From: Lachnospiraceae bacterium AC2031
Lineage (GTDB): Bacteria; Bacillota; Clostridia; Lachnospirales; Lachnospiraceae
DNA length: 64,000 nucleotides
Direction: 5' to 3'
Assembly: GCA_000687975.1 (NCBI GenBank)
Contig: JIAB01000001.1
Span: forward strand, 2,952,001-3,016,000
Shown piece by piece: positions 1 to 64,000 of the stretch (positions within the stretch are counted from its first letter, which is position 1; every line of letters starts with the position of its first letter). Position numbers and translations under genes: made by a program. The notes beneath the pieces were generated by a model that saw only the letters and a program-made list of their open reading frames with translations, was not told the DNA's origin and did not search any database.

Positions 1-689
1 TGCTTTCAAGAGACAATGTTCTTTCAGAGATTGAGCAGAGTGGAATCTTCACACTTAGCTATCGTTTGTTAACAGATGGAGAACCTCGTTATGTTCAGCT
101 TAAAGCTGCTATGATCGAAGAACAGGAAGGAACTCGACTAATAGTTGGTATAAATGATATCGATGCTCAGGTTCGTCAGGAAGAAGAGTATGGACGTCGT
201 CTTGCTCAAGCTCGTATAGAAGCAAATATTGATGCACTGACAGGTGTTAAAAATAGAAATGCTTATCGTGTATATGAGGAAAGGATCAATGCACAGATAG
301 ATGTTAATCGTGCACCTGAATTTGCTATTACTATTCTTGATGTAAATGATCTAAAGAAGGTAAATGATACTCAGGGACATAAGGCAGGAGATCAGTATTT
401 AAGAGATGCATGTAGGATTATATGTTCCACATTTAAACGAAGCCCAGTGTTCAGAGTGGGTGGAGATGAATTCTGTGTTCTGTCTCAAGGTGATGATTAT
501 GCACGTATCGATGAGCTTATAGAAATGATGAATGCTCATAATGATGATGCTATAGAAAATGGTGGAATCGTTATAGCTGTTGGTATGGCTAGATATGAGA
601 AGGAATCTACCGTGGCTCCTGTTTATGAGAGAGCGGATCAGACAATGTATGAGAACAAGACTGGTCTTAAAGCTAGAAAAAAAGGATAG
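1..689 (+). CDS. GGDEF-domain protein (diguanylate cyclase type), 5' end cut by window
   Basis: The frame is open from base 3, so the gene begins before the window. The first visible residues look like the end of a PAS fold, followed by a short coiled linker and a GGDEF domain. The active-site motif RVGGDEF is intact at about nt 453-473, and the upstream DVNDLKKVND stretch matches the metal- and substrate-binding part of the fold. No RxxD inhibitory site is seen at the usual place before GGDEF, so product inhibition may be absent. Known role of the family: making cyclic di-GMP from two GTP. It ends six bases before the hybrid sensor gene, so the two are probably co-transcribed. I cannot name its input signal because the N-terminus is missing. 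Confidence 0.9.
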   Translation, partial: LSRDNVLSEIEQSGIFTLSYRLLTDGEPRYVQLKAAMIEEQEGTRLIVGINDIDAQVRQEEEYGRRLAQARIEANIDALTGVKNRNAYRVYEERINAQIDVNRAPEFAITILDVNDLKKVNDTQGHKAGDQYLRDACRIICSTFKRSPVFRVGGDEFCVLSQGDDYARIDELIEMMNAHNDDAIENGGIVIAVGMARYEKESTVAPVYERADQTMYENKTGLKARKKG

Positions 690-695
690 AAGAGT

Positions 696-3374
696 ATGTA
701 TTATTCAACAATCGGTATATTGGCTGTAATAATATTATTCATAGTGAACTGGGATATACTCAAGGGGTTCAATGTTACTTACGATAAGCCTGCATGGAAT
801 GTGTACAGGCGATTCCTTTATGCTGTCCTGATATATTATCTGACTGATATATTCTGGGGAATTCTTGAGAGTAGAAAACTAGTAACATCCCTCTTTATTG
901 ATACAACTATTTACTTTGTTGCTATGGCGGTTGGTATATCCTTCTGGGCTGAATATACGGTTGCATATCTAGATGAGAAGACAAAGTTTGGAAAGTTCCT
1001 TATTTATGCAGGAAGAACTATTGCCATCACAATCACAGTAATGGTTATAGTAAATATATTTACTCCTGTACTTTTTACAGTTGATAAAGACTGCGTATAT
1101 CATGACCTTCCTATTCGTGACTTTATGCTGGTATGCCAGATCTGTATGCTTCTTGTCATTTCCATATATGCATTTGTTTGTATGTTCAAACTGGATAGTA
1201 CTGTTCCTAAGCGCACACGATATAAGATACTTGCCTCCTTTGGTTTTATTATGGCGCTTTGTCTTTTTATTCAGCTTTGGTTTCCTTATTTACCTATATA
1301 TTCTATTGCATATATGTTGGGAACTTGTCTTCTTCATTCATTCGTTGCTAATGATGAGAAGGAGGAAAGCAGGCGTCGTGAGGAGGAAGCAAAAAAGATT
1401 GAAGAACTTAAGGAAAGATTCGTATCCCTTCTTGATAATATGCCTGGAATGACATTTACCAAGGAAACAAGTACTGGAAAATATCTTGCCTGCAATCAGG
1501 AGTTTGCCAAGTATGCTCATAAAGCATCTCCTGAGGAAGTGGTAGGACTTACTGATGCAGAGATATTTGATAAAGAGACAGCGGCTCATTTTGTGGAGGC
1601 CGATAGACTTGCGATGTCTCTTAGTAAACCTTACATATTTTTTGAGGATGTACCTGATGCGGCTGGAAATCCAAGACAACTTCAGACAACAAAACTCAAA
1701 TATACAGATACTGCGGGAAGACAGTGCGTTCTTGGTATGTGTCAGGATGTAACGGATATGATACGTGTACAGCATGAACAGGCTATGACCAAGGAAGCTT
1801 ATGAGAATGCTGTTAGTTCAGGACTCATGTTTGCCAATATCGCCCAGACATTAGCTAGGGATTATATTGATATGTATTATATAGATGGGGATTCTGAAGA
1901 GTATATTGAGTATCAAAAGGGTGAGGAAGGTGACGCTCTTAAAGAAATTCGCAGGGGATGGCATTTCTTTAGTGATTGTAAGCTGGAGCTTTCTGAAAGC
2001 GTGTGCGTTGAAGATCGTGAGGAGTTTCTTCAGGCACTGAATCGAAAGAATCTGATGAAAGCCCTGCAGCATAAAGATACTTTTTCTATGACATATAGAG
2101 CTATTAATGGTGATGAGTCTATCTATGTTAACATGAAGATTTCCAAGATGGATGATGAAAAGCATATCATCATGGGTATTACGAATGTTGATGCAGATAT
2201 GCGAGAGACCATGGCTCAGAAAGAAACCCTTGCAAAGGCTCTTAGTTTAGCTGAACAGGCAAACAAAGATAAGATAGATTTTCTCTCTGATATGACTCAT
2301 GATATCCGTACACCGATAAATGTGATCATTGGTCTTGAATCTCTGGCAATGAGAAATGAGTTTATGGACGAGAAGAGCAGGGAGTATATTGAAAAAATAG
2401 GTGAAAGCGCTAATCAGCTTCTTGAAATAATGAATGATGTACTTAGCGTAAGCCGTAGTGAAACTCTTGCTTCTTACCATGATAAGAAAAGTCGTTCTCA
2501 TAATGCATATGAGTTGTATAAGAGTGGAATTCAGAAGGCGGCTGTGTCCCTTGATCTTAATGCATTGTACGTTCTGGTAGTTGACGATAATCCAATAGAA
2601 GTAGAGCATGCCCGTATTGTATTAGAAGAGGTTGGAATCAAAGTAGATACCTGTACTAGTGGTCAGGAAGCTCTGCATAAGATGGAGATACAGCGTGGAA
2701 AACAAAAGCTTTATAATCTCATACTTATGGACTGGCTTATGCCTGATATGAGTGGTATGGAAACTGCTGCTGAGATTAAAAGACTGTATCCAGGTAAGTG
2801 TACAGTTGTTGCACTGACAGCAAATAACTGGGAAGATATATGCGATGAGGCCAGCAGTGTTGGTGTAAATAATTACATTACAAAACCTCTGTTCACACAT
2901 AGTATTTTGGAAAATATAGAACGTGTTGCCCGCGAAAGTGATATGAATATATTTAAGGAGAAGAAGCGTGCGAAGATAGCAGGCCGCCGTATTCTTCTTG
3001 CTGAAGATGTGGATATAAACGCTGAGGTGCTCATTGATACCCTTGCCATTGAGAACATAAAGGTAGATCATGTTTCAAATGGAAAAGAAGCAGTGGAGCT
3101 TTTCGAAAATAGCACATCCGGAATATATGGAGCAATCCTTATGGATATTCGTATGCCAGTAATGGATGGACTGGAAGCAGCTAAGGCAATAAGAGCTCTT
3201 GATAGGGAGGATGCAAAGCGTATTCCAATCATTGCTCTTACTGGAAATGCTTTTGATGAAGATGTTCAGGAGTCTATGCAGGCCGGAATGAATGCTCATC
3301 TTACCAAGCCTGTAGATATGGAAAATCTACTCCGTATTCTTGGAGAACTGATCTATGAGGCAGAGGTTTCTTGA
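696..3374 (+). CDS. Membrane hybrid sensor protein with two receiver domains, no visible ATPase domain
   Basis: 892 residues. The N-terminal ~220 residues hold about six or seven hydrophobic helices, followed by a charged coiled coil and PAS-like regions (about 240-355 and 370-510). A dimerisation/H-box segment has the phospho-acceptor at His535 (THDIRTPIN). Two receiver domains follow at about 623-745 (Asp679) and 763-890 (Asp817), each with the conserved acidic pair and Lys. Normal hybrid kinases carry an HATPase_c domain of 110 residues or more between the H-box helices and the first receiver. Here only about 40 residues of linker separate them, with no N, G1 or G2 box. It sits six bases after the GGDEF gene. 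I read it as a phosphorelay or scaffold protein that probably cannot autophosphorylate. Confidence 0.88.
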   Translation: MYYSTIGILAVIILFIVNWDILKGFNVTYDKPAWNVYRRFLYAVLIYYLTDIFWGILESRKLVTSLFIDTTIYFVAMAVGISFWAEYTVAYLDEKTKFGKFLIYAGRTIAITITVMVIVNIFTPVLFTVDKDCVYHDLPIRDFMLVCQICMLLVISIYAFVCMFKLDSTVPKRTRYKILASFGFIMALCLFIQLWFPYLPIYSIAYMLGTCLLHSFVANDEKEESRRREEEAKKIEELKERFVSLLDNMPGMTFTKETSTGKYLACNQEFAKYAHKASPEEVVGLTDAEIFDKETAAHFVEADRLAMSLSKPYIFFEDVPDAAGNPRQLQTTKLKYTDTAGRQCVLGMCQDVTDMIRVQHEQAMTKEAYENAVSSGLMFANIAQTLARDYIDMYYIDGDSEEYIEYQKGEEGDALKEIRRGWHFFSDCKLELSESVCVEDREEFLQALNRKNLMKALQHKDTFSMTYRAINGDESIYVNMKISKMDDEKHIIMGITNVDADMRETMAQKETLAKALSLAEQANKDKIDFLSDMTHDIRTPINVIIGLESLAMRNEFMDEKSREYIEKIGESANQLLEIMNDVLSVSRSETLASYHDKKSRSHNAYELYKSGIQKAAVSLDLNALYVLVVDDNPIEVEHARIVLEEVGIKVDTCTSGQEALHKMEIQRGKQKLYNLILMDWLMPDMSGMETAAEIKRLYPGKCTVVALTANNWEDICDEASSVGVNNYITKPLFTHSILENIERVARESDMNIFKEKKRAKIAGRRILLAEDVDINAEVLIDTLAIENIKVDHVSNGKEAVELFENSTSGIYGAILMDIRMPVMDGLEAAKAIRALDREDAKRIPIIALTGNAFDEDVQESMQAGMNAHLTKPVDMENLLRILGELIYEAEVS

Positions 3375-3436
3375 TGAAATTAATTGCATTTATTATAATA
3401 GATAGATGTTTAATATCTAACTAAGGAGTAAAAATT

Positions 3437-3910
3437 ATGGAATTAACGATTGATGTATTTGGACAGTTTGATAAGAAATGGGCTCTCCTCACAGCTGGAA
3501 CAAAGGATAACTTTAATGCTATGACAATAAGCTGGGGCGGTGCTGGAACTCTTTGGGGAAAGCCAGTAGTTACAACTTATGTGAGAACATCAAGATATAC
3601 ACATGAGTATATGGATTCAAATGATTATTTCACCATCAGCTTTTATCCAGAGGATAAGAAGAGTATCCTTGGAGTATTTGGTTCAAAGTCAGGTAGAGAT
3701 ATTGATAAGATGAACTATGAAGGTCTTACAGCTAAAGAGGCTGGAGAATCCATAAGCTTTGAAGAAGCAGAGCTTACTCTTGTATGTAAGAAACTGTTTA
3801 AGCAGCAGCTTGATGAAAAGAATATGCCTGAGGATGTTATAAAATCCTACTATGAGGGTGATGCGCCTCATGATATGTATATCGGTGAGGTTGTAGAAAT
3901 AATAAAATAA
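3437..3910 (+). CDS. Flavin reductase-like (FMN-binding split barrel) protein
   Basis: 157 residues, within the usual range for the small flavin-reductase/flavoredoxin-like family. The pattern WALLTAG, then NAMTISWGGAG, then VTTYVRTSRYTHEYM and DYFTISFYP follows the FMN-binding split barrel of this family, where the Thr/Ser and Arg residues contact the flavin phosphate. The likely role is binding FMN for electron transfer or flavin reduction in the cytoplasm; the partner is unknown. The ATG is preceded by AAGGAG at a good distance. The gene lies 62 bases after the sensor gene and 37 bases before a small conserved-looking protein. Confidence 0.82.
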   Translation: MELTIDVFGQFDKKWALLTAGTKDNFNAMTISWGGAGTLWGKPVVTTYVRTSRYTHEYMDSNDYFTISFYPEDKKSILGVFGSKSGRDIDKMNYEGLTAKEAGESISFEEAELTLVCKKLFKQQLDEKNMPEDVIKSYYEGDAPHDMYIGEVVEIIK

Positions 3911-3947
3911 CTCTAGTAGAATAAAACATTAAGGAGAACTAATAAAC

Positions 3948-4178
3948 ATGAATCCAATGGATATGATGCAACTTGCAGGCAGACTTGGTACATTCAGACA
4001 GCAACATCCAAAATTTGGAAAGTTCCTTAAATCTGTTGCGGCAAAAGGACTGACTGAAGGATCGATAATGGAGGTTAAGTTTAGAGCAACAGATGGTGAA
4101 GAATATCTGGCTAACATTAAACTTACAAAAGAAGATTTAGAGACAATTGATATTATAAAGAGTATGGGCAGAAGTTAA
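3948..4178 (+). CDS. Small hypothetical protein (76 aa)
   Basis: I do not recognise a named family. The protein starts with a Met-rich helix (MNPMDMMQLAGRLGTF) and has a basic middle and an acidic C-terminus with KLTKEDLETIDII. There is no signal peptide and no membrane helix. The start is supported by AAGGAG about 12 bases upstream (region 3930-3937). It probably belongs to the same transcript as the flavin-reductase-like gene. A soluble cytoplasmic protein is the only safe statement. Confidence 0.72.
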   Translation: MNPMDMMQLAGRLGTFRQQHPKFGKFLKSVAAKGLTEGSIMEVKFRATDGEEYLANIKLTKEDLETIDIIKSMGRS

Positions 4179-4194
4179 TCTCTAAAAGAGTAGT

Positions 4195-5016
4195 TTATTT
4201 AGTAAGCTCCCAGAATACTATAGAGCTTGCAGCAGCTACGTTAAGAGAATCTACGTTATGTTTCATTGGAATCTTTACGGTATAGTCACTTTCGGATAGA
4301 ACTTTATCTGATAGACCAAAGCCTTCGTTTCCCATGATGATAGCCAGTCTTTCTTCAGACTTAAGACGTGGATCATTTATATTAATTGAATTATCAGTAA
4401 GTGCCATGGCGGCTGTTTTAAATGAGAGCTTATGCAGCTCTTCGATATAAGCAGAAGCGTTGGCACTTTTTTTATTTAATTTTGTCCATGGAATCTGAAA
4501 TACGGTTCCCACACTGACTCTTGAAGCACGTCTGTATAGAGGGTCAGCACTGGATGATGTAAGGATTACAGCTTCAATTCCGAGAGCTGCAGCTGATCTA
4601 AACATTGCGCCAACGTTGGTTGGATTTTCGACATCGTCAAATACAGCAATTCGGTGATAATCCTTTATTAATTCAGGAATAGAAAGAAGAGCCTTTCTCT
4701 TAAAGAGTGCAAGGACTCCTCGAGTTATGTTAACTCCTGTAAGATCTGCTATGGTGTCATAATCGCCTACATATACAGGAATATCTTTATCAAGTATTCC
4801 AAACTGTTCACAGTATTTGTCTGCCAGAGTATCCAGCATAACAAAGGAAACAGGTTCATATTCTGCGGCCAGAGCTCTTTCGATGACCATAGGACTTTCT
4901 ACCACAAAAAGCCCCAGCTCCGGTTCAAAATAATGTAGGAGTTGAGCCTCATTTGTGTTAAAATAAAGTCCTAGTTCTGAAATAGAGTTTTCGTCTTTTA
5001 TATATTCGTATTTCAT
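4195..5016 (-). CDS. SpoU/TrmH-family RNA 2'-O-ribose methyltransferase
   Basis: 273 residues from the ATG at 5016; an in-frame TTG at 5055 would add 13 residues but is less likely. All three SpoU motifs are present: the N-terminal motif with DDVENPTNVGAMFRSAAALG, then IIMGNEGFGLSD, then IPMKHNVDSLNVAAASSI. These form the trefoil-knot S-adenosylmethionine site and the catalytic Asn/Arg. The ~110 residues before motif 1 form the substrate-binding extension of TrmH/RlmB-like members. It methylates a ribose 2'-OH in tRNA or rRNA; which RNA cannot be read from sequence. It is divergent from the MIF-like gene with only 40 bases between starts. Confidence 0.9.
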   Translation of the reverse strand: MKYEYIKDENSISELGLYFNTNEAQLLHYFEPELGLFVVESPMVIERALAAEYEPVSFVMLDTLADKYCEQFGILDKDIPVYVGDYDTIADLTGVNITRGVLALFKRKALLSIPELIKDYHRIAVFDDVENPTNVGAMFRSAAALGIEAVILTSSSADPLYRRASRVSVGTVFQIPWTKLNKKSANASAYIEELHKLSFKTAAMALTDNSININDPRLKSEERLAIIMGNEGFGLSDKVLSESDYTVKIPMKHNVDSLNVAAASSIVFWELTK

Positions 5017-5056
5017 AATAGTTAGAAATATATCATAGAATAAAGGGAGGTTCAAT

Positions 5057-5398
5057 ATGCCATTTATCGATTCAAAGATTACTGTAAAGGTTAGTGAAGA
5101 GCAGAAGGAAGTTCTTAAGGCTAAGATTGGAAAGGCTGTATCTATTATAGGTAAGCCAGAAAGCTTTCTGATGGTTGGTTTTGAGGATGATTATACACTT
5201 TATTTTGCTGGCAATAAGCTGGAGAAGGGTGTTTATGTTTCAGTTGATGTATTCGGTTCTGTAAATGGTTCTCAGGCTGATCAGATGACTGCAGAGATCT
5301 GCAAGATTTATGAGGAAGAGCTTGGTATTCCTGGAAACAATATATATGTTGAGTATCGTGGTACCTCAGATTGGGGATGGAACGGTAGAAATTTCTAG
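5057..5398 (+). CDS. MIF (macrophage migration inhibitory factor)-like tautomerase
   Basis: 113 residues, the same size as animal MIF. The protein begins Met-Pro, giving the N-terminal Pro that is the catalytic base of the tautomerase superfamily. The family pattern continues with ESFLMVGFEDD, where MIF has a similar strand, and the C-terminal DWGWNGRNF resembles the conserved end of MIF (WGWN...F). The predicted activity is phenylpyruvate/dopachrome-type keto-enol tautomerisation; the natural bacterial substrate is unknown. AAAGGGAGG at 5042-5050 supports the start. The next gene begins 18 bases downstream, so they may share a transcript. Confidence 0.87.
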   Translation: MPFIDSKITVKVSEEQKEVLKAKIGKAVSIIGKPESFLMVGFEDDYTLYFAGNKLEKGVYVSVDVFGSVNGSQADQMTAEICKIYEEELGIPGNNIYVEYRGTSDWGWNGRNF

Positions 5399-5416
5399 TT
5401 CGGAGAGAGTAGTTTA

Positions 5417-7075
5417 ATGAATAATCCGATTCTAAAGAATAAAATATATCTATATCTTACAGAGTTTTTTGCAGGAATGTCAGTGATGGCAGTTGAGCTG
5501 GGAGCCAGCAGATTACTTGCTCCTTATTTCAGCTCATCCCAGATAGTTTGGACTATTATAATCGGCACCATAATGATCGCTATGGCGCTGGGAAATATTA
5601 TGGGAGGAAGATGGGCTGATAAGAATCCTAATCCTGATAAGCTCTATGGACGCATTATAATAGCTGCCATATGGATAGCATTGATTCCTGTGGTTGGAAA
5701 GTATATAGTTATAGGAATCTCAGCGTTGCTGGTGTTTACTATAAGTACGAACTTTCTGGTGATCGCTGCCTTTGCAGCTTGTATGATCGTTTTTGTTTTT
5801 CCACTGTTTCTTCTTGGAACAGTTACACCGTCTCTTGTTAAGTATACGGTGGACAGTCTGGATGACAGTGGTAAGGTGGTTGGATATCTAAATGCATCTA
5901 ACACTATTGGAAGTATTATAGGTACCTTTGTTCCAACATTTATCAGTATTCCTGCAGTTGGTACGAGTATTACATTCCTTATCTTTGCTGGAATACTTCT
6001 CCTACTTGCTATAGTTTACTTCGTATCAGGAAAGAAGCGTTCAGTTAAGGCTGTAGTGGGAGTCATACTTTTTCTTATTTCCTGTATTTTTGGACATGGA
6101 GATTCATTTGCTTTCTGGCAGCATGATCTGACCTATGAAGGAGAGTCAATCTATAACTACCTTCAGGTTTATGAGGACGACTCTAAAGTGGTGTTGTCGA
6201 CAAATGTGCTCTTCGGAGTTCAGTCTGTGTATCGTAAGGAAAAGACACTTACTGGAATGTATTATGACTATGCCATGGCAGCGCCTTATATGGCTGGGAT
6301 AAAGAAAAAGGATAGGCCACTAAAGGTTCTGATCCTTGGTATGGGTACAGGAACCTATGCTACTCAGTGTCGCAGATATTTTGGTGATATTAGTATTGAG
6401 GGAGTTGAGATAGATCAGAAGATTACTGATCTTGCCCATGAATATTTTGAACTTCCAGAAGATATTAAAGTTACAACCTATGATGGAAGAGCCTATCTTG
6501 AAGCTCTAAATGCACAAGATAAATCTTCAGTTGGAGATGTAAGTGAAGAACAGGCTGAAAGCATGGGATATGATGTCATAATGGTTGATGCATATCAAGA
6601 TATAACTATTCCATTTCAGATGTCATCAGTTGAGTTTTTTACATTGGTTGAGGAACAGCTTAATAAGAATGGCGTTATGGTTGTTAATATGAATATCAAG
6701 TCGGATGGTCAAAACATCGCAGGGATGAATGATTACTTAGCTGATACCATCTCTGAAGTTTTTTCCGAGGTTTATACCATAGATGTTCCAAACAATACGA
6801 ATAGAGAACTTTTTGCATCTAACAATCCGGATATGATCAAAGATTTCCAGGAAAACTTTGCAGAAGAAGAGGATGCTGGTTTACATGAGTTGATGACTAA
6901 GGTTACTCTTGGACTAATTATGCATTCTTCTGGTGGTAACATATTAACGGATGATAAGGCTCCTGTAGAGCTACTGAGTATGCAGGCGATTGATGCACTG
7001 ATCCGTGATGAAGTGGATTACTACAAAGAAATATATGAAGAAGAAGGATTACAAGGTTTACTTGATTCGTTTTAA
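5417..7075 (+). CDS. Membrane protein fused to a spermidine synthase-like domain
   Basis: 552 residues. The first ~215 residues hold about six membrane helices with an MFS-like MGGRWADK loop. The C-terminal half (about 290-500) is a spermidine-synthase/methyltransferase Rossmann domain: VLILGMGTGTYATQ is the glycine-rich motif I, IEGVEIDQKI gives the acidic residue of motif II, and DVIMVDAYQD is motif IV. Fused proteins of this type are common in bacteria, but their reaction is not settled; polyamine synthesis should not be assumed. GGAGAGAG lies just before the ATG. It converges on the AEC transporter gene with one base between the stop codons and no terminator. Confidence 0.85.
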   Translation: MNNPILKNKIYLYLTEFFAGMSVMAVELGASRLLAPYFSSSQIVWTIIIGTIMIAMALGNIMGGRWADKNPNPDKLYGRIIIAAIWIALIPVVGKYIVIGISALLVFTISTNFLVIAAFAACMIVFVFPLFLLGTVTPSLVKYTVDSLDDSGKVVGYLNASNTIGSIIGTFVPTFISIPAVGTSITFLIFAGILLLLAIVYFVSGKKRSVKAVVGVILFLISCIFGHGDSFAFWQHDLTYEGESIYNYLQVYEDDSKVVLSTNVLFGVQSVYRKEKTLTGMYYDYAMAAPYMAGIKKKDRPLKVLILGMGTGTYATQCRRYFGDISIEGVEIDQKITDLAHEYFELPEDIKVTTYDGRAYLEALNAQDKSSVGDVSEEQAESMGYDVIMVDAYQDITIPFQMSSVEFFTLVEEQLNKNGVMVVNMNIKSDGQNIAGMNDYLADTISEVFSEVYTIDVPNNTNRELFASNNPDMIKDFQENFAEEEDAGLHELMTKVTLGLIMHSSGGNILTDDKAPVELLSMQAIDALIRDEVDYYKEIYEEEGLQGLLDSF

Positions 7076-7076
7076 A

Positions 7077-8000
7077 TTAACCGAGTAATGTTGTAAATGT
7101 TGTCATGAGTATTGTGATAGTGAATATTGAAGCAAGGGTGGAGATAGCGATGGCTCCGGAAAGGAGCTCGGTGTCTTCACCCATTTTTTCGCACTGAATA
7201 AGTGGGAGATTGCCGATAGGCATTGCAGCCATAAGGCAGAGTCCCATGATCGTAATATATGAGAATCCAGCAAGCTTTAATGCGAAGAATAAAGCAACAG
7301 GAACCAGGATCATTCTAATTGCGATATAAATCCAGATTCGAGGATTCTTTACTCCACTGGATATCTTAGATCTTGCGATTCCAACTCCGAGAAGAGTCAT
7401 TGAAAGGAATACAGTTGCATTTCCAAGATAACTGATACTATTGGCGATGATTGGTGGAAGATAGATATCAAACCAGAAAACCACAAGACTTACAACAGCC
7501 ATTATGGTTCCAGGACTGAGTATCTTCTTAAGGTTAAGCTTTTCCTTGCCATTACCTAGAACGATGATTCCGTGAGTATAGAAGAGCAGGCAGTACATAA
7601 CGTTACATACGACTACATAAAGGATTGCATTCTCTGGAAGTATTGCGCGGGCAACTGGGATTCCGATGAAGCCTACGTTTGTATAAACAGTCATCATGTT
7701 ATAGAAACGACTGTTTTCACCGCCTCTTATAATAATTGGGAAAATAAATCCAAGGATTACCAGACCAAAGTAAAATGCGACTCCCAGCACCATGGCAATC
7801 AGAAGATCGTGGTGTGTGGCTGTTACATTTCCTGATAACAGTGAAGCCAGGATAAGTGCTGGATTACATACGTCCATTACGATGGTGGACATTTTCTGTG
7901 ATGTGTGGTCGTCGACCACTCCACGCTTATAAAGAAATATTCCGATTCCAACCAGGATGGTGATAACTCCCATCTGCTGGAGAACAATACTTGTACTCAT
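7077..8000 (-). CDS. AEC (auxin efflux carrier) family transporter
   Basis: 307 residues with about ten hydrophobic helices and the two-fold inverted layout of AEC/BASS-type carriers. Typical features are the N-terminal VGIFLYKRGVVDDH, the NPALILASL segment, TNVGFIGIPVARAI in the first half and GLCLMAAMPIGNLPLI in the second. Bacterial members are thought to export or exchange small organic acids such as malate; the substrate cannot be read here. The ATG at 8000 is preceded on the minus strand by AGAGGA. It is monocistronic and convergent with the spermidine-synthase-like gene. Confidence 0.87.
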   Translation of the reverse strand: MSTSIVLQQMGVITILVGIGIFLYKRGVVDDHTSQKMSTIVMDVCNPALILASLLSGNVTATHHDLLIAMVLGVAFYFGLVILGFIFPIIIRGGENSRFYNMMTVYTNVGFIGIPVARAILPENAILYVVVCNVMYCLLFYTHGIIVLGNGKEKLNLKKILSPGTIMAVVSLVVFWFDIYLPPIIANSISYLGNATVFLSMTLLGVGIARSKISSGVKNPRIWIYIAIRMILVPVALFFALKLAGFSYITIMGLCLMAAMPIGNLPLIQCEKMGEDTELLSGAIAISTLASIFTITILMTTFTTLLG

Positions 8001-8230
8001 ATCATTTTCCTCTAAATACTACTTGGGATTATTATTTTAACAGTTGATGATTATAGCACACCGTTAAATAAATACAATGATTATTTCGCTGGATGAGAGA
8101 ATTAACCTCACTTAAGTTACTTAGTAAAATCTATATGGTTGAGACGCTATTTGGTACTATAAAGCCGTATTTACAAAAGGTTTTTAAGTATGAACAGATT
8201 AAGTCGGATTGGAAAGTGAGGTGAAAGGAA

Positions 8231-8452
8231 ATGTTGACTTTATTTTTTATTCTACTTATGTGCGTCGTATTGGGAGAAGTCCTTTATATGACAATAAAGC
8301 TTGCGTGGAAGATAACGAAGATCATTGTTGCTTTGGTACTTCTACCAGTAGTAATGATAGGTCTTGCGGCTGCTGGTTTTATGACACTGGCCATTGTATT
8401 ACTCCTTATCGGTGGAGTTTTTGCTTTGATTGGTAGTCTTGTAGTCGCGTAA
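8231..8452 (+). CDS. Small two-helix membrane protein (73 aa)
   Basis: Unrecognised family. The protein is almost wholly hydrophobic: one helix at about 2-22, a short basic patch (KLAWKITK) and one or two helices from 30 to the C-terminus. GAGGTGAAAGGA just upstream of ATG 8231 sets this frame; a competing frame from 8209 has no such site. It stands alone between the AEC gene and upp, and is followed by a strong terminator at 8508. Confidence 0.65.
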   Translation: MLTLFFILLMCVVLGEVLYMTIKLAWKITKIIVALVLLPVVMIGLAAAGFMTLAIVLLLIGGVFALIGSLVVA

Positions 8453-8507
8453 CTATAGAAAATGGCCTTTGCATATAGCACTCAATGCGAGGCTCTCCTG
8501 GAATATA

Positions 8508-8547
8508 TGTGGTAAACAGTAAGAAGCTGTTTACCACATTTTTTGTT
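8508..8547 (+). terminator. Rho-independent terminator after the small membrane protein
   Basis: A perfect 12-bp inverted repeat, TGTGGTAAACAG at 8508-8519 and CTGTTTACCACA at 8527-8538, with a 7-base loop and then a T-rich run. Confidence 0.9.
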
Positions 8548-8580
8548 ATAGGAAAACTATATTTTTCAAGCATTGAATTC

Positions 8581-8609
8581 TTGAATTAAGGGGTTGGACT
8601 GAGTATAAT
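8581..8609 (+). promoter_or_regulatory. Sigma-A type promoter of upp
   Basis: TTGAAT at 8581-8586 and a perfect TATAAT at 8604-8609 with a 17-base spacer, about 48 bases before the upp start. Confidence 0.75.
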
Positions 8610-8656
8610 TTAATTGATAGCAACATAGATTATTTGACATAGAAAAGGAGAAGCTT

Positions 8657-9298
8657 ATGTACAAGGATTACGCAAATGTAAATGTAATGGATCATCCACT
8701 TATTAAGCACAAGATATCACTTCTAAGAGACAAGAATACTGGTACAAATGAGTTCCGTAAGCTGGTAGAGGAGATAGCGATGTTGGAGGCCTTCGAAGCC
8801 TTTAGAGATCTTCCACTTAAGGATGTAGAGGTGGAGACACCTATCGAAACATGTATGTCTCCTATGATAGATGGTAAGAAGCTTGCTATAGTTCCAATAC
8901 TTAGAGCAGGACTTGGAATGGTAAATGGTATCACAGCTCTGGTTCCTACGGCAAAGGTAGGACATGTTGGTCTTTACAGAGATCCAGAAACTCATGAACC
9001 ACATGAATACTATTGTAAGCTCCCTGATCCTATAGATCAAAGACTTATCGCAGTACTTGATCCAATGCTTGCTACTGGTGGTTCTGCTGTAGCGGCTGTA
9101 GATTTTATTAAGAAGAGTGGTGGTAAGAATATAAAGTTCCTCTGCATTATAGCTGCTCCAGAAGGAATAAAGAGACTTGCTGAGGCACATCCTGATATTG
9201 AAATATATGTAGGAAATGTTGATAGATGTCTGAATGAAAATGCATATATCTGCCCAGGACTTGGTGATGCAGGAGACAGAATCTTTGGAACAAAATAA
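8657..9298 (+). CDS. upp: Uracil phosphoribosyltransferase
   Basis: 213 residues, close to the usual ~209. It converts uracil plus PRPP to UMP in pyrimidine salvage. The family signature is clear: [22 protein letters not shown] at the start, PILRAGLGM in the hood, the PRPP loop [12 protein letters not shown] near residues 134-145, and the C-terminal uracil site [15 protein letters not shown] strong promoter and AAAGGAG support the start. It is monocistronic, with a terminator directly behind it. Confidence 0.97.
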
Positions 9299-9328
9299 AT
9301 AAATAAATGATGTAATAAAGATAAAAGA

Positions 9329-9372
9329 AAATGTGACTAAATGCAGAGATGCGTTTAGTCACATTTCTTTTT
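9329..9372. terminator. Bidirectional terminator between upp and the DUF975 gene
   Basis: A 13-bp inverted repeat, AAATGTGACTAAA at 9329-9341 and TTTAGTCACATTT at 9354-9366, flanked by A-rich sequence on the left and T-rich on the right. It can end transcription from both convergent genes. Confidence 0.88.
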
Positions 9373-9387
9373 ATAAATTATTCAAAT

Positions 9388-10689
9388 TTAGATACCGAAA
9401 GGAGTATCATCATTTGTTGGATTTGGATTAGCTGTTGAATCCGGATTGTAGTAGTCGCCACTTGGTAACGCACTTCCTGGAGTAGATGCATCAGGAGTTG
9501 CACTTTCAGGTGGATCATTCTTAGCAAGACTGTATGTGCTTGTGCTGTTTCCAGGATTGCTTGTTGGTGGCTTATAAGGCTCTGACGGAGCATAGCTGCT
9601 TGGAGCACTGTATGGATCAGGAGTGCCAGGCTGAGCGTATGGGTCCTGAACATTAGGTACACCAGGCTGAGCGTATGGATCTGGATTATAGCCACCAGGC
9701 TGAGCATATGGATCTGGGTTATAACCACCAGGCTGAGCATATGGGTCTGGATTATAGCCACCAGGTCCTACAGGACCAGCATTGTAACCGCCATTAAATC
9801 CACCCATTCCTGCGAATGAAGGAACATAGTAAGGTGATACATTTTGTCCGAAGTAACCATTTCTTCTATCAAGGAAGAACTCTGCATATGTTGCGTACAT
9901 ATATGGGTTCACGTAGAAGATAGCAAGGATTCCACAAGTACATGCAGCTAGAAGTGCCCATCCAATGAAGGAAAGCTCTAGTACGAATGTATCCCACTTA
10001 TAACCGTCCATCATTCTCTTACTCTGTTCAAGTGCCTCTTTATAACCAATGGTAGGATCTTCACTCAGGATATAATCTACCATGTAGTATTCGTAGCCCT
10101 TAATAATACCTGGGATAATAAGCAGGAGTGACCATAAGAACACGAACAGGTCTTTCATAAAGCAGACTTTAATTACGTTTCCGTATTGTCCCTTCTTAAA
10201 GGCGTACCCGACTTCTCCAAACTTTGGTTTCTCAAAAGAGTTTATGCAGAAATATCTGCGACATCCAACTCTAAGAGGGTTCTTTACAAAAACAGTAAGA
10301 CAAATGCTCAGTGCCATAGCGAAAAGAACGATAGCAATTAGAATAGGTGCCATAGCTCCCAACATGCCCTTCAAAAGAGCATCTTCTGCGTCTGAATAAG
10401 AATTATCTCCATGATCATCATCGTAATCATCATAATCATCATAATCGAAATCATCGTCATCATCTAAATTAGTGAGATCATCGAAATCGAAATCATCATC
10501 GTCATAATCATAGTTATATGAGTTATAACCAGTATTATTACTATTAATTCTGTTTGAAAGATTGTTTGAATAACTTGCAGATCCTGAGCCTGCTGCCCAG
10601 GTCAGTATCAATGCGCATCCGACACAAGGCCAGTAGTTTTTCTGAAAGGCAGCTTTTGCTTTTTCTTTGAGATAAGCTCTGTCGATCAT
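9388..10689 (-). CDS. DUF975-family membrane protein with Asp-rich loop and Pro-rich repeat tail
   Basis: 433 residues. The N-terminus (AYLKEKAKAAFQKNYWPCVG) and the body with five to six membrane helices match DUF975. Two additions stand out. Residues ~58-95 are almost all Asp, Tyr and Phe, placed between the first and second helices. The C-terminal ~150 residues carry a Gly/Pro/Tyr/Gln tail with three copies of an 11-residue unit (GGYNPDPYAQP), followed by looser copies and a Ser/Thr/Pro end. The acidic loop could bind divalent cations and the tail resembles flexible extracellular or cytoplasmic low-complexity tails, but both are inference. Function unknown. It is monocistronic. Confidence 0.82.
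   Translation of the reverse strand: MIDRAYLKEKAKAAFQKNYWPCVGCALILTWAAGSGSASYSNNLSNRINSNNTGYNSYNYDYDDDDFDFDDLTNLDDDDDFDYDDYDDYDDDHGDNSYSDAEDALLKGMLGAMAPILIAIVLFAMALSICLTVFVKNPLRVGCRRYFCINSFEKPKFGEVGYAFKKGQYGNVIKVCFMKDLFVFLWSLLLIIPGIIKGYEYYMVDYILSEDPTIGYKEALEQSKRMMDGYKWDTFVLELSFIGWALLAACTCGILAIFYVNPYMYATYAEFFLDRRNGYFGQNVSPYYVPSFAGMGGFNGGYNAGPVGPGGYNPDPYAQPGGYNPDPYAQPGGYNPDPYAQPGVPNVQDPYAQPGTPDPYSAPSSYAPSEPYKPPTSNPGNSTSTYSLAKNDPPESATPDASTPGSALPSGDYYNPDSTANPNPTNDDTPFGI
9662..9760 (-). repeat. 33-bp tandem repeat, three copies, inside the DUF975 gene
   Basis: Three head-to-tail 33-base units at 9662-9694, 9695-9727 and 9728-9760 differ by only a few bases. Each encodes one 11-residue GGYNPDPYAQP unit, so copy-number changes keep the frame. 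Confidence 0.92.
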
Positions 10690-10776
10690 TTTTAACCTCC
10701 ATTTTCTTGTTGATCATATAATAATAAAACATTTTAGATTATACGATATTAGTTAATAATTGTCTAGAATTTGGTA

Positions 10777-10805
10777 TTGTAAAAAGCGTTTTCATGCTTT
10801 AAGAT
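10777..10805 (+). promoter_or_regulatory. Probable sigma-A promoter of the 115-aa protein gene
   Basis: TTGTAA at 10777-10782 and TAAGAT at 10800-10805 with a 17-base spacer, about 48 bases before ATG 10853. Confidence 0.5.
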
Positions 10806-10852
10806 TATGTTAATAGAACTAGCTGATTTGCTTGTATTTGAGGGAGTTTATT

Positions 10853-11200
10853 ATGGGATTTGATGTATTTGATATTCATAGTGCTATAGGTAAATATTCT
10901 GAAAAAAAAGGTTATACTGAAGGTGTTAAGTATTACTTTAAAATGATTAAAAGTAACAGAGCAGTTAGAAACTCTCAGTATTTTCCGATTGTTAAAAGGT
11001 TTGATGCTGCACTAAATGATTTTGTGGCTCAGGAATCAACTACTGCGCTTGTAGATTTAACAAATATACTGCCGGAGTTTTATGGCGATGAGGATCTTCC
11101 GGATGTTTTCGTAGCAGAAGGCCTGGAGACTGCATTTAACTGTATATCAGAATATCTTATGCATCTGAGTGAGTTATATCACTTAGATTATTATTTATGA
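10853..11200 (+). CDS. Hypothetical protein (115 aa)
   Basis: Unrecognised. GAGGGAG sits eight bases before ATG 10853, which is preferred over an in-frame TTG at 10832. The protein is soluble and mixed-charge, with FDIHSAIGKYSEKKGYTEGVKYYF at the start and an acidic helical C-terminal half (LPEFYGDEDLPDVFVAEGLE) ending in HLDYYL. No signal peptide or membrane helix is seen. It lies 31 bases before the lipid kinase gene and may be co-transcribed with it. Confidence 0.7.
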   Translation: MGFDVFDIHSAIGKYSEKKGYTEGVKYYFKMIKSNRAVRNSQYFPIVKRFDAALNDFVAQESTTALVDLTNILPEFYGDEDLPDVFVAEGLETAFNCISEYLMHLSELYHLDYYL

Positions 11201-11231
11201 TTGGGGTAACTAATATAGTTGGGAGAGGTTT

Positions 11232-12170
11232 ATGTATTACTTTATAGTAAATTACACGGGCGGCAGCGGGAAGGCTAAGAAAACGTGGGACAGAGTCCAT
11301 CTGCTGCTGAAGCAGAAGGGCATTGAATATAAAGCATACGTTACAAAATATGGGGGACACGCATCTGAGCTGGCGAAGAGGATCTCTGAGCTGGATGAAG
11401 AAGATATAAGACTGGTTGTTGTTGGTGGCGATGGAACTATTAATGAGGTTCTAAATGGCATCACAGATTTTGAACGTATAAGATTTGGACTTATTCCTAC
11501 GGGATCGGGAAATGACTTCGCGAGGGGAATGAGTATTCCAAGAGATACTGATGAAGCCTTAGACAAGATTCTTTCATCTACAAGAGGAATAGATATCGAT
11601 CTTGGTGAGGTTACAACTGAGAACGGATATAAGAGAATCTTCGGTATCAGTTCTGGAATTGGTCTTGATGCAATAGTCTGCAAAAAGATGCTTAATTCAA
11701 AGATTAAGAATGCGCTGAATAAGATTAAACTTGGACATCTTGCATATATCATACTGACGATCACAACACTTTTCAGTATGGAAACCTATAAGGTAAAGGT
11801 ATGGATGAAGCTTCGTGATTCTGAAGGTGGTGAGCAGTCACTTAGCTTTAAGGATTTGATATTCCTTTCAGCTATGAACTTCCCTGCAGAGGGTGGTGGA
11901 GTTCCTATGAATCCTTATGCGAAAGCTGATGATGGTCTGCTTTCAATATGTGCGGTAAATGGCATACCGAAGTGGAGAACCTTCCTTATGCTTCCAGTTC
12001 TGATGAAGGCCAAACATGTTGGAAAAAAAGGCTTTATGCTTCAGGATGTAGAATATCTTGTGTTTGATGCAGACCGTCCTATGGTACTTCATGGAGATGG
12101 AGAGTATCTGGGAGACGAGAAGCATATCGAGATGAAGATTCTTAGAAATATTTTGAATGTTATGGTATAA
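11232..12170 (+). CDS. Diacylglycerol kinase-family lipid kinase (DagK/YegS type)
   Basis: 312 residues, typical of this soluble ATP-dependent lipid kinase family. The catalytic-domain motifs are complete: NYTGGSGKAKKTW at the start, the nucleotide loop VVVGGDGTINEVLNG near residues 60-75, and LIPTGSGNDFARG near 87-99. The C-terminal half is the beta-sandwich lipid-binding domain with NFPAEGGGVPMNP and HGDGE. It most likely phosphorylates diacylglycerol or a related lipid at the membrane for phospholipid recycling. GGGAGAGG precedes the ATG. Confidence 0.9.
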   Translation: MYYFIVNYTGGSGKAKKTWDRVHLLLKQKGIEYKAYVTKYGGHASELAKRISELDEEDIRLVVVGGDGTINEVLNGITDFERIRFGLIPTGSGNDFARGMSIPRDTDEALDKILSSTRGIDIDLGEVTTENGYKRIFGISSGIGLDAIVCKKMLNSKIKNALNKIKLGHLAYIILTITTLFSMETYKVKVWMKLRDSEGGEQSLSFKDLIFLSAMNFPAEGGGVPMNPYAKADDGLLSICAVNGIPKWRTFLMLPVLMKAKHVGKKGFMLQDVEYLVFDADRPMVLHGDGEYLGDEKHIEMKILRNILNVMV

Positions 12171-12187
12171 ACCTATTAATATACAAT

Positions 12188-12220
12188 AGGCGAGTGGGAA
12201 TAATCTCACTCGCCTTTTGT
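12188..12220. terminator. Terminator between the lipid kinase and rrf2-type gene
   Basis: AGGCGAGTG at 12188 onward pairs with CACTCGCCT ending at 12215 and is followed by TTTTG. It lies between convergent genes. Confidence 0.85.
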
Positions 12221-12622
12221 TTAGTTTTCTAATATGTCAGATAGTTTTTTAGAACCGAAGAAATCAGAGATAAGCTCATTATACTCAGTCCACATCGGAA
12301 GAGTCTTGCAGATCTTCTTTCTATTACATTTATATTTCTTATCGGCAATACATGCAACAGGAGAGAGTGGTCCCTCAGTTGCCTCAAGTATTTCAAGGAT
12401 TGTATAATCCTTTGGCTTACGGCTTAGTTTATAGCCACCGCCTTTTCCGCTGGCGCTTATTACTAGTCCGGCAGTTACCATATCTTTAACAATGATTTCC
12501 AGATACTTCTTGGAAATATCCTGTCTTTCGGCTATGTCTTTAAGAGGTATCAGGCCGTTATCTATATTCTCAGCCAGGTCAATCATAACTCGTATTGCAT
12601 AGCGTCCTTTTGTTGATATCAC
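12221..12622 (-). CDS. Rrf2-family transcription regulator, probable cysteine/sulfur regulator (CymR/IscR type)
   Basis: 133 residues. It has the family N-terminus STKGRYAIRVMIDLA, a winged helix (DIAERQDISKKYLEIIVKDM) and the wing SGKGGGYKLSRKP. Unlike classical CymR it has three cysteines spaced C-x7-C-x5-C near residues 91-105, close to the IscR iron-sulfur ligand pattern, so it may sense iron-sulfur status or redox. The start is GTG at 12622, fixed by AAAGGAGG at 12629-12636. It is divergent from metY, followed by cysK, and the gap holds palindromes that are likely its own operators. I infer repression of sulfur assimilation genes. Confidence 0.88.
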   Translation of the reverse strand: MISTKGRYAIRVMIDLAENIDNGLIPLKDIAERQDISKKYLEIIVKDMVTAGLVISASGKGGGYKLSRKPKDYTILEILEATEGPLSPVACIADKKYKCNRKKICKTLPMWTEYNELISDFFGSKKLSDILEN

Positions 12623-12666
12623 GACGTTTCCTCCTTTGATTATTTTTGGTTTGAAAAAGTGTAAAG

Positions 12667-12682
12667 CCTATTATAGCGTAGG
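12667..12682. promoter_or_regulatory. Candidate Rrf2 operator, site 1
   Basis: Inverted repeat CCTA-N8-TAGG, closest of the three sites to the regulator gene. It shares the ACCTA/TAGGT half-site with sites 2 and 3. Confidence 0.5.
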
Positions 12683-12715
12683 ATTTTAAGGATTTCAAAT
12701 TATATAAGAATAGAC

Positions 12716-12734
12716 TTATAGGTAAAACCTATAA
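12716..12734. promoter_or_regulatory. Candidate Rrf2 operator, site 2 (perfect palindrome)
   Basis: TTATAGGT-AAA-ACCTATAA, a perfect 8-bp inverted repeat with a 3-base centre, midway between the divergent genes. Confidence 0.65.
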
Positions 12735-12771
12735 CGGGGTATAATTTTTTGGGATTACTACTATAGTTAAA

Positions 12772-12805
12772 ACCTATTGACGCAGTAGGTGAATAATGTT
12801 AACAT
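12772..12805 (+). promoter_or_regulatory. metY promoter overlapped by operator site 3
   Basis: The -35 TTGACG (12777-12782) and -10 TAACAT (12800-12805) are 17 bases apart. ACCTA at 12772-12776 and TAGGT at 12786-12790 flank the -35 as an inverted repeat, so regulator binding would block RNA polymerase. The ~55-base leader is too short for a SAM riboswitch or T-box. Confidence 0.65.
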
Positions 12806-12861
12806 GCACACAAGTCAAACGAAAAAAACAAAAAAATGATTGAACAAAGGAGAATGAAATT

Positions 12862-14142
12862 ATGAGCGATTACAGATTTGAAACATTACAGTTACACGTA
12901 GGTCAGGAGCAGCCAGATCCAGCAACAGATGCGAGAGCAGTTCCAATATATCAGACAACATCTTATGTGTTTAGAAACAGCGAGCACGCTGCAGCAAGAT
13001 TTAATCTTTCAGATGCAGGAAATGTTTACGGAAGAATAACAAACTCAACACAGGGAGTTCTTGAAGAAAGACTTGCAGCGCTTGAAGGTGGTACAGCAGC
13101 ACTTGCAGTTGCATCAGGAGCAGCAGCAATCTCTTACACAATTCAAGCACTTGCAGCAAACGGTGGTCACATCGTAGCTCAGGAAACAATCTACGGAGGA
13201 AGCTTTAACTTACTTAACAATACACTTCCTCAGTACGGAATCGAAACTACATTTGTAAATGTACATGATCTTGATTCAGTAAAGGCAGCAATCAAGGATA
13301 ACACAAAGGCAATCTACCTTGAGACACTTGGTAATCCACATAGTGATATTCCTGATATTGAAGCAATCGCAGAGATAGCACACAGTGCTGGTATCCCACT
13401 TGTTATTGATAATACATTTGGTACACCATACCTTATCAGACCACTTGAGCATGGCGCAGATATCGTAGTACATTCAGCTACAAAGTTCATTGGCGGTCAC
13501 GGAACAACACTTGGAGGTATCATCGTAGAGGGTGGTAAGTTCGATTGGAAGCAGGGACACAAATTCCCACAGCTTACAGATCCAAATCCAAGTTATCATG
13601 GAATCTCATTCTATGACGTACTTGGTCCTGCAGCATTTGCTGCATATATCCGTACAATCCTACTTAGAGATACTGGAGCAGCTATATCTCCATTTAACGC
13701 TTTCCTGCTTCTTCAGGGTGTTGAGACACTTTCGCTGAGACTGGACAGACATGTGGAAAATACACTTAAGGTAGTAGAGTTCCTTAAGAATCATCCAAAG
13801 GTTGCTAAGGTAAATCATCCTTCTCTTGAGGATCATCCACAGCATGACCTTTATAAGAAGTACTTCCCTAATGGTGGTGGTTCTATCTTTACATTTGATA
13901 TCAAGGGTGGCCAGGAAGAGGCTTGGAAGTTCATTGATAATCTTAAGATCTTCTCATTGCTTGCTAATGTTGCTGATGTTAAGAGTCTTGTTATCCATCC
14001 AGCAACAACAACTCATTCACAGCTTACAGAAGAAGAACTGAACGAGATCGGTATCTTCCAGAGCACAATCCGTCTTTCAATCGGTACAGAGCATATCGAT
14101 GATATCATCGCTGATCTTGAAAATGGATTCGCAGCTATCTAA
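12862..14142 (+). CDS. metY: O-acetylhomoserine sulfhydrylase (O-acetylhomoserine aminocarboxypropyltransferase)
   Basis: 426 residues, the usual length for MetY. PLP-dependent Cys/Met-metabolism fold: the internal aldimine Lys lies in [12 protein letters not shown] (about residue 212), the cofactor-binding Asp in [11 protein letters not shown], and the substrate-site segment [15 protein letters not shown] precedes it. The N-terminus ([24 protein letters not shown]) is characteristic of the homocysteine-forming group. It combines O-acetylhomoserine with sulfide in the cytoplasm. AAAGGAG precedes the ATG. The divergent Rrf2 regulator and following cysK mark a sulfur regulon. Confidence 0.94.
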
Positions 14143-14184
14143 TAGATAGAATTCTTATTGTACAAAGTTTCTAATAATACATGG

Positions 14185-14212
14185 TTGACAGCCCTCCTGG
14201 AAAGAATAAAAT
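14185..14212 (+). promoter_or_regulatory. Promoter of cysK
   Basis: A perfect -35 TTGACA at 14185-14190 and TAAAAT at 14207-14212 with a 16-base spacer. A short palindrome, GTTTCA-AA-TGAAAC, lies just downstream at 14223-14236, where it could act as an operator. Confidence 0.6.
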
Positions 14213-14265
14213 AATATCATGAGTTTCAAATGAAACAATTAATATGAAGAAAAGAGGAATTATAT

Positions 14266-15198
14266 ATGAGTAAGATATATAAAGGCACTGCCGAACTTAT
14301 TGGAAATACACCTCTTGTTGAGGTTGTGAATATTGAGAAGGAACTTGGCCTTGAGGCTACAGTTCTTGTTAAGCTTGAGTACCTTAATCCAGCAGGTAGC
14401 GTTAAGGATCGTATTGCTAAGGCTATGATCGAGGATGCAGAAGCAAAGGGCCTCCTTAAGGAAGGTTCTGTTATTATCGAGCCAACAAGTGGTAACACAG
14501 GAATTGGTCTTGCATCACTTGCTGCATCTAAGGGATATAGAATAATTCTTACTATGCCTGAAACTATGAGTGTTGAGAGAAGAAATATTCTTAAAGCTTA
14601 TGGGGCTGAGATTGTTCTTACAGAGGGCACAAAGGGAATGAAGGGTGCCATCGAGAAGGCAAATGAACTCGCTGCTGAGATTGAAGGAAGCTTCATTCCT
14701 GGACAGTTCGTTAATCCTGCAAACCCAGCTATTCATAAGGCTACAACAGGTCCAGAGATCTGGAATGATACAGATGGAAAGGTTGATATCTTTATAGCAG
14801 GTGTTGGTACAGGTGGTACTGTAACTGGAACAGGAGAGTACCTTAAGGAGCAGAATTCTGCAGTTAAGGTTGTTGCTCTTGAGCCAGAAGATTCACCAGT
14901 TCTTTCTGAAGGAAGAGCCGGAGCTCATAAGATCCAGGGTATCGGAGCAGGTTTTGTTCCTGATGTTCTTAATACTGAAGTGTATGATGAAGTATTTAAG
15001 GCACCAAATGAAGCTGCATTTGAAACAGCAAAGCTTCTTGCTAAGAAGGAAGGTATCTCAGTTGGTATCTCTTCAGGAGCCGCACTTTATGCTGCAATTC
15101 AGTTTGCTAAAAAGCCTGAGAATAAGGGTAAGACTATAGTTGCACTTCTTCCAGATAGTGGTGACAGATATTATTCAACACCTATATTTACAGACTAA
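14266..15198 (+). CDS. cysK: Cysteine synthase A (O-acetylserine sulfhydrylase)
   Basis: 310 residues, the standard size. The PLP Lys is in NPAGSVKDRIAKAM (about residue 45); the substrate loop TSGNTGIGLA and phosphate-binding GVGTGGTVTGTGEYL follow, with EPEDSPVLSEG and PDSGDRYYST at the C-terminal end. It makes cysteine from O-acetylserine and sulfide. It has its own promoter 55 bases upstream but lies just after metY, so both belong to the sulfur module under the neighbouring Rrf2 regulator. A strong terminator follows. Confidence 0.96.
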   Translation: MSKIYKGTAELIGNTPLVEVVNIEKELGLEATVLVKLEYLNPAGSVKDRIAKAMIEDAEAKGLLKEGSVIIEPTSGNTGIGLASLAASKGYRIILTMPETMSVERRNILKAYGAEIVLTEGTKGMKGAIEKANELAAEIEGSFIPGQFVNPANPAIHKATTGPEIWNDTDGKVDIFIAGVGTGGTVTGTGEYLKEQNSAVKVVALEPEDSPVLSEGRAGAHKIQGIGAGFVPDVLNTEVYDEVFKAPNEAAFETAKLLAKKEGISVGISSGAALYAAIQFAKKPENKGKTIVALLPDSGDRYYSTPIFTD

Positions 15199-15241
15199 TT
15201 TTATAGAATAAAGAATACCATCGAATTATTATAATATTTTG

Positions 15242-15284
15242 AATCAGCTATTACTTAACTTAAGTGATAGCTGATTTTTATTAT
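15242..15284 (+). terminator. Terminator after cysK
   Basis: AATCAGCTATTACTTA and TAAGTGATAGCTGATT form a ~16-bp hairpin with one mismatch, then TTTTATTATT. Confidence 0.88.
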
Positions 15285-15308
15285 TTATTGAAGAAAGGTT
15301 GTAGACTT

Positions 15309-15337
15309 TTGACACCTATAGTATGATATAGTATATT
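15309..15337 (+). promoter_or_regulatory. copA promoter with an inverted repeat in the spacer
   Basis: TTGACA (15309-15314) and TATATT (15332-15337) are 17 bases apart. CTATA (15316-15320) and TATAG (15327-15331) form an inverted repeat filling the spacer, the classic place for a metal-responsive repressor or MerR-type activator. Confidence 0.65.
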
Positions 15338-15364
15338 TGATTAGAGTAGACTAACTGGGTTGGT

Positions 15365-18025
15365 GTGTTTATGAAAAAGTATGAAGTAACCGGAATGAGC
15401 TGTGCCGCATGTCAGGCACGAGTTGAGAAGGCTGTGTCAGGTGTTGCAGGTGTTAAGTCCTGTTCTGTCAGCCTTCTTACTAATTCTATGGGAGTAGAGG
15501 GCACAGCCAGTGATGATGAAATAATTAAAGCTGTTGAGGCGGCTGGATATGGCGCATGTTCTATGGAATCAAATGGCATATCAGGCGCTGCTGCAATTGA
15601 AGAGTCCTTACAGGATAAGGAGTCTCCAGTTTTAGTGCGTCGTCTGATCAGTTCTGCAGTTCTTTTGGTATGCCTGATGTACCTATCCATGGGACATATG
15701 ATGCTGGGATGGCCTATTCCTTCTGGTTTACATAATCCTGTTGCGGTGGCATGTGTTGAGATGATACTTGCCATTGTGATAATGATCATAAATAAGAAGT
15801 TTTTTACCAGCGGATATAAGTCGCTATTTCATGGCTCACCTAATATGGATACACTGGTGGCTCTAGGAAGTACAGCATCCTTGGGATATAGTCTGGTGGA
15901 GTTTTATCTTATCATTAAGACAAGTAATAATGGCGATATGGATACTGCCATGAAATATGCTATGAATCTTTACTTTGAATCTGCTGCAATGATCCCAACG
16001 CTTATCACTATTGGTAAGCTTCTGGAAGCAAAGTCTAAAGGAAGAACCACTAATGCCTTGAAGAGTCTTATAGCTCTTTCACCTAAAGAAGCGACTATCA
16101 TTGATCATGATAAAGAGAAAAAGGTTTCTATAGATGAAGTTAAAGTAGGGGATATATATATTCTTAAAGCTGGTGACTCAGTACCGGTGGATGGAATAGT
16201 AATAGAAGGAAGTTCCGCAGTAGATGAGTCAGTACTTACAGGAGAGAGTATTCCAGTGGACAAGGCAGAAGGAGATAAGGTTTCTGCTGGTACAATAAAT
16301 ACAAATGGCTTCTTAAAATGTAAGGCAACTAGGGTAGGAGAAAATACAACTCTTTCACAGATTCAGAAGCTGGTCAGTGATGCGGCGGCAACTAAGGCAC
16401 CACTTGCAAGGATCGCCGATAAAGTTTCGGCAGTTTTTGTTCCTTCGGTAATGGGGATTGCTGCGATAACATTTGTCGTCTGGGTACTGCTTGGGCAGAC
16501 TCCTGGTTTTGCTATAGCAAGAGCAATATCGGTTCTTGTAATCAGTTGTCCTTGTGCTCTTGGACTTGCAACACCAGTTGCAATAATGGTGGGAAATGGA
16601 GTCGGCGCAAAGAACGGTATTCTATATAAAACTGCGGAGTCCCTCGAGACAGCGGGACGTATTGGTGTGGTGGTACTAGATAAGACCGGAACTATCACTA
16701 AGGGAACTCCGGAGGTTACTGATGTTATCCCAGCTGATGGCGTTAGTAGTGAAGAACTACTAAGTATTGCTTATAGTCTTGAAAAAAGGTCGGAACATCC
16801 ACTTGCCAGAGCAGTGACTGAGTATGTTGATAGTAATATAGATAATCTTAATATATCTGATGCTTTGCAGATAACTGATTTTGAGACTATGGCAGGAGTT
16901 GGTGTTAAGGCAAAAATCAGTCAGGCTTTCTCTGCTGAAGGATGGAGTATAGATGCGGGAAGCAGAGTGGAAGGTGGCAGCCTTAGTTATATTTCAAGCA
17001 GGCTTTCAAAGGAAAGGCAGAAGAGTGAAGCTGATGCGGCCTTAGCTGAGGAACTTGCATCCAGTGGGAAGACACCGCTTCTTTTTGAAATTGATGGAAA
17101 ACTGCTTGGAACTATTGCAGTTGCAGATCCGTTGAAAGATGATAGCATAGAAGCTATAAAAGAACTGAAACAGATGGGCGTTTATACAGTTATGTTAACT
17201 GGAGACAACGAAACCACTGCCCATGCTATAGCTGATAAAGTCCTTGTAGATAAATATATTGCAGGAGTAATGCCTGATCAGAAAGAAAAGGTGATTTCTG
17301 AGGTTCAAAAAATTATGTCAACCAAATCGAAGGTTGCCATGGTCGGTGATGGAATAAATGATGCAGTAGCGCTGACAAGAGCGGATGTTGGGTTTGCTAT
17401 AGGTGCAGGTACAGATGTGGCGGTTGATGCAGCAGATGTTGTACTTATGAAGAACAGCATCAAAGATGTGGCGGCTGCAATACGTCTCAGTCGAAAGACT
17501 ATAACAAATATACATCAGAATCTGTTCTGGGCATTTTTCTATAATGTGTTATGCATTCCGCTTGCTATGGGAGTGTATGGTATAGCCATGAAGCCTATGT
17601 ATGGTGCTGCGGCTATGGCATGCTCCAGTGTGTTTGTTTGTCTAAATGCATTGAGACTTAATCTTGTCAGAGTCTATGATTCAAGTAGAGATAAGAATAA
17701 GGGTTCAGAAATACTAAATCTAACTGATACTATTGAAAAAATTAAAAATAGCATAGCTGATGATAAAGAGAGTAATAATAATGATATAGAAAATAATAAA
17801 GAAGGAGAAGATAAGATGAAGAAAGTGATCAAAATCGAAGGAATGATGTGCGCTCATTGCGAGGCTACAGTGAAGAAAGCTCTTGAGGCAATCGATGGAG
17901 TATCTAGTGCAGTTGCAAGCCATGAAAAGGGTATAGCTGAAGTCGAACTTAGTTCAGATGTGGCTGATGATGTTCTTGCAAAAGCAGTTACAGATAAGGA
18001 TTATGAAGTCCTTGGTATAGAGTAG
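15365..18025 (+). CDS. copA: Copper-exporting P1B-type ATPase with N- and C-terminal metal-binding domains
   Basis: 886 residues from GTG 15365 (ATG 15371 is equally possible). The N-terminal HMA domain has MSCAAC. Eight membrane helices include CPC in SCPCALG, the Cu(I) ligand motif. Catalytic motifs are present: DKTGTITKG with phospho-Asp439, the HP motif SEHPLARA, and MVGDGINDA. YN in the seventh helix and MACSS in the eighth mark the Cu(I) class. After an Asn/Lys-rich linker, residues 818-886 are a second HMA domain (MMCAHC) of CopZ size. It exports Cu(I) from the cytosol. A copZ gene is normally separate; here it is fused, with an internal start that could release it. Confidence 0.94.
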   Translation: MFMKKYEVTGMSCAACQARVEKAVSGVAGVKSCSVSLLTNSMGVEGTASDDEIIKAVEAAGYGACSMESNGISGAAAIEESLQDKESPVLVRRLISSAVLLVCLMYLSMGHMMLGWPIPSGLHNPVAVACVEMILAIVIMIINKKFFTSGYKSLFHGSPNMDTLVALGSTASLGYSLVEFYLIIKTSNNGDMDTAMKYAMNLYFESAAMIPTLITIGKLLEAKSKGRTTNALKSLIALSPKEATIIDHDKEKKVSIDEVKVGDIYILKAGDSVPVDGIVIEGSSAVDESVLTGESIPVDKAEGDKVSAGTINTNGFLKCKATRVGENTTLSQIQKLVSDAAATKAPLARIADKVSAVFVPSVMGIAAITFVVWVLLGQTPGFAIARAISVLVISCPCALGLATPVAIMVGNGVGAKNGILYKTAESLETAGRIGVVVLDKTGTITKGTPEVTDVIPADGVSSEELLSIAYSLEKRSEHPLARAVTEYVDSNIDNLNISDALQITDFETMAGVGVKAKISQAFSAEGWSIDAGSRVEGGSLSYISSRLSKERQKSEADAALAEELASSGKTPLLFEIDGKLLGTIAVADPLKDDSIEAIKELKQMGVYTVMLTGDNETTAHAIADKVLVDKYIAGVMPDQKEKVISEVQKIMSTKSKVAMVGDGINDAVALTRADVGFAIGAGTDVAVDAADVVLMKNSIKDVAAAIRLSRKTITNIHQNLFWAFFYNVLCIPLAMGVYGIAMKPMYGAAAMACSSVFVCLNALRLNLVRVYDSSRDKNKGSEILNLTDTIEKIKNSIADDKESNNNDIENNKEGEDKMKKVIKIEGMMCAHCEATVKKALEAIDGVSSAVASHEKGIAEVELSSDVADDVLAKAVTDKDYEVLGIE
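17816..18025 (+). other. Possible internal translation start producing a CopZ-like 69-aa chaperone
   Basis: Inside copA, in the same frame, GAAGGAGA at 17801-17808 precedes ATG 17816 at an ideal distance. Starting there yields a complete small copper chaperone with GMMCAHC and nothing else. The linker just before it is low complexity, as expected at a fusion joint. This is inference from the ribosome site; it may only ever be made as part of CopA. Confidence 0.4.
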
Positions 18026-18101
18026 TTTACATAAAATTAACCTAATAAAAATATAAGATTTTAAGAAAAATAATTTCGTTAAAATTGACGGAAATTTTAA
18101 G

Positions 18102-18130
18102 TTGCACGTGATGGCCCTTTATAGTAGAGT
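18102..18130 (+). promoter_or_regulatory. Possible promoter of the flavodiiron gene
   Basis: TTGCAC at 18102-18107 and TAGAGT at 18125-18130 with a 17-base spacer; the -10 match is weak. Confidence 0.35.
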
Positions 18131-18167
18131 TATGGGGTACGAATTTTCTTAGGGGAGGACAGCATAA

Positions 18168-19352
18168 ATGGTTACAAATATTTCAGATGCAATAAAGTAT
18201 GTTGGGGTTGATGATCATGAGATAGATCTGTTCGAGGGACAGTATATTGTTCCTGACGGAATGGCTTATAATTCATATGTTATATTAGATGAAAAGACAG
18301 CAGTTATGGACACTGTTGATGGAAACTTTACTGATGAGTGGATTGCAAATGTTAAGGAAGCTCTTGGTGGTAGAGATCTTGATTACATTGTTGTACAGCA
18401 TATGGAACCTGATCATTCAGGAAGCTTTGGAAAGGCTATAGAGGTCTTCCCAAATGCAAAGATAGTTGGTAATGCGAAGACATTTGTCTTTATTGGACAG
18501 TTCTTTGATGGACTTGATATAGAAGATAGAAAGGTAGTGGTTACTGAGGGTGATACATTATCACTTGGTACACACGAGCTTTCTTTTGTTCTGGCTCCTA
18601 TGATTCATTGGCCAGAGGTTATGATGACTTATGAGAAGAGTGAGAAAGTATTCTTCTCAGCAGATGCATTTGGTAAGTTTGGTGCACTGGACTTTGATGA
18701 TCCAGAGGGCTGGGCTTGTGAAGCAAGACGTTACTATTTTGGAATCGTTGGTAAGTATGGTGTTCCAGTTCAGGGACTTCTTAAGAAGGCAGCAGGTCTT
18801 GATATTCAGAAGATTCTGCCACTTCATGGACCAGTACTTCCAATGCCAGGTGATGATCTTAGCTACTATATAGATACCTATAATACATGGAGCAGCTATG
18901 AGCCAGAAACTCATGGAGTTTTCGTAGCTTATGCTTCGATTCATGGAAATACAGCAAAGGCTGCTAAAAAGCTGGCAGAGATGCTGGAAGCAAAAGGAGA
19001 GAAGGTTGCAATCTCTGATATTTGCAGAGAGGATATGGCTGAGTGTGTTGAAGATGCATTTAGATATGACCGTATGGTTATCTGCGCATCCAGCTATGAT
19101 GGCGGTATCTTCCTTCCAATGCATGATTTCCTGAATCATCTTACTGTTAAGACATATCAGAACCGTAAGGTATTTGTTATGGAAAATGGATCTTGGGCTC
19201 CAAGTGCTGCAAGAACAGCTAAGGGTATCATCGAGGGCTGGAAGAATGTAACTCTTCTTGACCCAGTAGTAACAATAAAGAGCACTATGAAGGATAGCGA
19301 TATCCCTAATATAGAAGCACTGGCTGACGCTATAGTTGAGGCTGGAAAATAA
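18168..19352 (+). CDS. Flavodiiron protein (FprA-type A flavoprotein)
   Basis: 394 residues, the standard two-domain length. The N-terminal metallo-beta-lactamase-like domain holds the diiron ligands: His78, Glu80, Asp82 and His83 in HMEPDH, then the His in MIHWPE, the Asp in SADAFG and the His in PLHGPV. The C-terminal flavodoxin domain starts at about residue 255 with ASIHGNTAKAA, the FMN phosphate loop. In anaerobes this enzyme reduces O2 to water or NO to N2O. AGGGGAGG precedes the ATG. Only 12 bases separate it from the PurF-like gene, so they are co-transcribed. Confidence 0.94.
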   Translation: MVTNISDAIKYVGVDDHEIDLFEGQYIVPDGMAYNSYVILDEKTAVMDTVDGNFTDEWIANVKEALGGRDLDYIVVQHMEPDHSGSFGKAIEVFPNAKIVGNAKTFVFIGQFFDGLDIEDRKVVVTEGDTLSLGTHELSFVLAPMIHWPEVMMTYEKSEKVFFSADAFGKFGALDFDDPEGWACEARRYYFGIVGKYGVPVQGLLKKAAGLDIQKILPLHGPVLPMPGDDLSYYIDTYNTWSSYEPETHGVFVAYASIHGNTAKAAKKLAEMLEAKGEKVAISDICREDMAECVEDAFRYDRMVICASSYDGGIFLPMHDFLNHLTVKTYQNRKVFVMENGSWAPSAARTAKGIIEGWKNVTLLDPVVTIKSTMKDSDIPNIEALADAIVEAGK

Positions 19353-19364
19353 AAGGAGTTAACA

Positions 19365-20783
19365 ATGGGCGGATTTTTTGCAACAGCATTAAAGAGTGAT
19401 TCAGTATTTGATCTTTTCTACGGAACAGATTATCATTCACATCTTGGAACAAGAAGAGCAGGACTTGTGGTACATGGAAGAAATGGTTTCAACAGAGCCA
19501 TTCATAATATCGAGAATGCACCATTTAGAAGTAAGTTTGGTAAAGATGTGCATGAGATGGAAGGAAATCTTGGTATAGGTTGTATTTCTGATTACGATCC
19601 TCAGCCACTGCTTGTTCGTTCACATCATGGAACATATGCGATCGCATGTGTTGGTAAGGTTAATAATTCTGATGCGCTTATCGAAGAAGTATTTAAGACT
19701 GGTGGATTCCATTTCCAGATGATGAGTTCTGGAGAAGTAAATAAGACTGAGCTTACAGCTGCTCTTATCAATCAGAAGGACAACATCATTGAGGGTATTA
19801 AATACGCTCAGGATTCTATTGATGGATCCATGACAATCCTTCTTCTTACTCAGGATGCAGTATATCTTGCAAGAGATAAGTATGGTCGTACTCCGATCGT
19901 TGTTGGATATAAAGAGGGTGAAGGATTCTGCGCTGCATTTGAATCTTTCTCTTATCTGAACCTTGGATATAAGGATTTTAAGGAACTTGGACCTGGCGAG
20001 ATTGATGTTATGACTCCAGAAGCAGTAACTGTTATGGAGAAGCCAGGTGAGAAACTTCGTATTTGTACATTTCTTTGGGTATATTATGGATATCCATCAT
20101 CAAGATATGAAGGTTTATCTGTAGAGGAAATGAGATATAACTGTGGTGCAGCTCTTGCTAAGAGAGATGGCTTCACAAAGAATGAGATTGACTCTGTAGC
20201 TGGAGTTCCTGATTCAGGAACAGCTCATGCTATGGGTTATGCAAATGAGTCTGGAGTTCCATTCTCAAGACCATTTATAAAGTATACACCAACATGGCCA
20301 AGATCATTCATGCCTACACATCAGGATAAGAGAAACCTGATTGCAAAGATGAAGCTTATCCCTGTACATGAATTGATCGATGGAAAGAAGCTTCTTCTTA
20401 TTGACGACTCAATCGTTCGTGGAACACAGCTTCGTGAAACAACAGAATTCCTGTATGAGAGCGGTGCTAAAGAAGTACATATCAGACCTGCTTGTCCACC
20501 GCTTCTCTTTGGATGTAAGTATATTAACTTCTCAAGATCAAACTCAGAGATGGAGCTCATCGCAAGAAGAGTTATCGCTGAGGAAGAGGGCGAGAATGTA
20601 GAGAGAACAATCTTAGATGATTACGCTAATCCAGATTCAGACAGATATCATCTGATGCTTGAGAAGATCAGACAGAAGCTGAACTTTACATCACTTAAGT
20701 TCAACCGTCTGGATGATATGATCGAAGCAACTGGAATGAGCAAGGATCAGCTTTGTACCTATTGTTGGGATGGAAGAGAATAA
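19365..20783 (+). CDS. Amidophosphoribosyltransferase-like (PurF-family) protein without the N-terminal Cys
   Basis: 472 residues. It has the PurF architecture: an N-terminal glutaminase-like domain (TDYHSHLGTRRAGL, then NLGIGCISDYDPQPLL) and a C-terminal PRPP transferase domain with LLIDDSIVRGTQL and FSRPFIKYTPTWPRSF. The end, LCTYCWDG, is typical. But the protein begins MGGFF, where PurF has MCGI; the Cys that attacks glutamine is replaced by Gly. It therefore probably cannot use glutamine and might use ammonia, or do something else with PRPP. It lies 12 bases after the flavodiiron gene and far from other purine genes in this window. Confidence 0.88.
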   Translation: MGGFFATALKSDSVFDLFYGTDYHSHLGTRRAGLVVHGRNGFNRAIHNIENAPFRSKFGKDVHEMEGNLGIGCISDYDPQPLLVRSHHGTYAIACVGKVNNSDALIEEVFKTGGFHFQMMSSGEVNKTELTAALINQKDNIIEGIKYAQDSIDGSMTILLLTQDAVYLARDKYGRTPIVVGYKEGEGFCAAFESFSYLNLGYKDFKELGPGEIDVMTPEAVTVMEKPGEKLRICTFLWVYYGYPSSRYEGLSVEEMRYNCGAALAKRDGFTKNEIDSVAGVPDSGTAHAMGYANESGVPFSRPFIKYTPTWPRSFMPTHQDKRNLIAKMKLIPVHELIDGKKLLLIDDSIVRGTQLRETTEFLYESGAKEVHIRPACPPLLFGCKYINFSRSNSEMELIARRVIAEEEGENVERTILDDYANPDSDRYHLMLEKIRQKLNFTSLKFNRLDDMIEATGMSKDQLCTYCWDGRE

Positions 20784-20788
20784 TATTA

Positions 20789-20820
20789 CAGCCAGCGTTA
20801 CCGCTGGCTGTTTATTTATT
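20789..20820. terminator. Terminator after the PurF-like gene
   Basis: CAGCCAGCG at 20789-20797 pairs with CGCTGGCTG at 20802-20810, with a 4-base loop, then TTTATTTATT. It overlaps the stop of the convergent rlmH gene. Confidence 0.87.
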
Positions 20821-21313
20821 TATGATAAGGTTCGTTGTTAATGATTCGATGAGCTCGGTAGATCTGTTCTAGAAGAATTACTCTCATAAGCTGATGTGGG
20901 AATGTCATTTTGGAGAAGCTTAGGTGGAAGTTAGCTTTTTGAATTACAGAATTATGTAAACCAAGTGAACCTCCGATAATGAAGATGAGATGACTGAATC
21001 CATCTAGTCCCCAGTTACTGATCTTATCAGCCAGCTGTTCGCTTGTGAGATTTTTACCATCTATCTCAAGAGTGATAACATATGTATCGGTTCCGGCACC
21101 AGTACTGTCAGGAATATATTTAAGAAGCCTTGAGGCTTCTTTTTCTTTTATCTGATCCTCAACTGTTTCACTGGCATTATCTGGTGTCTTTTCATCAGCC
21201 ACCTCTATGATATTAAGAGTGCAGTAGCGGTTAAGTCTTTTGCTATATTCAGCTAAGGCATCTCTATAGAACTTTTCTTTGATCTTACCAACACATAATA
21301 TATCTATCTTCAT
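20816..21313 (-). CDS. rlmH: 23S rRNA (pseudouridine-1915-N3)-methyltransferase
   Basis: 165 residues, near the usual 155-160. Signature regions: MKIDILCVGKIKEKF, a C-terminal knot with LIFIIGGSLGL, LSFSKMTFPHQLMRVILLEQIYRAHRI and the end NNEPYHK. It methylates pseudouridine 1915 in helix 69 of the assembled 70S ribosome. A short linker around residues 68-80 with extra Gly/Thr residues explains the slightly greater length. AAAGGAA precedes the ATG. It is monocistronic. Confidence 0.96.
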   Translation of the reverse strand: MKIDILCVGKIKEKFYRDALAEYSKRLNRYCTLNIIEVADEKTPDNASETVEDQIKEKEASRLLKYIPDSTGAGTDTYVITLEIDGKNLTSEQLADKISNWGLDGFSHLIFIIGGSLGLHNSVIQKANFHLSFSKMTFPHQLMRVILLEQIYRAHRIINNEPYHK

Positions 21314-21365
21314 AGTAATTCCTTTCTTTATTGAGACGCTTTCCGTATGGAATATGTCTCATTCG

Positions 21366-21394
21366 TTGTAATTATAGCGGAGATAGTTTATAAT
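21366..21394 (+). promoter_or_regulatory. Promoter of the VanZ gene
   Basis: TTGTAA at 21366-21371 and TATAAT at 21389-21394 with a 17-base spacer. Confidence 0.6.
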
Positions 21395-21464
21395 TTCTAC
21401 CTGGATTAAGTTATGCATTGTTTCTTTCTAATGCATGACATGAAGAAGGTAAAGGATTTAATAT

Positions 21465-22121
21465 ATGGATTCACAGGAAAATAGGGAACTGATAAGCGAA
21501 GAAAGTGTTAGCAAGGAAAATGTCAGCGAAGAAATAAGTAAAAAGAAGAGACCAAGTATTAGAAAGATTATTTTTTGGATACTCGCCATAGCAATGATGG
21601 TTATGATCTTTGTTTTCTCATCAAAGACAGCTGATGATTCAACTGAGGAAAGTCACAGAGTTGGAAAATTTATTGGATATATGCTTGAGTATGATTTTCA
21701 GAACTGGACAGAAGATGCCCAGAATAGATATGCTCAGAAATATGATCATGTAATTAGAAAGACGGCCCATTTTCTTGAGTATATGACTTTGGCAATTCTC
21801 ATTTTTGGTGCTGTGTATGATTCACCATATGAAGTAGAGGATGAGGATGAGGATGAGGAATCCGAAGATGCAGCTAAAAAGATAAAGAAGTATGAGCTAT
21901 CTGATGTAAAGAAAAAAAGAAAGAAGATAGATGCAAAGAATACTCGAATTCCTTGGTGCTTTGCAACTCTCTATGCTATAAGTGATGAGTTTCATCAGAC
22001 TTTTGTATCGGGACGTTCTGGAGAGCCTCTGGATGTTTGTATAGATGGTTCCGGTGCGCTTCTGGGAGTGCTTCTCGCTTTTGCAATTACCAAGCTTATT
22101 GGAAAATATATTAATTCATAA
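21465..22121 (+). CDS. VanZ-family membrane protein
   Basis: 218 residues. After a charged N-terminus (about 35 residues) come four membrane helices with the VanZ motifs FVFSSKTADDS, VIRKTAHFLEYMTLA and DEFHQTFVSGRSGEPLDVCIDGSG. VanZ proteins are linked to teicoplanin or lipoglycopeptide resistance in enterococci, but chromosomal copies without van genes, as here, have no settled role. An unusual acidic-then-basic loop (about residues 124-165, with EDEDEDEES then KKIKKY and KKKRKK) separates the second and third helices. There is no vanA-type operon nearby. Confidence 0.87.
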   Translation: MDSQENRELISEESVSKENVSEEISKKKRPSIRKIIFWILAIAMMVMIFVFSSKTADDSTEESHRVGKFIGYMLEYDFQNWTEDAQNRYAQKYDHVIRKTAHFLEYMTLAILIFGAVYDSPYEVEDEDEDEESEDAAKKIKKYELSDVKKKRKKIDAKNTRIPWCFATLYAISDEFHQTFVSGRSGEPLDVCIDGSGALLGVLLAFAITKLIGKYINS

Positions 22122-22122
22122 A

Positions 22123-22169
22123 AAAATGTGTCAAGAATTCTGTTTTTAACCAGAATCTCTTGGCACATT
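22123..22169. terminator. Bidirectional terminator between the VanZ and SulP genes
   Basis: AAAATGTG...AGAATTCTG pairs imperfectly with CAGAATCTCTTGGCACATTT and is flanked by A- and T-runs, suiting the convergent genes. Confidence 0.75.
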
Positions 22170-23837
22170 TTAGGTTATATATTCTTCCAGGATAGCCATG
22201 CAGGTTTCGATGTCTTTCTGGACAGTTCCATTTTCCAGAAGTTCACCTGCTCCATAGCGGCTTAATTCGTTATTTACGATGCCGTCATTTTCTGCAAAGA
22301 AGAAACGGATATCTCTTTTTGAAAGACTCTTTGTAAGCGCCATCAGTCTATCTGTGGCGGTTATATCAACGTTATTGATACCGCTGGCATTGATGATGAC
22401 AGTGTGAGTATCTTCATTTATGGCATCTTCAATATCTGATACGAAAGTATCAATATTTGCAAAGAAAAGATTTCCTCCAAATCTGTATATGACCACACCA
22501 GGGATAGGTTCTGCATCCTCATGGGCTTTTAGAGAGTAGTAGCCCTCGTGTCCTTTTCTTATTCCTACCAGGGTACGTGGAGGAGATACAGCTTCACTTA
22601 TTACTGCGATGAAGGAGAGGATCACTCCGATAATAACACCATATACGGTTCCAAAGAAAAGTACGCCAACAGCAGCTGATACAAATATCCAGAAGTCACG
22701 TTTACTCATCTTGTGGAGCCTTATAGCCATATGAAACTCACAAGCAGATAGAAGTGCAGCTACGATGATGCCTGTCAGTATTGGTACAGGCATGAGAGGG
22801 ATGAATCTTGTACAGAAAATAAGTATTATGGCCATAGATATGGAAGCAGAGATACTCATTATCTGGGAGCGTCCACCGAACTGACGAACTATGCTTGTAC
22901 GGGATACACTGGCATTTACAGGACAGCAGCCGAATACTGCAGATACGATATTGGCCATGGAGTAGGCCAGCACTTCGCGGGATGTGTCGAGTTCGTAACC
23001 GTCTGACGTGGCATTTGCCTTTGAAGCAAGCATGGTTTCTGACATGATGACAAGTGCAATCGTAAGTGCCGAGAATCCAAGATCCGGCAGGATACTTAGG
23101 TCTATATGCAGTAGCTTCGGAAGGGGAAGTCCTGCAGCGGTTTCTGGGAGGATTTTTACTCCATAGTTTTCAAAATGCAGTCCCACATTTAGAAGTATAC
23201 CAATGACAAGCATGACTACCGACATAGGAAGCTTTGGAACAAGCTTTCTGAAAACAAGTATAAGGATTACTGTTGAAACGCCCAGAATAAACGACAGAGG
23301 ATTAAAGATAGAAAGCTCTGATATCATATGAAGTACCAGTTCAGGCAGTTCGCCGGTTCCTGGGTTTCCTCCCCAGAGCTTAGGAAGTTGCATAGAAATG
23401 ATCTCCAGACAGATACCTGTGATAAAGCCGCCCATAACTGGGACTGAGATATATTTGACAGCCCGTCCTGCTTTAAGAAGGAAGAACAGGAGGAGCCATA
23501 GTCCTACTAGAAAAGTGAGAACGGGAATAGCATTTACCGCCTCATCGCTGCCGCCTGCAATCTGAAGTGCTGCGATGGTGCCTCCTGTAAGTGCTGCGGG
23601 AGCTGCATCAACACCGAATACAAAGTCATATGACGTTGTGATGATTCCGAAAACTAAAATAGGTAGAAGTGAGCCGTAAAGGCCGTAAATCATAGGAAGT
23701 CCTGCAATCTGTGCATACCCCATGGATATAGGGATTGAGACCAGGGCAACTATTATGCCTGAGAGTATGTCCTTCAGTATAAAAGAAGGCGTGTATCCCT
23801 CTGGAAATTTAGTTTTTAGATATCCTTCACGATTCAT
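22170..23837 (-). CDS. SulP/SLC26-family anion transporter with STAS domain
   Basis: 555 residues. About 12-14 membrane helices are followed by a C-terminal STAS domain (residues ~440-555, with FRFGGNLFFANIDTF replaced here by YRFGGNLFFANIDTF and VIINASGINNVDITA). The family signature near the N-terminus, SGIIVALVSIPISMGYAQIAGLPMIYGLYGS, is clear. It likely carries sulfate, bicarbonate or a dicarboxylate; the substrate is not readable. It starts at ATG 23837 and is monocistronic. A second, distinct SulP gene lies at 56.7 kb. Confidence 0.91.
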   Translation of the reverse strand: MNREGYLKTKFPEGYTPSFILKDILSGIIVALVSIPISMGYAQIAGLPMIYGLYGSLLPILVFGIITTSYDFVFGVDAAPAALTGGTIAALQIAGGSDEAVNAIPVLTFLVGLWLLLFFLLKAGRAVKYISVPVMGGFITGICLEIISMQLPKLWGGNPGTGELPELVLHMISELSIFNPLSFILGVSTVILILVFRKLVPKLPMSVVMLVIGILLNVGLHFENYGVKILPETAAGLPLPKLLHIDLSILPDLGFSALTIALVIMSETMLASKANATSDGYELDTSREVLAYSMANIVSAVFGCCPVNASVSRTSIVRQFGGRSQIMSISASISMAIILIFCTRFIPLMPVPILTGIIVAALLSACEFHMAIRLHKMSKRDFWIFVSAAVGVLFFGTVYGVIIGVILSFIAVISEAVSPPRTLVGIRKGHEGYYSLKAHEDAEPIPGVVIYRFGGNLFFANIDTFVSDIEDAINEDTHTVIINASGINNVDITATDRLMALTKSLSKRDIRFFFAENDGIVNNELSRYGAGELLENGTVQKDIETCMAILEEYIT

Positions 23838-23931
23838 AATTCAAATATACACTATGGCTCCTGGTGCTTGCAAGATTTAGTGTGATTTGTTAAAATCAAT
23901 GAGGTTTTGTGAAGGTGATTGGAGAAAAATT

Positions 23932-25218
23932 ATGAGAAAAGGTTTGGTAATATTTTTGCGAGTTCTACTTGTTTTAGTTATAGTAGCTCTCGCTTCACTG
24001 CTTATAGTTATATTCATAGGTTTGATGAACAAGACTAAGAAGGACGATACTGTAGCTGAGATAACAACAGAGTTTGTTACAGAGGAAGAAACAACAGAGT
24101 CTCATTCATTAACAGATTCAGATGAGATAGTTCCAAACGGTGATGCTGCTGGAATAGATCCAGATAGTTTCATGGCTGACTTTACTATATATGATCCAAA
24201 GGCAACAGAGGATACCATACATCTTCCTCATGCAGATATGCAGAAGTTTCAGGATACCATCGCTAACGGATCGGGAAATGACACTTCCAGCGAAGATGGT
24301 GCAAGTGGCGGAAGTGCTTGGGATACAGTATCCCTTTCACTTAACAGTGTAGATGGTTCAATTAATTACAGTACTCCAGGTGATGCAACAAAGACACAGA
24401 CTTTGGTTAGTACATATATGATCCTTGTGGATCTTGATTCAGATACAATAGTTGCAGAGAGAAATTGTGAAGCAGTTGTTAGTCCTGCATCTATGACAAA
24501 GATTCTTACAGTGCTTACTGCACGTGACTATATTGATGAGACAACACTTGATGATACATTTGTAGTATCAGCCGATATTACAGAATATGTTAGAAAGAAT
24601 GACTGTAGTGCAGTTGGTTTTACTGCAGATTCAGAGGTTACAGTAAGAGACCTTCTTTATGGAACAATCCTTCCTTCGGGAGCGGATGCAGCTATGGGAC
24701 TTGCAGAGTTCTGCTGTGGTTCTCAGGAAGCATTTGTGGATGCTATGAATAAGAAGGTTGAGGAGCTTGGTCTTTCTGAGACGGCCCATTTCACAAATGT
24801 TGTTGGTATGTATGATCCTGATCTTCACTGTACAATGAAGGATATGGCTGTTATTCTTGGAGTAGCAGTGCAGGATGACCTGTTACGTGATGTTCTGTCA
24901 CTTAGACAGTATTCCACAGATGCTACATTTATCTTTGCTGATTCTACTGAGGAAGGTACCAGCGAAGAGGATGTTCCAGAAGAGGATAAGAAGCCTATAG
25001 AAGTTTCTAACTGGTTCCTTCGTAAGATCGAAGACAAGGATATGGATGGCGATGTTATAGCAGCCAAGACAGGATTCGTAAATGAGTCCGGATGCTGTGC
25101 AGCCAGCTATTATGAGGCTGACAATGGCAAGAGATATATCTGTGTAACTGGTAACAGCTTCAGCTCCTGGAGGACTATATACGATCATTTATCCGTGTAT
25201 CGTTCGCTTACTGACTAA
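23932..25218 (+). CDS. D-alanyl-D-alanine carboxypeptidase family serine hydrolase
   Basis: 428 residues from ATG 23932, chosen for the upstream GGAG; an in-frame TTG at 23887 is unlikely. One N-terminal membrane anchor (about 5-30), a Thr/Glu-rich spacer, then the penicillin-binding-protein fold. The catalytic Ser is in PASMTKIL (SxxK). The second motif reads SGADA where most relatives have SGN. KTG lies in AAKTGFVN. It trims D-Ala from peptidoglycan stem peptides outside the membrane. The next gene starts 15 bases downstream, so it could be co-transcribed with the sugar sensor genes, though the functions differ. Confidence 0.88.
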   Translation: MRKGLVIFLRVLLVLVIVALASLLIVIFIGLMNKTKKDDTVAEITTEFVTEEETTESHSLTDSDEIVPNGDAAGIDPDSFMADFTIYDPKATEDTIHLPHADMQKFQDTIANGSGNDTSSEDGASGGSAWDTVSLSLNSVDGSINYSTPGDATKTQTLVSTYMILVDLDSDTIVAERNCEAVVSPASMTKILTVLTARDYIDETTLDDTFVVSADITEYVRKNDCSAVGFTADSEVTVRDLLYGTILPSGADAAMGLAEFCCGSQEAFVDAMNKKVEELGLSETAHFTNVVGMYDPDLHCTMKDMAVILGVAVQDDLLRDVLSLRQYSTDATFIFADSTEEGTSEEDVPEEDKKPIEVSNWFLRKIEDKDMDGDVIAAKTGFVNESGCCAASYYEADNGKRYICVTGNSFSSWRTIYDHLSVYRSLTD

Positions 25219-25233
25219 AAGAAAACATTTGGT

Positions 25234-26295
25234 ATGGAAAAAAAGAAAAAGAACAAAGAGAATAAAGGGATACTGATTGCGACGGTAGTACTTGGTGTGC
25301 TACTTATCTTAACTATTGCATTCAGTATCTTCTTTTTTTACAAGAGGATCATAAATACCAAGACTCTGCTTATGTCTAATTCTGACAGGGAATATGATAG
25401 CTATTATGTTCTGATCACTGACAGTGCGGATACAGACTTCTGGAAGAGTGTTTATCAGGGAGCGTTGGAAGAGGCAGAGAAGCATAACGCATATGTAGAG
25501 CTTCTTGGAGAGAATCTTGAGGGAAAATACACAAAGGCAGACCTGCTTACAATTGCTATCAATTCAAATGTGGATGGTATCATAGTCGAAGGTGATGATG
25601 ATGGTGAAACACTTGATCTTCTTCTTAAAGCAAAGGAAAAAAATATACCAGTTGTTACTGTATCTGATGATAACATGCAGAGTAAGCGTATAAGTTATAT
25701 TGGCGTCAGCAGTTACAACCTTGGAAAAGAATATGGGGAACAACTTACAGAGTATGTAAAGAAGAACACGAATGAAACATATAAGGTTATGGTCCTGATG
25801 GATGATACCTTTACAGCCAGCAGTCAGTCTATTATTCTGACTGCGATCAATGAGAAGATTGAAGATGAAAATCTTAAGGATAGAATAAAGCTTTCCAGTT
25901 ATGTAGTTAGTAGTAATAAAGACTATGCAGCTGAGGAAGAGATCAGAGATATCTTTGTGGGGGAAAACAGTCACTCGGGTCCTGATGTAACAATCTGTCT
26001 AAGTGAGAAGAATACTCTCTGTGTTTATCAGACTGTAGTTGATTACAATAAGGTTGGAAATGTAGAAATCTTTGGATATTATATGTCGCCAACTATCAGA
26101 GAGGCTATTGATAAAGAAATTATTAGATCTTCTATGGTTGTGGACACTAATCAGATGGGACGTCGCAGCATAGAGGCTATGAATGAGTATAAAGAAAGCG
26201 GATATGTTAGTGAGATATATCTGATCGATGCAGATCTGGTGAATAAAGATAATCTATCAGACCTGGCTCCAGAAGGAGGTGACCAGGATGATTAA
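25234..26295 (+). CDS. Membrane-anchored sugar-binding protein, probable sensor subunit (XylFII-like)
   Basis: 353 residues. A Lys-rich N-terminus is followed by one membrane helix (about 14-35) and no lipobox. The rest is a periplasmic-binding-protein type 1 fold (YYVLITDSADTDFWKSVYQGALEEA, then VDGIIVEGDDD and IPVVTVSDDN). It overlaps the following kinase gene by eight bases. In Clostridium beijerinckii a membrane-tethered xylose-binding protein (XylFII) partners with the kinase LytS and regulator YesN; the order here matches that arrangement. I infer it senses an extracellular monosaccharide rather than delivering it to a permease. Confidence 0.85.
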   Translation: MEKKKKNKENKGILIATVVLGVLLILTIAFSIFFFYKRIINTKTLLMSNSDREYDSYYVLITDSADTDFWKSVYQGALEEAEKHNAYVELLGENLEGKYTKADLLTIAINSNVDGIIVEGDDDGETLDLLLKAKEKNIPVVTVSDDNMQSKRISYIGVSSYNLGKEYGEQLTEYVKKNTNETYKVMVLMDDTFTASSQSIILTAINEKIEDENLKDRIKLSSYVVSSNKDYAAEEEIRDIFVGENSHSGPDVTICLSEKNTLCVYQTVVDYNKVGNVEIFGYYMSPTIREAIDKEIIRSSMVVDTNQMGRRSIEAMNEYKESGYVSEIYLIDADLVNKDNLSDLAPEGGDQDD

Positions 26296-27820
26296 AAAGA
26301 TTTCCAAGCTTCTCGCTAACATGAGGATCAGATATAAACTGTCTATCCTGGTTGTAGGTACAACACTGCTTATCCTATTAGTTAATATTTTCATGTACTA
26401 TAACCTGAACCGTATCACTCGCCAGATGGATGAAATCTACGAGGGAAATATCACTCTGAGTGATCTGGAGGATTCGCTGGATACTGTTCAGAACAGTCTG
26501 GCTGAATATCTTAATACCAAGAGTACAGATTCTCTGAATGATTACTATCTGGCAGAACAGCAGTTCAGTGCCATGTTGGATGGACTGGAAAAAAATGTTA
26601 CTGATAATCAGCAGAAGCTTATGGAGCGGAACATATACTGGCTCTCTCAAAGTTATCTGCAGCTTGTATCAGAAACAGTAGATGCCAAGCGTGGACGTAA
26701 TGTAGAAAAATATAAGGATAGTTTTGATCAGTCAGGAAAGCTCTATACATATATAAAGTCTTATATTGACTCTCTGAATGGTTATAGCTTCCGAAGTAAT
26801 ACAGAAAGCTATTCTGCTATGTCCGCATCAGTAGGATATCTTGAGATAATGAGTACGGTTATGTTTATTATGCTGGCTGCTTTTAATGTCATGCTTGTTA
26901 TCTTAGTTACAAGAAATATTACAAGACCTCTCCATGAACTTTCTATTGCAGCGAATAAAGTGTCTGCCGGAGAATTGGAAAGCACTCCTGAAGTTAAGGT
27001 TCATGGAAGAGATGAGGTAGGAGTCGTTACAGTAGCTTTTAATCAGATGGTTAGTTCTATTCCTGATTATCTGAACAGACTTCGCGAGAGTCTTGAGAAG
27101 GAGCAGCAACTTAAGGAAAAGGAAATTCTTATGGAGGCGCATCTGAAGGATGCTCAGCTTAAGTATCTTCAGGCTCAGATAAATCCCCATTTTCTTTTCA
27201 ATACGCTGAATGCAGGATCTCAGCTTGCTATGATGGAGCATGCTGACAGAACCTATGACTATGTTCAGAATGTGGCGGCTTTCTTCAGATATAATATGTC
27301 AAAGAATGATGAGGTGACTCTTGCTCAGGAGATTGAGCTTGTAGACATCTACGTATATATTCTTAATGTACGTTTTGCCGGGGATATCCATTTTACTAAA
27401 GAGATAGAAGATGAAAGTCTTCTGGATGTAATGCTTCCAGGAATGATCCTTCAGCCTATTGTGGAAAATGCGATAAATTACGGAATCCGCGATATCGAGC
27501 GTGAGGGCCATATCACCCTTTCTGTTTATGAGGTTGATGGCAATGTATGTATCAGCATTCAGGACAATGGTATAGGAATGTCTCAGGAACTCATCCAAAA
27601 GCTGCTTACCGGTGAATATTCAGATCTTTCTGAAGAAGAAAAGAATGAAGAAAAGTATGAGCAAAAGAGCGGTAATAAGAAGACGGGAAATGGAATCGGA
27701 TTCAGGAATGTTATCGAAAGACTGAGACTTTACTTTGACGGCGAGAATAATGTTGATATAATAAGCAATGGAAAGGATCAGGGAACCGAGGTGATTATCA
27801 CCCTTCCTTATAAGAAATAA
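26288..27820 (+). CDS. LytS/YesM-type sensor histidine kinase
   Basis: 510 residues from ATG 26288, set by GGAGGTG eight bases upstream. Two membrane helices (about 15-38 and 190-210) enclose a ~150-residue extracellular helical domain. A HAMP segment and coiled coil follow, then the His_kinase domain with phospho-His in NPHFLFNTLN and an HATPase domain (PIVENAINYGI, DNGIGMS, GNGIGFRNV). The extracellular domain is too small and helical to be a sugar pocket itself, which fits sensing through the preceding binding protein. Overlaps on both sides (8 bases upstream, 1 base downstream) indicate translational coupling. Confidence 0.94.
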   Translation: MIKKISKLLANMRIRYKLSILVVGTTLLILLVNIFMYYNLNRITRQMDEIYEGNITLSDLEDSLDTVQNSLAEYLNTKSTDSLNDYYLAEQQFSAMLDGLEKNVTDNQQKLMERNIYWLSQSYLQLVSETVDAKRGRNVEKYKDSFDQSGKLYTYIKSYIDSLNGYSFRSNTESYSAMSASVGYLEIMSTVMFIMLAAFNVMLVILVTRNITRPLHELSIAANKVSAGELESTPEVKVHGRDEVGVVTVAFNQMVSSIPDYLNRLRESLEKEQQLKEKEILMEAHLKDAQLKYLQAQINPHFLFNTLNAGSQLAMMEHADRTYDYVQNVAAFFRYNMSKNDEVTLAQEIELVDIYVYILNVRFAGDIHFTKEIEDESLLDVMLPGMILQPIVENAINYGIRDIEREGHITLSVYEVDGNVCISIQDNGIGMSQELIQKLLTGEYSDLSEEEKNEEKYEQKSGNKKTGNGIGFRNVIERLRLYFDGENNVDIISNGKDQGTEVIITLPYKK

Positions 27821-29412
27821 TGTACCGAATAATGATTGCAGATGATGAGGGTATCGTAATTGATTCCTTCACATACATGTTAACTGAAGAATTTGGCGAC
27901 GAGGTTGTTATCGAAACTGCAAAGACAGGAAGAGCGGTTATCGAGCTGGCTGAGCGTTTCAGACCTGATATTGCCCTTATGGATATCAGAATGCCAGGAA
28001 TAAATGGAATCGATGCCATAAGAGAGATTCAATCAAGAAATCCAGGAATAACATTTATTGTTATTTCTGCTTATGATAAGTTTGGTTATGCCCAGGAGGC
28101 TCTGAGTCTTGGGGTTACCAGCTATCTTCATAAACCTGTTGACCGTAATCGTTTTCTGGATACGGTCCGTAATGCCATGGAAAAAGTTGATATGGACAGG
28201 CAGAAGAGAACCAAAGAACTGGAGATTCTTGAGAAACTGGAAACTGTCACTCCTATTATCGAGAATGGTCTGATATATAATCTACTGTTTCAGGATTTCT
28301 ATCAGGAAGATATTCAGAACTTTAAGAAGCTTCTTGAGATTGAAACTGATTATGGTTACATGATGGCTCTGGTTTTCGGTGACGAGAAGCAGGATGGATA
28401 TCTGACAAATGCGGTTGGTACATCTGTCAGACTTCAGGATAAACTCAGAGATCTTCGTGAGATAGTAAAGAGCTACTTCAATTCCTTTATGGGAAGTATC
28501 ATGGCTAACAAGATAGCAATCTTTATTCCATGTGAAAAAAAGGAAATGGAATATAATGAGCGAATTGAAATAATCGACAATGCCAGAAATATGGTTCGTC
28601 GTCTTGATTCCCAGTTGGAGGCAGTGTTCAGAGTTGGTATCGGAACTATCCATACTTTGGATAATCAGATGACATCATATAATGAGGCGTTGGAAAGCCT
28701 GGCGCAGTCCAGTGGCTCTGTAATCCATAGAGCCGATCTTACCGCAGGACCTGAATATGAGGATAACTATCCTGTGGATAAGGAAAATGAGCTCTTTGAT
28801 GCAGTAAAAAGAGGAGAACTTGAGGAGGCTGTTTCAGCTGCAAATCAGTTCTTTGACTGGATGACAGCAACCTACAGTGGCTGTACTGATGATATAAAAC
28901 TTAAGGTTCTTGAGTTTGTACTTAAGGCGGAAACTCTTGCCTATGAAAAGGGTGTGGGAGTATATCAGTTTAGATCCCGTCAGGATTATCTAAGTATCAT
29001 TAATAGATCGGAAAACTATGACAAACTTAAAAAATGGTTCACAGATAAAATATCTGAAGCTTGTCATAATGTAAAATGTCGTCAGGAGAATCGTTCGAAT
29101 GGCGTTATTGATAAAGCCAAGGATTATATCTTAGCTAATTTCCAAAAGGATATATCACTTGATGACGTATCACGTGAGATTGACATCAGTCCATATTACT
29201 TTAGTAAGATATTTAAAGAAAACACAGGTGAGAACTTTATTGATTATCTGACGACTCTTCGTATAGATAAGGCAAAGGAACTTCTTGAAACAACGGATCT
29301 TTCTATGAAGGAACTTTGTGGCGAGGTTGGATATGCAAATCCAAACTATTTCAGCCGAATCTTTAAGAAGATCGTAGGACTGTCACCAACGGAGTATAAG
29401 GAAAAGGTTTAA
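27820..29412 (+). CDS. YesN-type response regulator with AraC DNA-binding domain
   Basis: 530 residues. Receiver domain at 1-120 with Asp in IALMDIRMPG (about residue 53) and Lys in YLHKPVD. A long middle region of ~280 residues precedes a C-terminal AraC/XylS double helix-turn-helix (about 430-530: AKDYILANFQKDISLDDVSR, then DISPYYFSKIFKE and GYANPNYFSRIFKKIVG). Its ATG shares a base with the kinase stop (TAATG). It should activate the downstream ABC transporter genes when phosphorylated by the kinase. Confidence 0.94.
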   Translation: MYRIMIADDEGIVIDSFTYMLTEEFGDEVVIETAKTGRAVIELAERFRPDIALMDIRMPGINGIDAIREIQSRNPGITFIVISAYDKFGYAQEALSLGVTSYLHKPVDRNRFLDTVRNAMEKVDMDRQKRTKELEILEKLETVTPIIENGLIYNLLFQDFYQEDIQNFKKLLEIETDYGYMMALVFGDEKQDGYLTNAVGTSVRLQDKLRDLREIVKSYFNSFMGSIMANKIAIFIPCEKKEMEYNERIEIIDNARNMVRRLDSQLEAVFRVGIGTIHTLDNQMTSYNEALESLAQSSGSVIHRADLTAGPEYEDNYPVDKENELFDAVKRGELEEAVSAANQFFDWMTATYSGCTDDIKLKVLEFVLKAETLAYEKGVGVYQFRSRQDYLSIINRSENYDKLKKWFTDKISEACHNVKCRQENRSNGVIDKAKDYILANFQKDISLDDVSREIDISPYYFSKIFKENTGENFIDYLTTLRIDKAKELLETTDLSMKELCGEVGYANPNYFSRIFKKIVGLSPTEYKEKV

Positions 29413-29442
29413 ATTAGACATAAAGAAAAGACGTGATCGATT

Positions 29443-30546
29443 ATGTTTGAAGTAGGTAAATTAATTAAGAAAAAAACGCTGGGAAAAATAAAGCGTTATA
29501 TAGCATGTGGCCTAATTTGTATGCTTCTTTTGATCACTGGCTGTGGTCAGGGAGAAGGAGAACAAAGCAGTAGTTCAGTTCAAAAGGAAGAATCTGATCA
29601 TCTGGTTGTAGGTTTTAGTATTGACTCTTATCTGATCGAGAGATGGCAGAGAGATACAGATGTCTTTGTTGCCAAGATTAAAGAGCTGGATAGTAATGCC
29701 GAGGTCAATCTTCAAAATGCTAACGGAGATATTGAAACCCAGAAAGAGCAGATAAAGTATCTTATTGAGAAGAAGGTAGACGTACTTGTTATAGTATGTA
29801 TCGATTCAGAAAGCCTTAGCGGTGTTGTGTCGGAGGCTAAGAATGCTGGTATTCCGGTAATTGCTTATGACCGTCTTATCAAGAATGCCAAATGTGATCT
29901 CTACCTTTCCTTTGATAACGAGAAGGTTGGAACCTTGATGGGACAGGCTCTGATAGATGCAGGACTTCCTAACAAAAAGGTTATGATGCTCTCAGGTCCA
30001 AATGAAGATAACAATGTATCTCTTGTAGAAAAAGGCTTCAGAACAGTAATGAACGACAATGATGTAGAGATAGTAGATGTGTATCACACTCCTGCATGGA
30101 AAGCAGAGGACGCTGCGGCTTATGTGAGTGAACATCTTTCGGAAATGGATGATGTGGATGCTATCATGTGTGGAAATGATAATATTGCTACTATGGTAAC
30201 AAGAACGCTTTCGGAAGCTCGTCTTGCAGGAAAGATAAAGATAGTAGGACAGGATGCGGACTTGGAAGCTTGCCAGAGAGTAGTTGAAGGATTCCAGGTT
30301 ATGACAGTATATAAACCGGTTGAGAAGCTGGCACAGACTGCAGCTGAATATGCAGTAGCTCTCGCAAATGGTCAGACTATTGATGAGGTGGCTGATGCAA
30401 TGACTGGAACAGTATCGGATGGCAGCTATGATATACCATATTGTTACCTTGATCCGATAGCAGTAACAAAAGATAATATGGATTCCACTGTTATAGCTTC
30501 AGGCTTCCATATGAGGGATGAAGTATATATGAATGTAACTGATTAA
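29443..30546 (+). CDS. Sugar-binding lipoprotein (XylF/ChvE-like substrate-binding protein)
   Basis: 367 residues. Signal peptide with the lipobox LITGC (Cys at about residue 34) followed by a Ser/Glu linker. The mature protein is a type 1 sugar-binding fold (VVGFSIDSYLIERWQRD, then VDVLVIVCIDSESLSGV, IPVIAYDRLI and KIVGQDADLEACQRV). It shares the ERW and YDRLI residues with the ChvE-like protein downstream but is clearly a different gene. It ends in a strong hairpin, so it is transcribed with the sensor operon more than with the importer. It may be a second sensor or an alternate receptor for the same permease. Confidence 0.9.
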   Translation: MFEVGKLIKKKTLGKIKRYIACGLICMLLLITGCGQGEGEQSSSSVQKEESDHLVVGFSIDSYLIERWQRDTDVFVAKIKELDSNAEVNLQNANGDIETQKEQIKYLIEKKVDVLVIVCIDSESLSGVVSEAKNAGIPVIAYDRLIKNAKCDLYLSFDNEKVGTLMGQALIDAGLPNKKVMMLSGPNEDNNVSLVEKGFRTVMNDNDVEIVDVYHTPAWKAEDAAAYVSEHLSEMDDVDAIMCGNDNIATMVTRTLSEARLAGKIKIVGQDADLEACQRVVEGFQVMTVYKPVEKLAQTAAEYAVALANGQTIDEVADAMTGTVSDGSYDIPYCYLDPIAVTKDNMDSTVIASGFHMRDEVYMNVTD

Positions 30547-30572
30547 GAAGTTTTATAGTATAAATCAAACAT

Positions 30573-30625
30573 AAATAGCACTATATTGTCATTATCTTCA
30601 CAATATTGACAATATAGTGCTATTT
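30573..30625 (+). terminator. Long hairpin after the sugar-binding lipoprotein gene
   Basis: A perfect 18-bp inverted repeat (30573-30590 and 30608-30625) with a 17-base loop and a short T-run. It separates the sensor operon from the highly expressed importer. Confidence 0.8.
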
Positions 30626-30756
30626 TAATGTAATGTTTATCGTCAAATTGTCTAAAATTGAAAGATACTCGCAAACTATTGCTACTATATGTGTGTTACT
30701 ATGAACCCATCGGAAACGAAATAAACATAGTAAATCATAAAAGGAGGTTTTTAATT

Positions 30757-32016
30757 ATGTTTAAGAAAAAGTTTCTCGCTGCTATGCTTGGAACAGCAAT
30801 GGTAGCAAGTATGCTCACAGGTTGTGGAGCTGCTTCAGACACAGGTTCATCAGACACTGATACAGAGGCTGCTACAACAGCTACTACAGAGGCAGCTGCT
30901 GATGATACAGCTGATGATGCTACAGCAGATACAGCTGATGATTCTTCAGATGATTCTGCAGATACAGCTGATGCTGGTGGAAAGAAAGTTGGTATCGCAA
31001 TGCCTACTAAGTCTCTTGAGAGATGGAACAGAGATGGTTCTTATCTTGAGGAGCAGTTCTCAAGCAAGGGATACGAAGTATCACTTACTTATTCAGACAA
31101 CAAGATCGATCAGCAGGTTAAGGATATCGAGTCTCTTATCGCAGATGATGTAGATCTTCTCGTTATCGCAGCTATCGATGGTGAGTCACTTACACAGGTT
31201 CTTGCAGACGCTAAGGAAGAGGGAATCCCAGTTATTTCTTATGACCGTCTTATCATGAACACTGATGCAGTTAGCTACTATGTATCTTTTGATAACTATA
31301 CAGTTGGTAAGCTCCAGGGCGAGTTCGTTAGAGATCAGCTTGATCTTGACAACGCTGAGGGTCCTTTCAATATCGAGTTTACTGCTGGTGATCCTGCAGA
31401 TAACAACGCTGGATTCTTCTTCAATGGTGCTTATGACGCTCTTAAGCAGTACATCGATGATGGAAAGCTCGTAGTTCCTTCAGGACAGACAGAGTTTGAT
31501 CAGGTTGCTACAAAGTCTTGGGATACAGCAACAGCTATGACAAGATTCCAGAACATCCTTGGTTCTAACTACTCAGATGGTACACAGCTTGACGTTGCTC
31601 TTTGCTCAAATGACTCTACAGCACTTGGTGTTACACAGGCAATCGAGTCTGATTATGCTGGTACAAACTCAGTTATCATCACAGGTCAGGATGGTGACGA
31701 GGCTAACCTTGCTAACATCGTTGATGGAAAGCAGACAATGACAGTTTACAAGGCAGTTGCTAACGAGGCAGTTGCTACACTTGATCTTGGTATCGCACTT
31801 CTTAAGGGTGAGACACCAGATGCATCACTTATCGATGCTTCAGGATGGAGCTTTGAGTGTGCATATGATACAGATTCTTATGACAACGGTACAGGAAAGA
31901 TTCCTTCATACCTTCTTGTTCCTACAGTTGTTACAAAGGACAACATCCAGACAGAGCTTGTTGACACAGGATATTACACAATGGATGATGATGGTTATCC
32001 ACATCCAACTAACTAG
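30757..32016 (+). CDS. chvE: Multiple-monosaccharide ABC transporter substrate-binding lipoprotein (ChvE-like)
   Basis: 419 residues from ATG 30757, set by AAAGGAGG at 30740-30747. Lipoprotein signal ending at LTGC, then ~60 residues of Asp/Thr/Ala repeats as a flexible tether, then the ChvE-type sugar fold: VGIAMPTKSLERWNRDG, LLVIAAIDGESLTQV, VISYDRLIMNTD, YYVSFDNYTVG and ITGQDGDEANLANI. It should capture xylose, galactose, glucose or arabinose-type monosaccharides. Codon use is strikingly biased (GTT, CTT, ACA and GCA/GCT dominate), as expected of a very abundant protein. It feeds the MmsA/MmsB importer. Confidence 0.93.
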   Translation: MFKKKFLAAMLGTAMVASMLTGCGAASDTGSSDTDTEAATTATTEAAADDTADDATADTADDSSDDSADTADAGGKKVGIAMPTKSLERWNRDGSYLEEQFSSKGYEVSLTYSDNKIDQQVKDIESLIADDVDLLVIAAIDGESLTQVLADAKEEGIPVISYDRLIMNTDAVSYYVSFDNYTVGKLQGEFVRDQLDLDNAEGPFNIEFTAGDPADNNAGFFFNGAYDALKQYIDDGKLVVPSGQTEFDQVATKSWDTATAMTRFQNILGSNYSDGTQLDVALCSNDSTALGVTQAIESDYAGTNSVIITGQDGDEANLANIVDGKQTMTVYKAVANEAVATLDLGIALLKGETPDASLIDASGWSFECAYDTDSYDNGTGKIPSYLLVPTVVTKDNIQTELVDTGYYTMDDDGYPHPTN

Positions 32017-32055
32017 TTTAGATAACATTTAACATATTTCTCGTCCCTAATAATA

Positions 32056-32079
32056 GGCCCGATCCATAAAGATCGGGCC
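32056..32079 (+). promoter_or_regulatory. GC-rich stem-loop between the binding protein and ATPase genes
   Basis: GGCCCGATC-CATAAA-GATCGGGCC, a perfect 9-bp stem with no T-run. Flanking TCGTCC..AGGTACGA can extend it. Typical of an mRNA-stabilising or attenuating hairpin that keeps binding protein above permease levels. Confidence 0.65.
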
Positions 32080-32128
32080 GAGGTACGAGATATTATTTTG
32101 AGAAGAGAGCTTCAAAGGAGGTAATGAC

Positions 32129-33670
32129 TTGTCTGATTATATATTGGAAATGAAAGAAATTACCAAACTTTATCCCGGTGTTAAAGCGCTGGACAATGTC
32201 AACCTTCAGGTTGAGCGTGGTGAGATACATGCGTTGGTTGGAGAAAATGGTGCTGGTAAATCGACACTGATGAATGTTCTTTCCGGAACAATTCCTTATG
32301 GAGAGTATACGGGAAGCATTTCATATAATGGTAAAGAGTGTGAATTTCATAATATTCATGATAGTGAAGAAGTTGGAATAGTAATTATACATCAGGAACT
32401 TGCTCTGATACCTGAGCTTACGATAGCAGAGAATATGTTCCTGGGAAATGAACGTGCTAATAAATTTGGAAAAATTAACTGGGGCGAAACATATGTGAAG
32501 GCCAGCGAGCAGATGCAGAGAGTTGGTCTTAAGGAAAGCCCTGCGGTTTTGATAAAGGATATAGGTACAGGAAAGCAGCAGCTTGTAGAGAATGCAAAGG
32601 CTCTTTCAAAAGATGTTAAGCTTCTTATTCTTGATGAACCTACATCATCTCTGAATGAGGAAGATTCAAAGATGCTGCTGGATATGCTTCTTGGTTTCAA
32701 GGAAGAGGGACTTACTTCTATCATTATTACTCACAAGTTAAATGAGGTTTCATATTGTGCTGATCGAATCACAGTCGTTAGAGATGGTTCAACTATCGAG
32801 ACTATTGATAATCCTGATCACAACATAGATGAAGATCGTATCATTAAGGGAATGGTTGGTCGTGAGCTGACAGACCGTTATCCTGCACGTGAGCATAATG
32901 TAAGTCAGGAGGTAGTTTTCGAAGCTAAGAATTGGACTGTATACCATCCTGTATATACTGAAAAATGTATGGACAAGAATGTTAACTTCATTGTTCATAA
33001 AGGAGAGATTGTTGGATTCTCCGGACTCCAGGGTGCTGGTAGAACAGAGCTTGCTATGTCACTCTTTGGAAAGAGTTACGGCAGTAACATATCAGGTCAG
33101 GAGTATATTAAAGGTAAAGAAGTTAAGCTTAAGAATGAACATGATGCTATACAACATGGTCTAGCATATGTTACAGAAGATAGAAAGACTAATGGTCTGG
33201 TACTTCCAGATTCTATAGCAAAGAATACAACTATGGCGAAGATGGAAAAGGTTTCTAAGAACGGAATCATAGATTTCCTTAAAGAAACAAGGGTTGCTCA
33301 GGAATATGTAGCTGCCATGAAGACCAAGACGCCTAGTGTAGAACAAGCTGTTGGAAATCTATCCGGTGGTAATCAGCAGAAGGTTCTCCTTTCTAAATGG
33401 ATGTTTGCAGAACCTGATGTCCTGATACTTGATGAGCCTACTCGAGGAATTGACGTAGGTGCTAAGTACGAGATCTATTCAATCATGAACCAGATGGTAG
33501 CAGAAGGTAAGGCGGTTGTTATGATATCATCCGAACTTCCAGAGCTCCTTGGTATGTGTGACAGGATCTATGTAATGAATGAAGGCGAGATTGTAGGTGA
33601 GTTTAAAGCAGAAGAAGCTACTCAGGAGAAGATCATGAGTGCAATTCTTTCTCATACTGATAAAGCCTAA
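32129..33670 (+). CDS. mmsA: Multiple-monosaccharide ABC transporter ATP-binding protein
   Basis: 513 residues, two fused nucleotide-binding domains as in sugar importers of the CUT2 class. Domain 1 has Walker [10 protein letters not shown], the Q-loop [12 protein letters not shown] and Walker [12 protein letters not shown]. Its signature is the variant IGTGKQQL. Domain 2 has the degenerate Walker [10 protein letters not shown], signature LSGGNQQKV and [11 protein letters not shown]. Start is TTG at 32129 because AAGGAGG at 32115-32121 fits it; a nearby ATG at 32124 is out of frame. It powers uptake with MmsB and the ChvE-like protein. Confidence 0.95.
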
Positions 33671-33718
33671 ATAAAAAATAAACTCAGATAATTATTCTAA
33701 ACTCAGGAGGAGTTAGTA

Positions 33719-34876
33719 ATGAAAGTAAAAGCATTTATCAAGAAATACACTATGGTAATTGCACTTGTAGTAGTATTTATCTTCTTTACAGTGCTTACTG
33801 ATGGAAAACTTATACTACCTCAGAATATGTCAAACCTTCTGCTTCAGAATGCTTACGTTCTGGTTATGGCATGTGGTATGCTTCTATGTATTCTTACAGG
33901 TGGTAACGTTGACCTTTCTGTAGGTTCGACACTGTGTCTTTCAGCTGCACTTGCAGCAAAGATGATGGATAGTGGATATGCTCCAATAATAGCAATCCTC
34001 GTATCTATGTCAGTTTCAATAGTAATAGGTATTTGGCAAGGATGGCTGGTAGGTTATATTCACATCCCACCATTTATTTGTACACTTGCTGGTATGTTCC
34101 TTTTCAGAGGTCTTGCCAGAGTAGTTCTGGATTCAAGAACTATAGCAGTTATGAATCCTAGTTTCCTTAACCTTTTCACATCATATATTCAGATTCCTGG
34201 TCTTGATGAGAAGGGTAATTGTAAGTCAGCAATCATTGTTGGTGCAGTAGTAGCAGTAGCTCTTATGATCTACACATTTATCAGCGTTGCAAAGAAAAAG
34301 AAGCAGGGCATTAAAGGTAATTCAGCAGCTGCAGCAATAGTAAAGATGGCTATTATCGATGTACTTATCGTTGTATATGCATTTAAGCTTTCAGCTTACA
34401 AGGGTATTCCAGTAATGCTTATCTGGATCCTTGCAGTAGTACTTATATTCGCATTTATTACATCTTCAACAGTATTCGGTCGTTACTTCTACGCAGTAGG
34501 TGGTAACGAGAAGGCAACAAAGCTTTCTGGTATCGATCCAAGAAAGGTATACTTCTGGGCATACTTCCTCATGAGTGTACTTGCAGGTTTCTCAGGACTT
34601 CTTGTTGCATCACGTATCGGTTCTGTTGATGGTAACATGGGTAACTCATACGAGATGGACGCTATCGCATCTTGCTTCATCGGTGGAGCATCTGCATACG
34701 GTGGTTCAGGTACAGTTCCTGGAATCATGATCGGTGCTATTCTCCTCGGTGTTATCAATCAGGGTATGTCAATCTATGGACTTCCAGATCAGTGGCAGTA
34801 CGTAGTAAAGGGAGCAGTTCTCCTCGTAGCCGTTGTCTTCGATGTAGTATCTAATAAGAAGACAGGAAAATCTTGA
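33719..34876 (+). CDS. mmsB: Multiple-monosaccharide ABC transporter permease
   Basis: 385 residues with about ten membrane helices of the CUT2 permease type. Conserved segments: TGGNVDLSVGSTLCLSA near residues 60-77, GWLVGYIHIPPFICTLAGMFLFRGLARV, and the cytoplasmic coupling region YAVGGNEKATKLSGIDPRKV with SYEMDAIASCFIGGASAYGGSGTV. It forms the channel that works with MmsA and the ChvE-like binding protein. AGGAGG precedes the ATG, 48 bases after mmsA. Confidence 0.95.
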   Translation: MKVKAFIKKYTMVIALVVVFIFFTVLTDGKLILPQNMSNLLLQNAYVLVMACGMLLCILTGGNVDLSVGSTLCLSAALAAKMMDSGYAPIIAILVSMSVSIVIGIWQGWLVGYIHIPPFICTLAGMFLFRGLARVVLDSRTIAVMNPSFLNLFTSYIQIPGLDEKGNCKSAIIVGAVVAVALMIYTFISVAKKKKQGIKGNSAAAAIVKMAIIDVLIVVYAFKLSAYKGIPVMLIWILAVVLIFAFITSSTVFGRYFYAVGGNEKATKLSGIDPRKVYFWAYFLMSVLAGFSGLLVASRIGSVDGNMGNSYEMDAIASCFIGGASAYGGSGTVPGIMIGAILLGVINQGMSIYGLPDQWQYVVKGAVLLVAVVFDVVSNKKTGKS

Positions 34877-34990
34877 TGCTTTAATTTATTTCTCATACAA
34901 TTTACTTTTTTCAAACCCAAGACAGACAAGTCTATAAAATCACAAAAAAACCCTCTTTTTATTACTAATAGGGAAGATAGGAGATTTGGA

Positions 34991-35206
34991 ATGAACTTTG
35001 ATGATAAGTATACAAAACTGATATTGAGAAGTGTAGTAGCAGCTTATCTAATCTATCTTGCTTACAAGATATTTGTTAGTAAGGGTTCAACCAACCATGT
35101 GATCCTACTCACTATAATCAGCATTATCTTCCTTATTGCTGCAGTCGTATTCATATTCTATATCATACGACAATTTATAGTGAGTAGAAAATCACAGAAA
35201 GATTAA
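34991..35206 (+). CDS. Small two-helix membrane protein (71 aa)
   Basis: Unrecognised. Two membrane helices (about 13-28 and 38-60) separated by a short SKGSTNH turn, with a basic tail (RKSQKD). AGGAGA lies about 8 bases before the ATG. It has its own terminator and may share the importer transcript, since no terminator is seen after mmsB. Confidence 0.65.
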   Translation: MNFDDKYTKLILRSVVAAYLIYLAYKIFVSKGSTNHVILLTIISIIFLIAAVVFIFYIIRQFIVSRKSQKD

Positions 35207-35213
35207 AAAATTT

Positions 35214-35248
35214 GGTCGCGAGTTCTCCCTCGCGGCCATATTTTTTGT
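35214..35248 (+). terminator. Terminator after the 71-aa protein gene
   Basis: GGTCGCGAG pairs with CTCGCGGCC (one G-T pair), loop TTCTCC, then ATATTTTTTG. Confidence 0.85.
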
Positions 35249-35271
35249 TTGTATTTTAGGGCTTAGTTTCG

Positions 35272-35301
35272 TTGACAGTGAGCAAATTATAGTAGTAAAC
35301 T
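35272..35301 (+). promoter_or_regulatory. Probable promoter of the NhaC-type antiporter
   Basis: TTGACA at 35272-35277 and TAAACT at 35296-35301 with an 18-base spacer, 35 bases before the start codon. Confidence 0.45.
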
Positions 35302-35335
35302 ATTCCTAGTTTTGACTTGAAAGGGGCATAGGTTT

Positions 35336-36106
35336 ATGAAGAGAAGAGTGATTATATGCGTTATATTACTTGCACTGATTGGACTTATCATTTATACGCT
35401 GATGAATCCGGTTGATATGGCGAGTGTTGCGGAAGAAGGGTATGAAAGCAATTTTTATTCATCTCCTGTAGGACTTGTTCCTCCGATAATTGCTATACTG
35501 CTTGCACTTATTACTAAAGAGGTTTATTCATCTTTATTCCTTGGTATTGTAAGTGGAGCTGTTCTTTATGCGAATTTTAATCTTGAACTTGCTCTTAATA
35601 CTATGTTTTTTAATGAGGATGGTGGTCTGCTATATAAGATATCTGATCCTTTCAATGCAGGTATCCTTGTATTCCTTGTAATGCTTGGTATTCTGGTTGC
35701 TCTTATGAATAGAGCCGGAGGATCGGCTGCATTTGGAGCCTGGGCTTCCAAGCATATTAAGACACGTATTGGTGCTCAGGTAGCAACAGTTGTTTTGGGA
35801 ATGCTTATCTTTGTTGATGACTATTTTAACTGTCTTACAGTTGGCAGTGTTATGAGACCTGTTACGGATACACACAAGGTATCACGTGCTAAGCTCTCAT
35901 ATATTATAGATGCAACTGCAGCTCCAGTTTGTATCATAGCACCTATTAGTTCCTGGGCAGCTGCAGTAACCTCATCTGTTCCAGAGGATGCTGAGATAAA
36001 TGGTTTTCAGACTTTTATCAGAACCATTCCATATAACTATTATGCGCTGCTGACTCTAGTTATGATGTTCATATCATTTTTAGACGAATTGATTATGGTC
36101 CAATGA
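35336..36106 (+). CDS. NhaC-type Na+/H+ antiporter, N-terminal fragment (frameshifted)
   Basis: 256 residues. One N-terminal helix, an extracellular loop, then helices of the NhaC/ArsB-like fold with LVPPIIAILLALITKEVYSSLFLGI and the substrate-path segment LGMLIFVDDYFNCLTVGSVMRP. The frame ends a few residues past MMFISFL with an unrelated tail (DELIMVQ). The rest of the protein continues in the -1 frame in the next entry. A single extra T in the T5 run at 36077-36081 would restore one open frame reading MMFISFFRRIDYGPMKKHE. So this is one broken gene, or one that is read through by slippage. Confidence 0.88.
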   Translation: MKRRVIICVILLALIGLIIYTLMNPVDMASVAEEGYESNFYSSPVGLVPPIIAILLALITKEVYSSLFLGIVSGAVLYANFNLELALNTMFFNEDGGLLYKISDPFNAGILVFLVMLGILVALMNRAGGSAAFGAWASKHIKTRIGAQVATVVLGMLIFVDDYFNCLTVGSVMRPVTDTHKVSRAKLSYIIDATAAPVCIIAPISSWAAAVTSSVPEDAEINGFQTFIRTIPYNYYALLTLVMMFISFLDELIMVQ

Positions 36107-36996
36107 AGAAGCATGAGTTAAATGCTTTTAAGGGTGATCTTTTCACTACTGGATCTGCTGGAAAGGGCAGTGACGAGAAGATGGAGATCAGTGATAAAGG
36201 TATTGTGATGGATCTTGTTCTTCCAGTTGCAGTACTGATTCTCGCTTGTATTATGGGAATGGTTTATACTGGTGGCTTCTTCGATGGAGTTGATTTTGTA
36301 ACAGCATTTGCTGATGCAGATGCCTCTATGGGACTGGTATTTGGTGGTATAATCGCTATAATCTTTACATTCTTTTATTACATGCTTCGAGATGTGATCA
36401 ACTTTAATCAGTTTATGGAGTGTGTAGGTGAAGGCTTTAAAGCTATGGTTGCGCCAATACTAATACTCACATTTGCCTGGACTCTTTCAGGAATGACAAA
36501 TCTTTTGGGAGCAAAGTATTATGTTGCGGATCTGGTTGCAGGTTCAGCCGATGGACTTCAGTCTATGCTTCCAGCAGTTATCTTCTTGGTAGCGTTAGGC
36601 CTTGCGTTTAGTACAGGAACCTCATGGGGAACATTTGGTATCCTGATTCCTATCGTAATAGGAGTTTTCCCAAGTGGAGAGATGATGCTCATATCAATCG
36701 CTGCTTGTCTCGCTGGTGCCGTGTGCGGTGACCATTGTTCACCAATTTCAGATACAACTATCATGGCTTCTGCTGGTGCAGAGTGTAATCATATAAATCA
36801 CGTATCTACACAGCTGCCATATGCACTGACCTGTGCGGCTGTATCGGTAGTTTCTTATATTATTGCAGGATTTATACAGAATCCGATTATTTGTCTTGTA
36901 ATTGGCGTTGTGCTGATGGTAGTAACTATGCTCGTGATTGAAAAGGTGATAGGACGTGAGCCTGTAGATAAAGGCGACAGCGTAGTTGAGGAGTAA
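36103..36996 (+). CDS. NhaC-type Na+/H+ antiporter, C-terminal fragment (frameshifted)
   Basis: 297 residues from the first ATG, but there is no ribosome site and the coding signal extends upstream through DYGP in the same frame. It contains the second half of the transporter: a cytoplasmic loop, about six helices, and the conserved FSTGTSWGTFGILIPI and CLAGAVCGDHCSPISDTTIMASAGAECNHINHV segments, which form the ion path in this family. Joined with the preceding fragment it gives a normal ~550-residue antiporter. On its own it is unlikely to work. Confidence 0.87.
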   Translation: MKKHELNAFKGDLFTTGSAGKGSDEKMEISDKGIVMDLVLPVAVLILACIMGMVYTGGFFDGVDFVTAFADADASMGLVFGGIIAIIFTFFYYMLRDVINFNQFMECVGEGFKAMVAPILILTFAWTLSGMTNLLGAKYYVADLVAGSADGLQSMLPAVIFLVALGLAFSTGTSWGTFGILIPIVIGVFPSGEMMLISIAACLAGAVCGDHCSPISDTTIMASAGAECNHINHVSTQLPYALTCAAVSVVSYIIAGFIQNPIICLVIGVVLMVVTMLVIEKVIGREPVDKGDSVVEE

Positions 36997-37017
36997 TAGC
37001 GTAAAGGTATTGATTAA

Positions 37018-37641
37018 ATGATAAATAGAGATGACATGCTGGAACTGACTAGAAGAATGAATCCATCCCGCAACTGCTTTATGAGAGTAGCAGGGGCATA
37101 TATGGATGAAGAGGGCTTTGATAATGGTACCTTCAATATTCATTTTGGAAAGCTTAGTCAGACAGAAACAAAGAGGAACCTGGAACTTGCTAAGGCTATT
37201 CCTTTTTCTAAAACTAATGAGCAGTTAAAAGAATATGAGTTTCCGGTTGGGGAGAAGAGAAAAAGTGGTATGTGGTCCCTTCTTTCTGCTCTTAAGCAGA
37301 ATAACCTCAGGGATGATGCTTTACTTAGCATATTCTATGAGGTGGTAGGAGAGACCTATAAGACGGACAAGGAATATAGTATATTTGTGTTTAGTGGTTC
37401 TTATGATGTTCCTGTAAAGGGAACGGATGGGGCCTGGATGGAAGGCTCTGAAGAGGTCTATGACTTTCTGATATGCGCTATATCTCCTTTGGAAGGGGAA
37501 TATGAGCCTGGAACACCTGAGTTTGGTTTTCTTTTCCCAGCCTTCGTAGATAGAAGTAGTGACAGTGATGTGATAGATTTTTACAATATTGATCCTGATA
37601 GTCCTCAAACAGAATTAATGAAGAAGATTTTAGGTGAATAA
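37018..37641 (+). CDS. DUF4317-family protein, short version
   Basis: 207 residues. It begins with MINRDDMLELTRRMNPSRNCFMRVAGAYMDEEG and contains the family's DFLICAISPLEGEY and FLFPAFVDRSSDSDVIDFY segments, which I recognise from DUF4317 proteins of Clostridia. My recollection is that typical members are much longer (near 400 residues), so this looks truncated at the C-terminus. No function is known and there is no membrane helix or signal. It follows the antiporter by 21 bases. Confidence 0.75.
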   Translation: MINRDDMLELTRRMNPSRNCFMRVAGAYMDEEGFDNGTFNIHFGKLSQTETKRNLELAKAIPFSKTNEQLKEYEFPVGEKRKSGMWSLLSALKQNNLRDDALLSIFYEVVGETYKTDKEYSIFVFSGSYDVPVKGTDGAWMEGSEEVYDFLICAISPLEGEYEPGTPEFGFLFPAFVDRSSDSDVIDFYNIDPDSPQTELMKKILGE

Positions 37642-37693
37642 AAGAGTATTTATGTTGTGAGGATTCTCTTATTACGAGACACAAAGACATCAC

Positions 37694-37722
37694 TTGCGAA
37701 AAGGCCTGAAATGCCCTATAAT
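37694..37722 (+). promoter_or_regulatory. Promoter of the prepilin-like gene
   Basis: TTGCGA at 37694-37699 and a perfect TATAAT at 37717-37722 with a 17-base spacer, 46 bases before the start. Confidence 0.65.
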
Positions 37723-37767
37723 AGCCATATAGAGATGTTTTTATCTTTACGTGAGAGAGGGATGCTT

Positions 37768-38418
37768 ATGAGAAAAAATAAGGGTTTTACATTAGTCGAG
37801 CTTATAGTGGTGCTAGTGATCCTTGCGATACTTGCTGCCATCCTTACGCCTGCGTTATTAGGATATATTGATAAAGCAAGAGAAAAACAGGATATTGAAA
37901 AAGCAAAGGCTTGCCTTGATGCTGCTCAGGCTGGCTTTTCTGAAGCATATGGCAAAGGTTATCCTATCGAAAATGGTAATGTTTTAGGCTTGGATGCTTC
38001 GCATAAACATGGAAAAGATATTGATGCAGTAGATAGCAGTGTAGGAGAGCTTATAAGAAATTGCACAGATGAGGATCCATATATATTCATGGTAGCAACT
38101 GGAAACTGTGAAAGATCTGAAGTATCAAAACATGAAATGTATACTGTTTATTATGCTTGCTATGTAAAAGAAAAAGATTCCAGACCATATTATTTTTATG
38201 ATGGTGAGTGGTCGTCAATCAATCCTACGGCAGATAATAACACCAGTATAATAGACAGAAATACAAATAAACTGAAAATGAAAAATGGTAAAAAGATTTA
38301 TATTCAGTATTATCTTGTATGTAACACTAGTGGTAAAAACTTTGATGCCACATATGCTAATAATCCTCAAAATATATGGTATTACTTAAAGGAAGATTTA
38401 CATAAAAAATATAAGTGA
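37768..38418 (+). CDS. Prepilin-like protein with type IV pilin N-terminal methylation motif
   Basis: 216 residues from ATG 37768 (AGAGAGGG upstream; ATG 37762 also possible). The N-terminus MRKNKGFTLVELIVVLVILAILAAIL is split here as MRKNKG, the cleavage site, and FTLVEL with the Glu5 of type IV pilins and pseudopilins, followed by one hydrophobic helix. The C-terminal ~170 residues are polar with two or three Cys (KACLDA, RNCTDED, GNCERSE) and no family I recognise. No prepilin peptidase, assembly ATPase or other pilin is nearby, so it depends on machinery elsewhere. It has its own promoter and terminator. Confidence 0.86.
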   Translation: MRKNKGFTLVELIVVLVILAILAAILTPALLGYIDKAREKQDIEKAKACLDAAQAGFSEAYGKGYPIENGNVLGLDASHKHGKDIDAVDSSVGELIRNCTDEDPYIFMVATGNCERSEVSKHEMYTVYYACYVKEKDSRPYYFYDGEWSSINPTADNNTSIIDRNTNKLKMKNGKKIYIQYYLVCNTSGKNFDATYANNPQNIWYYLKEDLHKKYK

Positions 38419-38433
38419 TATTTTTGAAAAGAA

Positions 38434-38464
38434 AGAACCTGCTTCGGCAGGTTCTGTTTTTTTT
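38434..38464 (+). terminator. UUCG-loop terminator after the prepilin-like gene
   Basis: AGAACCTGC-TTCG-GCAGGTTCT, a perfect 9-bp stem with a stable TTCG loop, then a run of eight T. Confidence 0.95.
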
Positions 38465-38612
38465 CGCTTTAGCGAATAGTGTCAAGCTGGGAAGCCTCTA
38501 TTTTAGCGAAAAAACAAAAATTGGGCAAAATATGTCAATAAAATGCTATTTATTTAGAAAAATAAAACATATAGTGGGATAAAAATAGGAAGAATTTTGT
38601 AAATTTGTCCTA

Positions 38613-38647
38613 TTGTAGCGGTTTAGGGGATGTTGTATTATAACCGC
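38613..38647 (+). promoter_or_regulatory. Probable promoter of the surface protein gene, with a flanking inverted repeat
   Basis: TTGTAG (38613-38618) and TATTAT (38636-38641) are 17 bases apart. GCGGTT (38618-38623) and AACCGC (38642-38647) form an inverted repeat enclosing the spacer and -10. The rest of 38465-38612 is A/T-rich with short GCGAA repeats and no coding sequence. Confidence 0.45.
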
Positions 38648-38703
38648 AGTGGGGATGAGAGAGAAAAATTTATGTCGAAAGACAAAAAAAGAGAGAGGTC
38701 GTT

Positions 38704-41478
38704 ATGAAAAATCTAAAAACTATTGTTACTTTAGGGCTGAGTGCAGCTTTTCTTTTGATGTTTGCACTCTTTGGTTATTGCGGCGAAGCTGCAAGGGTAG
38801 ACGCTGGCAATACTATTGATCTCACTTCGATTGCTACTGTTAATGTTACTAATCTTTATAATCGAAAGAATGAAGATGTACTTAGTAATGCTGAGTTCTA
38901 CTATGGCGATGAGTTTGATGTGGCTCTTAGCTGGCTGTTTCAGGATGATAATCCTCCAGATGATATAAAGTTTACATCTGAAGATGTTATCACTTATCAG
39001 TTACCTGCGGAGATAACATTTGATGACATTACTGAACCACAGCCAATTAATCAGGCAGGTCAGACTGTTGGTACATATACTGTTATAGGTAATGTTATAT
39101 CTTTACAGTATACATCTGATGAATATATTGCTGGTACATCAAGAGATAGTTCAATGAGTCTTGGCGGAAAAATAACCAGTATACCAGGTCAGGGTACACC
39201 TGATGGTCCTGTTGATATTACATTTCCAGGTGCGACAACTATTACTGTAAAGATGCACCCACTTCCAACATATTCTGATATGGAAATCCATAACAGACTC
39301 TATGATACAAACACATTTTCTGGTGATGGTAAGCTGCATTATTATAACAATGTAGATACTATTACATCCCACGGAGCAAATACCAATATTAAGTTTGATA
39401 TATATATGTATCCTGGTATGCAGTATGTTTCTGATCTTGGATTCTACAGTGATGCTGACTGTACTCAGAAGATCGACTATTCTCGTATTCAGATAGAGCA
39501 GGCTTCTGAGGGTGATAGAAATATTAGAGTTTCTATAACATCTATGAGTCCGGAAGAAACTATATATGTTAAATCTAAGGTTGGTGTTGATGTACAGCTT
39601 TACGACAAAGATAAGGTATTCACACGTGTTGACCAGATTGATACAGAAGGTGAATATGGTGCTTATGAGGGAAGAGTTCCTAATAGAGCACGTGTAATCA
39701 GTGATGAAACTATTGCTTATGATGCAACTCTCCTTGCATCAAGTGGTGGAAATAGACAGGGCTATAGAACTAGCTGGTCTGATGCTATAACTCTTAGAGG
39801 AGTTTGCAATAAGTGGGCTAATCCTAACGGAAATAAGGATGGTTACCTTAGCTGGGAGATAGCAGTATATAGTATTTATGGAGACGGCTTTGGCAGTGGT
39901 TATATTATAGATACTATTCCTGATAATACAGAATTTATTGATTCTAATATTAAGGTTGTTAAGAATACTGATAGCCAAGAACTTACAAATGCTATCTCTG
40001 TTGAAACTCTTACTAATGATCAGAATGGTCATAAGCGTGTAAAGCTTAACTTTAACACTAATCTTATGACTTATCTTTCAGAAAGTTCTGAGAATAGTGT
40101 AACGATCAGTTATTATACAAAGATTAAGAGTCAGAGCGGTGCATCTGAGAAATATTCTAATTCTGCAGAAATATATTATGATGGTAATTCCAGTATATCC
40201 TCTGCTGATTCAATGACTTATGATAAGCATGATCCACTGAATAAAGTTGGGGAATATATTTCTTCTAAAGCACCAAATGTTGATTATGGAATTATAGTTA
40301 ATCCAGATTCATTTGATCTTGATCCAACAAGTGATACACTTACTCTTGTTGATAAGATGGATAGCTCACTTGATCTTGTTTCTGGTTCTATATTGATCAA
40401 TAAAGTTAAAGCTACAGAAAATGATTATAAGTATAATCCAGCTACTCGTACACTGACATTTGAATTAGAAGATGGTAAGGCATATCTTATCGAGTATCTT
40501 GCTACAGTTAACCTTGTTCCAGGAGGAACTTTTGGTTCAGATGAAGGTGGTAATTCAGCAACACTTTCTGGCAAGTCAATGAAGGATATAGAAGTTAAGA
40601 GCAAGTTACAGGGTACAATACTTAGTAATAGTGCCAGTGCTTCATCAACGATTTTTGGAAAGATAAATGTTATCAAGCACGATTCTGCATCTGCAAGTGA
40701 TGTGCTTGCTGGAGCTAAGTTCTCACTTACTCCAATGAAGATTGATGCTAATAGAGTAGTTGAAGTAGATAGTAGTAATCAGGTACTAACAGGTACAACA
40801 CAGAGTAGTGGTGATGTATCATTTGCTGGTCTTATAAGAGGTAAGGTTTATATGCTTGTTGAGGAGGAGGCTCCTCAGGGCTATGAGAAGAATACAGAGC
40901 CTAGCTTCTATGTATTTAATACTACTGGTTTAAGTGAAGGAAATATTACTTACGAAGGAAAAGAATATAAGCTTAATCTTATATCTTCTTCTAAACTGAG
41001 TTATGATGTATATTATCCAAACACTAAGGAAGGAACTACACCAAACCAGGATACAAACCAGACAACTCCTACAACACCAAATCAGGATACAAACCAGACA
41101 ACACCAAATCAGGATACTAATACTACTGGTGGAAGTGCACAGGCTGTTCCAGAAGATAAGACTAACACAACTGAAGTTCCTACAATGGGCACAACTAATA
41201 CAGAGCAGCCTAAGCAGGAAACTGAGGTAAAGAAGGAAACTGAAGTTAAGAAGAATGATACACCTAAAAATGATTCTTCAACAACTAAAGAAGTAACTCC
41301 TAATAATGATACGACTCCAAACAATGATACAGCTCCTAATAAACCAGTAGAGCAGAAGACAAGTCTTATTAAGACTGGTGACAATTCGATGCTTTTTGGT
41401 GTTATTATCCTCATGCTTGTTTCGTTTGCAGCAATTGTAGGCCTGCTGGCGTACAAGCGTAAAAAAGGTAATGAATAA
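38704..41478 (+). CDS. Sortase-type surface protein with SpaA-like domain and Thr/Pro/Asn stalk
   Basis: 924 residues. Signal peptide (about 1-30), a large extracellular region with several beta-rich domains, and one like the isopeptide D2 pilin domain (about 515-610, YGIIVNPDSFDLDP to LATVNLVPGG). A SpaA-like domain follows at about 648-740 (INVIKHDSASASDVLAGAKFSLT to LVEEEAPQGYE, whose Lys/Glu can form an internal isopeptide bond). Next is a ~110-residue stalk of TPNQDTNQ-type repeats and KKETEV, then the wall-sorting signal LIKTGD, a hydrophobic helix and KRKK. The sorting motif is LIKTG rather than LPxTG. It is probably an adhesin or pilus-type subunit covalently fixed to the wall. No sortase is next to it. 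Confidence 0.88.
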   Translation: MKNLKTIVTLGLSAAFLLMFALFGYCGEAARVDAGNTIDLTSIATVNVTNLYNRKNEDVLSNAEFYYGDEFDVALSWLFQDDNPPDDIKFTSEDVITYQLPAEITFDDITEPQPINQAGQTVGTYTVIGNVISLQYTSDEYIAGTSRDSSMSLGGKITSIPGQGTPDGPVDITFPGATTITVKMHPLPTYSDMEIHNRLYDTNTFSGDGKLHYYNNVDTITSHGANTNIKFDIYMYPGMQYVSDLGFYSDADCTQKIDYSRIQIEQASEGDRNIRVSITSMSPEETIYVKSKVGVDVQLYDKDKVFTRVDQIDTEGEYGAYEGRVPNRARVISDETIAYDATLLASSGGNRQGYRTSWSDAITLRGVCNKWANPNGNKDGYLSWEIAVYSIYGDGFGSGYIIDTIPDNTEFIDSNIKVVKNTDSQELTNAISVETLTNDQNGHKRVKLNFNTNLMTYLSESSENSVTISYYTKIKSQSGASEKYSNSAEIYYDGNSSISSADSMTYDKHDPLNKVGEYISSKAPNVDYGIIVNPDSFDLDPTSDTLTLVDKMDSSLDLVSGSILINKVKATENDYKYNPATRTLTFELEDGKAYLIEYLATVNLVPGGTFGSDEGGNSATLSGKSMKDIEVKSKLQGTILSNSASASSTIFGKINVIKHDSASASDVLAGAKFSLTPMKIDANRVVEVDSSNQVLTGTTQSSGDVSFAGLIRGKVYMLVEEEAPQGYEKNTEPSFYVFNTTGLSEGNITYEGKEYKLNLISSSKLSYDVYYPNTKEGTTPNQDTNQTTPTTPNQDTNQTTPNQDTNTTGGSAQAVPEDKTNTTEVPTMGTTNTEQPKQETEVKKETEVKKNDTPKNDSSTTKEVTPNNDTTPNNDTAPNKPVEQKTSLIKTGDNSMLFGVIILMLVSFAAIVGLLAYKRKKGNE

Positions 41479-41508
41479 CCTTTAGGTTATTTATTATATA
41501 TAGGGTGA

Positions 41509-41562
41509 GAAAAAGATGTGGCAAGTAGCTTTACGCTGCTTGTCATTTTCTTTTTTTTTATG
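41509..41562 (+). terminator. Terminator after the surface protein gene
   Basis: GGCAAGTAGC-TTTAC-GCTGCTTGTC stem followed by ATTTTC and a run of nine T. Confidence 0.88.
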
Positions 41563-41591
41563 TCTTTTTATGATCCTTTCTGATTTTTCCT

Positions 41592-41644
41592 TTTACGACA
41601 AAAGATATACATTTTACGCCAAATATTTAGTTTTTTACAATTAT
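41592..41644. repeat. Three direct repeats spaced 21 nt, upstream of the small membrane protein operon
   Basis: TTTACGACAAA at 41592, TTTACGCCAAA at 41613 and TTTACAATTAT at 41634: starts are exactly 21 bases apart, two helical turns. They lie about 60 bases upstream of the -35 at 41703. The same unit recurs before the ABC genes at 42850 and 42871. Likely binding sites for one activator. Confidence 0.65.
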
Positions 41645-41702
41645 TGATGTAATATCAATTCATACAAAACGCAACCCACAGAATACAAAATGTAAAATAT
41701 AC

Positions 41703-41732
41703 TTGACAAAAGGTAAAAAAGGGTTGTATATT
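41703..41732 (+). promoter_or_regulatory. Promoter of the 41.8 kb operon
   Basis: A perfect -35 TTGACA at 41703-41708 and TATATT at 41727-41732, spacer 18. The 331-base gap 41479-41809 otherwise holds the terminator and the 21-nt repeats. Confidence 0.65.
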
Positions 41733-41809
41733 ATATTCAAACTTAAGCAAAGAATAAAACAAAGAATAAAAAAAATAATTAGTCATAGAAAGAAAGAGAG
41801 GATTGAAAA

Positions 41810-42037
41810 ATGAAGGTTATTAGTTTTAAGAGTTTTAAGGAAGTTCCAGGTTGTGTAAGAGTTATGTGGGCTATCGCATTAACACTTGCAGTTGCAGGCG
41901 GCGTTACACTTGCACTTGATATAGCAGGCATTGTTAGCATTAAGCTTTGTGTTTCTTTAGCACTTATCGTAGCTGCTCAGGTGATCAATGTATTTGGCAT
42001 TAGAAAGTATAAGGATGTTCTTTATAAAGAAGTATAA
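41810..42037 (+). CDS. Small two-helix membrane protein (75 aa)
   Basis: Unrecognised. A short amphipathic N-terminus (KVISFKSFKEVPGCVRV) is followed by two membrane helices (about 19-38 and 44-62) and a basic tail ending YKDVLYKEV. GAAAGAGAGGA precedes the ATG. First gene of a run that continues with another membrane protein, an XRE regulator and an ABC exporter. Its partner is probably the following membrane protein. Confidence 0.7.
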   Translation: MKVISFKSFKEVPGCVRVMWAIALTLAVAGGVTLALDIAGIVSIKLCVSLALIVAAQVINVFGIRKYKDVLYKEV

Positions 42038-42092
42038 GAGAGATAACATTTGATTTTTGTTTAGGATGAAAGGAAAGCATTGGTGGAATAAT

Positions 42093-42638
42093 ATGGGATT
42101 AGATATTATGTGGGTAACTGGTTTAATAGTGATTGTTGCAATATTTATAGTTTTATCTGCAATATTATATTCAAAATCGATACATCGAGATGGTAAGAAA
42201 GCGAAGTACGATGAAAGGCAGATGGCTGTAAGAGGTCGTGGATATATGTTTGCTTTTTATACTGCTGTGATCGTTTCAGTTATTCCTTGTTTTTTTACAG
42301 ATGAGATGAAACTGTTTTTTGGAGATTTGATTTATTTCATTCCGCTTATAGTAGGTATGATGGTTCATACATTTTACTGCGTATGGAATGATGCCTATAT
42401 TGAGTTAAATCTTGATTCAAAAAGATGGATGACAAGCATTTCATGTGTTGGTTTAGCAAATCTGATGATTGGTATTGGTAACTGCTCTAAAGGATTATTA
42501 ATTGATGGTGAAATAAATTCAGGAATTCTTAATCTTATTGTTGGAATTTTTGCATTTATTGTTCTGATAGAGATCCGTGTTAAGAATAATCTTAATAAGA
42601 AGAAGGAGGCGGAAGAAGATGAAGAATTTGAAGCTTAA
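42093..42638 (+). CDS. Four-to-five-helix membrane protein with YDERQ motif (paired with XRE regulator)
   Basis: 181 residues from ATG 42093, preferred because GGTGG lies six bases upstream; ATG 42066 and TTG 42057 are in-frame alternatives. The N-terminal helix is followed by a basic loop with AKYDERQMAVRGRGYMFAFY, a motif I associate with small integral membrane proteins encoded next to XRE regulators. Three or four more helices follow, then a Lys/Glu-rich tail. The last 20 bases overlap the regulator gene, so translation is coupled. A signal-transducing anti-regulator is possible but not shown. Confidence 0.74.
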   Translation: MGLDIMWVTGLIVIVAIFIVLSAILYSKSIHRDGKKAKYDERQMAVRGRGYMFAFYTAVIVSVIPCFFTDEMKLFFGDLIYFIPLIVGMMVHTFYCVWNDAYIELNLDSKRWMTSISCVGLANLMIGIGNCSKGLLIDGEINSGILNLIVGIFAFIVLIEIRVKNNLNKKKEAEEDEEFEA

Positions 42639-42816
42639 AGCCGCCCGAGCTGGAAAGGATATGTCGCAGGCTGATCTTGCTGAGGCAGTTGGTGTGTCGA
42701 GACAGACTATTAACTCCATTGAAAAGGGAGATTATAACCCAACTATAAAGCTATGTCTTTCTATATGTAAGACCCTGGGAAAGACATTGGATGAGATATT
42801 TTGGGAGGAAGAGTGA
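42619..42816 (+). CDS. Small XRE-family HTH regulator (65 aa)
   Basis: 65 residues, the YgzD/YozG size class made of one Cro/CI helix-turn-helix: LKLKAARAGKDMSQADLAEAVGVSRQTINSIEKG. The recognition helix is VSRQTINSIEKG. C-terminal DEIFWEEE closes the fold. AGGAGG ten bases upstream of ATG 42619 sets the start. It overlaps the preceding membrane protein gene and probably regulates this operon or the ABC genes behind it. Confidence 0.9.
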   Translation: MKNLKLKAARAGKDMSQADLAEAVGVSRQTINSIEKGDYNPTIKLCLSICKTLGKTLDEIFWEEE

Positions 42817-42843
42817 TGTGTCATGTGTGTTTCGCATGACACA
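42817..42843 (+). other. Hairpin after the XRE gene
   Basis: TGTGTCATG and CATGACACA form a perfect 9-bp stem with a 9-base loop and no T-run. It could be a weak terminator or processing site between the regulator and ABC genes. Confidence 0.5.
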
Positions 42844-42849
42844 TTACCA

Positions 42850-42881
42850 TTTACAACAGATATATGACTGTTTACGACAAA
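42850..42881. repeat. Two direct repeats spaced 21 nt upstream of the ABC exporter genes
   Basis: TTTACAACAGA at 42850 and TTTACGACAAA at 42871. Same unit and same 21-base period as at 41592-41644. Confidence 0.65.
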
Positions 42882-42987
42882 AGAAATATATTTGCTGAAC
42901 AATGAATTAATATACGTTAATGAAGATGGTGGAAAAGTGTGCGCTATCTATGCTTAGTACACGGCCACATTAAGGAGGATGAAAGTA

Positions 42988-44013
42988 ATGGCACTTGTAG
43001 TTAAGGATCTTTACAAGAAGTATGGCGAGAAGATTGTAGTTGATAATATCAGCTTTGAGATGCCAAAGCCTGGCGTTTATGCGCTGCTTGGTACAAATGG
43101 AGCTGGTAAGACTACTTCTATAAGAATGATACTTGGTATGCTTGATAAAGATGGTGGAGAGGTTACCTGGGACGGAAAGCCTCTTAACTTTGATACATGT
43201 AATATAGGTTATCTGGCTGAGGAACGTGGTCTTTATCCAAAGTATACACTGATCGATCAGCTCAGATACTTCGGTGAGCTTCGTGGAGTCGATCGTAAGA
43301 CTGTTGATGAGAGAATAAAATACTGGGCTGAGAGACTTAAGGTTGAAGAGTATATATATCCTGAGAAGGCTGCTGAACTACTTGAGAAGCAGGAAAAAGA
43401 AGGCAGAGTACGTTATGATGAGAATGGAAATGTTATCGAAGAGAAGACGGAGGCTAAGAAGACTAGACGTAGAAAGCCTAAGCTTCAGAGTCCTGATCAG
43501 CTGTCAAAGGGTAATCAGCAGAAGATTCAGTTCCTGATTGCTATGATATCTGAGCCAGAGCTTCTTGTTTTGGACGAGCCATTTTCAGGTCTTGATCCTG
43601 TAAATACAGATATTCTTAAAGAGGTTGTAAGAGAGCAGATTGCAGCAGGTAAGTACATCATCATGTCCAGCCACCAGATGGAGGTTGTTGAGGAGTTCTG
43701 TACTGATATTACAATCCTTCATAGATCTAAGGCTGTTGTATCTGGAAATCTAAATGAAATTAAAAAGGCTAGAGGTCGAGTTAACCTTAATCTTAAGGTT
43801 GAACAGGACATTACTTCTTATATAGAAGCTGCAGGTGTAGAACTCATTTCCGAAAAAGAATTTGAGTATACTCTGAAAGTAACAGGCGATGAGCAGGCAA
43901 ACAAGCTGCTTAGCAGTCTGATTGCTGCAGGTATTCCCATTGTAAAGTTTGATCTTAGTGAGATGTCACTTCATGAGATCTTTGTAAATGCAGTAGGAGA
44001 AAACGCAGAGTAG
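42988..44013 (+). CDS. ABC transporter ATP-binding protein (NatA-like)
   Basis: 341 residues from ATG 42988, nine bases after AAGGAGG; ATG 42979 abuts that site and is less likely. Walker A is GTNGAGKTT, signature LSKGNQQKI, Walker B LLVLDEPFSGLDP, with a C-terminal DUF4162-type extension. Between the helical domain and the signature lies an inserted charged stretch of about 40 residues (EKQEKEGRVRYDENGN, then KTEAKKTRRRKPK). Most NatA-like proteins have only a few residues there. Energises export through the two permeases that follow. The natural cargo is unknown; NatAB in Bacillus moves Na+. Confidence 0.92.
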   Translation: MALVVKDLYKKYGEKIVVDNISFEMPKPGVYALLGTNGAGKTTSIRMILGMLDKDGGEVTWDGKPLNFDTCNIGYLAEERGLYPKYTLIDQLRYFGELRGVDRKTVDERIKYWAERLKVEEYIYPEKAAELLEKQEKEGRVRYDENGNVIEEKTEAKKTRRRKPKLQSPDQLSKGNQQKIQFLIAMISEPELLVLDEPFSGLDPVNTDILKEVVREQIAAGKYIIMSSHQMEVVEEFCTDITILHRSKAVVSGNLNEIKKARGRVNLNLKVEQDITSYIEAAGVELISEKEFEYTLKVTGDEQANKLLSSLIAAGIPIVKFDLSEMSLHEIFVNAVGENAE

Positions 44014-44023
44014 AAAGGGAAAT

Positions 44024-45415
44024 GTGATGAATAAGAGAGAAAATATATATAGCCTGGAAGGCTTTGGAAAGGTCTTTCGATTCACGGTTAGTCAGACCTT
44101 TAAGAATAAAGGATATCTAGTCGCATTTGTTATGTTTGTACTTGTGATGACATTTATGGGTCCTATTCAGTATCTGAGTCAGCATACTAGTCAAAGTGCT
44201 GCAGAAGACAGTTTATCATATGATCCTGCTAAGGTTGAGGTAGATAAAATAAGCATCTATAACGTAACTACTGTTGGTCTTCAGGTTGATGATCTGACTG
44301 ATCTTTACATGACAGATGAAGAGGCTAAGGAAGAAGAGAATAAAGCAGGCGTCTCAAAGGATAAGGTGGTAGTTTTAGAGCCGGTTGAAGAAATCGATTA
44401 TGAAAATAAGCTTGCGGATTCTCTTGGAAATAAGGATGTAATAGTCTTTATCAAAGGTGCTGAAACTGGTTATCAGATCAGCGGTGTTATATCAAATGAC
44501 AGTAAGGTTGAGGTTGAGGATGTTGATGGTATAACTGAAACTGTAAAAGATATATATGAAGTAAAAAGACTTGAGAATAGTGATGTAAGTTCAGAGGATG
44601 TTCAGATGATATTCTCGGGAGTTGACACAAACTCTGTAATAGAAGAGTCCAACTATGTGGCTGAAGAAAACAAGACAGTATCTAACATTAACTACATGTT
44701 CTATATGCTTGGTTTATCAATGATCATTTTCCTTGTAGTTTCAATGACGAATTCATACATCATTACTTCTGTAACAGAAGAGAAGCAGTCAAAACTGGTT
44801 GAGTCTATTCTTGTCAGTGTTAGACCTATGGCACTTCTTATGGGCAAGGTCTGTGGAATGATGTCATATGTTATATTACTTCTTGGTTGTGGCGTTATTG
44901 GATCAAATATATCCAATTTGGTAATGAAAAATGTATTTGAGATAAGTGAGAGTCAGTTTAACAACAGTGGTTTCAACTTCTCTATCTTCAAAGATTTTGG
45001 TGTAATTGGTTTTGTATGCCTGCTTTTGTCTGTTGTATTGGCATTTATTCTTTTTGGAACTATTGCAGGACTTTTTGGAAGTACATGTAATAAGACAGAG
45101 GATATTCAGGATGCAACAGGAAATGTAATGATGATCGCTATGGTCAGCTATTTCGCTGCAATTGGAGTCGGAGCATTTGATAAAGATATCGTTAATGTTA
45201 TAGCAGCTCTGCTTCCTCCATTTTCATTCTTCACAGCTCCTGTTATCTATGTAACTGGTCGTATTGGAATAGCAGTGCTGATAGTATCTTATATAATTCA
45301 GATACTTGTGATTATAGGTGTTATGAGACTTTCTGCTAAGAGCTACAGAAATCTTATTCTCAGTGATTCCACAACACCAAAGCTTAAGACTATCTTTAAG
45401 TCGGCAAAAATGTAG
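44024..45415 (+). CDS. ABC-2 type permease (NatB-like), first copy
   Basis: 463 residues. One N-terminal helix (about 29-48), a ~170-residue acidic extracytoplasmic domain, then about five helices with SNSYIITSVTEEKQSKLVESILVSVRP replaced here by TNSYIITSVTEEKQSK, the cytoplasmic coupling segment typical of ABC2_membrane_3. It pairs with the ATPase ten bases upstream and with the second permease 12 bases downstream, likely as a heterodimer. Confidence 0.9.
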   Translation: MMNKRENIYSLEGFGKVFRFTVSQTFKNKGYLVAFVMFVLVMTFMGPIQYLSQHTSQSAAEDSLSYDPAKVEVDKISIYNVTTVGLQVDDLTDLYMTDEEAKEEENKAGVSKDKVVVLEPVEEIDYENKLADSLGNKDVIVFIKGAETGYQISGVISNDSKVEVEDVDGITETVKDIYEVKRLENSDVSSEDVQMIFSGVDTNSVIEESNYVAEENKTVSNINYMFYMLGLSMIIFLVVSMTNSYIITSVTEEKQSKLVESILVSVRPMALLMGKVCGMMSYVILLLGCGVIGSNISNLVMKNVFEISESQFNNSGFNFSIFKDFGVIGFVCLLLSVVLAFILFGTIAGLFGSTCNKTEDIQDATGNVMMIAMVSYFAAIGVGAFDKDIVNVIAALLPPFSFFTAPVIYVTGRIGIAVLIVSYIIQILVIIGVMRLSAKSYRNLILSDSTTPKLKTIFKSAKM

Positions 45416-45427
45416 GAGGTAGGAAAA

Positions 45428-46789
45428 ATGTTTAAGAATTTTGATAAAGTATTTAAGTTCACATTTAGAAATCAGACCTCCACAAAGGGATATAAGAGAG
45501 GAACATTTCTAACAGCATTTATTCTCTTCATTATTCCAGTTGCAATCTTTTCAATTGTTGGATATGTTCTGAAGAATGATGATGATGAATTAAAGAGTTG
45601 CGGTGCTGAGAGGGTTTATGTAGTTGACCCTGAAGCTCCAAATGCAGATTTTAATATATTAAATGTAACAGGTGTTGAAGGTTATACAGATATTCAGTAT
45701 TCAAATGCTGAAACAGTGGATGAGGCTCTTGAAACCATCGAATCAAGAGGTGAGAAAAAATCCATAGTCCTTCAGATTAAGAAGGAAGACGGTCGACTTC
45801 AGTCAAGAATTATCCTTCCAGATGCATGTGAACTGGAAAAAGATGATGTTAAGAACTACAACGACTTTATAGATGAGAGTGGAAATGTATTCGCACTTAT
45901 TGCATCAGGCATTGATATGGGCGATATGACTGAGATGATGAAGCAGACAGATTACTCTGTTTATGATGCTGATGGGTTTAAGGATGGAACAGATCTTTAT
46001 ACAGATGCTGGCAAGTTAAATGAACAGCAGAATGCAAAGATACTTCCAGTCTTCAATATGATCCTTACATATATCTGTGTAATATTTATCTATATGATAA
46101 TTATCATGTATGGTAACAGCATCCTTCAGAATATTGTTCTTGAAAAGAGTTCTAAACTCATGGATACTATGCTGATATCTGTATCACCACAGGCACTTGT
46201 ATTTGGAAAAATGCTTGCGGTTTTAACATCAGGCATCCTGCAGCTTCTTGTATGGATTGCAGGACTTGTAGGTGGCGTTGTAGCAGGTCTGAAGATTTTT
46301 GGAACAATGCTTAGTGGAGCTGATACAGTTGTGATGACATTTGTTAAGAGCTTCGCAGATTTAGGACTATTTAAACCGGTAAATGTTATCGTAGGCATAC
46401 TTGCTCTAATCTTCGGAATCATAATGTATGCATCTCTTTCAGCTGTTGCAGGAGCAATATCTGGTACGAGAGAAGAGGCTGCTAGTAATCAGAGTTTATT
46501 TATAATGTTACTTCTGTTCAGCTTTTATGCAATTCTCTTCAAGGGAATGAATACAACAAACCCTGCTTTATGGTTATACTTGGTACCTTTTACTTCTGCA
46601 ATGGTACTTCCATCGGGAATTTGCTCAGGAATTATCTCCACAGGAGTTGCTGCTGCCGGACTTGGAATTCTGGTAGTGTGCAGCTTAGGATTAATAATCC
46701 TGGCAGGTAAGCTATATAAGATGATGTCGCTCTATAAGGGCAACAAAGTTAGTTTAGGTAAGGCCATCAAGATGCTTGCTGGCAAGTAA
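45428..46789 (+). CDS. ABC-2 type permease (NatB-like), second copy
   Basis: 453 residues, same layout as the preceding permease: N-terminal helix at about 26-46, an extracytoplasmic domain, then about six helices with VLEKSSKLMDTMLISVSPQALVFGK as the coupling segment. Sequence identity to the first copy is low outside that segment, so it is a diverged partner, not a recent duplication. GGAGG precedes the ATG. It ends the operon before a strong terminator. Confidence 0.9.
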   Translation: MFKNFDKVFKFTFRNQTSTKGYKRGTFLTAFILFIIPVAIFSIVGYVLKNDDDELKSCGAERVYVVDPEAPNADFNILNVTGVEGYTDIQYSNAETVDEALETIESRGEKKSIVLQIKKEDGRLQSRIILPDACELEKDDVKNYNDFIDESGNVFALIASGIDMGDMTEMMKQTDYSVYDADGFKDGTDLYTDAGKLNEQQNAKILPVFNMILTYICVIFIYMIIIMYGNSILQNIVLEKSSKLMDTMLISVSPQALVFGKMLAVLTSGILQLLVWIAGLVGGVVAGLKIFGTMLSGADTVVMTFVKSFADLGLFKPVNVIVGILALIFGIIMYASLSAVAGAISGTREEAASNQSLFIMLLLFSFYAILFKGMNTTNPALWLYLVPFTSAMVLPSGICSGIISTGVAAAGLGILVVCSLGLIILAGKLYKMMSLYKGNKVSLGKAIKMLAGK

Positions 46790-46800
46790 CTTTCATCCTT

Positions 46801-46842
46801 TTGAGTCAATTGGCGCCCTTGCCAATTGACTCAATTTTTTTG
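46801..46842 (+). terminator. Terminator of the ABC exporter operon
   Basis: TTGAGTCAATTGGC-GCCCTT-GCCAATTGACTCAA, a perfect 14-bp stem, then a run of seven T. Confidence 0.95.
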
Positions 46843-46845
46843 TTG

Positions 46846-46875
46846 TTGCAAAAAGTATATAGAATTAGTTATAAT
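46846..46875 (+). promoter_or_regulatory. Promoter of trxA
   Basis: TTGCAA at 46846-46851 and TATAAT at 46870-46875 with an 18-base spacer. Confidence 0.6.
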
Positions 46876-46938
46876 TAACTAGCATATAACTATGCTTTTA
46901 AAAGTTGATTATTATATTTGTTTATGGAGGATTTTATA

Positions 46939-47250
46939 GTGGCAATACAGCGTATTACATCAGAAGAATTTGATGAGGTTGTTCTTAAGAGCGATAAACC
47001 TGTTTTTGTAGATTTCTTTGCTACATGGTGTGGACCTTGTAAGATGATGGAGCCAGTACTTGAGAAGGCTTCAGAAGAGGTTCCTGGTGTTGATTTTGTA
47101 TCTATTGATACGGATGAGGCAGAGGATCTTGCAATCAGTCTTGGAATCTCAAATATTCCTTGCATGATCTTTTTCAAGGATGGCAAGGAAGTTGATCGAG
47201 TTGTCGGAGCTGTTCCTAAGCAGAAGATTGTTGATGTTGTAAGTCAGTAA
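46939..47250 (+). CDS. trxA: Thioredoxin
   Basis: 103 residues from GTG 46939, set by GGAGG at 46926-46930; an in-frame TTG at 46918 lies before that site. Active site WCGPC (ATWCGPCKMMEP), cis-Pro in NIPCMIFF and the conserved DFFATW and DVDE-like FVSIDTDE segments. Cytoplasmic disulfide reductase. Unusually, a Cys replaces the usual Thr after the cis-Pro (IPC instead of IPT). It is followed by a terminator and then trxB, which reduces it. Confidence 0.95.
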   Translation: MAIQRITSEEFDEVVLKSDKPVFVDFFATWCGPCKMMEPVLEKASEEVPGVDFVSIDTDEAEDLAISLGISNIPCMIFFKDGKEVDRVVGAVPKQKIVDVVSQ

Positions 47251-47280
47251 TATCGTTTTAAGACTAACGGTGAAACTATT

Positions 47281-47318
47281 TGTGGCAAATGGCTTTATGC
47301 CGTTTGTCACATTTTTTA
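47281..47318 (+). terminator. Terminator between trxA and trxB
   Basis: TGTGGCAAATGGC pairs with GCCGTTTGTCACA (G-T and one mismatch tolerated), then ATTTTTT. Confidence 0.85.
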
Positions 47319-47355
47319 AATATGTTATTTTTTAAACATTATTAAGTGAGGTTTT

Positions 47356-48264
47356 ATGATAGATGTTTTAATTATCGGAGCAGGTCCAGCTGGACTTTCA
47401 GCGGCTATATATGTTCAGCGTTCTGGAAAGAAGGCTGTATGTCTTGAGGCACTGGTTGTTGGTGGTCAGATAGTAAACACACCTGAGATCGCAAATTATC
47501 CTGGGATAAAGAAGACCAGTGGATTTGAATTCTCTATGGGACTTTATGAGCAGGCTACTGAGCTGGGAGCAGAGATAGAGTATGAAAAGGCTGTCTCTAT
47601 AGAGAAGAAAGAAGATTTCCACGTAATGACAGAGTCTGGCAAAGAGTTTATTGCAAAATCAGTTATTCTTGCTACTGGAGCCAAGAATCGTCATCTTGGA
47701 ATAGATAAGGAAGAGGCCCTTGCTGGTCGTGGTATATCTTATTGCGCAACCTGCGATGGTGCATTTTATAAGGGCAAGGACGTTGCTGTAAATGGTGGCG
47801 GAAATACAGCTCTTGAGGATGCTTTATTCCTTAGTAACTATTGCAGCAAGGTTTACATAATTCATAGACGTGATGAGTTCCGTGGTGAACCAGATAGTCT
47901 TGAGGCTGTGAAGAGCAAAGATAATGTGGAACTTGTTCTTAACTCAACCATCGAAGAAATAAAGGGCGATAAGGCTCTTGAAGGGGTTGTTGTAAAAGAT
48001 AAGAATACTGGTGCTCTTCGTGAGATAGCAGTTGCAGGTCTTTTTATTGCTATCGGACAGGTGCCAGATAATAAGGATTTCGAAGATGTTGCAGAGCTTG
48101 ATGCAGCAGGTTATATATCTGCAAGCGAGGAGTGTAAAACTAAGACTCCAGGTGTTTTCGTTGCTGGAGATTGCAGAACCAAGTCAGTTCGTCAGCTTAC
48201 AACTGCAGCGTCAGATGGTGCAGTTGCGGCGCTTGCTGCCTGCGCTTACATTTCTACTTTATAA
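47356..48264 (+). CDS. trxB: Thioredoxin reductase
   Basis: 302 residues, typical of the low-molecular-weight enzyme. FAD site VLIIGAGPAGLSAAIY at the start, redox pair CATC in SYCATCDGAFYKG (about residue 133), NAD(P)H loop VNGGGNTALEDA and the closing FAD motif FVAGDCRTKSVRQLTTAASDG. The NAD(P)H loop reads GGGNTA where many have GGGDSA. Reduces thioredoxin. Translation begins at ATG 47356 after GTGAGG. Confidence 0.95.
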   Translation: MIDVLIIGAGPAGLSAAIYVQRSGKKAVCLEALVVGGQIVNTPEIANYPGIKKTSGFEFSMGLYEQATELGAEIEYEKAVSIEKKEDFHVMTESGKEFIAKSVILATGAKNRHLGIDKEEALAGRGISYCATCDGAFYKGKDVAVNGGGNTALEDALFLSNYCSKVYIIHRRDEFRGEPDSLEAVKSKDNVELVLNSTIEEIKGDKALEGVVVKDKNTGALREIAVAGLFIAIGQVPDNKDFEDVAELDAAGYISASEECKTKTPGVFVAGDCRTKSVRQLTTAASDGAVAALAACAYISTL

Positions 48265-48268
48265 AAAA

Positions 48269-48295
48269 GTGCAGTGGGGTCCGTCCCCGCTGCAC
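48269..48295. repeat. REP-like GC-rich palindrome between trxB and corA
   Basis: GTGCAGTGGGG-TCCGT-CCCCGCTGCAC folds into an 11-bp stem with one G-T pair. The left arm shares AAAGTGCAG(A)TGGGGTC with the element at 60667. No T-run follows, so it is not a simple terminator. Confidence 0.75.
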
Positions 48296-48311
48296 CAAAG
48301 GGGATAGAATA

Positions 48312-49229
48312 ATGTATTATTTGATTAAGTCATCACTTACTGAGTGTACTGCAGAAGAACTTCATAAGGGTGATCATCAGTATGTTGCTGTACTTTCCAT
48401 AGATGAATGGCAGGCTCAGCAGAGTAGTTTCGATATGGGAATCGAGCTGGATATTAATCCTGATGATATTCATAATACAAAAGCCGAGGTTAACTACGAT
48501 TCTCTGACTGGAACCTTTTCCGTTCCAAGCAGAAGAGATATCTGCGGAGATGATTATCAGTATGCATTTGCCCTTGATGAAAAGGGTATAGTATTCATAG
48601 ATTCTACAGGTGTTGTAGACAGGATGCTGAAGAGGATTGCCAGAACCAAGAAGTGGCGTGTTCCATGTATGGAGCGTTTTATCTATGATTTCCTGGAACT
48701 TATTATAAATAGGGATCTTTCAATCCTTGAGTCCTATGAAAAAGAACTGGATGCTATAGAGGATGATATGCTGGATTCATCCACTGAGACAGGGCTTAAG
48801 AGGGTAAATGAGATTCGAAGTGATCTTCGTGAACTAAGGATCCATTATGAGCAGCTGATCGATCTTGGTCAGGAGCTTTCGGAGAACGAAAATAATTTCT
48901 TTAAGAATGAGAATACAAGATACTTCAGACTGTTTACTGATCGTGTGACCAGACTTCATGATACAGCAACGTCTCTCAGAGACTTTACCATGCAGCTTCG
49001 AGATATGTATCACACTCAGATTGACGTTAAGCAGAACCGCATCATGACTCTGCTTACAGTTGTAACCACGATCTTTATGCCACTGACACTCATAGTTGGA
49101 TGGTATGGTATGAACTTCAGATATATGCCTGAGCTTAATACCAAATGGGGTTATCCTGGTGTAATCATTCTAAGTGTTCTGATCATAGTTGGGGGACTTC
49201 TTTTCTTCAAGAAAAAGAAGTGGCTATAA
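48312..49229 (+). CDS. corA: CorA-family divalent cation (Mg2+) transporter
   Basis: 305 residues from ATG 48312, with GGGGA just before it; an upstream extension into trxB is not real. A cytoplasmic funnel domain of ~240 residues with long helices is followed by two C-terminal membrane helices. The first ends in the ion-selectivity motif GMN (VGWYGMNFRYMPEL), and the C-terminus is KKKKWL. It forms a pentameric Mg2+ (or Co2+/Ni2+) channel. A REP-like palindrome lies between it and trxB. Confidence 0.93.
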   Translation: MYYLIKSSLTECTAEELHKGDHQYVAVLSIDEWQAQQSSFDMGIELDINPDDIHNTKAEVNYDSLTGTFSVPSRRDICGDDYQYAFALDEKGIVFIDSTGVVDRMLKRIARTKKWRVPCMERFIYDFLELIINRDLSILESYEKELDAIEDDMLDSSTETGLKRVNEIRSDLRELRIHYEQLIDLGQELSENENNFFKNENTRYFRLFTDRVTRLHDTATSLRDFTMQLRDMYHTQIDVKQNRIMTLLTVVTTIFMPLTLIVGWYGMNFRYMPELNTKWGYPGVIILSVLIIVGGLLFFKKKKWL

Positions 49230-49369
49230 AGGAATACTATATTAAAAATCGGGTTATATATGGCAATAAATGGTTTGACTCTAGATTGAGATATGTAATA
49301 ATATTTCTGTAGAGTTTTAAAACAGAGCTTTATGCTTTAGTTATCAAGTTATATCAGGAGGTATTTAAT

Positions 49370-49756
49370 ATGGCTTGTTTTATTGTTTCAGCAGCTGAGG
49401 CTGTAGTAGTAAAGGCAGTTGAGAAGGCAGAAGAAAAGAAGGAAGCTAAGAGAGAAGAGGCTGGAGAGGTTTCTACAAGACGTATCCCACTTAGCAGAAA
49501 GCTGAGGTGGCTTTCATACATGCTGTTGGGCGGAAGCTTCCTGTTAATGTTTGAACATATATGGCATGGAGAGATTGTTCCATGGTTCCCATTCCTCACA
49601 GCGATGTCAGACCATGCTGATATGATGGAAATGTTCCACGAGATGGCAACGGTTGGCGTGTGCATGGCACTGCTGATAACATTTGTCTGGGCTGGAGTAT
49701 GCATCGTGGCTGAGAGAATCGCACGTCGCGAGGATTCTGTAGCAACAGAGATGTAA
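49370..49756 (+). CDS. Hypothetical membrane protein (128 aa), first of a pair
   Basis: Family without a name I can give. It starts MACFIVSAAEAVVVKAVEKAEEKKEA, a short hydrophobic patch followed by a highly charged helix, then basic RRIPLSRKLRW and two or three membrane helices with FEHIWHGEIVPWFPFL and HADMMEMFHEM. The His/Asp/Met pattern suggests possible metal or heme contacts, but that is speculation. TCAGGAGG precedes the ATG. The gene 24 bases downstream is also a small membrane protein and the two look like partners. Confidence 0.78.
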   Translation: MACFIVSAAEAVVVKAVEKAEEKKEAKREEAGEVSTRRIPLSRKLRWLSYMLLGGSFLLMFEHIWHGEIVPWFPFLTAMSDHADMMEMFHEMATVGVCMALLITFVWAGVCIVAERIARREDSVATEM

Positions 49757-49779
49757 TATCAGAAAGTGAGGGGGATAAC

Positions 49780-50094
49780 ATGACATTATTGATCACAGTA
49801 TTTGCAGCGGTTGTTGCAACAGTTAAATGGTATAATCGCAAGGACGATAATATGAAGCTGGGTATACTTATCTGTATGTACTGGGGTGCATCTCTTATGT
49901 GGCTTGTAGATGCAGTCTTTGAGTATGCAGAGCTGAAGGCGGAATATTTTAATCCTGCACCAGCAGATATGCTGAATGATGCGTTTCTTGGAATTGCAGT
50001 TGTAGCACTTGGACTTGTTGTATGGGTAGTAAGACTTCTTATCCTTGATCCAAAGGGTGTTGTTAAGAAGAGTCTTCAGAAGAGTGCTGAATAA
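49780..50094 (+). CDS. Hypothetical membrane protein (104 aa), second of a pair
   Basis: Unrecognised. Three membrane helices (about 2-16, 27-46 and 66-88), with conserved-looking aromatic residues (CMYWGASLMWLVDAVFEYAE) and a basic cytoplasmic tail (KKSLQKSAE). GTGAGGGG precedes the ATG. It is certainly in the same transcript as the 128-residue protein; aroB starts 30 bases later and may be read through as well. Confidence 0.75.
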   Translation: MTLLITVFAAVVATVKWYNRKDDNMKLGILICMYWGASLMWLVDAVFEYAELKAEYFNPAPADMLNDAFLGIAVVALGLVVWVVRLLILDPKGVVKKSLQKSAE

Positions 50095-50123
50095 AAAATA
50101 CAGAATAGGATTATGACATTATA

Positions 50124-51236
50124 ATGAAAAACTTCAGAGTTGAATTAAAAAAAGTAGTAGATGATAGTTATGATATCGAGGTTGGATACGGACTTACAGA
50201 AAGTCTTGTAAATGACCTTAAGAATGGTCTTGTTGGAAAGACTAAGAAACTGGCTGTTATTACTGATAGCATAGTTAAGGATTTATATGCTGATAAGATA
50301 GCCGAGAGATTAGTAGAAGAAGGCTTCAAAGTAGATACCTTTGTATTTCCTGAGGGAGAGAAGAGTAAGACCCGTGAGGTTAAGGCTGATATAGAGGATC
50401 AGATGCTTGCCAAGGGCTATAGAAGGGACTGTGCAGTGGTTGCTATAGGTGGCGGCGTTGTCACAGACCTGGCTGGTTTCCTTGCAGGAACCTTTGGACG
50501 TGGAGTTCCATTTATCAATTATGCAACTACACTCCTTGCTGCAGCTGATGCTTCGGTAGGTGGAAAGACAGCAGTAGATACTCCGCTCGCAACAAATCTT
50601 ATAGGACTGTTTAATCAGCCTAAGAAGGTTTATCTGGATATTGAAACCTGGAATACACTTCCTAAAAGACAGATAATCAGTGGTCTTGCTGAGACTATCA
50701 AGCATGCTTGTCTTGCTGATAAGGATATGTTTGAATATCTTGAAACTCATATGGAGGACATCTTAAATCTTGATAAGGAGGCCTGTGAGAGAATCTCAGA
50801 GGATAACTGCAGGATCAAGTATGAGGTAGTTATGAAGGACGAGCTTGAGTCTGGTCTTCGTGAGGTACTGAATCTTGGTCATACTGTAGGAAGAGCAGTA
50901 GAAACAGTTAGTGATTACGAGCTGCTTCATGGAGAGGCTGTATCAATCGGTCTTGTGGCTGCTGTTAAGATATCAGAGAAACTTGGACTTGTTACAGCTT
51001 CTGACAGGGAGAGAGTTGTAGCTCTTCTTGCAAAGGCAGGACTTCCTGTAGCAATCCCTGATTATATTGATAGAGAAGTACTTGTTAAGAAGCTTTATAC
51101 CGATAAGAAGGTACGTGATGGAAAGCTGAGATTTGTCCTTCAGGATGGTATAGGTTCAGTGAAAGAGTTTGAACCTGGTGTATTTGCAACACCACTTGAG
51201 GAAAGCTTCGTCAGAGAAGTGATCATGGACATGTAA
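50124..51236 (+). CDS. aroB: 3-dehydroquinate synthase
   Basis: 370 residues. NAD-binding GGGVVTDLAGFLAGTFGRG (about 113-131), then YATTLLAAADASVGGKTAVDTPLATNLIG and the Zn ligands Glu in SGLAETIKHACL, His in LNLGHTVGRAVE and His in LHGEAVSIG. It makes 3-dehydroquinate from DAHP, the second step of the shikimate pathway. No other aro gene is adjacent. A terminator follows. Confidence 0.96.
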   Translation: MKNFRVELKKVVDDSYDIEVGYGLTESLVNDLKNGLVGKTKKLAVITDSIVKDLYADKIAERLVEEGFKVDTFVFPEGEKSKTREVKADIEDQMLAKGYRRDCAVVAIGGGVVTDLAGFLAGTFGRGVPFINYATTLLAAADASVGGKTAVDTPLATNLIGLFNQPKKVYLDIETWNTLPKRQIISGLAETIKHACLADKDMFEYLETHMEDILNLDKEACERISEDNCRIKYEVVMKDELESGLREVLNLGHTVGRAVETVSDYELLHGEAVSIGLVAAVKISEKLGLVTASDRERVVALLAKAGLPVAIPDYIDREVLVKKLYTDKKVRDGKLRFVLQDGIGSVKEFEPGVFATPLEESFVREVIMDM

Positions 51237-51293
51237 ATATCCACAAATTGTTGGACTTTCCTTTGATTTTAGATACAATATGTGGTAAATTAG

Positions 51294-51327
51294 AGAACAG
51301 TGAGTGTATGCTCACTGTTCTTTTTTA
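51294..51327 (+). terminator. Terminator after aroB
   Basis: AGAACAGTGAG-TGTATG-CTCACTGTTCT, a perfect 11-bp stem, then TTTTTA. Confidence 0.93.
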
Positions 51328-51358
51328 TGCTTTTATATTCCAATAAAGGAGTTTGAAT

Positions 51359-53626
51359 ATGGAAACAATTAAAACTATTGATTATGAAGAGGAGATGGGG
51401 CAGGACTATGTGGACTATGCCATGTCGGTTATCACTGACCGTGCTCTTCCTGATGTAAAGGATGGACTTAAGCCAGTTCAGCGTCGAGTTCTCTATTCTT
51501 TATCAGAACTGACTCGCTCTGACAGCCCACACCGTAAGTGTGCGCGTATTGTCGGAGATACCATGGGTAAATATCATCCTCATGGTGACAGTTCTATATA
51601 TGAGTGTCTTGTTAATCTGGCTCAGAGCTGGAAGCTGCCTATACCTCTTGTAGATCCTCACGGAAATTTCGGTGATGTATCTGGTTCAGGTGCAGCTGCA
51701 ATGCGTTATACAGAGGCACGTATTGCAAAGTACGCAGAGGAAGGTCTTAAGGATCTGAAGTTCTGTGAATTCATGCCTAACTTCGACGGCACCGAACAGG
51801 AACCGGTTCATATTCCATTTCTTATTCCTAACATGCTTACCTCAGGTGCAACTGGTATTGCGGTTGGTATGGCAACCAATATCCCAACTCACAATCTTGA
51901 GGAGATTGCAAATGCTGAGATAGCGTATATTGAGAATTCTGATATTACTACAGAAGAACTTCTGGAGTATGTTAAGGGTCCTGATTTTGCTACAGGCGGT
52001 ATCATCAATGTAGATAAGGCAAGCCTGCTTCAGATATATGAGACAGGTCTTGGCAAGGTAAGAGTTCGTGGTAAGGTGGAGATCCGCGATGCTGGTCGTG
52101 GAAGAAAGTCTATCTGTGTAACTGAGATTCCTGTGACAATGATCAATGGAACTGAGAAGTTCCTCAACACAGTTGCTGATCTTACTCGTCAGGGCAAGCT
52201 TCCTGCTGTTGTAGATATTGCTGACCGTGGCGATAAGGACGGAGAGTGCCTGTGCATCGATGTAAAGAAGGGCACAACTGATGAAGAGATAGAGAAGATT
52301 CTTAATATCCTGTATAAGAAGGCTGGTCTTGAAGAGAATTACAGTGTAAACATGAACTGTATCTACAACAAGAAGCCTGAGGTTATGGGACTTAAGAGAA
52401 TCCTTCAGTGCTATACAGAATATAAGTGGGAGGTTTATACATCTAAGTATAATCGTCTCCTGGAGGCTGAGAGAGATGTTCGTGAGATCAAGTCAGGACT
52501 TCTTGAGGCAGTAGATGTTATCGACCTTATCATTGAGATCCTTCGTGGTTCTGCTACAACAAAGGAAGCTAAGGAATGTCTTATGTTTGGTAAGACAGAT
52601 AACATCAAGTTCAGATACAAGGGTTCAGTTGCTGACGCTAAGGAATTACATTTTACTGAGAAACAGACTGATGCAATCCTTGCAATGAGACTTCAGAAGC
52701 TTATCGGTCTTGAAATCGATGTTCTGAAGAAGGAACTGGACGAAGCAGAGAAGAAGATTGCGAAGTACGAGAAGCTCCTTAAGTCGGAGGCTGCTATGAA
52801 GAAGCAGATGATCTCTGATATCGAGGATCTTAAGAAGAGATATGCTATACCTCGTCGTTCCATGATCGAAGATCTTGGTGAGGTTGTAGTTGAGAAGGAG
52901 AAGATTGTTGCTACAGAAGAGACAATACTTCTTGATAGATTTTTCTATATCAAGTCCGCTCCACGTAACGTATTTGAGAAGAATCCAGACGTTGTTAGAA
53001 AGTATGACTTAAATGTTATGTCAACTGATCGTATAGCTATCTTCGATAGTGAAGGAATGGTGCATATCATTAAGGTTTCTGATATTTTGAAGAAGCAGCA
53101 GAAGAAGGATAAGAAGTTCAGGATCACAGATAAGGGTATTCAGATATTTGAGTTCTGTGGAATGAGCCATACTGCTGATGTTGTAGCTCTTATGAACGTA
53201 TCAGAGATGAATCCTGCAGGAAATGCTGATTCTGATACAGCGAAGGCTATTCTGGAGGCTTCTGGTGGGGAAGCACCTGAAACCAACCTTGTATTTGTTA
53301 CTACTGAAGGTAAGGCTAAGAGAGCAGCAGCAGCCCTTTTCGATACTTCACGTAAATCATCACAGGCTATCAAGTCAAATGTGGTTTATGTAGGTTATGA
53401 GGCTGAATATATTGTTGCCGAAACCGAGAATGGTTATTCAATAAAAGTTAAGACAGATGAGATACCTGTTCAGGGTAAAGGAGCTGGTGGTGTTCAGCTC
53501 ATATCTCTTCGCCGCGGCGACCATGTTGCCAAGGCTATTACAGCAGGTAATGATGCCGAGTTTAACGGTATATCACTTTCAAATATGAAGGCCGTAAAAC
53601 GAGGCGGCAAAGGCAATAAGAAGTAG
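51359..53626 (+). CDS. parC: DNA topoisomerase IV subunit A
   Basis: 755 residues from ATG 51359, preceded by AAAGGAG. The breakage-reunion domain has the family start DYAMSVITDRALPDVKDGLKPVQRRVLY, HPHGDSSIY and the catalytic Tyr in AAMRYTEARIAKY (about residue 121). The quinolone region has Ser-Ser-x-x-Glu (GDSSIYECL). The C-terminal beta-pinwheel lacks the GyrA-box (QRRGGKG-type) and is short, which points to topoisomerase IV instead of gyrase. It unlinks daughter chromosomes together with the B subunit encoded next. Subunit A first is the less common gene order. Confidence 0.87.
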   Translation: METIKTIDYEEEMGQDYVDYAMSVITDRALPDVKDGLKPVQRRVLYSLSELTRSDSPHRKCARIVGDTMGKYHPHGDSSIYECLVNLAQSWKLPIPLVDPHGNFGDVSGSGAAAMRYTEARIAKYAEEGLKDLKFCEFMPNFDGTEQEPVHIPFLIPNMLTSGATGIAVGMATNIPTHNLEEIANAEIAYIENSDITTEELLEYVKGPDFATGGIINVDKASLLQIYETGLGKVRVRGKVEIRDAGRGRKSICVTEIPVTMINGTEKFLNTVADLTRQGKLPAVVDIADRGDKDGECLCIDVKKGTTDEEIEKILNILYKKAGLEENYSVNMNCIYNKKPEVMGLKRILQCYTEYKWEVYTSKYNRLLEAERDVREIKSGLLEAVDVIDLIIEILRGSATTKEAKECLMFGKTDNIKFRYKGSVADAKELHFTEKQTDAILAMRLQKLIGLEIDVLKKELDEAEKKIAKYEKLLKSEAAMKKQMISDIEDLKKRYAIPRRSMIEDLGEVVVEKEKIVATEETILLDRFFYIKSAPRNVFEKNPDVVRKYDLNVMSTDRIAIFDSEGMVHIIKVSDILKKQQKKDKKFRITDKGIQIFEFCGMSHTADVVALMNVSEMNPAGNADSDTAKAILEASGGEAPETNLVFVTTEGKAKRAAAALFDTSRKSSQAIKSNVVYVGYEAEYIVAETENGYSIKVKTDEIPVQGKGAGGVQLISLRRGDHVAKAITAGNDAEFNGISLSNMKAVKRGGKGNKK

Positions 53627-53669
53627 GTCTTACTTTTAAAGAAAACAAGAAGCCAAGGAGAAGATAAAT

Positions 53670-55592
53670 ATGGCAAGTAAAAAGAACGATTCATACGATA
53701 GCGAGTCGATTAAGGTCTTAAAAGGTCTTGAGCCTGTAAGACTTCGCCCAGGTATGTACATCGGAAGCACTGGAAGAACAGGACTTAATCATCTGGTGCA
53801 GGAGATTATAGATAATGCGGTGGACGAGCATCTGGCTGGTTATTGCAAGAATATATATGTTTCATTAAATGAAGATGGCTCAGCTACTGTTGAAGATGAC
53901 GGAAGAGGTATTCCTGTTGATCTTCACCCAACAGAGAAAAAGAGTGCGGAGCGAGTAGTATTCACAGTGCTCCATTCAGGTGGTAAGTTTAACGACTCTG
54001 TATATAAGATAAGCGGTGGTCTTCACGGTGTTGGTTCTGCGGTTGTTAACGCGCTATCAAAGAAGCTTTTCGTTGATGTATATCGTGATGGAAATGTATA
54101 TCATGATACCTATGAATACGGCAAGCCAAAGACTAAGCTTATAGATGGTCTGCTTCCAAGCGAGCCGGCTGTTCCAGCAAAGAAGACAGGTACCAGAGTT
54201 ACTCTTTATCCAGATGACACAATATTTGAGACAGTAAAGTTCAAGTCCAGTGCGATCCGTCAGCGTATCAAAGAGACCTGCTATCTGAACCCAGAGCTTA
54301 CGATAACATTTGTCAATAAAAGAGATGGTTATCCACCAGAGGTATTCCATCAGCCAGGCGGACTTACAGCCTTTGTTGAGGATATCTCAAAGGATCTGAC
54401 TAAGACATCTCCAGTAGTTTCTATCAAGGGTGAGAAGAACGGAATCGAGGCAGATATCGTCTTCGTTTGTACTGAGGATGGAGATGAAAATGTCATCGGC
54501 TTCACTAACAACATTACAAACCCTGAGGGTGGTACTCATGTTGCTGGTTACAAAGCTGCATTTGCTAAGATCATAAATAATTATGCACGTAATGAGCTGG
54601 GTGTCCTTAAGGAAAAGGATTCCAACCTTTCAGGTGCTGATATAAGACAGGGCGTTCAGGCCATCGTATCTGTAAAGCATCCTGATCCACAGTTCGAAGG
54701 ACAGACAAAGACTCGTCTTTCCAATACAGATGTGACACAGGCTGTTGATGCGATCATGAGAGAGCAGCTTACTGTATATTTCGACCGTAACTATGATGTG
54801 CTGAAGGATATCGTAGATAGAGCTGTTGAGACAGCAAAAGAGAAGGCTAAGAACAAGACTAAGGTCAACCTTAATAAGTTCTCCTTCGAAGGTAACGGAA
54901 AGCTTGTCCGCCAGGAGAGTAATGAATCAGAAAAATGTGAGATTTTCATAGTCGAGGGAGATTCTGCTGGTGGTTCTGCCAAGTCAGCTCGTAACCGTAA
55001 GTATCAGGCAATCCTTCCTCTTCGTGGTAAGATTCTGAATGTTGAGAAGGTTCCAGTTGCCAAGGTTCTTGAGAATAAAGAAATCCAGGCTATGATCAAT
55101 GCATTTGGCTGCGGCTTTTCTACAGGATTCGGAAATGATTTTGACATAGAGAAGCTAAATTATGATAAAATAATTATAATGACTGATGCCGACGTGGATG
55201 GCGCACACATTGCAACACTGCTTCTTACATTCTTCTATAGATTCTACCCTGAACTTATTACAGAGGGTCACATCTATATAGCTATCCCACCTCTTTACAG
55301 AGTTGGAGAGGGCAAGAAGGCTAAGTATCTATATTCAGATGATGAACTTGAAAAGTATCGCCGTGAGCATAGTGGTAAGTTCCTTATCCAGCGTTACAAG
55401 GGTCTTGGTGAGATGGATGCTAATCAGCTCTTTGAGACTACCATGGATCCGGAACACCGTGTTCTGAAGCAGGTAATGATCTCCAGCCGTGCGGAGGCTG
55501 CATCTATTACCAGTACGCTTATGGGATCTGAGGTTGCTCCTCGTCGACAGTATATTGAAGAAAATTCAAAAGACGCTCGCGTAGATTCATAA
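53670..55592 (+). CDS. parE: DNA topoisomerase IV subunit B
   Basis: 640 residues, normal for ParE/GyrB. ATPase domain: RPGMYIGSTG, EIIDNAVDEHLAG, the DDGRGIP nucleotide motif and GLHGVGSAVVNALS. TOPRIM domain: EGDSAGGSAKSARNRKYQAILPLRGKILNVEK, then DADVDGAHI, and the C-terminal QRYKGLGEMDANQLFETTMDP. AAGGAGA precedes the ATG. Follows subunit A by 43 bases and is co-transcribed with it. Confidence 0.9.
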   Translation: MASKKNDSYDSESIKVLKGLEPVRLRPGMYIGSTGRTGLNHLVQEIIDNAVDEHLAGYCKNIYVSLNEDGSATVEDDGRGIPVDLHPTEKKSAERVVFTVLHSGGKFNDSVYKISGGLHGVGSAVVNALSKKLFVDVYRDGNVYHDTYEYGKPKTKLIDGLLPSEPAVPAKKTGTRVTLYPDDTIFETVKFKSSAIRQRIKETCYLNPELTITFVNKRDGYPPEVFHQPGGLTAFVEDISKDLTKTSPVVSIKGEKNGIEADIVFVCTEDGDENVIGFTNNITNPEGGTHVAGYKAAFAKIINNYARNELGVLKEKDSNLSGADIRQGVQAIVSVKHPDPQFEGQTKTRLSNTDVTQAVDAIMREQLTVYFDRNYDVLKDIVDRAVETAKEKAKNKTKVNLNKFSFEGNGKLVRQESNESEKCEIFIVEGDSAGGSAKSARNRKYQAILPLRGKILNVEKVPVAKVLENKEIQAMINAFGCGFSTGFGNDFDIEKLNYDKIIIMTDADVDGAHIATLLLTFFYRFYPELITEGHIYIAIPPLYRVGEGKKAKYLYSDDELEKYRREHSGKFLIQRYKGLGEMDANQLFETTMDPEHRVLKQVMISSRAEAASITSTLMGSEVAPRRQYIEENSKDARVDS

Positions 55593-55603
55593 TATGTTAT
55601 AAT

Positions 55604-55646
55604 ATAACTGCTCAGTGGGACAGAACCTGCTGAGCAGTTATTTATT
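55604..55646 (+). terminator. Terminator after parE
   Basis: TAACTGCTCAG and CTGAGCAGTTA, an 11-bp perfect stem with a 15-base loop, then TTTATTATTTT. Confidence 0.88.
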
Positions 55647-55687
55647 ATTTTAAGGGTTAAAGTAGAAGTATTTAGGGGAAATTAATA

Positions 55688-56311
55688 GTGAAAAGAATTA
55701 TTTTAATCTCGTTGTTGCTAGGGATTATTCTGAGTGTTACTGGTTGTGGAAACCAGGATCCGCCTGTTCCGTATAGTCAGGGTGGTGGCTCAGATTCTAT
55801 GACGCTTTATAAGGAATGGGACAAGGAATTCTATATGTTTAGAGCCGAAGATAACTATATAGAGTTCCGAAATAAGAATGATTATTTAACTCTGGAGGAG
55901 ATGATCCCATCTGAAGAGTGCGACTTTCCAGATATGGCTGATGGAGACCTGCTCAAGGTAGTTGCTGATGTGGACACATACTATGGAGGTATAAGTGGTT
56001 ATGATTACAGCATCAAGCTTCGTAAGATTAAGTCCACAGAGTCCATAGATTATAATGATCTGATTGCAGATCTAGGAATTCTGGATATAAAGGAAGAATT
56101 AATAAACGACAGAATGAATTATATCAGCATGCATAAAGATGAGGTAACTGGTGATGCTTATCTGATCTTCCCGATAGACATGAGCCTCATGATATATCAG
56201 CAGGGTGAAACAGCTGGTTCGGGAACACAGTTTATCAAGTATCCTTTTGATTATGACATGAATGATGATAATCTAAGAAGCTTCCTTAGAACTGTTGATC
56301 AGCCAGAATAA
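55688..56311 (+). CDS. Hypothetical lipoprotein (207 aa), possibly C-terminally frameshifted
   Basis: Signal peptide with lipobox SVTGC (Cys at about residue 20). The mature part is acidic, beta-rich and unrecognised (YKEWDKEFYMFRAEDNYIEF, then DLLKVVADVDTYYGGISGYDYSIKLRKIK). The annotated end DQPE may not be original: just downstream, coding-like sequence continues in the +1 frame (56283-56471). The protein is exported and lipid-anchored to the outer leaflet; no partner is nearby. Confidence 0.75.
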   Translation: MKRIILISLLLGIILSVTGCGNQDPPVPYSQGGGSDSMTLYKEWDKEFYMFRAEDNYIEFRNKNDYLTLEEMIPSEECDFPDMADGDLLKVVADVDTYYGGISGYDYSIKLRKIKSTESIDYNDLIADLGILDIKEELINDRMNYISMHKDEVTGDAYLIFPIDMSLMIYQQGETAGSGTQFIKYPFDYDMNDDNLRSFLRTVDQPE

Positions 56312-56535
56312 AGAGGCGGTATATACTCAGTTTTCGGATACAGATGAAGATGGAGAACCTGCATATATATATTTCACCTTTGAAGGAGATCAAATATCTA
56401 TAACAACGCAGGGGGCTGTTGAAGGACTTAAAGAAAATGTTTTTGTGGAAGGTCATTATGTCAAAGATTAATCGTAATGATCCTCATTATGATTCGAAAG
56501 AAATGCCGGAATTCACTCCGGATTCGACTGAATAA
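56283..56535 (+). pseudogene. Decayed C-terminal coding sequence after the lipoprotein
   Basis: From about 56283 the +1 frame reads LLISQNKEAVYTQFSDTDED, then PAYIYFTFEGDQISI and VFVEGHYVKD before a stop at 56471, with no start codon or ribosome site. A third frame (56458-56535, ATG, 25 codons) then reads NDPHYDSKEMPEFTPDSTE. This looks like one protein tail broken by two +1 shifts. It fills most of the gap 56312-56688; the rest is a terminator and the promoter of the next gene. Confidence 0.5.
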
Positions 56536-56576
56536 GCGAAAAAAACATGAATAAATATGACTCATTGTAAAAAATG

Positions 56577-56608
56577 CTCAGCAGAAGGTCTCTGCTGAGT
56601 TTTTTTTG
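56577..56608 (+). terminator. Terminator after the decayed region
   Basis: CTCAGCAGA-AGGTC-TCTGCTGAG, a perfect 9-bp stem, then a run of eight T. Confidence 0.93.
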
Positions 56609-56621
56609 TGCAGAAAATGCA

Positions 56622-56650
56622 TTTACAAATGGTGTGTAAAGTCATATAGT
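56622..56650 (+). promoter_or_regulatory. Promoter of the second SulP gene with an overlapping inverted repeat
   Basis: TTTACA (56622-56627) and TATAGT (56645-56650), spacer 17. TTTACA-N7-TGTAAA (56622-56640) is an inverted repeat covering the -35 and spacer, a likely operator. Confidence 0.55.
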
Positions 56651-56688
56651 GTTGTACGTTTGTTTGTGAAAAATAGACTAGGAGAGTA

Positions 56689-58344
56689 ATGAAAATGAAA
56701 AAAGATAAGCTGAAACCAATGCTATTCAGTGTAATGAAAACTTACAGTGGAAAGAAGTGTGTCACAGATGTAGTTTCTGGAATCATAGTTGCTATAATCG
56801 CACTTCCTTTATCTATTGCACTTGCACTTGCTTCTGGAGTTGGTCCTGAGCAGGGTATATATACAGCTATAATCGCAGGCTTCATTATATCCTTCCTTGG
56901 AGGAAGCCGTGTGCAGATTGCTGGTCCTACAGCAGCATTCGCAACCATCGTTGCAGGAATAGTAGCGAAAAATGGTATGTCAGGCCTTGCTCTTGCAACA
57001 GTACTAGCAGGTTTACTCCTTATCCTTATGGGAATTCTCAGACTTGGTTCACTTATCAGATTTATACCATATACAATTACAACAGGATTCACAGCTGGTA
57101 TTGCAGTAACAATTCTTATAGGTCAGGTAAAGGATTTCCTTGGCCTCACATATCCTAAGGGTACAGTTACTATTGAGACTATGGAAAAGGTTAAAGCCAT
57201 AGTTAGTAATATCGGAACACTTAACGTACAGTCACTTATTGTCGGTTGCGTATGTCTTGCAATTCTTATCGTATGGCCATTCATCTCAGAGAAGATTCCT
57301 GGTTCACTTATAGCTGTAATCGTAGGAATCCTTATGGTCAAGTTTCTCAAGTTAAATGTAAATACAATCGGTGATCTTTATACAATAAGTAACAAGCTCC
57401 CAGCTTTTACAATGCCAACCTTTTCACTTGGTATGATAAAGACAATAGCACCAGATGCAGTTACTATAGCAATACTTGCTGCTATAGAATCACTACTTTC
57501 GTGTGTAGTAGCAGATGGTATGATCAACTCACATCATAGATCAAATATGGAGCTTATTGCTCAGGGTGTTGGTAACATAGGTTCAGCTCTTTTTGGTGGA
57601 ATTCCAGCTACAGGAGCTATTGCAAGAACAGCTGCTAACATCAAGAATGGTGGTAGAACACCAGTTGCTGGTATGGTACATGCAATCGTACTTGTCCTTG
57701 TACTTATTATTCTTATGCCATATGCAGCGCTTATTCCTATGCCAACTATTGCAGCCATTCTTTTCATGGTTGCATATAACATGTGTCAGTGGAGAACATT
57801 TGTTCACCTCTGCAAGACAGCACCAAAGAGTGATATTATCGTACTTGTAGTAACATTTATCTTAACAGTAGTATTTGATCTGGTAGTTGCTATTGAAATC
57901 GGAATGATCATGGCTTGCGTTCTCTTTATGAAGAGAATGAGTGATGAGTCAGTTGTTTCTGGTTGGAAATATTATGATCCAGAAGAGGATCCTGATGGAA
58001 TAGATCTTAAAGAGATTCCAAAGCACGTACGTATATATGAGATATCTGGTCCTATGTTCTTCGGAGACGCTGATCGTCTCGCGGGGGTTCATTTTAAAGA
58101 CTTTACTAAGGTAATCATCTTCAGAATGAGAGGAGTACCTGCTCTTGATGCATCTGCCATGCATGCTATGGAGCAGCTATACGACAGATGCGAAGCGGCA
58201 GGAGTCCAAATGGTATTCTCTCATGTAAATGAACAGCCAATGAAGACTATGGAAAAGAGTGGTTTCGTTGAAAAGGTAGGAAAGGATAACTTCCGTCCAC
58301 ATATCGACGATGCTATCGAATGGGCTACACAATATCAAGAATAA
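56689..58344 (+). CDS. SulP/SLC26-family anion transporter with STAS domain, second copy
   Basis: 551 residues; ATG 56695 is an alternative. About 12-14 membrane helices with VSGIIVAIIALPLSIALALASGVGPEQGIYTAIIAGF near the start and SHHRSNMELIAQGVGNIGSALFGGIPATGAIARTAANI. A C-terminal STAS domain follows (about 440-551: VRIYEISGPMFFGDADRL, then VPALDASAMHAMEQL). It is closer to the DauA/BicA-like group of SulP proteins than the copy at 22 kb, so the two probably carry different anions. Single gene with its own promoter. Confidence 0.91.
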   Translation: MKMKKDKLKPMLFSVMKTYSGKKCVTDVVSGIIVAIIALPLSIALALASGVGPEQGIYTAIIAGFIISFLGGSRVQIAGPTAAFATIVAGIVAKNGMSGLALATVLAGLLLILMGILRLGSLIRFIPYTITTGFTAGIAVTILIGQVKDFLGLTYPKGTVTIETMEKVKAIVSNIGTLNVQSLIVGCVCLAILIVWPFISEKIPGSLIAVIVGILMVKFLKLNVNTIGDLYTISNKLPAFTMPTFSLGMIKTIAPDAVTIAILAAIESLLSCVVADGMINSHHRSNMELIAQGVGNIGSALFGGIPATGAIARTAANIKNGGRTPVAGMVHAIVLVLVLIILMPYAALIPMPTIAAILFMVAYNMCQWRTFVHLCKTAPKSDIIVLVVTFILTVVFDLVVAIEIGMIMACVLFMKRMSDESVVSGWKYYDPEEDPDGIDLKEIPKHVRIYEISGPMFFGDADRLAGVHFKDFTKVIIFRMRGVPALDASAMHAMEQLYDRCEAAGVQMVFSHVNEQPMKTMEKSGFVEKVGKDNFRPHIDDAIEWATQYQE

Positions 58345-58420
58345 TCCCCCCCTCTTGCATCTGCGACCATTGTATGACACAATAGGTCTGTTATGGCACA
58401 AATATTTTACGAGGAGAGTT

Positions 58421-60667
58421 ATGAAAATGAAAAATCTAAAGAAACTGATGGCGTGTGTTTTATCGGCCGGAATGCTTGCTTCCTTAGTGGCAACTCCGGG
58501 AAGCTTAAGGGATGTTGGTAATGTCAGTATCGTTGAGGCTGCTGGCGTAAAAGCACACAGTGTAAGAACACTGACTGAGATAGCGGATATCGATTATACA
58601 GAATCTCTAAGCGAAACTCCAAATCCTGATCGCGGATTCTATAAATCAGAATGTTTATCTTATGTAAGGGGAAATAGTAATAAAGCTGTAAATATGAAGG
58701 CTTATAAGAATTCTATGGCTCATTTACGAATTGACCTTTCTGATTTTGCAGCACATGACAAGAATCATGATGGTCCTACAAGTGATGTATTGATCAATAG
58801 TTCTACAACGAATCTTCTTACGGCACTTGATGGGACTCTTCAGAGTCTTAGAGAAAATAATGGAACAGCAGTAGTAAGAATTGCGTATGACAAGAATTAT
58901 GCTGGTTATACAAAAGATACTCTGAAAAAGAAAGATGATGGTACTGAAGAGTGGAAGGAACAGAGCGTTTTTGAACCAAGCATTGATACTGTTCTTCTGC
59001 ATCAGCAGGCTATAGGGGAGGTTTTTGCCAAGTATCCAGATGTAATCTCTTCTGTAGAGTGTGGTGTCTTTGGTCCTTGGGGCGAGATGCATCACAGCAA
59101 TATTATGACAGATGAAAATCTTTCAAAGGTAATCAATAAGTGGCTTGAGGTTCTTCCTCAGTCTATGACCATCACTGTTCGTCAGCCAGAATTCTATGCT
59201 AAGTGGAGTGGCTGTGGTATATCAAATATTGATTCCAATATTACTTCTGCAGGTACTGCTGCATATAGGGTTGGAGCATTCAATGATGGATATCTTGGAT
59301 CTTATTCAGATAGAGGTACATTTAGAGATAGAGAAAAAGAAGTAACATGGCTTTCAAATCAGGCAAAGCATACCTTATATGGTGGAGAGATTGTACTTTT
59401 TGAAGCAAGTGATAGTCATCCTACAGATGTACGACCTAATGGTCTCTACATGGAGAAGGAGGCTTTTAGGACTCATACAAGTTATCTGAATATTGGCTGG
59501 AATGATGAAATTATTGCTAATATGAAGAAAACTGTCTTCAAGGGTCAGGATCCTTTATATAATAACGGAACTTCGACAGAGTTTAATTACGTGCAGAACC
59601 ATTTGGGTTATAGATTTGTAGTAAGAAATGTAAAGCTTACAAGAGAGACATCGAAGTACGAGAACTTTGCACTAGAGACTGAGATTGAGAATGTAGGTTT
59701 TGCTAATGTCATCAAAGAGAAGAAGGCATATCTTATAATCAAGAGCGAAGATGGTCAGTTTGAGAAGTCATATGACCTTGGAGCACTGGACGCTTCAAAG
59801 GCTGAGTCAGCTTCAAATGTGGATCCAAGAAATTGGGATTCAGCTACAAAGACAACGGTTAAGGTAAATGTTGATATACCTGATGACTTTGCGACAGGTA
59901 AGTATTGGGTTTACATAAAACTTGTAACTGATACTACAAACAATAACTATGGAACCTATCCTATAAGATTTTCAAATAACGATGCCTATATCTATGACGA
60001 GAATCTTGAGGCAAATTACCTGGGAAGCTTTGCAATCGTTGAGGCAACTCTTGATGATGGTACTTCTGATAATGGCAACTCAGGAAATGGAAATAACGGC
60101 GTAAATGGTACAAGTGAGAATCCTGCTGCTGTAGAAATAAAAGATAATAACAATCAGAATAATTCAAATAATCAGTCTAATAATCAATCAAATAACACTA
60201 GTGGAAATGGTGCTAGTAGTTCAACCTCTGGTGGTGCAGCTACAGGTGATGGCGCTTCAACAGGTACTACAGCAGGTGGTACATCATACAGCTCTGAGTG
60301 GGTTGATGGTAAGTGGTACAACGCTGATGGTACCCAGACTTATGAAGGCACTCTTGCTTGGAAATGTAATAGCACCGGCTGGTGGGTAGAAGATACAGCA
60401 GGCTGGTATCCAGTAAGTCAGTGGCAGAAGATAGACGGTAAGTGGTATTACTTTACTTCTTCAGGATATATGGATTACAGCGAGTACCGTGATGGTTGCT
60501 GGCTTGGTTCAGATGGTGCCTGGGTAGAAGGCTATAGTGGTGGTCACTGGTGCAAGAATTCTAAGGGCTGGTGGTACGAGGATAATTCAGGATGGTACCC
60601 AAGCAACCAGTACCTGTGGATCGATGGCACAGAATACTTCTTCAAATCAAATGGCTACATGAAATAA
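58421..60667 (+). CDS. Secreted DUF4874/DUF4832-type protein with C-terminal cell-wall-binding repeats
   Basis: 748 residues from ATG 58421 (GAGGAGAG upstream; ATG 58427 possible). Signal peptide about 1-30. The next ~500 residues match the DUF4874-DUF4832 pair found in predicted carbohydrate-active proteins: NPDRGFYKSECL, AVVRIAYDKNY, SSVECGVFGPWGEMHHS and a C-terminal beta domain. After an Asn/Ser/Gly-rich linker (about 590-650), the last ~120 residues hold aromatic repeats (KWYNADGTQ, GWYPVSQWQKIDGKWYYF, GWWYEDNSGWYPSN) like choline- or wall-binding modules. Probably attached non-covalently to the cell surface. The catalytic role is unproven. Confidence 0.87.
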   Translation: MKMKNLKKLMACVLSAGMLASLVATPGSLRDVGNVSIVEAAGVKAHSVRTLTEIADIDYTESLSETPNPDRGFYKSECLSYVRGNSNKAVNMKAYKNSMAHLRIDLSDFAAHDKNHDGPTSDVLINSSTTNLLTALDGTLQSLRENNGTAVVRIAYDKNYAGYTKDTLKKKDDGTEEWKEQSVFEPSIDTVLLHQQAIGEVFAKYPDVISSVECGVFGPWGEMHHSNIMTDENLSKVINKWLEVLPQSMTITVRQPEFYAKWSGCGISNIDSNITSAGTAAYRVGAFNDGYLGSYSDRGTFRDREKEVTWLSNQAKHTLYGGEIVLFEASDSHPTDVRPNGLYMEKEAFRTHTSYLNIGWNDEIIANMKKTVFKGQDPLYNNGTSTEFNYVQNHLGYRFVVRNVKLTRETSKYENFALETEIENVGFANVIKEKKAYLIIKSEDGQFEKSYDLGALDASKAESASNVDPRNWDSATKTTVKVNVDIPDDFATGKYWVYIKLVTDTTNNNYGTYPIRFSNNDAYIYDENLEANYLGSFAIVEATLDDGTSDNGNSGNGNNGVNGTSENPAAVEIKDNNNQNNSNNQSNNQSNNTSGNGASSSTSGGAATGDGASTGTTAGGTSYSSEWVDGKWYNADGTQTYEGTLAWKCNSTGWWVEDTAGWYPVSQWQKIDGKWYYFTSSGYMDYSEYRDGCWLGSDGAWVEGYSGGHWCKNSKGWWYEDNSGWYPSNQYLWIDGTEYFFKSNGYMK

Positions 60668-60750
60668 AGTGCAGATGGGGTCAGTCCCCTCTTGCACCGT
60701 TAGGTGCAAGGGGGTCTGACCCCATTGCACTTTTGACCCCATTGCACTTT
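60667..60750. repeat. REP-like composite palindrome after the DUF4832 gene
   Basis: AAAGTGCAGATGGGGTCA...CTTGCACC-GTTA-GGTGCAAG...TCTGACCCCATTGCACTTT forms a long imperfect hairpin (60667-60733). A second right half, TTGACCCCATTGCACTTT, is repeated directly at 60733-60750. Its left arm resembles the element at 48269. Confidence 0.82.
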
Positions 60751-60795
60751 AAGTTTATAGAAAGATTAACTTAAAATTCAAGAAATTATCGCGTT

Positions 60796-60833
60796 ATATC
60801 ATACTATCAAAAGAAAGGAAGGTAGTATGATAT
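60796..60833 (+). promoter_or_regulatory. Inverted repeat enclosing the ribosome site of the CPBP protease gene
   Basis: ATATCATACTA (60796-60806) and TAGTATGATAT (60823-60833) are a perfect 11-bp repeat; the loop carries AAAGGAAGG and the right arm includes the first two bases of ATG 60832. Could be an operator or an RNA hairpin controlling translation. Confidence 0.55.
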
Positions 60834-61632
60834 GCGCGATTTTTTTAGTAAGGTTTTAGGTTTTGTTGGCGTTCTGCTGATCATGGGAGTATCCCTTTTA
60901 ATGGGGATATTTAGTTCAATGCTGGTATTACAGCGTGTTCCTCTTGAATTAACAGAGATTATGGTGGCAAATTATTCCGGAACATTCGGAGTAGTTGTGG
61001 CATCAATTGTTATTTCATTAATTATGAGGCAAAAGGTAGTTGAAAATGATAGATTAAAGAAATGTTGGAAGATAGATTATAGGTTGATTATTATAGCTTT
61101 ACTTTCGGTAATAGTATTAAAAATACTTTTTAGTTCTATGGTTGGAATAATAGCGGGATTTGTTTATCCTACAGAACCATATGTTTCAGAAAAAAGTATT
61201 ATGTTTGATTATTTTTTAGGTATTGTTATAGCTCCTATATCTGAAGAATTTCTTTTTAGATTTGGACTATATAATTATGCAAAAAGTAAAATGCCGAAAT
61301 GTGTTGCAATTGTCGTAATATCGGTTATTTTTTCGTTAGTGCATGGTTTCCGTATTGATAGCCTGATAGAGATATTTGTTGCAGGTCTTTTATTTAACAT
61401 AGTTTATGAGAAGACAGGAAATATATGGTATAATATCGCTTGTCATATGTTTTGTAATATATTTGCCAATGTATCAAATATTTTAGTTGATTCTGGCGTG
61501 AATGTATTTACAGAGCCTCATGGATACGTGATTTATAATATCTTTGTTGTGATAATAGCATTTGTCTTTGGTGCTGGTATTATATATGTTTTGAAGAAAG
61601 GATCAGATCGTGTACAGAATACTTGTAGTTGA
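60832..61632 (+). CDS. CPBP-family intramembrane metalloprotease (CAAX protease-like)
   Basis: 266 residues with about seven or eight membrane helices. The three CPBP motifs are present: EEFLFRFGLYNY (Glu-Glu and Arg, about residue 139), FSLVHGFRI, and NIACHMFCN with the last metal-binding His. Such proteins cleave or process peptides in the membrane; bacterial roles include bacteriocin immunity and processing. It overlaps the response regulator gene by 23 bases, forming an operon with a two-component system, so signalling and proteolysis may be linked. Confidence 0.9.
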   Translation: MRDFFSKVLGFVGVLLIMGVSLLMGIFSSMLVLQRVPLELTEIMVANYSGTFGVVVASIVISLIMRQKVVENDRLKKCWKIDYRLIIIALLSVIVLKILFSSMVGIIAGFVYPTEPYVSEKSIMFDYFLGIVIAPISEEFLFRFGLYNYAKSKMPKCVAIVVISVIFSLVHGFRIDSLIEIFVAGLLFNIVYEKTGNIWYNIACHMFCNIFANVSNILVDSGVNVFTEPHGYVIYNIFVVIIAFVFGAGIIYVLKKGSDRVQNTCS

Positions 61633-62290
61633 TGATGAACCTAAGATTGTGGAACTTTTAAAGGTGTGTCTTGAAATGCAGGGCATGCAGGTGGAAGCTG
61701 CCTACAATGGATTTGAAGCTTTGAAGCTTTTTAGAGAAAGTCCTACAGATATGGTTATCACAGATATAATGATGCCTGAAATGGATGGATATAAGCTGGT
61801 AGAAAAGCTTCGTGAGATATCTACTGTGCCAATCATGTTCCTTACTGCCAGAGGAGATGTGGTGGATAAGATAAAGGGGTTAAATGTAGGCGCTGATGAT
61901 TATGTTGTAAAGCCATTTGACCCTATGGAAGCTGCGGCAAGAGTAACATCTGCCCTTAGAAGGTGCTATGGTTATAATACTCAGAAGGAAGAAGAGAAGA
62001 TTATATCTTATGGAGATCTTTCTTTAGATGTTTCTGCGATGAAGCTTCTTAAGTCTGGCGTTGAGGTAGAACTGACTGCGATTGAATATAGGATGATCAG
62101 TTATTTCATGGAAAATAAGGGCAGGATCCTTACAAAGAATCAGATATACGAAACAGTCTGGGAACAGGAGATGTTTGCAGATGATAACAGTATTATGGTG
62201 GCAATAAGTAAACTAAGAGGAAAGATTAACGATGAGTCTCATGATTATATAAAGACAATAAGAGGTTTGGGCTATCGATTTGAAGGGTAG
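61610..62290 (+). CDS. OmpR-family response regulator
   Basis: 226 residues. Start is GTG 61610 after AAAGGA. Receiver domain with Asp in MVITDIMMPEMDGY (about residue 51), Thr in FLTARG and Lys in YVVKPFDP. The C-terminal winged helix begins near residue 130 (LSLDVSAMKLLKSG) and includes ELTAIEYRMISYFMENKGRILTKNQIYETVW and TIRGLGYRFEG. It is followed 12 bases later by its kinase. Confidence 0.96.
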   Translation: MYRILVVDDEPKIVELLKVCLEMQGMQVEAAYNGFEALKLFRESPTDMVITDIMMPEMDGYKLVEKLREISTVPIMFLTARGDVVDKIKGLNVGADDYVVKPFDPMEAAARVTSALRRCYGYNTQKEEEKIISYGDLSLDVSAMKLLKSGVEVELTAIEYRMISYFMENKGRILTKNQIYETVWEQEMFADDNSIMVAISKLRGKINDESHDYIKTIRGLGYRFEG

Positions 62291-62302
62291 ATTAGAAAAG
62301 GT

Positions 62303-63394
62303 ATGAAGAGAGAAAAAAACAAAAAAAGGAAAAATAATAATCTCTTTAGTTATCTATTACTTCTTTTTATTGGAGTCATCCTTATATTACGCATTGTCGA
62401 CAACCTTAGTGACTTTATGAGGGGCTTTGTAGAGGGATGGAATGAGACAGAAGCATCTGACTCGGTTGTTATTTGGATTAAGATAACAGCATGGGGGATT
62501 ATATGCGTAATAGTTTTAATTATATATTGGGTTTTAAGGAAGAATGTTTCTGATCCATTAAACAAGATTACAGAAGGAATGAAGCAGGTAGAAATGGGTA
62601 ATCTTGATGTAGAGATAGATGTAACGGATGAGTTCGAATTTAGACAAATGGAAGAAGGCTTTAACTCTATGGCTAGAGGGTTAAGGGAAGCGAAGAAAAA
62701 AGAAGAAGAAATGAATGAGAAGAACCGTGAGTTATATGCGGAGATTGCTCATGATTTAAAAACTCCTATGACCATGGTACTGGGATATGCAAAACTTCTT
62801 TCGGAAGATGCTGTTCCTGAAGAAAAGAAGAAGGAGTATCTCCACACTGTAACTGAACAGACTGAGGCTGCAAACTCTCTTCTGGAACAACTACTAGAAT
62901 ATTCTAAATTGGGAAGTACAGAGTATAAACTTTCGATTAATGAAGGTGATATTGCAGAGTGTCTCAGACTAGTTGCAGCTGATAGCTTTGTAAGATTTGA
63001 AGAAAAGAATATGAATCTGGAAGCGGATATTCCAGATAAGCCTGTTATATATAGATTCGATGAGACACAGATGAGGCGTGTGTTCAATAATCTGATAGGA
63101 AATGCTATAAATCATAATCCGGAAGGCACCTCTGTAAAGATATTTATGGAAGAGGATAATAGCAAGATTAAAATCTATATAGCTGATAATGGGCCATTGA
63201 TTCGTAAAGAACTAGTGGGAAAGCTCTTTGATCCTTTTAAAATGGGGGATGAATCTAGGAATTCCAAGGGTAGTGGTCTTGGACTTTCAGTAGCAAAGAA
63301 GATAGTTGAGATGCATAATGGTACACTAGAGTATAAAGAACAGATAATTGATGGATATAAAGGATTTGTAATAACGTGTAATGAAAGCATATAG
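62303..63394 (+). CDS. Sensor histidine kinase (partner of the OmpR-type regulator)
   Basis: 363 residues. Two membrane helices (about 14-32 and 54-72) enclose a very short ~20-residue outside loop, so it probably senses membrane or cytoplasmic signals. HAMP, coiled coil, then the H-box AEIAHDLKTPMTMVLGYAKLL (phospho-His about residue 152), the N-box NLIGNAINHNP, DNGPLI and GSGLGLSVAKKIV. It overlaps the methyltransferase gene by 14 bases. The intact ATPase boxes contrast with the hybrid protein at 696. Confidence 0.95.
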   Translation: MKREKNKKRKNNNLFSYLLLLFIGVILILRIVDNLSDFMRGFVEGWNETEASDSVVIWIKITAWGIICVIVLIIYWVLRKNVSDPLNKITEGMKQVEMGNLDVEIDVTDEFEFRQMEEGFNSMARGLREAKKKEEEMNEKNRELYAEIAHDLKTPMTMVLGYAKLLSEDAVPEEKKKEYLHTVTEQTEAANSLLEQLLEYSKLGSTEYKLSINEGDIAECLRLVAADSFVRFEEKNMNLEADIPDKPVIYRFDETQMRRVFNNLIGNAINHNPEGTSVKIFMEEDNSKIKIYIADNGPLIRKELVGKLFDPFKMGDESRNSKGSGLGLSVAKKIVEMHNGTLEYKEQIIDGYKGFVITCNESI

Positions 63395-64000
63395 TGAATT
63401 TGCAAATGTATATGATAAGATGATGGATAATATTCCTTACGAGGAGTGGGAACAGTACCTTCTGACGCTGATGTATAAGCATGGAGTTTCAGTATCTGCT
63501 TCAGTTACTGAGATTGGTTGTGGTACTGGTACTATGACTGGGCTTCTTGCTGAGGAGGGTTTTAAGGTTACAGGACTTGATCTATCTGAGGATATGTTAC
63601 AGGTTGCAAGTATTAAGTATCCAAATATCTCTTTTTTTCAGGCAGATATGAGAGACTTTGAACTTACCAGTAAGCAGGATGTTATTGTTAGTATATGTGA
63701 TAGTATTAATTATATACTAACTACAGATGATCTTACTCAGACCTTTTCTTCGGTAAAGAAGAATCTAAAGGATGATGGTATCTTTATCTTTGACCTGAAG
63801 ACCAGGTTTTTCTTTGAATATGCTCTGGATGGCAGAACCTATAGGGATAAGGGTAAAGACTTTAAATGCACGTGGAAGAATAGTTTTGATCCTGACACAT
63901 GTATTCACCATTATTATCTTGATCTAAAGACAAGAGATAGTAGCGGTTGGAAACTAAGTAAGGAGCATCATGAGCAGAGAGCATATACTGCGAAGGATAT
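63381..64000 (+). CDS. Class I SAM-dependent methyltransferase, 3' end cut by window
   Basis: At least 206 residues from ATG 63381, continuing past the window. The first residues (MKAYSEFANVYDKMMDNIPYEEW) and motif I TEIGCGTGTMTGLL, motif II LDLSED and the NYILTTDDL region are typical of the small-molecule methyltransferase (DUF/Methyltransf_25) type common in Clostridia. Its substrate is unknown. It overlaps the kinase gene, so it is the fourth gene of the CPBP/two-component operon. Confidence 0.88.
   Translation, partial: MKAYSEFANVYDKMMDNIPYEEWEQYLLTLMYKHGVSVSASVTEIGCGTGTMTGLLAEEGFKVTGLDLSEDMLQVASIKYPNISFFQADMRDFELTSKQDVIVSICDSINYILTTDDLTQTFSSVKKNLKDDGIFIFDLKTRFFFEYALDGRTYRDKGKDFKCTWKNSFDPDTCIHHYYLDLKTRDSSGWKLSKEHHEQRAYTAKD

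Follow-up and report, generated by a model that had tools for sequence, protein, structure and literature searches.

The question raised by this locus is which regulator reads the direct repeats standing in front of its two transcription units, and how far the control exerted through these repeats extends. The window, by which is meant the whole stretch of 64,000 nucleotides that was analysed, corresponds to positions 2952001-3016000 of the single-contig genome of Lachnospiraceae bacterium AC2031 (3,191,482 bases; genome code G000). It contains five repeat units, all exactly 21 bases apart within their own block. A preliminary description of this DNA had given these units, their positions and their spacing exactly; four of them are sound, and the unit at 41634 carries 2 mismatches to the 9-mer consensus and is thus weak or a chance match. 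Arrays of three units do exist in relatives (loci L078 and L201). The features of the locus are as follows.

41592..41621, + strand: LytTR-type box 1, TTTACGACA-N12-TTTACGCCA (units 41592 and 41613), 1 mismatch to the degenerate pattern
41634..41642, + strand: weak third unit TTTACAATT
41650..41655, + strand: TAATAT, -10-like hexamer 28 bp 3' of box 1, a predicted activator-dependent promoter (from the sequence and the regulon-wide 28-29 bp offset)
41690..41708, + strand: conserved operator ATGTAAAATATACTTGACA, imperfectly palindromic and covering the -35; XRE is predicted to regulate itself here
41703..41732, + strand: second promoter of unit 1, strong-looking, TTGACA-N18-TATATT
41810..42037, + strand: 75-aa small predicted membrane protein (membrane nature judged by eye; no Pfam match)
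42066..42638, + strand: 190-aa predicted membrane protein with KYDERQ-RGRGYM motif, XRE partner
42619..42816, + strand: 65-aa XRE/HTH_3 regulator (HTH_3 E 6.6e-18)
42850..42879, + strand: LytTR-type box 2, TTTACAACA-N12-TTTACGACA (units 42850 and 42871)
42908..42913, + strand: TAATAT, -10-like hexamer 28 bp 3' of box 2
42988..44013, + strand: ABC exporter ATPase (ABC_tran + DrrA1-3_C, Pfam)
44024..45415, + strand: ABC-2 permease 1 (ABC2_membrane_3, Pfam)
45428..46789, + strand: ABC-2 permease 2 (ABC2_membrane_3, Pfam)

As judged from the genes of the window, both repeat blocks head transcription units of one locus, as had been described. Box 1 precedes the 75-aa protein, the 190-aa membrane protein and the XRE gene (unit 1), and box 2 lies between the XRE gene and the ABC ATPase with its two ABC2_membrane_3 permeases. 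The combination of such an ATPase with ABC2_membrane_3 permeases is that of a NatA/DrrA-type exporter. None of the best 25 NCBIfam models for the ATPase reached its own cut-off, the permeases had no NCBIfam match, and the PDB search gave relatives of a general kind, ABC and receiver proteins, with no match for permease 2.

The likeness of the blocks to two-turn direct repeats of LytTR type was borne out by the period of 21 bp, the spacer of 12 bp and the offset of the -10 hexamer. According to PMC2714321 and PMC6193735, LytTR-activated promoters carry 9-bp repeats with a 12-bp spacer just 5' of the -35. The boxes studied here likewise consist of two direct repeats of about 9 bp with the same spacer and period. 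In 52 distinct sites having enough flank, the half-site extends to CCnTTYACRACA, and the C at -3, which is outside the search pattern, is present in 79% of the first and 88% of the second repeats. Measured from the second repeat, a -10-like hexamer lies at an offset of 29 bp in 26 of these sites and of 28 bp in 3; every other offset occurs in at most two sites. The position just 5' of a (predicted) promoter is thus fixed in 29 of the 52.

It could be argued that the repeats are a matter of chance or an unrelated AT-rich repeat, and some of the counts agree with this. The 11-mer TTTACGMCAAA alone is not enriched genome-wide: it has 8 matches, one of them inside a coding ORF at window position 39599, and the reversed control has 7. 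A pair allowed up to 3 mismatches is also at background (17 against 19 for the control). The paired patterns behave differently. TTTACGMCAAA-N10-TTTAC, which the preliminary description had put forward for a genome-wide search, matches twice in the window and never in 100 dinucleotide shuffles, and the exact degenerate pair TTYRCRACA-N12-TTYACRACA is found 7 times in the genome and 0 times as the reversed pattern. Across 61 genomes of the genus the exact pair gives 55 matches against 0 for its reverse, with at least one in 23 of the genomes. Regions of at most 1200 bp in front of the exporter gene were also scored (57 matches, of which 50 were read and 6 of these had no gene start, leaving 44); a pair score of at least 20 was reached in 20 of the 44 regions and in none of 440 dinucleotide shuffles. 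When spacings of 12-35 were scanned there, this score was reached only at 21 (20 regions) and at 12 (one region); the scoring matrix was built from the 21-bp pairs of G000 and is biased to the half-site, not to the spacing. The 55-to-0 count, the fixed -10 offset and the conservation at orthologous promoters already contradict a chance origin, and its probability is negligible.

The exporter itself is a core gene of the genus, with a close homologue in 56 of 61 genomes and no match at the threshold in the other 5. A box scoring at least 15 sits 94-208 bp before the ATPase or, in eight genomes, 462-1026 bp before it. Five of these eight were inspected (G011, G020, G025, G068 and G071), and a small TM gene or a membrane-protein/XRE pair lies between box and ATPase in all five. 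The box tracks the promoter of the exporter unit, standing before the ATPase or before an upstream gene of the same unit. Both arrangements are seen in the window, since the locus there is divided into two units. As to synteny, the repeats are kept at orthologous loci in part of the genus only, and there they move with the promoter of the unit.

Unit 1 has a second layer of control of its own. The motif ATGTAAWATATASTTGACA (window region 41685-41732) precedes 22 of 29 XRE loci across the genus with no more than one mismatch, and two more loci, of other families (L045 and L043), with 2-3 mismatches; in the remaining 5 the XRE gene lies downstream of an exporter permease. In 145 mononucleotide shuffles the motif was never seen with two or fewer mismatches and only once with three. 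A homologue of the 190-aa membrane protein adjoins the XRE gene in 27 of the 29 loci, a homologue of the 75-aa protein in 3, and in 14 a close exporter gene is no more than about 1.5 kb away, a count that excludes two other loci whose ATPase matches are weak. Since unit 1 carries an independent XRE-type operator over its -35, the exporter locus would be under two predicted controls. The XRE gene is located between the two blocks, and one could suppose that its protein binds the 21-bp repeats and controls both units. This was dropped as very improbable: the conserved operator of the XRE operon is unlike the repeats, XRE orthologues occur in genomes having no exact sites (G002, G010, G016 and G027, for example), and boxes of the same kind stand before many other genes. 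The simplest reading is that the XRE protein, associated with the exporter, would be autoregulated with its membrane partner and would not be the reader of the 21-bp repeats. To our knowledge no mechanism has been assigned to small XRE/membrane-protein pairs, which recur in the genus, and the operator offers a handle on them.

The sites are not private to this locus. The preliminary description had tied the repeats to it, and both of its units do carry them, but they define a wider regulon. Box 1 is an eighth site in the genome, with its one mismatch, next to seven exact sites, which are located as follows.

Before the exporter
Before an 88-aa small TM protein with a 342-aa protein
Before another small membrane protein
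Before an erythromycin-esterase homologue (Pfam Erythro_esteras E 3.8e-41)
Before an HlyD-type adaptor
Before a 217-aa protein with no Pfam match
581 bp before a 241-aa protein

Boxes of the relatives precede the same kinds of genes and, in addition, CAAX proteases, an FtsX-like permease and an OmpR-type regulator with its kinase (the last two named by eye).

Outside the genus the boxes are associated with LytTR genes. The strict pattern CCNTTYACRACA-N9-CCNTTYACRACA was searched in 84,980 species genomes and gave 58 stretches; 6 from the same genus (by contig and site matching) and 14 tandem 21-bp arrays (from Spirochaetaceae/Treponema MAGs and Latescibacterota) were set aside, leaving 38 loci of up to 8 kb each, which include near-copies (Maribacter, Flavobacterium). 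A LytTR gene is present in 13 of the 38 against about 0.75 expected, an expectation taken from the density in 15 genus genomes, which may differ in other phyla. In L326, from Paenibacillus bovis DE0126, the box is flanked on one side by a NatA/NatB-type ABC locus, recognised by eye, whose ATPase is divided between two ORFs, and on the other by a LytTR response regulator (Pfam) that is divergently oriented and followed by a kinase-like ORF (by eye). The box of Streptococcus ratti stands before a small ORF that resembles, in our reading, a double-glycine bacteriocin precursor, in line with the ComE class. Judged by geometry, promoter position and neighbouring genes, the repeat blocks are predicted LytTR-type activator boxes that define a small regulon. 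Separately, many 21-bp tandem arrays of GTATACCTTTTACGACAAAAG in a Spirochaetaceae MAG (L340, L342, L350-L352, L354, L355, L358, L365, L367, L374 and L376) mimic the box and are probably unrelated to it.

No LytTR gene lies within the 64-kb window, as had been noted. The genome holds nine of them elsewhere, seven short ones of the LRS kind and two response regulators, among which is a regulator with features that match the boxes. This candidate (G000:C1:2371115-2371822) has Response_reg and LytTR domains by Pfam and is followed by a 489-aa GHKL kinase (HATPase_c_5); starting at 2371115, it lies about 0.62 Mb from the exporter at 2994988. It was found in 30 of 61 genomes, and identity drops from 59% to 37% between these proteins and the next homologues. 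At the recognition stretch it reads FFRVHRGY, and it is the only one of the nine LytTR proteins with HR at this place, the seven short ones reading SK, QK or SR. HR was present in 11 of 11 candidate orthologues checked, in 11 of 13 out-of-genus regulators from box loci (three of them near-identical) and in 6 of 27 other regulators of the genus, a sample collected for other reasons. ComE of S. mutans reads CHRSFIVN at this stretch, as translated from a primer given in PMC12323615.

Presence of the candidate goes with presence of the sites. It was found in 20 of 23 genomes with sites and in 10 of 38 others, and among genomes at least 90% complete in all 11 with sites and in 7 of 22 others (two genomes, G062 and G028, entered the co-occurrence counts and the exporter-tree test through other loci, and G029 was left out of the latter). 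The site genomes that do not have it are G033, G020 and G025 (72-87% complete). An exporter box scoring at least 15 is present and the candidate missing in G020, G025, G021 (73% complete) and G072 (100% complete); the candidate is present and the exporter box missing in G022, G023, G076, G083 and G029, for the last two of which 830 and 314 bp were read, respectively. On the exporter tree the joint occurrences fall in clusters; a comparison of independent pairs that differ in the candidate showed the box changing with it in 1.7 of 6 and against it in none, which is not significant at this low power. In two relatives the box stands at the locus of the regulator itself, in the order box (exact in G005, one mismatch in G023), CAAX protease, candidate regulator and a further ORF in the place of the kinase. 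This arrangement suggests that the candidate could be regulating its own operon in these strains; the locus of the candidate in G000 has no box. Taken together, the sequence evidence makes this AgrA/NatR-like response regulator with its GHKL kinase most likely the best candidate for reading the boxes. As an observation apart, the exporter ATPase gene of G072 (G072:C73:1610-2632), a genome that has no candidate regulator, contains an in-frame TAG, and may be a pseudogene or lie on a stray contig.

The main rival is a short LytTR protein of the L016 type, which with its DUF3021 membrane partner could form an LRS that holds the regulon off until the partner senses a signal. For one short LytTR of G000, Pfam showed a LytTR gene followed by a DUF3021 gene. 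The L016 type associates with the sites as well as the candidate does (sites in 14 of 16 genomes having it against 9 of 45 lacking it) and does better on the exporter boxes: among genomes at least 90% complete, a box scoring at least 20 was found in 10 of 10 with the L016 type and 3 of 19 without, compared to 12 of 18 and 1 of 11 for the candidate. In three genomes it shares a contig with the exporter box and lies 7-13 kb upstream, and in G000 three TTTACGACA-like units with a 22-bp period stand about 520-570 bp upstream of it. The exporter-box counts lend the L016 type slight additional weight and take a little from the candidate. On the other hand, the region upstream of the L016 type bears another 21-bp repeat, CATCTTACCG..CCACTTACCG, its second half, CCACTTACCG, being recognised by eye in 10 of the 12 upstream stretches inspected, among them that of G000. 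An LRS is a LytTR protein without receiver that, together with a membrane protein, is autoregulated by the box of its targets, and here the promoter has a different repeat. The recognition stretch reads SK, not HR, and G068 (99% complete, 2 sites) has no L016-type LytTR at all. On account of the differing upstream repeat and of G068 this explanation was demoted, and we consider it unlikely.

The repeat CATCTTACCG..CCACTTACCG, about 300-900 bp (by eye) upstream of the L016-type genes (L163-L177), looks like a classic LRS-type box for the LytTR-DUF3021 pair. The three TTTACGACA-like units (L016:781-970) are accompanied by a -10-like TATACA and, 60-100 bp further on, by a terminator-like hairpin, and may belong to a short RNA. 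The L013-type LytTR was rejected as reader of the boxes; its association is weaker (13 of 20 genomes with sites), and CATCTTAC-type repeats with a 20-bp period stand before the G000 and G071 genes. The repeats seen upstream of both L016-type and L013-type genes are of the CTTAC type.

Several paralogous LytTR regulators could also be sharing the box, which would bring mixed inputs to the regulon. In G062 and G026 (L201 and L202) the box stands next to another response regulator of the LytTR class, accompanied by a large membrane kinase (by eye), and some site genomes do not have the main candidate; against this, HR is confined to that one protein among the nine of G000. Such sharing appears a little less probable still than control by the L016 type. 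As the reader in G000 the L201/L202 regulator was not retained, being box-adjacent in two genomes and having no close counterpart in either response regulator of G000. Its boxes, at L201:6058-6108 and L202:1940-1969, stand between divergent genes beside the kinase and the LytTR response regulator.

The preferred explanation, to which we assign a probability of roughly two in three, is that the LytTR boxes are read by a regulator of the AgrA/NatR/ComE kind that switches on both units of the locus together with remote genes. The GHKL kinase would sense a signal and phosphorylate the LytTR regulator. A dimer of the regulator would then bind the two CCnTTYACRACA half-sites, which lie 21 bp apart on one face of the DNA with the -10 a further 28-29 bp on and a poor -35, and would recruit RNA polymerase. 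Activation could in this way reach both units of the locus together, the exporter unit and the one with the small TM protein, membrane protein and XRE gene, along with several remote genes for envelope or export functions. The XRE protein probably represses itself through the operator over the -35 of the second promoter and so could be setting the basal level of unit 1, with the membrane protein as its likely sensor. From the gene content and from natAB of Bacillus subtilis, which PMC3498285 groups with cell envelope stress systems, it is plausible that the exporter removes a toxic compound or relieves envelope stress.

The geometry of the box, the class of the regulator and the class of the exporter are already known kinds. 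NatR is a LytTR protein, and its box is ATTCACGACAT; the consensus for ComE is TCBTAAAYSGT. NatK-NatR with natAB of B. subtilis, a LytTR-kinase pair with an ABC exporter, is among the closest known systems (a title on it is cited in PMC3498285). Like NatR, the candidate joins a receiver to a LytTR domain, is encoded with a GHKL-type kinase and is proposed to act over a NatA/NatB-type exporter, and L326 pairs the box with a NatAB-type locus and a divergent LytTR gene. It differs in that the kinase and regulator are not linked to the natAB-type genes, the exporter has two permeases and many other genes are also preceded by the box. With the class of AgrA, PlnC/PlnD and ComE the system shares direct repeats 5' of the promoter and a GHKL-type kinase, and with ComE the HR stretch; it departs from that class in its half-site CCnTTYACRACA and in its targets, which are exporters, small TM proteins and enzymes. 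For PlnC/PlnD, PMC2714321 and PMC4227749 give 9-bp direct repeats with a 12-bp spacer upstream of the promoter. No peptide precursor gene was noticed in passing beside the candidate. According to PMC6193735, LRS, in which a LytTR protein is paired with a membrane inhibitor, has the same box geometry, and two types are linked to ABC transporters. The LRS-type promoters with a visible repeat in the present genomes carry the CTTAC type, in contrast to the boxes of the regulon, and the candidate is a two-component regulator. Among the titles searched in the literature, none was recognised as describing the box in Lachnospiraceae, and neither the regulon with its likely regulator in the genus nor the XRE operator was found.

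For a signalling system of gut Lachnospiraceae the analysis thus provides a DNA motif, a list of targets and a candidate regulator, and it ties a core exporter of the genus to a predicted LytTR switch. A further proposal is offered tentatively, as possible and somewhat doubtful in its full extent. An as yet unnamed LytTR two-component regulon of rumen-type Lachnospiraceae might unite the core ABC exporter, small TM proteins, CAAX proteases, the HlyD-type adaptor and the erythromycin-esterase homologue in one envelope or antimicrobial response. The separate pair of XRE and DERQ-type membrane protein would be its second control, possibly a non-LytTR counterpart of the regulator/membrane-inhibitor design of LRS.

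A large surface protein is encoded in the same window at 38704-41478. It has a below-cut-off match to SpaH/EbpB-type pilins and a C-terminal LIKTGD sorting-like motif, and one TTTACGACAAA lies inside its coding sequence.
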